A DNA stretch of 27,122 bases, from positions 1-27,122 of the IMG/VR virus record IMGVR_UViG_3300050821_004447, one strand, 5' to 3'. A program made the position numbers and the translations under genes. This DNA is from a virus. The notes beneath the pieces were generated by a model. That model was not told the DNA's origin and did no database searches. It saw only the letters and a program-made list of their open reading frames with translations. Of this stretch, positions 1 through 27,122 are shown one piece after another (the stretch's first letter is position 1; the number at the start of each line of letters is the position of its first letter).

Positions 1-1
1 C

Positions 2-610
2 AATGGCAGCGGCACCGGCCAGACCCATGCGCTCTACGTCGGCGATGCGCTGAGCCTGCTGGTGCAAAACAGCCTGTTCTGCGGAACCCTCGAGGGTCAC
101 AACATCAAGAGCCGGGCGCAGACCAGCACTGTCCAGAGCACCACCAGCTTTGACGGCGCCACCGGGGCCGGCTGCTCGAGCGCGGGGACGACGAGCTATG
201 GCATGGAGTTTCCCGATGGCGGGATCGTCAACCTGATCGACGACACCCTGATCCAGGGCGCTTCCACCCACAACAACAGCATGATCGGCTATGGTGCCGA
301 GGGCTACCCTTACGCCGACAACACCCTGACGCTGACCGACACCTCGCTGACCAGCAGCATCGGCGGGATCGGCATTCAGCACTTCGGCAGCACCGGCACC
401 TGCACGTTACAAGGCAGCACCAGTTTCGCGGGACCGATCACCAATGTCAGCCCGCCGTCGTTTTGCGTGAATGCGACGACGCCGGGCGGCCCCGCCACCG
501 TTCCTGAGCCGCAAACCTTGGCGCTGCTGTTGACCGCACTCGCCGGCTTCGGAGCGACGCACCTTGTCCGACATCGACTTCGCCAGCGGTCGCTGGACGC
601 CGCACCGTAA
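2..610 (+). CDS. Right-handed beta-helix protein with PEP-CTERM-like C-terminus (5' partial)
   Basis: The frame is open to the left edge, so the N-terminus is missing; the true start lies outside the window. The visible 200 or so residues are Ser/Thr/Gly/Asn-rich with the spacing of parallel beta-helix coils. They include a GHNIKSRA stretch followed later by FPDGG and YGAEG, a combination I associate with bacterial secreted beta-helix proteins. After a Pro/Gly linker the C-terminus has VPEPQTLALLLTALAGFG followed by a basic RHRLRQR tail. This is the order (PEP motif, hydrophobic helix, Arg cluster) of a PEP-CTERM sorting signal, recognised by exosortase in bacteria. Such a signal is unexpected beside phage genes. 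The last 47 bases overlap the SciP-like gene in another frame. It may be a phage cargo protein or the edge of host DNA; the close overlap favours the same compact genome. Confidence 0.75.
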   Translation, partial: NGSGTGQTHALYVGDALSLLVQNSLFCGTLEGHNIKSRAQTSTVQSTTSFDGATGAGCSSAGTTSYGMEFPDGGIVNLIDDTLIQGASTHNNSMIGYGAEGYPYADNTLTLTDTSLTSSIGGIGIQHFGSTGTCTLQGSTSFAGPITNVSPPSFCVNATTPGGPATVPEPQTLALLLTALAGFGATHLVRHRLRQRSLDAAP

Positions 611-851
611 GGCGGCGGTGCTCAAAGCGATCCGCGCCGGCGAGCTCAGCGTCAGCGAGGCGATGAGCCGCTGGGAGCTGACGCTCGAGGAGTTGCAGGC
701 GTGGGGTCGCGACTATCAGCGCTGGGGCCTGCGCGGGTTGAAGACCACCCGGACCGGAGATTTCCGCGCGGGTCAGCCTGACATGGCGCAACACGGCGGC
801 CGGCGGCCGGGCAGCGGCAGGCCGAAGGGAAGCGGGGGCACGGCGCTGTAG
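564..851 (+). CDS. sciP: SciP-like (DUF1153) transcriptional regulator with AT-hook-like tail
   Basis: This is a 95-residue protein close to the ~93 residues of Caulobacter SciP. Residues 9-62 carry the family pattern: a GRWTPHRKAAVLKAIRAGEL block, then a helix-turn-helix-like segment ending in WGLRGLKTTR. In Caulobacter SciP binds DNA and blocks activation of CtrA-dependent cell-cycle promoters; that role is family knowledge, not shown here. The C-terminus is unusual: GGRRPGSGRPKGS resembles an AT-hook or the Arg/Gly/Pro tails seen at phage DNA-binding proteins. The start is TTG at 564, chosen because GGAG lies about 9 bases upstream (551-554) and the conserved block begins only eight residues later. 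It overlaps the preceding gene by 47 bases. A cellular sciP would normally stand alone, so the setting suggests a phage-borne copy. Confidence 0.82.
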   Translation: MSDIDFASGRWTPHRKAAVLKAIRAGELSVSEAMSRWELTLEELQAWGRDYQRWGLRGLKTTRTGDFRAGQPDMAQHGGRRPGSGRPKGSGGTAL

Positions 852-1010
852 CGGCGGCTGGTCGGTATCGGACCCTCCCTACAAGGTTGCCGCTGCCCTA
901 GTCCCGCCGACCTCGGGGTGCCCCGTCATACCGGCCACGGCGAAGCACGTCGCCTTTCTGTGGCTGTAGGATGCAACAGCACCGGCGGCGAACAGCGGCT
1001 ATCATAGGGG
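852..1010. other. Intergenic spacer, no gene seen
   Basis: This 159-base gap separates the SciP-like gene from the next + strand gene. I see no ORF with a ribosome binding site and no tRNA. A short CGGGGTGCCCCG inverted repeat near 913-924 has no T-run after it. A promoter for the downstream small genes would be expected here, but I cannot identify convincing -35 and -10 boxes. Confidence 0.4.
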
Positions 1011-1298
1011 ATGGCTCAAGGTCCCGGCTACTGGATGCACGAGACCAGCGGCGTGTTGCGCCCTGCCGTCGTCGCTTTCCTCGAGGGCGCCGAGCTGACG
1101 CCCGAGCATATCGCCATGCTGCGGGCTTACTGCCGCCAGTGGATCGGCGCCGATGTCTGGGATCAGAACCCGCACATGGGCGAGACGGAGCGGGCCTGGC
1201 TTGCCGCGATGCGCGCCGATGTCGATAAGCTGACGACGCGCGCCGCGATCTCGCACTGGCTGTGTCGCGCGACTGAACAGGGGCTCGACCCGCTATGA
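1011..1298 (+). CDS. Conserved hypothetical protein (95 aa)
   Basis: This is a 95-residue soluble acidic protein with no signal peptide or membrane segment. Its N-terminus, PGYWMHETSGVLRPAVVAFL, followed by a helical segment with LTPEHIAMLRAYCRQWI, looks like a small family I have seen as unnamed proteins in alphaproteobacterial genomes and prophages; I know no function for it. The ATG at 1011 directly follows AGGGG, which is rather close for a Shine-Dalgarno site. A second ATG at 1035 (before HETSG) is possible, but the conserved GYW would then be lost. The stop overlaps the next start as ATGA, so the two genes are translationally coupled. Confidence 0.72.
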   Translation: MAQGPGYWMHETSGVLRPAVVAFLEGAELTPEHIAMLRAYCRQWIGADVWDQNPHMGETERAWLAAMRADVDKLTTRAAISHWLCRATEQGLDPL

Positions 1299-1735
1299 CC
1301 GCATTGCTGCTCGGGCCGGCGGAACAGGCCGCGTTGCGGGTGATCCGCGAGCGCGCGGCAGCGCACCCGATTGATATGCTGAGCCTGCCGGGCAGCATGG
1401 AGTCGGAGCAAGGGCGGGCGGCCCACCGCGCCCAGATGACCAGCCAGACGGTCGAAATCCCGGTGCACTACATCGTCACCTATTCGGTCGAGATCGGGCA
1501 CCCTTGCGGACCCTGCCGCCATATGTCGATGTCCGCGCCGCGCGCGGGGCGGATACCGAACCCGCCGGCGGTGTGGAGCGTCGCCGAGGAGCTCGGTTTT
1601 GTCGGCGGGTTCGAGCGCTGCGCAGTGTGGGTCGAGGAGCTGGTGCGCGGCACCGCCAAGGCCGAGGCGGTCAACGTGGTGCAGCCGATCGGCGTCGTCG
1701 CCGAACGCGAGACCGGGCGGCGCTATGACGCTTGA
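1295..1735 (+). CDS. Conserved hypothetical protein (146 aa)
   Basis: This 146-residue protein starts with ATG overlapping the previous stop (ATGA). The central part has a beta-type core, VEIPVHYIVTYSVEIGHP, followed by CGPCRHMSMSAPRAGRIPNP and a C-terminal FVGGFERCAVWVEEL segment. The CxxC plus His in GHPCGPCRH could bind a metal, but I do not recognise a named family; similar proteins occur as unnamed ORFs in alphaproteobacterial phages. Its position inside a run of small overlapping + strand genes fits an accessory or early phage operon. There is no signal peptide. The function is unknown. Confidence 0.72.
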   Translation: MTALLLGPAEQAALRVIRERAAAHPIDMLSLPGSMESEQGRAAHRAQMTSQTVEIPVHYIVTYSVEIGHPCGPCRHMSMSAPRAGRIPNPPAVWSVAEELGFVGGFERCAVWVEELVRGTAKAEAVNVVQPIGVVAERETGRRYDA

Positions 1736-1913
1736 AGCCGAGGTCGCCGCGGTGCTCGAGGATCCCGCGAGGTTTCGGCAATGGTGGCAGCGGCGCAACG
1801 ACCCCTTCGATCGCGCGCTGGTCGCCGAGGCCGAGCGGCGCGGACTGATCACCCGGCAGCGCGGCATGCTGTTCCTGACCGACGCCGGCAAGGCGCTCTG
1901 GGAGCGCCGATGA
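1725..1913 (+). CDS. Small hypothetical protein, winged-helix-like (62 aa)
   Basis: This 62-residue protein has its ATG at 1725, overlapping the previous gene by 11 bases. The C-terminal half reads as helix, helix, then ERRGLITRQRGMLFLTDAGK. That resembles the recognition helix and wing of small MarR/PadR-type winged helices, in which a 'GLI..... LT..G' pattern is common. At this size it could be a minimal DNA-binding protein, but the resemblance is weak. The stop is shared with the next start as ATGA. The longer reading of the same frame beginning at 1599 was rejected because it would run over most of the preceding gene. Confidence 0.62.
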   Translation: MTLEAEVAAVLEDPARFRQWWQRRNDPFDRALVAEAERRGLITRQRGMLFLTDAGKALWERR

Positions 1914-2113
1914 GCAACAATCGCTGGAACAGGACCGAGGCGAGGCTGCGACATGACGTCCACCGGGCGGCGGCATCCAAGCGTCCGCTCACCGCTCGCA
2001 ACATCCGGCGGCTGATCAGGCGGCTGAGCCCGGAGACCGCGGCCGAGCACAAAGACCTTATCGACGGGGCGCTGGCGAAAGCACGCGGCGAGCCGGACAC
2101 GGCGCCGAGGTAG
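1910..2113 (+). CDS. Small basic hypothetical protein (67 aa)
   Basis: This 67-residue Arg-rich protein has its ATG at 1910 overlapping the previous stop (ATGA). It is basic at the N-terminus (RWNRTEARLRHDVHRAAASK) and then has two predicted helices around ARNIRRLIRRLSPETAAEHK. I do not recognise the family. Nucleic-acid binding is possible from its charge, but that is only inference. The TAG stop at 2111-2113 lies inside the tRNA gene that starts at 2104, so the CDS and tRNA share 10 bases. Such an overlap implies that the tRNA is processed from the same transcript or has its own internal start. Confidence 0.6.
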   Translation: MSNNRWNRTEARLRHDVHRAAASKRPLTARNIRRLIRRLSPETAAEHKDLIDGALAKARGEPDTAPR

Positions 2114-2179
2114 CTCAGTCGGTAGAGCAGCGGGCCGAAAACCCGTGTGTCGGCGGTTCAATTCCGCCCCTCGGCACCA
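2104..2179 (+). tRNA. tRNA-Phe(GAA), CCA encoded, C33
   Basis: A full cloverleaf can be folded by hand. The acceptor GCCGAGG (2104-2110) pairs perfectly with CCTCGGC (2169-2175). The D stem is GCTC/GAGC, the anticodon stem GCGGG/CCCGT (one G-U pair), and the T stem GGCGG/CCGCC with loop TTCAATT. The discriminator is A76 (2176) and CCA is encoded at 2177-2179. The anticodon loop is CCGAAAA, giving anticodon GAA (Phe) with T at D-loop position 20 and A73, as expected for Phe identity. Position 33 is C rather than the near-universal U, which is odd. The first 10 bases overlap the 3' end of the upstream CDS. It may be a phage-carried tRNA or an integration-site tRNA; no integrase is visible to decide. 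Confidence 0.93.
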
Positions 2180-2373
2180 GCCCTCATTCAGGTAAGATCG
2201 GGGGGCCGATCCGTGGAGAGAGTACCCGGCGCTGCGGCGTCGGCTGTCCAACGATCCGGTGTGCGCAGCCGGGGAGGGCCAGGGCGGATAAGGGCGGAGC
2301 GGTCTCGTACGGGCCGTGCGCCGTCCAGTGTTCCGGGGCGACTAGCGACTCTCTCGCAGCCTCGGAGCGCTTC
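2180..2373. other. Convergent intergenic region after the tRNA, with a short inverted repeat
   Basis: I see no credible gene between the tRNA and the terminator at 2374. Just downstream of the tRNA, GATCGG (2196-2201) and CCGATC (2206-2211) form a 6-bp stem with a GGGG loop. No T-run follows, so it is at most a weak 3' processing or pausing structure for the + strand unit. Nothing else in this stretch stands out. Confidence 0.5.
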
Positions 2374-2410
2374 AAAACGCAAAAAGAGCCCCAGCCGTGA
2401 GGCCGGGGCT
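2374..2410 (-). terminator. Rho-independent terminator of the leftward structural operon
   Basis: Read on the - strand, AGCCCCGGCC pairs with GGCTGGGGCT (10 bp including one G-U) around a TCAC loop (2387-2410), followed by CTTTTTGCGTTTTG. On the + strand the G-U becomes an A-C mismatch and there is no T-run, so the orientation is clear. It lies about 110 bases past the last - strand gene, where the structural operon should end. Confidence 0.85.
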
Positions 2411-2493
2411 CATCTCGTCGCAGCGGGAACTGGTCGCGTCCGGCCGATCCTAATCCGAAAGGCTCAGGCGGGGGAAGCGAAAGGCTTAGCGCG

Positions 2494-2507
2494 CCCGCCA
2501 GGGCGGG
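2494..2507 (-). other. GC hairpin immediately after the last structural gene
   Basis: CCCGCC (2494-2499) and GGCGGG (2502-2507) can form a tight stem on the - strand transcript directly after the repeated ACTAATAACCCCC element. There is no T-run behind it. It may pause polymerase or protect the mRNA 3' end ahead of the stronger terminator at 2374-2410. Confidence 0.4.
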
Positions 2508-2521
2508 GGTTATTAGTGACG
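2505..2521 (-). repeat. 17-nt intergenic element, copy 3
   Basis: On the - strand this reads CGTCACTAATAACCCCC and continues with GCCCTGGCGG. Near-identical copies lie at 12175-12191 and 25958-25974. This copy begins two bases beyond the TGA stop of the last structural gene, and its CCCCC joins the GC hairpin at 2494-2507. Confidence 0.7.
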
Positions 2522-2522
2522 A

Positions 2523-2696
2523 TCAGGGAGGAACTGATATCTTGGCGACCGTCGTTATTTCGACATCTGTCGATGATGACTTGGGATCGTCGGCTGGCTC
2601 TTGTTGCTCCTCTACCCAGCGCTTATACATTTGCTCCAGCATTGGGCGATATTTAACGAGATCGCTCATCAACGCGGCGAGAGTTGAATCGGCCAT
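2523..2696 (-). CDS. Small hypothetical protein, last gene of the structural operon (57 aa)
   Basis: This 57-residue protein starts at ATG 2696, two bases after the stop of the preceding gene. It is a single predicted helix (LAALMSDLVKYRPMLEQMYK) followed by an acidic, Ser-rich tail; there are no Cys residues and no membrane segment. I do not recognise it. Being last in the unit, behind the tail fibre, it could be a fibre-associated or assembly factor, but nothing in the sequence shows that. Longer readings of the frame to 2810 were rejected because they would cover the end of the gene upstream. Confidence 0.62.
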   Translation of the reverse strand: MADSTLAALMSDLVKYRPMLEQMYKRWVEEQQEPADDPKSSSTDVEITTVAKISVPP

Positions 2697-2698
2697 AA

Positions 2699-3040
2699 TC
2701 AGGTCGTCCCGATCTCCGGGGCGTTCCTGATCATCAGCCCGAAATCGACGATCGCCTGGTCGGCCAGCGCGAACTGAAACTGGTCGAGCTTGCCCCTCAG
2801 CGTGCGCCACTGCTCCTCGGTCAAGGTGACCTCCGCGGCCTCGGCGGCGATCGCCTCCTCGATCGGCTTCAGCGCCTCGACCGAGCGCACCACCTCGTCA
2901 AAGCTGAGCCCGCCAGGCGGGCCGGTGCGGAGCAGCGCCTTGATCATCGCTCCGTAGGAGAACACCGCCGACTGGTCGCCGCCGTTCGGCAGGCTGCCGT
3001 TGGCGACCGCGATGGTCTTGAGTTCGAGCTTACGGGCCAT
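2699..3040 (-). CDS. Hypothetical protein downstream of tail fibre (113 aa)
   Basis: This 113-residue protein has its ATG at 3040 and overlaps the tail fibre stop by 11 bases. After a short beta-type N-terminus (KLELKTIAVANGSLPNGG) it has a mainly helical, acidic body with EEQWRTLRGKLDQFQFALAD. I do not know the family by name. Small proteins of this size directly behind a tail fibre gene are often fibre chaperones or phage 'hypothetical' proteins near the end of the late operon, so a role in fibre assembly is a guess from position only. The reading to 3190 was rejected because the extra 50 residues are a shadow of the fibre gene. Confidence 0.7.
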   Translation of the reverse strand: MARKLELKTIAVANGSLPNGGDQSAVFSYGAMIKALLRTGPPGGLSFDEVVRSVEALKPIEEAIAAEAAEVTLTEEQWRTLRGKLDQFQFALADQAIVDFGLMIRNAPEIGTT

Positions 3041-5741
3041 CGACCACCCTCGAGTGCAGTTCCTGCACGGCTTTCCAGAGGACCGCCAGCAGATCGAAAT
3101 ACGACAGCGATCGCAACCCGTCATCGCCGGCCTCGATGCCGCCGAAATCGTGCCCCGCCTGGCGCATGGCGCCCTCGACATCCTGCGCAATAAAGCCCCA
3201 GCGCGGGCGGTCGAACCAGCCCGGCGGTCCTGCCGGCGTCGGGCTCAAATCCTCCTCATCGGGCGGCAGAAGAGGCGGCTCGATGAAGCGGAAGCTCTTC
3301 GGCTCGATCGCCCCGACCAGGCTCAGGCAGTCGTCGGGCAGGCGGTTGATGTCGCGCTTCAGCCTGATATCCGAGGTCAGCGCCACACCACCCGCATATA
3401 CGCCCGTTGCGTTGAGCGTGCCTGCACCCTTGTCGCCGCCGGTCGGCGCGCCGATCTGCGCGCCCGCGAGCAAACTCAGCACCGTCGTGATGCCAAAACT
3501 TCCGGTGGGAGTGGTCCCAATGTCGAGCCGCGCGCCGCCGATCGCGTCGGTGAAATTGTCGACCGCCACCATCCGGAAGCGCACGGACGGCTGCGTTAGA
3601 TACCCCGTGGCACCGTAGCCGTTGAAGGCAAACTGGCCGATGAAATTGCCGGAAAGGGTGGCGGTCGGCAGCGCCCCGGTGCCGTTGGTGTGTCTGAGAC
3701 GCACAGTGCCGTTGCCGTTGTGCGCATCGAGGATCACATCGGGATTGACGCCGTCGGCGCCATGGAACTGCCCGATGATCGGGTTGCCACTCCCTAGTGG
3801 GGCGAGGGCAGTGTTCTGATTGACGATGGCGCGCTGGGCGACCACGTCGCCCAGCAGTATTCCACCCGCGGGGTAGGCAGCCGCACCGACCGCCAGGCCG
3901 GGGCCGAGCGTCGCCTGCACGACGGGTCCGGCACTGCCGACGGGAGTGATATGAAACGATAATTGGGTTCCCTGCACAGCGTCGGTGAAGTCCTGCAGTG
4001 CCCAGCAGACGATCCGCGCGATATTGCCGCTGTAACCCGAGCCGGCGTAGCCGCGCCAGTTGAGCTGCCCGACGATGTCATTGTTATTGACGTGCGCGGG
4101 GATCGCCCCGGTGCCGTTGGCGCGGCGCATGACGAGCTGCGGCGCGCCGGCAAAAGCCTCGGCAAAGAGCGCGGGACTTTCGGTGTCGGCGCCGGTGAGC
4201 GATAGCGGGGTCGTCAAGCCTGACGCGATCAAGGCTGCGCTGTTGCGGTTGACGGTCAGGCCGGCGGTGCTTCCGCTGGCGAACAGCCGCACTGCGCTCA
4301 GGTCGCCGCTCAGCATGCCGCCGGCCGGCGCTACAGGTGCCCCCACGGTCAAGCCGACACCGATGTTGACCTGGGTTGTCAGGCTGGTCGTGCCGGGCGG
4401 GTTGGTCTGGAAATTGATCTGTGTGCCCTGCCCGGTCGCGGTGAAGTTTTCGAGCGCGATGAACTGGACGCGCGCCACCCCCGCGCCGCCGCTCCAGCCC
4501 GAGGTAGCGGCATAGCCGCGCGCCGCGGTATGGCCGAGCACATCGCCGGCGACGATCGGCGTGGGGCTCGCCGCGGTACCCCGCGCGGCGCGAAAGATCA
4601 CCACCGGATAGACGCCATAGGCGTCGAGCACCACCGATGGGGTTTCGTTGGTGTTACCCAGGCCCCACAGGACCGGAGTCGCCAAAGCGGGAGCGGCGGG
4701 CAACGTCGCGCCGCGGTTGATTGTCAGCGCACCAGGTGCGCTACCGCTGATCGTCCCGCCGGCGAGCGCCAGATAGGTCGCCGCGACCCCGGCTGTCGTC
4801 GCCAGGGGTGCCACGGCTGTCGCGACAAAGGCGGTGGTCGCGAGCTGCGTCGTGTTCGTCCCCGGGGCCGCGGTCGGTCCGGTCGGGATGCCCGTCAGCG
4901 CCGGCGAGATCAGCGGCGCATAGGTGGCGGCGGCGAAGGTGCGCACCGCATCGACATACTGCCGGGTCGCCGCACCGAGAGCCGCGGCAGGATCGGCCGC
5001 GAGGATCAGCGGCCCGGTCATCGTCCCGCCGGCGAGCGGGACGTAAGTCGCCGCGTCGAAGCTCCGCAGCGCGTCCACGTATTGCCGGGTCGCCGCACCG
5101 CGCGCTGCGGTCGGGTCGCCCGACAGCACCAAGAGCCCGGTCATCGTCCCGCCGGCGAGCGCTAGCTTGGTGTCGGCATACTGCCGGGTCGCGGCACCGA
5201 GTGCCGCGGCAGGATCGGCCGACAGCACCAAGAGCCCGGTCATCGTGTCGCCGCCGCGCTGCACCGCGTTGCCCGCGATGTTGCTGATCGCGTCGGCGTA
5301 TTGCTTGGTGCAGGCGTCCATCGCGCCGATCGGGTCTTCGTAGAGCGTCAGCAGCCCGTGCATCGTGTCGCCGCCCTTGTGGAGCGTCGGCAGCCAGGCA
5401 ATCGAGCCGCGACCATAAAGCTGCCCGTCGTTTGGTGCCTCGGGCACGGCCCCCGCCGAGCCGGCGCCGCCGCCCAGCGCCGAGATTGCCGAGCTGAGCC
5501 GTGCGGCGAAGAAGCCGAGATTGCCGTCGTCGAGCACATCCTGGCCGAGCGCCTGGCGCATCATCTCGGCCACGCCCGCGGCGACAAAGGTCGCCTGGCG
5601 GATCGCCTTGTTGGTCTTGGCGCTGGGCAGGATGCCGCTGGTGAAGCCCTCGGGCACCACCGGGTCGGCAATCCACTGGTCTTGCGTGGCGACGTTGGCG
5701 GCGGGTGCCGTGGCAAAGGCCAGGAAGTCCGATTTCGCCAT
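3030..5741 (-). CDS. Long tail fibre with S74 intramolecular chaperone domain (903 aa)
   Basis: The probable receptor-binding fibre. Residues 1-90 form a baseplate-attachment domain also present in the shorter fibre at 8341-9465 (both begin with a DFL.FAT.A.ANV.. pattern). Residues 122-264 hold four repeats of about 27-29 residues, GG(D)TMTG.L.L..DP.AA.GAATRQY.D. Residues 355-770 contain three degenerate modules of about 120 residues, each with a GY/GYA turn, a ...FT...G...F.T.P.GS segment and a V/IGAP.AG-type end. The C-terminal 114 residues begin SDIRLKRDIN, matching peptidase S74 with Ser790 and Lys795 as the likely catalytic pair. In known members this domain guides trimer folding and then cuts itself off. 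The modular repeats suggest fibre length changes by recombination. Confidence 0.93.
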   Translation of the reverse strand: MAKSDFLAFATAPAANVATQDQWIADPVVPEGFTSGILPSAKTNKAIRQATFVAAGVAEMMRQALGQDVLDDGNLGFFAARLSSAISALGGGAGSAGAVPEAPNDGQLYGRGSIAWLPTLHKGGDTMHGLLTLYEDPIGAMDACTKQYADAISNIAGNAVQRGGDTMTGLLVLSADPAAALGAATRQYADTKLALAGGTMTGLLVLSGDPTAARGAATRQYVDALRSFDAATYVPLAGGTMTGPLILAADPAAALGAATRQYVDAVRTFAAATYAPLISPALTGIPTGPTAAPGTNTTQLATTAFVATAVAPLATTAGVAATYLALAGGTISGSAPGALTINRGATLPAAPALATPVLWGLGNTNETPSVVLDAYGVYPVVIFRAARGTAASPTPIVAGDVLGHTAARGYAATSGWSGGAGVARVQFIALENFTATGQGTQINFQTNPPGTTSLTTQVNIGVGLTVGAPVAPAGGMLSGDLSAVRLFASGSTAGLTVNRNSAALIASGLTTPLSLTGADTESPALFAEAFAGAPQLVMRRANGTGAIPAHVNNNDIVGQLNWRGYAGSGYSGNIARIVCWALQDFTDAVQGTQLSFHITPVGSAGPVVQATLGPGLAVGAAAYPAGGILLGDVVAQRAIVNQNTALAPLGSGNPIIGQFHGADGVNPDVILDAHNGNGTVRLRHTNGTGALPTATLSGNFIGQFAFNGYGATGYLTQPSVRFRMVAVDNFTDAIGGARLDIGTTPTGSFGITTVLSLLAGAQIGAPTGGDKGAGTLNATGVYAGGVALTSDIRLKRDINRLPDDCLSLVGAIEPKSFRFIEPPLLPPDEEDLSPTPAGPPGWFDRPRWGFIAQDVEGAMRQAGHDFGGIEAGDDGLRSLSYFDLLAVLWKAVQELHSRVVDGP

Positions 5742-5743
5742 CG

Positions 5744-7102
5744 CTACACCACCGGGGTCAGGGTTTGGCCGAAGGCGCCGAGATCAAACCCGGCAAGGGG
5801 TGTGGGCGGCCAGGTGACGCCGGTCGGCGGGAGCTGGTCGGGGTCCCACTGCGGCGGCCAGTATTGCCCTGGCGAGTACCATTCGCCGGCGTCGAGCCCG
5901 TGCTCCAAGGCGGCGCCGCTGACCGGCGCCCCGCTATGTGCCGGCCGCCAAGTGCCTTCATCGAACCCGAGCGGGATATCGAATGAAAAATAGTGGGCGA
6001 GCTCAGGCGGCGAAAACATCGCGTCGTCGGCGTCGAGCACGAGATATGAGGGACGCACTGGCCCCGTCCACCAGCCCTTGTCGAGCCCGCTGTCGGGATC
6101 GTTGCCGTCGAGGGTCAGATAGGTCGGGGCGAAATCGGGGTCGATCGGATGCGCCCCGGGATAGAACAGCGGGGCCTCGTCGAGCCCGGCCCCCGCGCGG
6201 TCGTACTCCATCCAATAGCCCTTGTCGCCGGGGCCGACATCGAAGGCGAAGAGCGGGCGGCCGATGCCGTCCGTGCTGTCGTCGGGCAGCTCGCCGGGGC
6301 CGGTCCCCTGGCCCTGTATCATGTAGTCGATCTGCACGCCGGCCGATTTCAGCGTCAGATAGCCGCCGGTGAACAGCGCCCGGGTGAGCGCGTCCATCGG
6401 CGGGCCCAACAGCGCCTCGATCAGGTGCATGTTGCCGTTGGTCCGCGCCCAAGGCTGCGTCAGCGCGGTGCCCGGCGGGCCGTACCAGAAGCCTTGATCG
6501 AGGCCGAGGGTGAGGTCCTCGGCGTCAAACGAGAAGTAGATGGCGGCGAGCGGCGGGACCTCGTACCACAGCGCCTGGTCGAAGCCCCAGCCGGGCGGTC
6601 CGTCGAACGAGAAGTCGCGCTCGGCGCGGGCCAGCCCATCCTGGATCAGGATCTGATACCCGGTGCCTTCCAGCAGCGTCCCCCACGCCTGATAGGCGCC
6701 GGGGATCGTGCCGTCCCACTGGTTGGACGCGATGCGCGCGCGGAGCAAAATGCGGTAGTGGAAATCATCGAGCCGCACCGTCTCGCGCGCGGTCTCGTAG
6801 GGGTTGCTCCATTTGCCCTGATCGAACCCGATATGGGCGGGCTTGGCATCGAACGAGAACCAGACCTCGGTGTCGATGCTGACAAAGCGGGTGATCCCAA
6901 CCCACTGCCCCAGCATGTCGAGCTGCTCGCCGACTGCGGTATCGAGGTCGAAGAGGCCAATCAGCTCGAGTGCGGCGTTGACGCCATCGACGTAGGGCTG
7001 GACGCTGAGCTCGACCGTCGCCATGAAGCGCGGCCGCTGGTTGTGCTCGGCGGTGATCCGCCGGAGGTACTCCTCGAGCGTAATCGTGATCGGCGGCGGC
7101 AT
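5744..7102 (-). CDS. DUF2612-type baseplate protein (Mu gp48-like) with FSFD/GFDxGxW repeats (452 aa)
   Basis: It follows baseplate J with a TGATG overlap, the place of the Mu gp48/P2 gpI-type protein that joins wedge and fibres. The core matches what I know of DUF2612: an N-terminal helical part (EEYLRRITAEHNQRPRFMA), LDMLGQWVGITR around 62-72, IASNQWDGTIPGAYQAWGTL near 124-143, and ALFTGGYLTLKSAGVQIDYMI near 242-262. The core is interleaved with and extended by about nine degenerate copies of a [YW]FSFD...GFDxGxWY motif. They lie near residues 81-98, 163-180, 189-207, 284-314, 328-345, 353-360, 371-385, 401-409 and 438-445. The last 170 residues consist almost only of these. The repeats may be fibre-binding loops, which is inference. 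Confidence 0.88.
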   Translation of the reverse strand: MPPPITITLEEYLRRITAEHNQRPRFMATVELSVQPYVDGVNAALELIGLFDLDTAVGEQLDMLGQWVGITRFVSIDTEVWFSFDAKPAHIGFDQGKWSNPYETARETVRLDDFHYRILLRARIASNQWDGTIPGAYQAWGTLLEGTGYQILIQDGLARAERDFSFDGPPGWGFDQALWYEVPPLAAIYFSFDAEDLTLGLDQGFWYGPPGTALTQPWARTNGNMHLIEALLGPPMDALTRALFTGGYLTLKSAGVQIDYMIQGQGTGPGELPDDSTDGIGRPLFAFDVGPGDKGYWMEYDRAGAGLDEAPLFYPGAHPIDPDFAPTYLTLDGNDPDSGLDKGWWTGPVRPSYLVLDADDAMFSPPELAHYFSFDIPLGFDEGTWRPAHSGAPVSGAALEHGLDAGEWYSPGQYWPPQWDPDQLPPTGVTWPPTPLAGFDLGAFGQTLTPVV

Positions 7103-8337
7103 CAGTGCACGAGGCTCAGGGTGATGTTGCTGGCGTTGGCGGCTGCCGCGGCCTCAAAGGGGATCACCAGGTCAGCGATGCTCGCCGGATTTTCCGCTTC
7201 GCCGAGCCAGATGCCGCGCACGACATAGGTGGCGCTGAGCCCGTCGAGCTGGGCCTGGGTCATGCCCGAGGAATTCACTGCGGCATCGCCCGCCAGGTCC
7301 GCCGGCGCATAGAGGCGCGCCTGGTAGACGTCCTCGCCGATCGCCAGCGTCGAGATGTATTCGGCCACCGCGTTGATGATCAACTGCCCGGTCGTGTCGA
7401 GATAGCCGGGTAGCGGCTGAATGGTGATCGCGACCCACACCGAGACCAGCGTCAGGTAGAAGAAATTGATCGTGTTCGGCACGCCGGCCTGGTCGATCAC
7501 GACTTGCTGCGTGGTGCCGTATGTCCCGCAGCCGGTGTTTTTCTTCAGCGCGATGGTCTCGGCGATTTGGAGCGCGTCGCCGCCCTCGACGACGATCGCC
7601 ACCGAATGCGGCGGCACCAGGTTGATGTCGTAGTTGTCGGTGTCGTTGTCGTAGACCACCGAGCGGCCGACGCCGGCGACGTTCGCCACGGCACCGGCGA
7701 GCGCCTCGCGCGGGGTGATCGACGGCAGTGCGGTCGAGAACGATTGGCGCTTGCGCAGCGTGGCGTCGGTTTCGACCGGCAGACCGGGAAAGGCCGAGGC
7801 CGGGTTTGTGACGGTCTGCCAGCCGGGCACCAGTGTGACCATCGTTTGGACGGTGTTCGGCGCGGCCATGATGGCACCCGGCAGTGCCGCGGTCGCGGTG
7901 ACCAGGATCTGGCCTTCGAGCGGGATCACGACTTGCGCCGGGAGGTTCCACTGCACGGCGAAGATATCGGCGACGATGCCGTTTTCGATGGTCGTGCCGG
8001 CCTGGCCGACCAGGAGCAGCTCAACCGTGCTGTTGCTGGGGGAGAGGCGCCGCAGCCCGTTGATCTTGACGACTGATGACAGGCCGATGCCCTGGGCGGT
8101 CGTCGGCGCATAGCTGAAATAGGCGGCGATCACCGCCTGATTGTTGTCATGGATGGCCTGCGCCTGGACCGCCAGCCATTGGCCGTCCTGGCTGTCGGGT
8201 GCGAGGTCGGTGTCCGAGCCGTAGATCGCCTGATAGCTTGCCTGGAGCGAGGCGAAGATGTCCTCGAAGGGGGGTGCAGTGATCCCGTTCTGGTCGATCA
8301 CCGCTGCCAGTGTGGCGAGCGGATAGGGTCCCGGCAT
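7102..8337 (-). CDS. Baseplate J-like protein (gp47 family, 411 aa)
   Basis: The N-terminal part (GSDTDLAPDSQDGQWLAVQA around 40-60, then NNQAVIAAYFSYAPTTAQG) is the typical opening of baseplate J/gp47 proteins, as is the ATLRKRQSFSTALPSITP segment near residue 200. The family forms the inner wedge ring of the baseplate in Mu, P2 and related contractile tails. Length 411 is normal. It starts four bases after the fibre at 8341-9465 and ends in a TGATG overlap with the DUF2612 protein, giving the expected J-then-gp48 order. No unusual feature was seen inside the gene. Confidence 0.94.
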   Translation of the reverse strand: MPGPYPLATLAAVIDQNGITAPPFEDIFASLQASYQAIYGSDTDLAPDSQDGQWLAVQAQAIHDNNQAVIAAYFSYAPTTAQGIGLSSVVKINGLRRLSPSNSTVELLLVGQAGTTIENGIVADIFAVQWNLPAQVVIPLEGQILVTATAALPGAIMAAPNTVQTMVTLVPGWQTVTNPASAFPGLPVETDATLRKRQSFSTALPSITPREALAGAVANVAGVGRSVVYDNDTDNYDINLVPPHSVAIVVEGGDALQIAETIALKKNTGCGTYGTTQQVVIDQAGVPNTINFFYLTLVSVWVAITIQPLPGYLDTTGQLIINAVAEYISTLAIGEDVYQARLYAPADLAGDAAVNSSGMTQAQLDGLSATYVVRGIWLGEAENPASIADLVIPFEAAAAANASNITLSLVH

Positions 8338-8340
8338 GGC

Positions 8341-9465
8341 TCAGGTGTAAATGCCGTAAGTCGGGGCATCGACAGTCCCGCCGACATCGCCCGGCAGATA
8401 CGTGGCACCCAGGCCGTAGGTATTGATCGACGCGGCTTGCTTGGCGAAATACCGCTTGCCGCGGGCGGTCCCGGCAAAGGTGAGCCCCGCGGTCACCGTG
8501 CCATCGTCCCATTTCCAGTCCTGCACCGAGCCGCGGGCGGCATAGGCGAAAGTCGTGAACAGCGGGTTGCCGGTGATCGTGCAGGTTATTGTCGAGGTGC
8601 CCGACGGCGGCGCGGCGAGGAAGGTCCCGTTGTACTCGCTCCAAGCGTGGTAGCCCGCACCGCCCGAGATCGAATAATTGCCGTACAGCCGCAGGTGTGA
8701 ATGCGCGGAGCTTGCCATGTGGGCGCCTGGGCAGGTGCTGAAATCGACGTTCTGCAGGCGCGCCCGGCCGTAATTCAGCGCGCGGATACAGTCGCCGGTC
8801 GTGCTTGTGATCCGACAGCCCATCAGTTGGAAGCGCCCCATATTGGCGACCGCGATGGACATCGGGATGCCGCCGGCGTCGAAGGATGGATTGTTGACCT
8901 GGTCGGTGATCACCACATTGGCCGGGTTCGAGGTATTGCCGACAAAGTTCAGCATGTCGACGCCGGTGATCCCCTCCAGTCCCAGGATATTGCCGGCCAC
9001 GATGAAGCCCGGATAAGAGCCGTCGGCGATGTTCACGGTGATCGTGTAGCCATTGGAGTCGACCTGATCCAGCAGGTAGCTCGCGGCGTGCTGCAGACTG
9101 CGCCAGGGCGTGGTCGGGGTCAGCCCGTCATAGCTGTCATTGCCGGTTGTCGCGTTGACGTAGAAGGATGTGTTGCCATACAGCACCTGGCGCGGATTGA
9201 GGGCCAAGAGAGCGCGCTTCAGCTTGGCGACGTAGCCCGCCATGTCGCCGTCGTCGATCATGTCGAGGTTCAGCTCGTTGGCGATGAACTGCGCCAGGCC
9301 CGAGGTGAGAAAACTCGACTGCCGCCAGACCTTGTTCAGCTTTTGCGACTGCGCGATGCCGGCGCTGAAGCCGGCGGCCGTCGACGGGTCGGCGGCATAG
9401 GTCGACTGGTTCTCGACATTGGCGCCGGCACCCGTCGCAAAGGGCAGGAAATCGTTAAGTGCCAA
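8341..9465 (-). CDS. Second tail fibre/spike with beta-helix body (374 aa)
   Basis: The first 90 residues are homologous to those of the long fibre at 3030-5741 (shared DFL.FATG.GANV, PS.AAGF..GI..S.K.NK..RQ.SF and DDGD..GY.A.L patterns). This points to the same attachment site on the baseplate. From about residue 100 it has FYVNATTGNDSYDGLTPTTP, a classic opening of right-handed beta-helix (pectin-lyase-like) phage proteins, followed by short beta-rich coils such as MLNFVGNTSNPANVVITD. There is no S74 domain. The location, between the gp46-like wedge gene and baseplate J, interrupts an otherwise conserved pair. It may be a depolymerase-type spike or a structural decoy; no catalytic residues can be named. 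Confidence 0.88.
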   Translation of the reverse strand: MALNDFLPFATGAGANVENQSTYAADPSTAAGFSAGIAQSQKLNKVWRQSSFLTSGLAQFIANELNLDMIDDGDMAGYVAKLKRALLALNPRQVLYGNTSFYVNATTGNDSYDGLTPTTPWRSLQHAASYLLDQVDSNGYTITVNIADGSYPGFIVAGNILGLEGITGVDMLNFVGNTSNPANVVITDQVNNPSFDAGGIPMSIAVANMGRFQLMGCRITSTTGDCIRALNYGRARLQNVDFSTCPGAHMASSAHSHLRLYGNYSISGGAGYHAWSEYNGTFLAAPPSGTSTITCTITGNPLFTTFAYAARGSVQDWKWDDGTVTAGLTFAGTARGKRYFAKQAASINTYGLGATYLPGDVGGTVDAPTYGIYT

Positions 9466-9468
9466 GGT

Positions 9469-9954
9469 TTACCCCCTATGTGTGAGTTGGCGCGGAGCGG
9501 ACTCCAGATGCATGCTTCCGGGTGCGAGCTGCGGCACCGGACCGCCGCCGGCGAGGCGGAACAGCACAGCGCCCGAGGGTGTCATTGCGAGCCCGGCGGT
9601 TGCCCCTGTCGTCAGCACCTGGCCGAAACTCGTGAACACCTTGCAGCTCACCAGCCACTGGCGGTTTGTCGGCTCGTAGTGCGAGGCGTAGTCGGTAATG
9701 TGCGTCACGTAGGGCGTCCCGAGGATGCGCTCGCGCAGCGCTGCATCGGGTGAGCCTGGCCCGCGCGGCTTGCCGAGGATCTGCTGCAGCCAGGGCGTGC
9801 CCTCGGTGAGGTCGAGCCACCATTCGCCCTGCCACAGATTGAGGCGGGTCAGGACGGCCTGGGCGACGGCGGCGGGTCTGTCGACGATGAAATCGGCCGC
9901 ACCGCGCCCAAACGTCATGTCGAGCGCGTCGTCGAGCCGGCGATAGCGGAACAC
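9469..9954 (-). CDS. Baseplate wedge protein, gp46/gp25-like (161 aa)
   Basis: The signature VAQAVLTRLNLWQGEWWLDL followed by EGTPWLQQILG (residues 29-61) is that of Mu gp46-like, T4 gp25-related wedge proteins, which connect the baseplate to the sheath. The C-terminal part is longer than a minimal gp25 and includes ALRERILGTPYVTHITDY, as in Mu-type members. It lies just after the spike gene (one-base gap) and before the inserted fibre gene. The hydrophobic Trp-rich core and length are normal for the family. Confidence 0.92.
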   Translation of the reverse strand: MFRYRRLDDALDMTFGRGAADFIVDRPAAVAQAVLTRLNLWQGEWWLDLTEGTPWLQQILGKPRGPGSPDAALRERILGTPYVTHITDYASHYEPTNRQWLVSCKVFTSFGQVLTTGATAGLAMTPSGAVLFRLAGGGPVPQLAPGSMHLESAPRQLTHRG

Positions 9955-9955
9955 G

Positions 9956-11086
9956 TCAGGTGCCGGTGACCGGCTTCTGCGAAATGTCGGGGCCGGCGCG
10001 CACGCCGTGGTGATCGTGGCTCACCAGGTGGATGACGGCCTGCATCATCGGGCTGCCGCCGATCTGCCCGAGCTGGCCGGGGAGTGCCGAGAGCAACGTC
10101 TCAAAGTTGAAACTGTCGAGGATGTTGCTGGCGCTGAACGTGCCATTGAGCAGGCCCGAGAGCGCCGGCGCCACCAGGTTGACCGCACCCGAGATATTGA
10201 ACTGGTCGCCGATCATCCCGACCATGTTTGGCAGCACCGACTTGATCGACAGCACACCCGGCACCGGCGTGGTCGCGTCGCGCGCGGCAGCAGTGGCGCG
10301 CCAGGTCATCGACACGCTCGACACGCTGTCGTGCGCGGTCACATCGCCGCCGGCCTTGATGTCGCCGGTGACTTCGAGCGTTGGCGTCTCGAAGTGGATT
10401 TTGCCGCTCGCCTTAACGTCCAGCTCTTTGCACTGTATCTGCACGGTCTCGTCGGCGACGATGTTGCAGTTCTTGCAGATGATGTTGACCGTGTCTGTGG
10501 TCAGCTCGATGTAATAGTCGCCCTTGTCGGTGCGGATTTGCAGCGAGTCGAGCGAGACCTTCTTGGTTTTCGGCTGGCTGGCGCCATTGCTCCGCAGGTC
10601 GATCTCGAGCGTCGTGGGCGTCGCTGCACCCCCATTGGCGCCACTGGTGCCGCCCTGGCCGTCGCCGCCCAGCTTGCGCGGCTTGGAGCGGATGCCGGGG
10701 ATATACATTCCGTCTGAGAGGTTGTGCTTGCGCTGGTCGAGCGGCGGCTGGTTGCCGCCCTTGTCCCACCAGCCGTCGATGCAGCGCGACGCGAACACCA
10801 CAATGCCCTCGTCGTCTTTTTTGATCGGGTGCGTGATCGTGAACCCGCCGCCCGCGGCATACTGGATCGGCACGTCGGGCAGCTCGGGCATATCGACTTG
10901 CTTGATCGTGCCGTCCTGCTGGCGCTCGCGGCCCTTGATGGTCGGCTGCAGCTTGACGGTGTGACCCTCTGCGGTGTCCTCGATTACCTTGCACGGCAGT
11001 GCGGTCCACACCCGGTCGAGGTGGCGCTCGACGCCGGCATGGTGCACTTCGGTCAGATCGTCCCAGCGCTCGCGGCGATCGGCCAT
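9956..11086 (-). CDS. Gp138-type central spike / membrane-puncturing protein (376 aa)
   Basis: The N-terminal ~130 residues match the OB-fold domain of Gp138_N-type spike proteins: VWTALPCKVIEDTAEGHTVK, then a PELPDVPIQYAAGGGFTITH segment and GIVVFASRCIDGWWDKGG. After a Gly/Ala linker (145-158) a beta-prism-like region of alternating strands follows (KGDYYIELTTDTVNIICK, VQIQCKELDVKASGKIHF). The C-terminus contains HLVSHDHHGVRAGPD, similar to the His-rich apex that binds a metal in phage spike tips. By family it pierces the host outer membrane. The start has a clear Shine-Dalgarno AGGAGAA and lies 10 bases after the hub stop. Confidence 0.9.
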   Translation of the reverse strand: MADRRERWDDLTEVHHAGVERHLDRVWTALPCKVIEDTAEGHTVKLQPTIKGRERQQDGTIKQVDMPELPDVPIQYAAGGGFTITHPIKKDDEGIVVFASRCIDGWWDKGGNQPPLDQRKHNLSDGMYIPGIRSKPRKLGGDGQGGTSGANGGAATPTTLEIDLRSNGASQPKTKKVSLDSLQIRTDKGDYYIELTTDTVNIICKNCNIVADETVQIQCKELDVKASGKIHFETPTLEVTGDIKAGGDVTAHDSVSSVSMTWRATAAARDATTPVPGVLSIKSVLPNMVGMIGDQFNISGAVNLVAPALSGLLNGTFSASNILDSFNFETLLSALPGQLGQIGGSPMMQAVIHLVSHDHHGVRAGPDISQKPVTGT

Positions 11087-11096
11087 CGCTCTTCTC

Positions 11097-12140
11097 CTAG
11101 CGGGTGGTCCACTCGGCGCCGGCGGTCACTGCCTGGTCGTAAGTCGTCGAGGAGTCGACGGCCAGGCAGGTCATCTTGTTGTACCAAGGCAGGCCTCGGG
11201 TATCGCCCTCATAGTCGATGACGATCACGCTGTAGACGCCATCGGCGGCGGTGGTCGCAAAGAAGTTCATCGACGTGTAGGACGGGAAGGTCGAGGACGC
11301 TTGGCCTTGGATTGCCGCCCCGCCGGGCGCGAAATACTGGTTGATGCCGGCATTCGAGAGCTGCACCCGTCCGCGCACCTTGATCGCCGGGTTGAGCAGG
11401 CACGTCACATGAATGCCGTCCTGCGTCGCCTCGGGGATGCCGACCAGGCCGGTTTGCGCAGTGAGCACGACGATCTCGCCCTGCGAATACTCTTTCAGGC
11501 CGTGGATCTGCACTTCGCGGTTCTGGATGGTCCACGAGGCGCCGGCGTTCTCCTGCCAGGTCCTGATCTCGTCGGCCGTCATGCCGTAGAGCACGCGACC
11601 GCGCGGCATGACGCCGCCGGGCAGGCCTGAAGGACTGGTGTAGCCCTCCATCAGCCCTTGCTCGGCTTTCTTCTGCGCTTCGAGCAGCTTGGCCTTTTGC
11701 TGCTCCAGGGTGTTTGAGCCGGCCGGGATTGTCGCATTGATCGTCGACTGGTTGTGCGCCACGTCGCCATCGGCGGCGAAGATGTCGAGGTAGGAGTCGA
11801 CCGCACTCTCGCGGCCCCGCTTGTATTGCTTGATCGTGCCCTTGAAGATGATCCCGTAATTGCCGGTGATGTAGCCGGCCTGCAGGGTCACTTGATTGAA
11901 CTCGGTGATCACGCTCTTGGCGGTGTCGTCGGCGAGATTGTAGACCCGGATGATCGCCGTGTTCGGGGTTTGCACGTCGCTCTGGCGGACCTCGAAGCGC
12001 ATGCGCAGATCGAGCCCCTGCTCCTCGGTCGTCAGCACCAGCTCGCCGCCGGCTGAGCCGATGCCGGCGAGCCCGCTGCCGCCGCCCAACGAGAGGGACC
12101 ACTTGCGCAAATACTGGTCGTGCGCATAGCTGTCGGGCAT
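11097..12140 (-). CDS. Baseplate hub protein (gpD/gp27-like, 347 aa)
   Basis: Residues 35-120 carry the hub pattern: LDLRMRFEVRQSDVQTPNTA, then IIRVYNLADDTAK and VTLQAGYITGNYGIIFKGTI, seen in phage late-control/hub proteins of simple myoviruses. The middle (140-200) is a helical linker with EQQKAKLLEAQKKAEQGLM, and the C-terminal third returns to beta structure (IPEATQDGIHVTCLLNPAIK). In Pam3/Mu-like tails the hub sits between the tail tube, plug and spike. The neighbours (plug before, spike after) match that role. It follows a 56-base spacer that holds a repeated 17-nt element and a hairpin. Confidence 0.88.
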   Translation of the reverse strand: MPDSYAHDQYLRKWSLSLGGGSGLAGIGSAGGELVLTTEEQGLDLRMRFEVRQSDVQTPNTAIIRVYNLADDTAKSVITEFNQVTLQAGYITGNYGIIFKGTIKQYKRGRESAVDSYLDIFAADGDVAHNQSTINATIPAGSNTLEQQKAKLLEAQKKAEQGLMEGYTSPSGLPGGVMPRGRVLYGMTADEIRTWQENAGASWTIQNREVQIHGLKEYSQGEIVVLTAQTGLVGIPEATQDGIHVTCLLNPAIKVRGRVQLSNAGINQYFAPGGAAIQGQASSTFPSYTSMNFFATTAADGVYSVIVIDYEGDTRGLPWYNKMTCLAVDSSTTYDQAVTAGAEWTTR

Positions 12141-12152
12141 GGCGTCCCTTCT

Positions 12153-12166
12153 GGCCCAGAGGGGCC
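12153..12166 (-). other. Hairpin in the plug-hub spacer
   Basis: GGCCC (12153-12157) and GGGCC (12162-12166) form a 5-bp stem with a 4-base loop in the 56-base spacer upstream of the hub gene. CTGG/CCAG just outside allows a longer alternative pairing. There is no T-run. It may act on mRNA stability or translation rather than termination. Confidence 0.4.
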
Positions 12167-12174
12167 GCCAGGCT

Positions 12175-12191
12175 GGGGGTTATTAGTAACG
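12175..12191 (-). repeat. 17-nt intergenic element, copy 2
   Basis: On the - strand it reads CGTTACTAATAACCCCC, differing from the copies at 2505-2521 and 25958-25974 by one base. The downstream AGCCTGGCGG is also shared with copy 3. It starts five bases past the TGA stop of the plug gene and lies 34 bases upstream of the hub start. Confidence 0.7.
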
Positions 12192-12196
12192 GCGGC

Positions 12197-12508
12197 TCAG
12201 TTGACGAAGTAGAGGTGCCCGGTGACTGAGAGATCTTCGAACCCCGGCACCACGTCGGGCGGCTTCTGGTCGCTGATCACCAAGAGCTGGCCGGGGATCC
12301 CGATATAGCCGTATTGCCGCAAGAGATCGGCGCCGGTGATCAGCGGCATGCCTCGGATCAGCGGATTGCCGGTGCGGTCGCCAATGTCGATCACCCAGCA
12401 ATCGGTGAACACGTTCCAATAGAGCCGCAGCGTGTAGAGGGTCCCGGCGAGCGTGACCTGGACGATCTGCGGGCGCGCCTGGAGCCGGATCTCGACGATG
12501 TTCGCCAC
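12197..12508 (-). CDS. Baseplate plug protein (Pam3 gp18-like, 103 aa)
   Basis: This 103-residue all-beta protein has the pattern LAGTLYTLRLYWNVFTDCWV, then IDIGDRTGNPLIRGMPLITG and LLRQYGYIGIPGQLLVI. It fits the small baseplate plug family described for the cyanophage Pam3 (gp18), formerly an unnamed phage family. The plug closes the central channel at the baseplate. Length is normal. It sits between the Dit-like protein and the hub, the usual place. The start ATG is four bases after the previous stop. Confidence 0.85.
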   Translation of the reverse strand: MANIVEIRLQARPQIVQVTLAGTLYTLRLYWNVFTDCWVIDIGDRTGNPLIRGMPLITGADLLRQYGYIGIPGQLLVISDQKPPDVVPGFEDLSVTGHLYFVN

Positions 12509-12511
12509 CGC

Positions 12512-13111
12512 TCAGGTGCCGCCGGCGGCCAGGAGCTGGTCGCCGCTCAATGTCGCCGGGACGGTTTGCGTTGTGCCCTGCTGCACCGCCGGCTGGTTCG
12601 ATTGCGGGCTGGCGAGATTGACCGGCAAGGTGTTCACCTTGGCGCTCGACCCTTGGATTGTCCCGCTGACCGTCTGCGTGTTCACCAGCAAGATTTGCCG
12701 GAAGGTGATGTCGGCGACGAGCGAGGTTTCCAGCTTGCTGTCCGTGCGGGTCCGCAGGCTGGCGATCAGCATGTTGTCGTAGGACCGCTTGCCTGTGTAG
12801 ACCGTGAACGGCCGCCGGCTCGATTGCAGGGTGAGGATTTCGGCGTAGATCGACGGCGGGTCGGCCGCCGCACCAGCGCCGCCGAGGATCAGGCCGCCGG
12901 ATGCTGACCAGCCGACGCGCACGCGCAGCTCGGCCGGGCGCTTGTAGGCATGATCGGTGATCGCCGCACCTTGCTCGACCGGATGCTCGGTGATCACCAG
13001 CTCGTCGTCGTGCTCCTCCTCGACGGTGACTTGCGCGCGCAGCGGGTTGCCGCCCGCGGCGTCGATCACCCGGTCGGGGACCCAATCGGAAAGATCGAGG
13101 AAGTTCGCCAT
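12512..13111 (-). CDS. Dit-like distal tail protein (199 aa)
   Basis: The sequence VTVEEEHDDELVITEHPVEQ followed by GAAITDHAYKRPAELRVRVG (residues 28-67) is the core of the Dit-like phage tail N-terminal domain. The second half has FTVYTGKRSYDNMLIASLRT and ADITFRQILLVNT, then a Gln/Ser/Thr-rich tail. The protein is expected to form the ring joining tail tube and baseplate hub. It starts with a TGATG overlap to the tape measure stop, consistent with coupled expression, and precedes the plug gene. Confidence 0.9.
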   Translation of the reverse strand: MANFLDLSDWVPDRVIDAAGGNPLRAQVTVEEEHDDELVITEHPVEQGAAITDHAYKRPAELRVRVGWSASGGLILGGAGAAADPPSIYAEILTLQSSRRPFTVYTGKRSYDNMLIASLRTRTDSKLETSLVADITFRQILLVNTQTVSGTIQGSSAKVNTLPVNLASPQSNQPAVQQGTTQTVPATLSGDQLLAAGGT

Positions 13112-16100
13112 CAGGTCAGCATCCCGCCTTTGAGGTCGCGCAGCATGTCGCCGTAGAGCCGCTTGCTGGCGCCGCTGTAGCGGCCGACCGTGTCGAGCTG
13201 CGAGCCGCCGCCCTCGATCGACAGGTTGTGTTCGACGTTCATCGTCACGTTCTTGTCGCCCTCGTGCGTGATCGTGTCGCCGCCGTTGGTCGTGCTCGAG
13301 GTGAGCGGTTCCGGCCCTTGCAGGCGGTCGAGCCGGGCCGCACCGCCGGCGATCAGCGGGCCGTGCTGGTTCAGTTTCTCGGCGGCGCTGTGCAGCTTGG
13401 CGGCGGCCTTGTCGAGGAAGCCCGGCGGCGGCTCCGGTCCTGCCGCTTCCTGATAGGGGCCGCGTTCAGCCAGCTCGCTGGCGGATGCCGGACGGCCCCT
13501 GATCAGCGCGGCGGCGGGTGCGGGGGGCCCCGCCGGCGGCAGGGTTGTCGGCGCGCTGGGAGTGAAGGGCGCCGGCGCGTTCCGCGCGATGTCACCCGGA
13601 CGAGCCCCGAGGCCCGGCGTAACCTGGGGCACGGCCTCCATCCGAGGGTCTGGCGGGCCTTGTACCGTGGGGCTGATCGGCTCGCCTCGGGCCGCCCTGA
13701 CCTCGGCCATCCTGGCGACTTGCGCCTGCTGTGCCTCGCGCCACGCTCGCGAGGTTTCAACGCCCTTGTAGCCGCCCCAGTCGTTGAACCGCTCGTTGGC
13801 GATATTTATCCCGACGCCGCCGGTGATGTAATTCGGATCGCCGGCGCTGCCCTGGTCGGTGTAACCCTGGATGATATTGCTGCCGGCCAGCGCTTCGTCG
13901 ATCTGCTTCATCCGCGCTGCCATGCGCTTGGGGTCGCGCTCCAGCTCCTCCTGGCGAGTGACGTCTGAGCCGCGCCGCACCGGGCCGTAGAAGCTCTTGC
14001 CGCCGCCGCCGATGCCGCTCGCGATGGTGCCGCCAGACATCGCCATGCGGTTCATCAGGCTTTCGACAACGGCGGTCCCGGCTGCGGGATTTTCGAGATC
14101 GACGACCGCTGCCAGTCGCTTTTTCAGCTCGGGGGATTTGTCGAGCTCCGCCTTGAACCGGGCGCGCTGCGAGGCAAGAAAGGCGTTGCCGCTCAGGCTG
14201 GTGTCGCCGCCAAGTGTGCCGGGTGGGGTGGGCGGAGCACCAGGTGCCGGCGCCGGCGGGCCTTGCACCCTGGCGCTGAAGGGCTCCCCAGGTGCGGCGG
14301 CGGCAGCCGGCGGACCTTGCACGGTGGCGCTCGTCGGTTCTCCCGGAGCTGCGGCAGGGGCGGCGGCGCCGGGCAGTCGCCCCCCGCCGCCAGGTCCCCC
14401 GCCGGCCCCCGCTCCCCCGGCTCCACCGGCCGGCCCGGCACCAACTCCCGGGCCGCCTGGTCGGGCAATGCCGCCTACCCCCGCCGCAAAGTCGTCGGTG
14501 TTGTCGATCTCCACCTTGGGGATGATGCCGGCGCCGGCCAGCCAGTCGCCCAGGCGCTCGAAGATGTTGCGCTCGCGACCGCCGCCGATGTCGCCCTCCC
14601 CTGTGGCGGCGCGCTGGGTTTCGCCCATGTAGAGGTGCTGGAGCCCGCGCGAGATCGGCGCGGGCAGCACCATTTCCTGATCGTGCGCGTCGATCCGCAC
14701 GATGCCGCCCTCTTGGTAGCGGGCGGGTGCGCGACCTGGCATCGCCGGCTGCGCGTCCGCGGGCGGCGGCGCCCATGCCCCGCCGGGTGTGAAGCCAGGC
14801 TCTGCGGGCGGTCGCGGCGGGCCGGGTTGCGCTTCCGGTGCGGGCGATTGCTGCGGTTGCGGTGCGGGAGCGGGAGCGCCACCGCGCCCGGTCAGCCAGC
14901 TCGGCAGGGTCGGCGTCAGCGAGTCGATCCAGGCAAAGACGCTCTTGATCTCCTCGACGATGCCATGCAGCCAGCCGATGAGCGGCTCCAGCGCGGCCCG
15001 GACCACGTTGCCGATCGGGGCCAGCGCGTTCGCGATCCGGTTGCCGGCGTCTGCCAGGTTGTGACCCAAGAGCGCCAGGCCGGCGCTGAACTGTTCCGAG
15101 ACCTCGCGCCACGCCTGTTTGATCTCGTCGAGGTGCGTCACGATCAGCAGAGCGAGCCCGCCGAACACCAGTACTGCCGGGTTCAAGAGGCCCATCGCGA
15201 GCCCGAGCCCTTCGAGTGCGGTGCTGAGCACGCCGATGATCGAGATGATGGCGCGGATCGGCCCGAGTGCGAGCCCGAGCCCGCGGGTCATCAGGCCGAA
15301 GGCGCCCAACAGCGTCGTCGCGCCTACCGCCATCACCGTGAAGGTCTCGGCGATCGCCGCCCCCGGCACGGCGTTATTGAACGCCAAGAGCGCCTGTAGG
15401 AGCTGGTCGATGACCGTCAGGACCGGCGTCAGCGCTTTGACCACCGGGATCGCCGCCTGCACGAAGATCAGCTCGAACTCGGACCAGATCTTGCCGAGCA
15501 GGTTCATGAAGTCGCGCGAGTCTTTGGCGAACTGGTCCTGGTTGACACCGGCCTTCTCTAAGAGCGCGCCGTATTCCTCGTAGGACTTGCGGAGCTGCTC
15601 TCGGTTCGCGATGGCGCGCTCGAGCACGTCCTGCGGAATGCCGAACATCTGAGCGATCTGGTTGCGGATCGCCGGGGCCATCGTCGCCAGCTTGTCGATC
15701 AGCGCCAGGAACGCGCCCACCTGGTCGCGGGCGGTCCCCATGTTGCCGGCCAGCTTCTGCACGTCCTGCGGGCCGATCAGGCTGCCGAGAAAGCCTTGCA
15801 GCCCCGGCTGGGCCTTCATCGTCAGCGCCATGTTCTGCATCAGTGCCAGCGCGTCCTGCCCGTGCAGCCCGATCTGCTGGAACCCGAAGGCCAGCTTCGA
15901 GAGGTTCTCGGCCGAGGTGCCCGCCTGCTGGGCGGCGTAGAACAGCTGCTCGTAATTGCGGGTGACCTGGAGGATGCCGGCAGCAAAGGCGGCTGCACCG
16001 ACCACCGCGGCGCGCCCCAGCTCGACGACCCCCTTGCGCAGCTCTTCGTGACGGGCACCCAGCTTGCGCGTCGCCTCGTCGTACTTGCGCAGAGCGGGCG

Positions 16101-16287
16101 CGGCGTTCTCGCCCAGCCCCTTGGCGAACTCCTGCAGGCCCTTGGCGGCTTGCTGCGCTTGCGCCTGCAATTTGGCGACGCCGGCGCTGGCTCCCTTGGT
16201 CGCGTCGGCGAAGCGCTGCTGGCTGCCCTCGTCGATCTTGAACCCGAGACTGACGAGAAATTCCTGAATGACCCCACCGTCAGCCAT
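13111..16287 (-). CDS. Tape measure protein with embedded hydrolase-like domain (1058 aa)
   Basis: This is the longest gene and lies directly after the tail assembly chaperones, the standard place. Residues 1-100 are helical (FADATKGASAGVAKLQAQAQ). Hydrophobic helices follow near 90-105, 318-375 and 371-383, as usual for proteins that enter the host membrane. A TMP-typical YQEGGIVRIDAHDQEMVLPA segment lies at 524-543. Pro/Gly/Ala-rich linkers (470-520, 600-700, 865-930) separate it from a domain at about 702-853. That domain has VVDLENPAAGTAVVESLMNR, SFYGPVRRGSD, SNIIQGYTDQGS and NDWGGYKG motifs. It resembles lysozyme-like/cell-wall hydrolase regions in other phage tape measures, with Glu732 and Glu742 as candidate catalytic acids (inference). 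The motif GEPxSxxVQGPP occurs three times (649, 667, 868). Confidence 0.93.
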   Translation of the reverse strand: MADGGVIQEFLVSLGFKIDEGSQQRFADATKGASAGVAKLQAQAQQAAKGLQEFAKGLGENAAPALRKYDEATRKLGARHEELRKGVVELGRAAVVGAAAFAAGILQVTRNYEQLFYAAQQAGTSAENLSKLAFGFQQIGLHGQDALALMQNMALTMKAQPGLQGFLGSLIGPQDVQKLAGNMGTARDQVGAFLALIDKLATMAPAIRNQIAQMFGIPQDVLERAIANREQLRKSYEEYGALLEKAGVNQDQFAKDSRDFMNLLGKIWSEFELIFVQAAIPVVKALTPVLTVIDQLLQALLAFNNAVPGAAIAETFTVMAVGATTLLGAFGLMTRGLGLALGPIRAIISIIGVLSTALEGLGLAMGLLNPAVLVFGGLALLIVTHLDEIKQAWREVSEQFSAGLALLGHNLADAGNRIANALAPIGNVVRAALEPLIGWLHGIVEEIKSVFAWIDSLTPTLPSWLTGRGGAPAPAPQPQQSPAPEAQPGPPRPPAEPGFTPGGAWAPPPADAQPAMPGRAPARYQEGGIVRIDAHDQEMVLPAPISRGLQHLYMGETQRAATGEGDIGGGRERNIFERLGDWLAGAGIIPKVEIDNTDDFAAGVGGIARPGGPGVGAGPAGGAGGAGAGGGPGGGGRLPGAAAPAAAPGEPTSATVQGPPAAAAAPGEPFSARVQGPPAPAPGAPPTPPGTLGGDTSLSGNAFLASQRARFKAELDKSPELKKRLAAVVDLENPAAGTAVVESLMNRMAMSGGTIASGIGGGGKSFYGPVRRGSDVTRQEELERDPKRMAARMKQIDEALAGSNIIQGYTDQGSAGDPNYITGGVGINIANERFNDWGGYKGVETSRAWREAQQAQVARMAEVRAARGEPISPTVQGPPDPRMEAVPQVTPGLGARPGDIARNAPAPFTPSAPTTLPPAGPPAPAAALIRGRPASASELAERGPYQEAAGPEPPPGFLDKAAAKLHSAAEKLNQHGPLIAGGAARLDRLQGPEPLTSSTTNGGDTITHEGDKNVTMNVEHNLSIEGGGSQLDTVGRYSGASKRLYGDMLRDLKGGMLT

Positions 16288-16947
16288 ACGGTCCCCTCCC
16301 TGGCGGGCGAGTGGCGTCGCGGATGCGGCGATCGTTCTCCTCGCGCACGTCGAGCACCTCGTTCAGCGTGTCGATATCGGCGAGGTCGAGCGTGCCGTCC
16401 AAGAGGCTCTCATAGCGGCAGAGCTGGGCCAGCACCGGCCGCAGCAGAAACTCCTCGCCGCTCTTCAGGCGGATGAGGTTTAGGCCGCCATACCGTTCAT
16501 CGTGCCCGTTTGGGACGGCAGTAGCCTCTCGAAGGAAAAATTTGACAGGTTCTCCGACAGGACCTCCCACACCAGACGCAGTTGCGTGGCGAGATCGTCG
16601 GCCTGCTGCAGCATGAGCCCGCCATTGGGCGCGGTGAGCGGCGCCCACCCGCCGCCGCTGTTGAACTTCACCACGGCCAGGCAGTTGTCGATCACATAGT
16701 CGGCGTCGTCGTCGCTGATTTCGCCGATCGTGTCGGTCAGTGCCGCGATCCCGTCGAAGATGTTGATCGCGCCGAACTGCGGCACGAGCGCGCCGTTGCT
16801 GTCCTGCGTCAGGATCTGCGGCCTGGCGGCGAACAGCGGCGTCAGGTGCTTGATGATCGGGGTGAGCCGCCGGGCGACATGGAACTGCTTGCGGGCCGGC
16901 ATCTTGCCGCACAGGTAGGCCTGGCCGGCGATCTCGATTTCGCTCAT
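16280..16947 (-). CDS. Tail assembly chaperone, -1 frameshift product (gpGT-like)
   Basis: This is the extended form of the gene at 16480-16947. The frame that follows it (stop at 16280-16282) is in the -1 phase, stays open well upstream of the first stop, and has no convincing start of its own. The zero-frame codons TCA AAT TTT contain an in-phase A-AAT-TTT slippery heptamer at 16537-16543. Slipping there joins ...ENLSNF to LREATAVPNGHDERYGG and the 70-residue acidic helical domain (LKSGEEFLLRPVLAQLCRYE, LADIDTLNEVLDVREENDRR). Known G/GT systems give a minor fusion that recruits tail tube subunits to the tape measure. The fusion's stop overlaps the tape measure start by 8 bases, the classical place. 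Frameshift efficiency cannot be judged from sequence. Confidence 0.75.
16480..16947 (-). CDS. Tail assembly chaperone, zero-frame product (gpG-like, 155 aa)
   Basis: It lies between the tail tube region and the tape measure, where tail chaperones are found. The start is ATG 16947, overlapping the preceding stop as ATGA; the reading up to 17037 was rejected for that reason. Residues 1-40 (AGQAYLCGKMPARKQFHVAR followed by RLTPIIKHLTPLF) resemble phage tail assembly chaperones of Mu-like myoviruses, and most of the protein is helical with an ISDDDADYVIDNCLAVV segment. The zero frame ends at 16480 after ...SQTGTMNGMAA. The slippery heptamer 18 codons before the stop creates the longer product. 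Confidence 0.85.
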   Translation of the reverse strand: MSEIEIAGQAYLCGKMPARKQFHVARRLTPIIKHLTPLFAARPQILTQDSNGALVPQFGAINIFDGIAALTDTIGEISDDDADYVIDNCLAVVKFNSGGGWAPLTAPNGGLMLQQADDLATQLRLVWEVLSENLSNFSFERLLPSQTGTMNGMAA

Positions 16948-17615
16948 CGCGCGCGGCGGGTCCCGTTTGCCACCGCGACGGCATTGGACGGCGGTGCCGT
17001 CGTCGAGCCGAGCGCATTGGTCGCGGTGACCACGCACGTGATGCTGCTCCCGGCATCCGCGGCGGCGATGACATAACTGTCGTCAGTCCCGAGGTCCGTC
17101 GTCCCGTCGCGCTTCCACTGATAGGCGTAGCTCGTCGGCTCGCCGGTCCAGTTGCCCATCGTGCAGGTCAGGGTTTCGCCCACCGTTCCGGTCCCGGCCA
17201 CATAGGGAACATCGACCACCGCCGGCGGCAGTCCCTGCCCCGGTGCGCCTGGCGTGCCGCCGTTCTGTGCCTGGTCGCGTGCCGCCTGGCCGGCCTCGGC
17301 TTGCTGCTCGGCGGCCACGACGTGGCGCGCGGCGATGGCCGCCGAGGAGTCGGCGCGGGCGGCGAGCTGGGCCTGATTTGGCTGAGCCGCCGCGAGCTGC
17401 ACGCGCGACAGGTTCGGTTTGGGCGGCTGAGCGGCCATCTGGCGATCGGCCGCGGCCTGCTGGCTCCAGCGTTGCGCCAGGCGGGCATGCCGGGCGGCGG
17501 TCGAGTAGGCCGCCCATGCCTGGTCGTTGAGCACCCGCTCCTCGTCGGTTTTGGCAATGTCGCGGGCGGTCGCGGCCATCGAGGCCTCGCCCTCGTATCG
17601 TGCGACTGAAAGCAT
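16944..17615 (-). CDS. Virion protein with helical N-terminus and C-terminal Ig-like domain (223 aa)
   Basis: Residues 15-115 are Ala/Gln-rich and strongly helical (ARHARLAQRWSQQAAADRQM, SSAAIAARHVVAAEQQAEAG), probably a coiled coil. A Gly/Pro linker (118-131) leads to an Ig-like beta domain at 133-216. It carries the common surface-display pattern GTGTVGETLTCTMGNWTG ... SYAYQWKRDGT ... SSITCVVTATNALGST, with Cys151 and Cys194 in the positions of the Ig pair. Such domains on phage capsids or tails bind cell-surface sugars weakly; that is family knowledge. Placed between tail tube and chaperone, it is likely a tail protein. A strong GGAGGG ribosome site precedes ATG 17615. Confidence 0.8.
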   Translation of the reverse strand: MLSVARYEGEASMAATARDIAKTDEERVLNDQAWAAYSTAARHARLAQRWSQQAAADRQMAAQPPKPNLSRVQLAAAQPNQAQLAARADSSAAIAARHVVAAEQQAEAGQAARDQAQNGGTPGAPGQGLPPAVVDVPYVAGTGTVGETLTCTMGNWTGEPTSYAYQWKRDGTTDLGTDDSYVIAAADAGSSITCVVTATNALGSTTAPPSNAVAVANGTRRAR

Positions 17616-17625
17616 GCTGCCCTCC

Positions 17626-18096
17626 TCAGTGGCCGTCGGCCGCGCCGGGGCCGAGATTGCCGTCGATCAGCGCCACGTGCATTTCGTACTCCAGCACGTT
17701 GCCGACCTTGGCATAGGTGTTGGTCGGGAAGCGCACCCAGGCACAGCCCACGAGCGTGTAGAGATCGCCGCGCACCGCGTCCGCGATGGTGATCGTGTTG
17801 CGCCCCCAGAACAGGCTCGATTGATGCTGGTACTTGATCAGCTGTTGCAGAAGCTGATTGATCGGCGAGGTTTTCATCAGCCGGATCGTGCAGGTCCCGG
17901 CGCGCGCCGAGTGCATCGAGTTCATCACCGAGCCGTCGGCGCCGATGGTCTGCGTGTTCAGCTCCTCGCCCCAGGTGATCGTGATCCCCTCTTCGGCGGC
18001 GGCGGTCTCGATCCCCGACATCGTAAAGGCGCCACCGGGGCCCGAGATCGAGGCGGTGACATCTTGGAACGCATAGGTCGCATAAAGGGGCGTCAT
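17626..18096 (-). CDS. Tail tube protein (DUF3277-type, 156 aa)
   Basis: This 156-residue beta-rich protein begins with LYATYAFQDVTASISGPGGA and continues with AAEEGITITWGEELNTQTIG, DGSVMNSMHSARAGTCTIRL and SPINQLLQQLIKYQ. It is the pattern of DUF3277-type phage structural proteins, which follow the DUF3383 sheath and form the inner tube. Length and position (16 bases after the sheath stop) match. It carries no extra domain. Confidence 0.9.
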   Translation of the reverse strand: MTPLYATYAFQDVTASISGPGGAFTMSGIETAAAEEGITITWGEELNTQTIGADGSVMNSMHSARAGTCTIRLMKTSPINQLLQQLIKYQHQSSLFWGRNTITIADAVRGDLYTLVGCAWVRFPTNTYAKVGNVLEYEMHVALIDGNLGPGAADGH

Positions 18097-18112
18097 GCCC
18101 GATCTCCCCCGG

Positions 18113-19603
18113 TTACTGGTTGATGAAAATCAGCACGTCGGCCGTGTGGATCGCCCCAGCGCATTTCGCGGCGACCTGCATCAGGGGTGCCTTGCGCGCG
18201 GCCCGATCGGCGGCGGACTGGAGCAGCATCGAGGGCGCGTAGACGTAGAAGCCGAGCGACAACAGGTCCCCCGACTCCAGCGTGCCAAAGCCCGGCGCGT
18301 TCCAGATGCCCTCGGCGAGATAGCCGTTGCTGACGTAATTCGCACAGATCGCACTGACCGCGTTCAGCAAGAGCTGCATGCCCGGATCGGTTTGCGGGAT
18401 CTTGGTCGGGCTCGTGTACAGCACATTGAAGACGGCGGTCTGCACATCGCCGGCGAGCGCGTCGGCGCCGATGATCGTGTCGCTGAACTCGCCCGAGCAC
18501 GAGGTGCCGTATTGGACGAGCATCGTGCCATTGGCATAGTTCGCATAGAGGTTGCAGTGTTTGGCCATTGCCGCATCGGCCTGCCCGCCGCTGAGGATCT
18601 CGCCCGCGACCCCCGGCTCCTGCTTGTACATCATCGTCATGGTCGTGTTCTGGCCGTCCCACTGTGTGGTCAGGATGCGGCCGAGGTAGCTCATGATCGC
18701 GTATTTCGAGCTGCGGGAGTATTGCACGGCGGTCTTGTTGAAGCCGAGGGAGCTCAGCACCGAGGCGATATCGGCAGTCGAGAGCGGATCGAGCACCGCC
18801 GGGTCCTGGCTTGTCACGCCGTAGTAGTGCGGCGGATCGGCCGCCTCGCAATAGGCCGCGAGCTGCTGGTGATCGGCGGCGATCGCACTCGGGCAGACGA
18901 GCGCGTACCACAGTGCGGAGTACATGCCGTCGATGATCGTCGCGGCGCTCAGTGCCGTCTCGCCGGGATTGCCGCTGACGATGTGCGCGTTGGCGTCGGC
19001 CGCGGTCATTCCGAGTTTCGCCGAGATATCGGTGCCGGTCGCCGGGGCCGCGAGAAACGAGACCGAGGACGTCGTGCCGGTGGTCGCGCTGTGGATCTGG
19101 AAGCGGTCGTTGGTGGCGTCCCAGGTGCACGTTCCCTTGGCGGCCAGTGCCGTGGTGATCGCCGCGGCGACGGCGTTCAGATTGGCCGCCCCGGCGAAGG
19201 TGAGCCCGACGACATCGGCTGCGGGAGCGCCGTCAAAGGCGACGTTGAACCCGCCGGCGGTGATCGCCTGCCAGCTCGCGATCAGCTGCTCGGACTCCAG
19301 TAGCGGGCGGCCGAGCAAGAGGCCCGCCGACGGCGTCTTGATCCAGCGCCCGATGTAGAGGTTGTCGGGCTGCGGCGATTGCGAAAACCACAGATCGGCG
19401 CCGAGATACTCCTCGGCCGTGGTGCCGAAATCGGCCGCGACCTCGGTGATGTTGTTGTATCTGCGGACCCTCTCGACGGCGTTGATGACGGTCGAGGTGC
19501 CGAGCAGCATGCAGGTGTTGATCGCCGGCGCGATCACCGCCGGCGTCGTCAGGCTGACGTCGACTTTGACGAGCCGGCTGACCGGCAAACCCGTCGAAAG
19601 CAT
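18113..19603 (-). CDS. Tail sheath protein (DUF3383-type, 496 aa)
   Basis: This 496-residue protein begins LVKVDVSLTTPAVIAPAINT and continues with LLGTSTVINAVERVRRYNNI, DFGTTAEEYLGADLWFSQSP and PDNLYIGRW. This is the DUF3383 opening, a tail sheath family of simple myoviruses. The C-terminal part (GYLAEGIWNAPGFGTLESGD, LSLGFYVYAPSMLLQSAADR) is also typical. The sheath makes the virion contractile. It follows the tail terminator after 19 bases that contain a GGGGAG ribosome site and precedes the tube gene, so the two main tail proteins are expressed together. Confidence 0.94.
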   Translation of the reverse strand: MLSTGLPVSRLVKVDVSLTTPAVIAPAINTCMLLGTSTVINAVERVRRYNNITEVAADFGTTAEEYLGADLWFSQSPQPDNLYIGRWIKTPSAGLLLGRPLLESEQLIASWQAITAGGFNVAFDGAPAADVVGLTFAGAANLNAVAAAITTALAAKGTCTWDATNDRFQIHSATTGTTSSVSFLAAPATGTDISAKLGMTAADANAHIVSGNPGETALSAATIIDGMYSALWYALVCPSAIAADHQQLAAYCEAADPPHYYGVTSQDPAVLDPLSTADIASVLSSLGFNKTAVQYSRSSKYAIMSYLGRILTTQWDGQNTTMTMMYKQEPGVAGEILSGGQADAAMAKHCNLYANYANGTMLVQYGTSCSGEFSDTIIGADALAGDVQTAVFNVLYTSPTKIPQTDPGMQLLLNAVSAICANYVSNGYLAEGIWNAPGFGTLESGDLLSLGFYVYAPSMLLQSAADRAARKAPLMQVAAKCAGAIHTADVLIFINQ

Positions 19604-19622
19604 GGGCTGAAACTCCCCTGAG

Positions 19623-20285
19623 TTATGGAGCGGAGAAAGGCGCGCTGTAGTTGCCGCCTGGCGGATCGGGCCGGATCTGACCGGCGGCCGAGAGGATGTT
19701 GAGCACCGGGTATTCCCGGCGGATGATGCGGCGGAAGGTCAGGGTCTTGTCGATCCGCTCCCACCAGCGGTTCTTGATCAGCTCGGGCGCGCGGCGATGC
19801 TCGCCGATCTCGATAAAGGCCATGCCAGAGAGGCGCAGCACGCTGCGGTTCTGCCAGATCATCAGCCCGTTGTGCAGATTGGTCGCGTAGCTGTCGGCGT
19901 TGGGGCCGTAGAACGAGGCCAGCACGTCGAGGTCCTCGTGGCGCTGCATCTCGTCGTGGCCGTCGCCATCGCCGTGATGCACCACCGCGGCATAGAGCCC
20001 GATCGGGCGGTGATTGACGATGCCGACCGCGCACCAATCGACCCCGAAATCGGGGAGGTTCGGCGGCTCCTCCTGCCAGCGCGGACGGACCAGCGTGCCG
20101 TCGAGATAGGACACCCCGGCGACATACTGCTGCAGGTAATCCTCGAGCGACTGGCCCTCGAGCTGGGGCAGGCCGAGGGAGCCGGCGTCAAAGCCGTTTT
20201 GCGGGTGGTCGAGGCTGAATTCGTCGGAGCGGCCCGGTTGCAGGTAGCCGTTGACCGAGCTGTCGGGCGCCTGATTTGGGATCAT
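19623..20285 (-). CDS. Tail terminator / neck protein (gp12-like, 220 aa)
   Basis: It sits directly upstream of the tail sheath gene. The motifs VRPRWQEEPPNLPDFGVDWC, QRHEDLDVLASFYGPNADSY, NGLMIWQNRSVLRLSGMAFI and PELIKNRWWERIDKTLTFRR fit the phage neck terminator (gp12-like) proteins found just before DUF3383 sheath genes. The role would be to cap the finished tail and join it to the head. The first 35 residues are loop-rich. The start ATG 20285 is preceded by GGGAGG at good spacing. Before it is a 63-base spacer with a stem-loop. Confidence 0.8.
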   Translation of the reverse strand: MIPNQAPDSSVNGYLQPGRSDEFSLDHPQNGFDAGSLGLPQLEGQSLEDYLQQYVAGVSYLDGTLVRPRWQEEPPNLPDFGVDWCAVGIVNHRPIGLYAAVVHHGDGDGHDEMQRHEDLDVLASFYGPNADSYATNLHNGLMIWQNRSVLRLSGMAFIEIGEHRRAPELIKNRWWERIDKTLTFRRIIRREYPVLNILSAAGQIRPDPPGGNYSAPFSAP

Positions 20286-20302
20286 CGCGGCCTCCCGGCT
20301 CG

Positions 20303-20336
20303 GCGGACGGGACCCCGCAGCGCGAGGTCCCTCCGC
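20303..20336 (-). other. Stem-loop in spacer before the tail terminator gene
   Basis: GCGGA-C-GGGACC (20303-20314) pairs with GGTCCC-TCCGC (20326-20336), 11 bp with one bulged base and an 11-base loop. It fills half of the 63-base gap in an otherwise tightly packed operon. No T-run follows on either strand, so mRNA processing or translational control is more likely than termination. Confidence 0.5.
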
Positions 20337-20348
20337 AGTTGGTGCAGC

Positions 20349-20897
20349 CTACGTGCGACGGGGTTGCGCCGTCGGCGGCAGGCCCTGGTCGGGATGCACG
20401 GGCGCTCCTGGCGGCAGGTCGTGCGAGGGACGCAGCGACGGGTCGACGCAGACATAGCGCCAGCCGAGACCGGGGATGCCACAGACCACCCAGAAGGTTT
20501 CGGGCCGCGGCAGGCCTTGATCCGGCCGCGCCGGCGGTGTCGGTAGACCCTGATCCGGGCGCGGCGGCGCCCCCGGCGGTGTCGGCAGACCTTGATCGGG
20601 ACGGGCCGGGGCGCCCGGCAGGCCTTGGTCGGGATGCCCCGGCGGGCGCGGCCAGACGACCGGCGGCGGGACCGGCGGCCAGATGGCACCAGGCGGGACG
20701 TCGGGCGGCGCCGGGACGATCGGATGCGACACCGTTGGTGGCGGCCACACGCCAGGCGGCGGCACCGGCAAGCCCTGATCGGGATAGGGCTGATCGCCGG
20801 GCAGTTCGTGCCCGGGATAGACCGGCGAGTCGGGCAGTCCCTGATCGGGATGGCCGGGCTCGTGTACCGGGACAATTCGAGCGTAATAACCACGCAT
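20349..20897 (-). CDS. Proline-rich protein with seven PDQGLP repeats (182 aa)
   Basis: This 182-residue protein is very rich in Pro and Gly. The hexapeptide PDQGLP occurs seven times, usually preceded by H or R, with related elements such as SHPIV, PSHDLPPG and PGVWPPP between them. Near the C-terminus a short ordered segment, TFWVVCGIPGLGWRYVCVDP, is the only non-repetitive core. I have seen similar low-complexity proteins with GHPDxGLP-type repeats in other phage structural operons, without known function. ATG 20897 follows AGGAG. It lies between two hairpin-rich spacers, upstream of the tail terminator, so it is probably a virion or assembly protein. Confidence 0.8.
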   Translation of the reverse strand: MRGYYARIVPVHEPGHPDQGLPDSPVYPGHELPGDQPYPDQGLPVPPPGVWPPPTVSHPIVPAPPDVPPGAIWPPVPPPVVWPRPPGHPDQGLPGAPARPDQGLPTPPGAPPRPDQGLPTPPARPDQGLPRPETFWVVCGIPGLGWRYVCVDPSLRPSHDLPPGAPVHPDQGLPPTAQPRRT

Positions 20898-20921
20898 GGC
20901 AAAAACTCCTGTTGTCGGGAA

Positions 20922-20939
20922 GCGCGAGGCCCCTCGCGC
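20922..20939 (-). other. Perfect inverted repeat upstream of the PDQGLP gene
   Basis: GCGCGAGG (20922-20929) and CCTCGCGC (20932-20939) form a perfect 8-bp arm pair separated by two bases. In the - strand transcript it lies about 25 bases upstream of the next start codon and could affect translation initiation or mRNA decay. There is no T-run. Confidence 0.55.
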
Positions 20940-20958
20940 GGTTCACTCCCCACCCAGC

Positions 20959-20978
20959 ACCCGCAGGGGCCTGCGGGT
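20959..20978 (-). other. Second perfect inverted repeat in the same spacer
   Basis: ACCCGCAGG (20959-20967) and CCTGCGGGT (20970-20978) form a perfect 9-bp arm pair separated by GG. It lies 20 bases from the neighbouring repeat at 20922-20939, giving two tandem GC hairpins in a 141-base gap. Confidence 0.55.
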
Positions 20979-21038
20979 ACGGCCCACCCTCTGCGGGCCG
21001 GGGGTGGCCGGCACGCATACTCGGGATCTGATGGGCGG

Positions 21039-21173
21039 TTATTCGGGCGGCGGACCCTTGGCCCAGGCGCACCCGCACCCGATGTCCATGGCTTCGATCC
21101 AGAGGAGTCGGCAGCGCCGGCAGGTGCGAGGCACCACGAGCCGGCGCCATAGCGCCCGCCAGATGGCGGTCAT
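21039..21173 (-). CDS. Small Cys-rich protein (44 aa)
   Basis: This 44-residue protein is supported by the ATGA overlap of its start (21173) with the preceding stop. It has four Cys in two pairs, CRRC near residues 18-21 and CGC near 33-35, separated by an LLWIEAMDIG segment. This could form a minimal zinc-binding fold. The N-terminus is basic and Trp-rich (AIWRALWRRLVV). I know no family for it. Because the ORF is short, the evidence is mainly the coupling and the ordered Cys spacing. Confidence 0.5.
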   Translation of the reverse strand: MTAIWRALWRRLVVPRTCRRCRLLWIEAMDIGCGCAWAKGPPPE

Positions 21174-21553
21174 TGCGGCGGCGTGTCGATCGCCAGGATG
21201 CTGGACACCTCGGCGACGATGATGCCGGCGCCGTATTGCGAATAGTCCTCGACCGAGCTGACGACAAACTGGTTGCCGCGATACAGCACCAGGTCGGGCT
21301 GGTGCCCCGGTGCGGCCTGCTGCAGGCGGTAGGGGGTGACGATCGTCAGCGTCTTGCGGCCGTGCTCGTAGTCGGCCTGGCGCACCAGGCTGTTGTCGCC
21401 CGAGGGATAGATCGTGCCCAAGAGGTCGCGCACGGTGACCTGGCTGGCGGCCGAGCGCCCGCTTTGCGTGATCGTCTCGGGGCGGCGGATCACATCGAAG
21501 CGGTCCGAGAACTCGGCACACACCGGGATGTCGGAGACGTCGAGGGTCGCCAT
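21170..21553 (-). CDS. Conserved neck/head-completion protein (127 aa)
   Basis: This 127-residue beta-rich protein has a RFDVIRRPETITQSGR segment, then VTVRDLLGTIYPSGDNSLVR, GRKTLTIVTPYRLQ and PDLVLYRGNQFVVSSVEDYS. I recognise the pattern as a conserved but unnamed gene found between DUF4054 connectors and the tail terminator in DUF2184/DUF3383 myoviruses. A neck or head-completion role fits the location. The start ATG 21553 lies four bases after the previous stop. No catalytic motif is present. Confidence 0.72.
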   Translation of the reverse strand: MATLDVSDIPVCAEFSDRFDVIRRPETITQSGRSAASQVTVRDLLGTIYPSGDNSLVRQADYEHGRKTLTIVTPYRLQQAAPGHQPDLVLYRGNQFVVSSVEDYSQYGAGIIVAEVSSILAIDTPPQ

Positions 21554-21557
21554 CGGC

Positions 21558-21737
21558 TCACTCGGTCAGCACCGCACCCGGCGGCGCTTCGATGACCTGG
21601 GTTGTGGCGCTGCCGGACTGCAGCATGCGCTGCACCGCGCTGGCGACTGCGCGCTCGATCGCCTGCACCTCGCTGTCGGCCGAGGTGATCACGACCTCGT
21701 TGATGGCCGGGGCCTGCAGCGTCACTTCGTAGATCAT
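21558..21737 (-). CDS. Small conserved hypothetical protein (59-60 aa)
   Basis: A short alpha/beta protein: IYEVTLQAPAINEVVITSAD, then an amphipathic helix (EVQAIERAVASAVQRML) and a short tail. I chose ATG 21737 because a strong AGGAGG lies five bases upstream. The same frame is open to an ATG at 21821 that overlaps the preceding stop by 11 bases and would add 28 residues (DRNDPKFRQGAEMEAF...). Either start is possible, or both are used. No named family is known to me. It lies among small head/neck genes. Confidence 0.65.
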   Translation of the reverse strand: MIYEVTLQAPAINEVVITSADSEVQAIERAVASAVQRMLQSGSATTQVIEAPPGAVLTE

Positions 21738-21810
21738 GCTGTCCTCCTCTGCCCAGGACCGGATGGCGGCGAAGGCCTCCATCTCGGCTCCCTGGCGAAA
21801 TTTCGGGTCG

Positions 21811-22023
21811 TTACGGTCCATCTGCCTTGAACAGCCGCGCGCGCACCGCGCAATCCTTGGCTTCGAGCAGCTTGCGCAGCGCCGTCGTTTTTTCCGGGTT
21901 GTCGGGCAGGGTCTGGTCGAGTTCCGCGGCGAGATCGGCAAAGCGCCGGCTGATTTCCTGCAGGTCGCCTCGCAGATGCTCGAAGACGAAGAACTGTCGC
22001 AGGTAGTGCGGTGCGGTCGCCAT
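21811..22023 (-). CDS. Acb2/Tad1-like helical-hairpin protein, possible anti-CBASS (70 aa)
   Basis: This 70-residue protein has a HYLRQFFVFEHLRGDLQEIS opening, then a two-helix hairpin: FADLAAELDQTLPDNPEKTT and ALRKLLEAKDCAVRARL. It belongs to a common phage family with the pattern HLRQFF.Y.HL...LQ..S..F..LA.....LP.NPE.T.ALRKLLEAKD.AVRA. I believe this resembles the Acb2/Tad1 hairpin fold, whose studied members sequester cyclic-nucleotide signals of CBASS/Thoeris defence. That link is inference from pattern memory and needs a profile search. ATG 22023 has AGGAGA in front. The frame is open further to a GTG at 22203, which would add a Pro-rich N-terminal extension of 60 residues. Confidence 0.6.
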   Translation of the reverse strand: MATAPHYLRQFFVFEHLRGDLQEISRRFADLAAELDQTLPDNPEKTTALRKLLEAKDCAVRARLFKADGP

Positions 22024-22192
22024 GCTATCTCCTAGCGCGGGCAGGCTGCGGGTGATCCGCTGGGCCAGCGTCCGGTCCGGCTGGATCGGCTGGACCGGCG
22101 GCCTCGGCTTGCCTCGCATGCGATTGAGCAGATCGCCGGCGAAATCCTCGCCGGCTTCGGTCAACACGGGCAGCACGCGGCCCGGCTCGAAC

Positions 22193-22297
22193 CTACTCAG
22201 CACTGCGCTCGTCGGGCGGTCCCTCGGCCTCGCGCTTGGCGATGTCCGAGCCGATGCGGCGGACATTCACCGGGATTTCGCCAAGGTCACTGTCCAC
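22193..22297 (-). CDS. Possible small protein (34 aa)
   Basis: This 34-residue reading starts at GTG 22297 with GAGG just upstream and overlaps the end of the preceding gene by 11 bases. It has an acidic/basic pattern (SDLGEIPVNVRRIGSDIAKR) without Cys. The overlap length is the same 11 bases as at other junctions in this operon, which is mild support. The longer reading to 22408 runs over 120 bases of the previous gene and is less likely. It could still be a chance frame, or part of a GTG 22203-started protein. Confidence 0.35.
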   Translation of the reverse strand: MDSDLGEIPVNVRRIGSDIAKREAEGPPDERSAE

Positions 22298-22730
22298 GTT
22301 CCTCTTCGGCCGCGGCTGGGGGCTCTGGGGGATCGTCGGCGAAGGTGAGTTCGGGGTTTGCACGTGACCACTCCTCAAATGCGTTGTGAAGGGCTGACGA
22401 GATACCAAAGCGCGCCTGCAGCGGGCGGTTTGCGCCGTTGTTTGTGGCGAGCCAGGTGAAAAAGTCCGCGGCGCGACCGCGCAGCATGTCCGGCACGATC
22501 AGCATCGGATCGTCAAAGATCGCCCATTGCGGCGAGAGGATCGGGGTCGTGTCCGTTGCTGCGAGCGGGAGTGAGCCGACCAGCACCGGCTTGGCTTCGG
22601 CCGCACCAGTCTCGTCGACGATCAAGCCTTGCAGGCGGTTGTCGTAGAGCCGCGCCCAGCGGGAGCTGTCGTCGCCGGGATACTCGATCGAGACGATGAT
22701 GCTGCTCGGGCCGGCGGGGATCACTGCCAT
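22287..22730 (-). CDS. Hypothetical head/neck-region protein (147 aa)
   Basis: This 147-residue protein has a beta-type start (GPSSIIVSIEYPGDDSSRWA), a LYDNRLQGLIVDETGAAEAK segment and a helical C-terminal half containing ADFFTWLATNNGANRPLQAR. It ends in a Pro/Glu tail. I do not know its family. It starts just after the gp10-like gene (3-base gap) and could be a virion component. There is no signal peptide, membrane helix or catalytic motif. Confidence 0.65.
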   Translation of the reverse strand: MAVIPAGPSSIIVSIEYPGDDSSRWARLYDNRLQGLIVDETGAAEAKPVLVGSLPLAATDTTPILSPQWAIFDDPMLIVPDMLRGRAADFFTWLATNNGANRPLQARFGISSALHNAFEEWSRANPELTFADDPPEPPAAAEEERGQ

Positions 22731-22733
22731 GCT

Positions 22734-23228
22734 CTACCTCCGTTCGCGGACGACATAGGTGTGCGCCGCCAGATACGCGCCGGTGTCGATCAGCGGCGTC
22801 ACATCGGCCGGGGTCGTCGCCCGCCGGCGATACCGCGAGCCTGGCGAGCGCACACGGCGGGCCGCCACGGTCTCGGGCTTCAAGGGCGGCGGGATGCCGG
22901 CCTGGATTGTCAGTCTGACGCTGTTGACGCCCTCCATGCCGGCGAGCTCGAAGGCGCGATCGACCCCGGCGATGTCGCCGGCGAGGGCCGCGCGAGCCCC
23001 TTCCTCGAGGCGCTGGGTGATCGCCGGCAGCGCCGCGGTCACACCCGGCACCAGGTGCGGGCGGGCGGGAATGTTGCGCGCCGGGCTGCCTAGCTCGTGG
23101 ATGTACCCGAGGCTAGCATTCCCGATCGGGTCGCCCGGCCTCGGGTCGCGCTCCTGCGGAATGCCGATGTAGAGACGCTTGCTCGCCAGGCGGCGGATCG
23201 CCGCCTCGATGTCCTCGGGGCCCGGCAT
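22734..23228 (-). CDS. Tail/head completion protein, HK97 gp10-like (164 aa)
   Basis: The segment KRLYIGIPQERD, followed by IGNASLGYIHELGSPARNIP and ARPHLVPGV (residues 17-63), is a recognisable pattern of phage virion-morphogenesis/gp10-like proteins. In these, a 'GxxxxHE.G....IPARPFL..G' block is conserved. The C-terminal part (LTIQAGIPPPLKPETVAARR, ATTPADVTPLIDTGAYLAAH) also matches that group, where 'L..TG.L..A' is common. By family it helps join head and tail. It follows a 181-base spacer with a terminator-like hairpin directly upstream of its start. Confidence 0.8.
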   Translation of the reverse strand: MPGPEDIEAAIRRLASKRLYIGIPQERDPRPGDPIGNASLGYIHELGSPARNIPARPHLVPGVTAALPAITQRLEEGARAALAGDIAGVDRAFELAGMEGVNSVRLTIQAGIPPPLKPETVAARRVRSPGSRYRRRATTPADVTPLIDTGAYLAAHTYVVRERR

Positions 23229-23230
23229 GG

Positions 23231-23265
23231 CCTAAAACCGAAATGCCGGCCACTGCCGGCCGGCA
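23231..23265 (-). terminator. Terminator-like hairpin inside the operon
   Basis: On the - strand TGCCGGCC pairs perfectly with GGCCGGCA (8 bp, 6-base loop, 23244-23265) and is followed by TTTCGGTTTTAGG. This has the form of an intrinsic terminator or attenuator. It lies only a few bases upstream of the gp10-like gene, so it may lower expression of the downstream genes, or a promoter may lie beyond it. Confidence 0.6.
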
Positions 23266-23284
23266 CCTCGAGAGGGAGAATGCG

Positions 23285-23356
23285 ATGCTAGCACGTCGCA
23301 AGCTCCTGCTGCGCATCGTGGTGATCTTGCGCATAAGCGTCAAGATCATCCGGTAG
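23285..23356 (+). CDS. Possible 23-aa basic/hydrophobic peptide on the opposite strand
   Basis: A 23-codon frame on the + strand encodes a strongly basic peptide with hydrophobic residues (RRKLLLRIVVILRISVKIIR). It has GAGAGGGAGA at ribosome-site distance before ATG 23285. It sits in the 181-base spacer without other genes, and a + strand hairpin (23365-23391) follows. The composition is like membrane-active or toxin-type peptides, but the length is within chance and no promoter is seen. Confidence 0.25.
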   Translation: MLARRKLLLRIVVILRISVKIIR

Positions 23357-23364
23357 CAGTAGGG

Positions 23365-23391
23365 GGAGGTCAATCGACAAGGTTGGCCTCC
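23365..23391 (+). other. Stem-loop in the 23229-23409 spacer
   Basis: GGAGGTCAA (23365-23373) and TTGGCCTCC (23383-23391) form a 9-bp stem with a 9-base loop. The pairing is complete with a G-U on the + strand, but has an A-C mismatch on the - strand. There is no T-run on either side. Confidence 0.45.
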
Positions 23392-23409
23392 TCCCTCTCG
23401 GGGCTCACG

Positions 23410-23649
23410 TCAAAAACCTACCGGCACGGTGCCGCTCTCGCCGAGCAGCTCCTCGACCTTCTCGATCTGGAAGCGCAGCTCGATCGACATCCAGCGCACG
23501 CCGATCTCGTATTTCAGCATGGCGATCAGCGCGCGGGTTTCGGCTTCGAGTTCGGGATCCCCGATCCATTCGTCGCCGATCGGTTGCGGCTGAGCCGGCG
23601 CGTCCTCGGGTTCCGGCGGCTGCGGCCCGTTGGGCTGGATTTCGGCCAT
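23410..23649 (-). CDS. Hypothetical protein with Pro-rich N-terminus and helix (79 aa)
   Basis: This 79-residue protein begins with a Pro/Gln/Glu-rich disordered part (PNGPQPPEPEDAPAQPQP) and ends in a long amphipathic helix (AETRALIAMLKYEIGVRWMS to EKVEELLGES). No family is known to me. It is isolated between two unusually large spacers of 100 and 181 bases, in contrast to the tight packing elsewhere. GGAGGG lies at ribosome-site distance before ATG 23649, supporting translation. Confidence 0.62.
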   Translation of the reverse strand: MAEIQPNGPQPPEPEDAPAQPQPIGDEWIGDPELEAETRALIAMLKYEIGVRWMSIELRFQIEKVEELLGESGTVPVGF

Positions 23650-23749
23650 CGCGCCCTCCGCGGCAAAATCCCCTAGGAAGGCCGTAGAGTGCCCTCTTTC
23701 CTCGGAGGGGGGAAACTGCGTCGGAAGCCGAGAAGGCTATCAGGCGGGC
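23650..23749. other. 100-base spacer without gene
   Basis: I see no coding frame here. On the - strand it contains CCTC and GAGG arms around 23695-23715 that could form a small stem, and a CGGCTTCCG element. No promoter can be named, but such a gap in a tight operon may hold one. Confidence 0.35.
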
Positions 23750-23962
23750 TCAGGCGCGCGGCGGCGGGGCATTCTGATAGAGGGTGTTATCGGGCTCGGG
23801 CGCGGTGAATCCGCGCGCGCTCTGGGCGATCGCCGTCTTGAAGCGGCGTAGGAGCTGGGCGGCGAATTCCGGGTTTGGGATGGCGCCGCGCACGCCGAGC
23901 TCGAGGTGCGAGGTCAGATCGGCCACCAGCTCGGACTCGAGGGTCAAGGTCTGTGTTGTCAT
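23750..23962 (-). CDS. Small hypothetical protein (70 aa)
   Basis: This 70-residue protein has its ATG at 23962 overlapping the preceding stop (ATGA). It is helical: TLESELVADLTSHLELGVRG, then NPEFAAQLLRRFKTAIAQSA, and a loop tail rich in Pro. I do not recognise a family. The coupling to the upstream membrane protein suggests linked expression. The long reading of the frame to 24628 was rejected as a shadow of the gene upstream. Confidence 0.62.
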   Translation of the reverse strand: MTTQTLTLESELVADLTSHLELGVRGAIPNPEFAAQLLRRFKTAIAQSARGFTAPEPDNTLYQNAPPPRA

Positions 23963-24606
23963 CTCTGCACCATATGCGCGGCACTGTCGCGGGCGAAGGT
24001 CAGATAGGCGGCCTGCAGCGACGGATCGGGCCGGCTCTTCCAGGCCAGGTATAGCAGACCGATGACCTGGTTCGGCGCCGGCACCACCGGCAGGATGCAC
24101 ACCCAGGCCATCGCATCGGCCTGGAGGCGCTGGATCAGCACCGACTCGCCGATCGGCGGCTCGCAGATCGGCTGCCCGTTCATGATCGTCAGCGTGCGCT
24201 TGGGATCGCTCGACGAGAGAATCGCCGGCAGCCGTTCCGGGCGCATGATCCACCCGCCGCCGCCGCGCAGCCGCGACAGGATCAGGCGCTGCACGTTGTA
24301 GCCGCCGAGCTCCACCGCCCATAGGCTGACGAAGTCGGCGCTGGTCTGGATCATCAGATCGTCGAGTACCGCCGCCACGTCGCTGCGCAGGCTCGCCGGT
24401 CCCTCGGGCGTCCACCATTGCTCGATCAGCGGCTGCTCCAGCCAGGCCAGATAGCCCAGCGCCCCGATGAGCAAGAGCCCGACCACCGCCAGGACCTTCC
24501 ACGGCCGGTCCATGTAGGCCAGCACCTGGCCGAGGATGCCGGGGATCAGCCCGTGGTGAGCGGGCGGCGGCGGCGCCGCCGGCGGTGTCGACGGCGGCTC
24601 GCTCAT
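23959..24606 (-). CDS. Membrane-anchored protein with GAF-like domain (215 aa)
   Basis: The start ATG 24606 lies eight bases after the preceding stop. The N-terminus is Pro-rich (PPSTPPAAPPPP), followed by one membrane helix (WKVLAVVGLLLIGALGYLAW, about 36-55). From 70 to 190 an alpha/beta domain has VLDDLMIQTSADFVSLWAVE, then PICEPPIGESVLIQRLQADA and AWVCILPVVPAPNQVIGLLY. The strand/helix order resembles GAF-type sensory domains, though no ligand residues can be named. A bitopic protein of this kind in a head/neck module is unusual. Lysis (spanin or holin helper) or superinfection roles are possible, but are inference. Confidence 0.65.
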   Translation of the reverse strand: MSEPPSTPPAAPPPPAHHGLIPGILGQVLAYMDRPWKVLAVVGLLLIGALGYLAWLEQPLIEQWWTPEGPASLRSDVAAVLDDLMIQTSADFVSLWAVELGGYNVQRLILSRLRGGGGWIMRPERLPAILSSSDPKRTLTIMNGQPICEPPIGESVLIQRLQADAMAWVCILPVVPAPNQVIGLLYLAWKSRPDPSLQAAYLTFARDSAAHMVQR

Positions 24607-24614
24607 GGCGCACC

Positions 24615-24800
24615 TTAGAGCGGCCCACCTCGCAGTGCCGGTATGAAGAGCCAGAGCACTACCAGCAAGACGGAAATGAAGGCGAGCCAGCGGCGACCGT
24701 TTTCCGCATATACGGTGTACGGGGCGGCGGCCTGACCGCCGGCAAGGTTGCTGAGAAACCACAGGAACATCGTGACGATAAGTAGAACGATGATGATCAT
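24615..24800 (-). CDS. Small two-helix membrane protein (61 aa)
   Basis: This 61-residue protein has two clear hydrophobic helices, IIIVLLIVTMFLWFLSNLAG (2-21) and WLAFISVLLVVLWLFIPAL (38-56), joined by a short polar loop. Such size and layout occur in small phage holins, but no diagnostic feature proves it. It follows the DUF4054 connector after 12 bases with GGGAGGCAGCG before ATG 24800, and precedes the GAF-like membrane protein, so the two membrane proteins form a pair. Confidence 0.68.
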   Translation of the reverse strand: MIIIVLLIVTMFLWFLSNLAGGQAAAPYTVYAENGRRWLAFISVLLVVLWLFIPALRGGPL

Positions 24801-24812
24801 CGCTGCCTCCCT

Positions 24813-25289
24813 CTAGCCGAACCAGCCGGGGATCGGCGGCGGGCCGACCCAACTGTGCGAGGTCCCGTAGGGCGGGACGGTGACCGCCCCGACCTGGATT
24901 GGCCCCATGCCGACCAGGCGCGCGTAGTGGATGAACTGGCGCCCGTACATCGTCAGATTGTATTGCCCGGCCCCTTCCTCGGCGCCGATCGAGGTGTCGT
25001 AGCCAACACTGACCGGGCCGACGCTCTTCGAATTGATTGGACCCGAGAGGCCGGTGACCCCGCCCGCCGGGGCAGCGTTGGCGGGCCCGAACTTGGCGAG
25101 CTCGTGCGCGGTCCATAGCGCCTGGCCCATCTGATACCACTGGCCCCAGATGCAGGGATCGACCGGCGCGTTGTCGAGCCAGAACTGCACGGCCAGGTCA
25201 GGGTAGGCCGCCGGATCCGCAAAAGCGGGAAAGAGCGCCCGGAATTGCGCGACGGTGAGCGGGTCCTGTGGCGTGCAGCATGCAGTCAT
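24813..25289 (-). CDS. Head-tail connector, DUF4054-type (158 aa)
   Basis: The start is ATG 25289, overlapping the preceding stop as ATGA; the longer reading to 25358 was rejected. The protein begins with LTVAQFRALFPAFADPAAYP, then VQFWLDNAPVDP, WYQMGQALWTAHELAKFGP and a C-terminal GPINSKSVGPVSVGYDTS and YGRQFIHYARL. This is the DUF4054 pattern of small neck proteins located soon after the capsid gene. By analogy with gp6/gp15-like connectors it would bind the portal ring. Length is normal. Confidence 0.88.
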   Translation of the reverse strand: MTACCTPQDPLTVAQFRALFPAFADPAAYPDLAVQFWLDNAPVDPCIWGQWYQMGQALWTAHELAKFGPANAAPAGGVTGLSGPINSKSVGPVSVGYDTSIGAEEGAGQYNLTMYGRQFIHYARLVGMGPIQVGAVTVPPYGTSHSWVGPPPIPGWFG

Positions 25290-25435
25290 CCGCAGAACTC
25301 CTTCGAGCACAGCACCATGATCGTGAGCAGATCGCGAAAGTGCCAACACAGCCCGCACAGCAACAGCTCGCCGGCAGCGAAGGGCTGCGGGTGTTCACAC
25401 CCGCGCGGGCAGTGGAAGTGATCGCGCTCGTTCAC
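25286..25435 (-). CDS. Small zinc-ribbon-like protein (49 aa)
   Basis: The start is GTG 25435, overlapping the preceding stop as GTGA, and the stop overlaps the next start as ATGA, which supports a real coding unit. The 49 residues contain CPRGCEHPQPF and LLLCGLCWHF, i.e. CxxxC and CxxC pairs with His nearby, a pattern of a small zinc ribbon. Similar short proteins are, as far as I recall, seen in alphaproteobacterial prophages, without function. Confidence 0.62.
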   Translation of the reverse strand: MNERDHFHCPRGCEHPQPFAAGELLLCGLCWHFRDLLTIMVLCSKEFCG

Positions 25436-25908
25436 TTCTGGTCGGGGCCGAGCGGGCGGGCACCCCATTGCGCCCATTGGCCGGCGTTCTGCATTTCGAT
25501 GTCCGCCAGGCCGACTTCGGTCGGCAGCGCGTCGCCCGCGGCAAAGGGCGCCTCGGGCGTGCCCCAGGTCTGCGGGATGACGCCGCCGGTGATCCCGCCA
25601 TTGACATCGAGACCGGCGAAATCGGTCGCCAGCTCGGGCGGGGCCGAGGCGCCGGGATACTGTTGCGGGTGCTCGAGGTCGGGCTCGGGCAACAGCGCCG
25701 GCGGGTGCAGCATCGACTCCTGATCGCGCGCGGCGTCGCCGCAATCGACCGGGTCCGCCGCACCAAACGGGCGGGCCGCATCTGCCGCATCCACACCGGT
25801 GATCGTGCCGGCATTTTTGCTGGCGTAGAATACCTCTTCGCCCTTCTCGGCGCCGTATTGCTTCTCCATCGCCGACTTGATTTCCTCGCCTTTCGCGGTC
25901 AGCGGCAT
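25432..25908 (-). CDS. Conserved phage protein near the capsid gene (158 aa)
   Basis: The first 40 residues (TAKGEEIKSAMEKQYGAEKG followed by EEVFYASKNAGTITGVD) are a widespread small-phage motif, in which a 'GE.I...M...YG..KGE.VFYAS.N.GTI.GV' block is common. The rest is Pro/Gly/Ala-rich with no recognised fold. The function is unknown; placement beside the capsid gene suggests a structural or assembly role. AGGAGAGCACGCC precedes ATG 25908, and the spacer upstream contains the repeated 17-nt element. Confidence 0.78.
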   Translation of the reverse strand: MPLTAKGEEIKSAMEKQYGAEKGEEVFYASKNAGTITGVDAADAARPFGAADPVDCGDAARDQESMLHPPALLPEPDLEHPQQYPGASAPPELATDFAGLDVNGGITGGVIPQTWGTPEAPFAAGDALPTEVGLADIEMQNAGQWAQWGARPLGPDQK

Positions 25909-25957
25909 GGCGTGCTCTCCTGCAGGTGGAACTTGCGCTTAGATTGGCCGGCGGCGT

Positions 25958-25974
25958 GGGGGTTATTAGTGACG
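25958..25974 (-). repeat. 17-nt intergenic element, copy 1
   Basis: On the - strand it reads CGTCACTAATAACCCCC, identical to copy 3. Here the first bases encode the last two residues and the TAA stop of the upstream gene, so the element itself supplies a tandem TAATAA. The sequence after CCCCC differs from copies 2 and 3. Confidence 0.7.
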
Positions 25975-26322
25975 CGCGGTCGGCGTCGCTCCGCTCTCAA
26001 TCAGGTAGGGCTCGCCGGCCATGCTGACCGGCACGTCCTGCAGGCCGCCCGGGAAGTACACCATCCGATAGCCGGGCAGGGTGAGCGTCACACCGCCCTC
26101 GGGGAACATCATCGGCACTGTCGGCTCGTCGGGTGCCACCTCGCGCGGGTCCAGCGGTGGACGAAGCGGCTCGCCCTGCTTGGGCAGGTGAGCCGTCGCC
26201 TCCTCGGCTTGGCGCCGTGTCTCTTCCTCCTCGGCGCGGGCGCGCTCGGCGCGCTCGGCCTCGGTCTCTTCCGCCGGTTCCGCCTCGCGATGCGGCGGCG
26301 GGTGGCGGCCTGATTGCGCCAT
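25966..26322 (-). CDS. Hypothetical protein following the capsid gene (118 aa)
   Basis: This 118-residue protein has a highly charged, Glu/Arg/Ala-rich N-terminal helix (TEAERAERARAEEEETRRQA). It has a more ordered C-terminal part with MMFPEGGVTLTLPGYRMVYF and PGGLQDVPVSMAGEPYLIES. I do not recognise a family by name; the C-terminal pattern is like short proteins beside capsid genes in myoviruses. It lies nine bases downstream of the capsid gene with TAGGAGGG in front of ATG 26322. A decoration or head-stabilising role is only a guess. Confidence 0.72.
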   Translation of the reverse strand: MAQSGRHPPPHREAEPAEETEAERAERARAEEEETRRQAEEATAHLPKQGEPLRPPLDPREVAPDEPTVPMMFPEGGVTLTLPGYRMVYFPGGLQDVPVSMAGEPYLIESGATPTARH

Positions 26323-26331
26323 CGATCCCTC

Positions 26332-27122
26332 CTACAGCTTGTCGAAGTAGCCCATCGTCGATGGGTAGATGACTTCGAGAACACCCAGCCGGCCGTAGTA
26401 GCTGGTCTTCTGCCAGATCGCATCGAACTGGATTGGCGTGCGGGCGAGCAAGGTCATCGGGTAGCGCACATATTCCGAGTTCTTCGTGTAGACCACCATC
26501 CGGTCATTCGCACCTGGTGCGGCGGTCCCAATGGTGCCCCCGGCCCCTGCCCCGTTGCACCATTTGCACGGGTAGATTTCGAGCCGGCCCGCACCTGAGC
26601 GCGCCAGGATGTTGTTCTCCTCGATGTATCTGAGGATCGAGGTGGTGCCGGCGGTCGAGACGAGCTGCGTGGCGATGTAGCCATACTGCGCGGTCGGGAG
26701 CAGGGTGCGCGACGGCACCACGGCCCAGCCCGATTGCTGCCACACGGTGTTCAGCGCGAAGTTGAAATCGGCGAGGATTTCGGCCGGAGTCTTGCCCTGC
26801 ATCCAGCCGGTCGGGTTGCCGGTGCCCGCACCCGCCGGGAAGTTGGTAATAATCCCGACGCCAGGGACACCCGGAGCAGCGACGGGGAGATTTACTAGAC
26901 CTTTATCTCCGGTATCACTATCGCCGACATACACCATTGCATCGATATCCATCTGATGCTTGAGGCGCATGCCTTGATACTTCTGCTGATCTATCGGGCG
27001 CCCGATCTTTAGTGCGCTTTCGAGTTCCAGCACGGTGTATTTGAGCTCGATCGCCCACGGCCGCAGCGGCTTGGTGAGCTGGGCGATATCGACGCTGACG
27101 CCGGCAATCTCGGTCGTGTTCT
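26332..27122 (-). CDS. Major capsid protein, DUF2184-type (5' partial)
   Basis: The frame runs off the right edge; the apparent start at 27033 is an internal GTG. Reading further upstream gives TTEIAGVSVDIAQLTKPLRP, then WAIELKYT, which join ELESALKIGRPIDQQKYQG, LKHQMDIDAMVYVGDSDTGD and KGLVNLP, the typical DUF2184 capsid pattern. The C-terminus (GANDRMVVYTKNSEYVRYPM, TPIQFDAIWQKTSYYGRLGV) also fits. DUF2184 proteins form the HK97-fold shell of several myoviruses. At least 260 residues are visible. As the first complete-function head gene, it fixes the operon direction (right to left). Confidence 0.9.
   Translation of the reverse strand, partial: NTTEIAGVSVDIAQLTKPLRPWAIELKYTVLELESALKIGRPIDQQKYQGMRLKHQMDIDAMVYVGDSDTGDKGLVNLPVAAPGVPGVGIITNFPAGAGTGNPTGWMQGKTPAEILADFNFALNTVWQQSGWAVVPSRTLLPTAQYGYIATQLVSTAGTTSILRYIEENNILARSGAGRLEIYPCKWCNGAGAGGTIGTAAPGANDRMVVYTKNSEYVRYPMTLLARTPIQFDAIWQKTSYYGRLGVLEVIYPSTMGYFDKL

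Follow-up and report, generated by a model that had tools for sequence, protein, structure and literature searches.

Why should a virus carry a relative of SciP, a repressor of CtrA-activated genes that binds CtrA itself as well as DNA, the latter at GCGNC-N5-GNCGC or GCGAC (PMC8973945, PMC4287350)? The question arises from a short ORF near the left end of an IMG/VR virus record of 27,122 bases, the whole of which was analysed here and is called the window; the phage genome itself is incomplete. A preliminary description had placed a SciP-like gene in a phage-type gene run beside a tRNA and structural genes, and the annotated features agree with that layout:

2-610, plus strand: secreted, beta-helix-like protein bearing a PEP-CTERM sorting signal (TIGR02595), truncated at its 5' end by the contig edge
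564-851, plus strand: SciP-like/DUF1153 regulator, 95 aa, TTG start (Pfam, NCBIfam, predicted fold)
783-851, plus strand: added C-terminal tail of the regulator, MAQHGGRRPGSGRPKGSGGTAL, similar to the start of a phage protein whose gene adjoins a terminase-like gene
1011-1298, plus strand: conserved phage gene, PGYWM-ETSGVLR family (59% identity to an L019 gene, 50% to L004)
1295-1735, plus strand: conserved phage gene, function unassigned (50% identity to L004 10001-10396)
1725-2113, plus strand: two small overlapping ORFs, 1725-1913 and 1910-2113, coding-model calls only
2104-2179, plus strand: tRNA-Phe (GAA), CCA encoded (ARAGORN)
2386-2411, minus strand: terminator-like hairpin between converging gene blocks
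2523-27122, minus strand: contractile-tail module (fibres, baseplate, tape measure, sheath, neck, head), syntenic at the protein level with the L019 phage

A shortened SciP core with an added tail

By sequence, the ORF at 564-851 is a DUF1153/SciP homologue, as had been proposed. Pfam DUF1153 (PF06627) matches it with E 3.4e-17 and 62.8 bits, above the curated cut-off of 23.5 bits, residues 9-68 aligning with profile positions 28-87, and its best NCBIfam model is CtrAInhibSciP ('CtrA inhibitor SciP', E 2.5e-17). The protein misses the equivalog cut-off of the latter (62.8 versus 100 bits); a genuine Sandarakinorhabdus sciP (L005) likewise stays below it at 91.7 bits, so that the cut-off is strict for this lineage. 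These E-values, together with the homologues in other phages, exclude a chance match.

The gene shares positions 564-610 with ORF 2-610, which is the 47-base overlap reported earlier. Because an in-frame stop at 531-533 closes the frame upstream, TTG 564 is the earliest usable start, and the canonical N-terminal ~25 residues of SciP are therefore truly absent. The absent segment, VIGPDGSPLTIADLPP, is mostly missing in Sandarakinorhabdus SciP too and is kept in the phage L014 and L015 copies. The core is largely conserved across copies (R-W, R-K-A, E-x-x-x-W, G-x-x-G-L), in the window protein up to GLxTTR: it has the same HTH core and C-terminal GLxTTR motif as SciP of Caulobacter and other Alphaproteobacteria, and over 59 residues it shares 51% identity with SciP of Sandarakinorhabdus. 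It differs from host SciP in lacking the N-terminal segment, in its basic tail, in its phage location and in having no ctrA neighbour. The predicted structure has a three-helix core (helices 13-25, 30-37 and 41-58; pLDDT about 90 over residues 11-60), with low confidence in the tail region. A fold search returned 2jrt as a weak top match (E 0.85, TM 0.44), and the viral fold library gave no convincing match. By sequence, 2jrt (Rhodobacter) and 2oa4 (Silicibacter), both solved DUF1153 proteins, belong to the same family, but they are chromosomal and full-length whereas the window protein is phage-borne and shortened.

The C-terminus, GGRRPGSGRPKGS, is a terminase-type tail with a minimal AT-hook core only. 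The tail had been called AT-hook-like: an added tail is indeed present and, written as GGRRPGSGRPKGSGG, contains a GRPK core, but Pfam recognises no AT-hook in it. A phage protein (L002) whose gene immediately precedes a terminase-like gene opens with a string highly similar to the protein end, GGRRPGSGRPKGSGGTAL (15 residues at 93% identity, the nearest match found), so the tail may derive from a gene fusion; it is missing from the other viral DUF1153 copies. The terminase-like tail could also indicate that the protein is another accessory HTH, a transposase OrfA-like or terminase-small-subunit remnant merely resembling SciP, and weak HTH_Tnp_1, IS66 TnpA and transposase matches point the same way. 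This is improbable: DUF1153 scores 62.8 bits against 16.3 bits for HTH_Tnp_1 in Pfam, no adjacent transposase gene was found, and four chromosomal look-alike paralogues fall into a separate supported group (below).

The gene in its phage genome

A similar picture could arise from a chromosomal host gene bordering a prophage, or from a chimeric assembly, given that the adjoining PEP-CTERM gene (19.1 bits against TIGR02595, cut-off 16; slightly under the Pfam PEP-CTERM cut-off) is host-type and a tRNA lies close by. A second virus contig, G195 (42,365 bp), makes this explanation very improbable. Window 26467-27122 reappears at 93% identity as the first 656 bases of G195, and window 1-147 at 96% as its last 147 bases; since both contig ends overlap the window ends, G195 complements the window, as the other part of a closely similar phage. 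The two were kept as separate sequences, not joined, and may be different strains. ORF 2-610 runs on into the right end of G195, which ends with RecT, small genes of early type and a pair of PEP-CTERM genes, the latter of the pair being this same ORF; the PEP-CTERM gene thus stands downstream of RecT and phage early genes, and the SciP-like gene lies between the RecT/early region and the tail module.

The downstream genes are also common to phages. The small genes 1011-1298, 1295-1735, 1725-1913 and 1910-2113 form the overlapping block described earlier, and homologues of the first two (50-59% identical) were found, both in L004, where they are directly adjacent as well, and the first in L019; none was found for ORFs 1725-1913 and 1910-2113. 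The L019 phage (69,179 bp) has a terminase, a portal, its own DUF1153 gene, a tail module syntenic with that of the window and a PEP-CTERM gene at the matching position. A search of IMG/VR for relatives with the tail sheath as query gave no matches. Neither ctrA nor mnmA lies near the SciP-like gene in the window. Given the overlaps with G195 at both ends and the downstream genes shared with other phages, the gene is truly phage-borne: the locus is not a chromosomal sciP, which would have undone the viral interpretation, and is flanked by phage early and tail genes, the minus-strand tail, baseplate and head genes running rightwards from about 2.5 kb. The same overlaps and shared genes rule out an origin in a host flank. 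The tRNA-Phe was considered as an attachment site marking a host boundary, but this found no support: the genes to its left are phage genes and it is at most 89% identical to sampled alphaproteobacterial tRNA-Phe genes.

Host copies, phage copies and their companions

The nearest chromosomal relatives found belong to Sandarakinorhabdus-type Sphingomonadales (47-51% identity). The CcrM site GANTC occurs 22 times in the window where 116 would be expected, a five-fold depletion that is similar in G195 and G201 and comparable to that in loci of the candidate host Sandarakinorhabdus; this fits a CcrM-bearing host. We infer a virus of alphaproteobacteria, for which a host family of the Sandarakinorhabdus type is likely. 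Separately, GATC is over-represented in the window (282 versus 168 expected). Of four Sandarakinorhabdus-type genomes, three encode an exosortase, in keeping with the PEP-CTERM proteins borne by the phages. Such secreted proteins are encoded at window 2-610, L020 7401-8096, L069 2828-3547 and L074 11348-12142.

Whether the host has its own sciP had been raised as a check: as 114 of 120 genomes drawn from the likely host family carry their own DUF1153 gene, it very likely does. In Sandarakinorhabdus and Paracoccus sciP sits between mnmA and ctrA, with a few genes between in Sinorhizobium, a context absent in the window. Extra DUF1153 copies exist in Sphingomonadaceae genomes: of nine loci inspected, most lie among ordinary chromosomal genes, and six were placed in the tree, where four make up the separate supported paralogue group. 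A second DUF1153-like paralogue family appears in Sphingomonadaceae chromosomes (L106, L107, L109-L114), several members lying near atpC or glmU-like genes, and mobilizable or conjugative plasmids of Novosphingobium and Sphingomonas (L062, L066) carry extra full-length DUF1153 genes distant from ctrA.

Beyond the window, about ten IMG/VR contigs carry DUF1153, as does the cultured Erythrobacter phage XM05, the sole match among 50,697 phage records and found with each of five queries; this amounts to about eight (at least eight) further distinct phages, two of them with two copies. The carriers are G195, G196 (two copies), G197, G198 with a near-identical contig, G199 (two copies), G200, G201, G202 (a divergent copy), L121 and XM05, and DUF1153-bearing contigs include portal, terminase, DNA polymerase, helicase or major head genes. 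G197 and G198 have full-length copies; those of XM05, G200 and the window are trimmed to the core. In G199 (L017 9959-11320), DUF1153 is apparently fused in frame to a membrane- or secreted-like protein of about 450 aa.

Whether the copy groups with viral or prophage proteins had been raised as a further check, and in the tree it does group with other phage copies: the window protein pairs with the G195 DUF1153 protein (support 95/85) and, more weakly, with both copies from the L017 phage. Resting on about 60 columns, the tree is weakly resolved. A single origin of all viral copies has a p-AU of 0.37, and in an earlier tree no fewer than two label changes were required; phage copies may have entered more than once.

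Several of these phages also encode other relatives of the host circuit. G195, and not the window, carries a CtrA homologue (L067 15919-16617), about 2.3 kb from its SciP-like gene, consisting of a receiver and Trans_reg_C. It is 38% identical to Sandarakinorhabdus CtrA (E 3e-44), and its best NCBIfam model is CtrA (153.4 bits, under the cut-off of 350 bits; next model 116.6). Its receiver has lost the acidic pocket: the phospho-acceptor Asp (D51) is replaced by Asn, IEDD by IEPT and KPF by MPF. GcrA homologues occur in two DUF1153-carrying phages, G196 (L013 19001-19537) and G202 (L071 9863-10342), and G199 has a stand-alone CtrA-type DNA-binding domain. These are individual co-occurrences, for which no enrichment is claimed.

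A candidate role in the CtrA network

Because the core is conserved, SciP-like action is the best guess for the phage protein, and we put the probability that it acts as an early regulator modifying CtrA-dependent host transcription at a little above one half (about 0.55). The protein would be a minimal SciP, the HTH core of a host CtrA inhibitor acquired from an alphaproteobacterial host, shortened at its N-terminus and extended by a basic phage tail. Being downstream of the early (RecT) region, the gene is probably expressed early. Its product would most likely sit on CtrA or at CtrA-dependent promoters and alter CtrA-activated host transcription during infection, in one direction or the other, the candidate targets being division, methylation, flagellar, pilus or surface genes; the host might then be held in a favourable cell-cycle state, as suggested earlier. 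The CtrA-like protein of this phage type might be its partner or its opponent. Several observations count against this reading: the N-terminal segment of canonical SciP is absent, the score stays below the equivalog cut-off, the window has neither CtrA sites nor a significant excess of SciP palindromes (below), the CtrA homologue lies in G195, and some weak likeness to transposase-type HTH proteins persists.

Alternatively, the protein could be a SciP-fold regulator of phage promoters, for example in an early-to-late switch, that has lost its contact with CtrA. The long branches of the phage copies, the loss of the N-terminal segment in most of them, the new basic tail of the window protein and the two-copy phages, which resemble a case of specialised paralogues, would all be consistent with this. 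We consider it rather unlikely, given that the core is conserved up to GLxTTR and that CtrA or GcrA homologues in several SciP-carrying phages point to the host circuit. No CtrA consensus site occurs in the window, even when one mismatch is allowed, and its 12 SciP palindromes (GCGNC-N5-GNCGC; 7.6 expected) are equalled in 10 of 100 shuffles and thus not significant, which is a weak argument for host over phage targets. A further alternative is a moron, expressed from a prophage and altering motility or surface of the lysogen, unrelated to lytic growth. In the window and in G196 the PEP-CTERM gene, a phage-borne exosortase-substrate gene, is directly upstream of the DUF1153 gene, and outside Caulobacterales and Hyphomicrobiales CtrA takes part in motility (PMC9437464); on the other side, profile searches identified no integrase or repressor in the window, itself part of an incomplete phage genome, and there seems little chance that this is the explanation.

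A regulator acting early on CtrA-dependent host transcription would not stand alone. Some phages carry GcrA or CcrM analogues, and phages use host CtrA at their own promoters (PMC9437464). According to a passage of that paper citing Gill et al. 2012, phage phiCbK has a GcrA homologue, again a phage-borne version of a transcription regulator from the host cell cycle; GcrA is, however, a different regulator that works with sigma70, while SciP restrains CtrA. In lytic deferment, alphaproteobacterial phages have CtrA-binding sites (PMC9437464), and phage regulation is tied to the CtrA circuit in both cases; there, host CtrA acts on phage promoters, whereas in the present case a relative of a CtrA regulator is phage-encoded and CtrA sites are absent from the window. 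In the titles, abstracts and passages searched, which excluded subscription literature and preprints, we found no report of a phage-encoded SciP; within the same bounds, 'DUF1153' returned no paper and a search on CtrA homologues with phage returned no phage-encoded CtrA.

Tentatively, and with the odds still against it, we hypothesize that the lineage has a miniature CtrA-SciP circuit, in which a phosphorylation-blind CtrA and one or two SciP-like partners would replace the host CtrA programme or block it while infection proceeds, so that CtrA promoters would no longer be coupled to the host phosphorelay. SciP-carrying phages may rewire host cell-cycle or motility control. If true, a SciP that recurs in phages, and in one contig lies near a dead-receiver CtrA, would mean that phages act on the alphaproteobacterial CtrA network itself, and the minimal SciP cores would reveal which part of SciP suffices for CtrA control.
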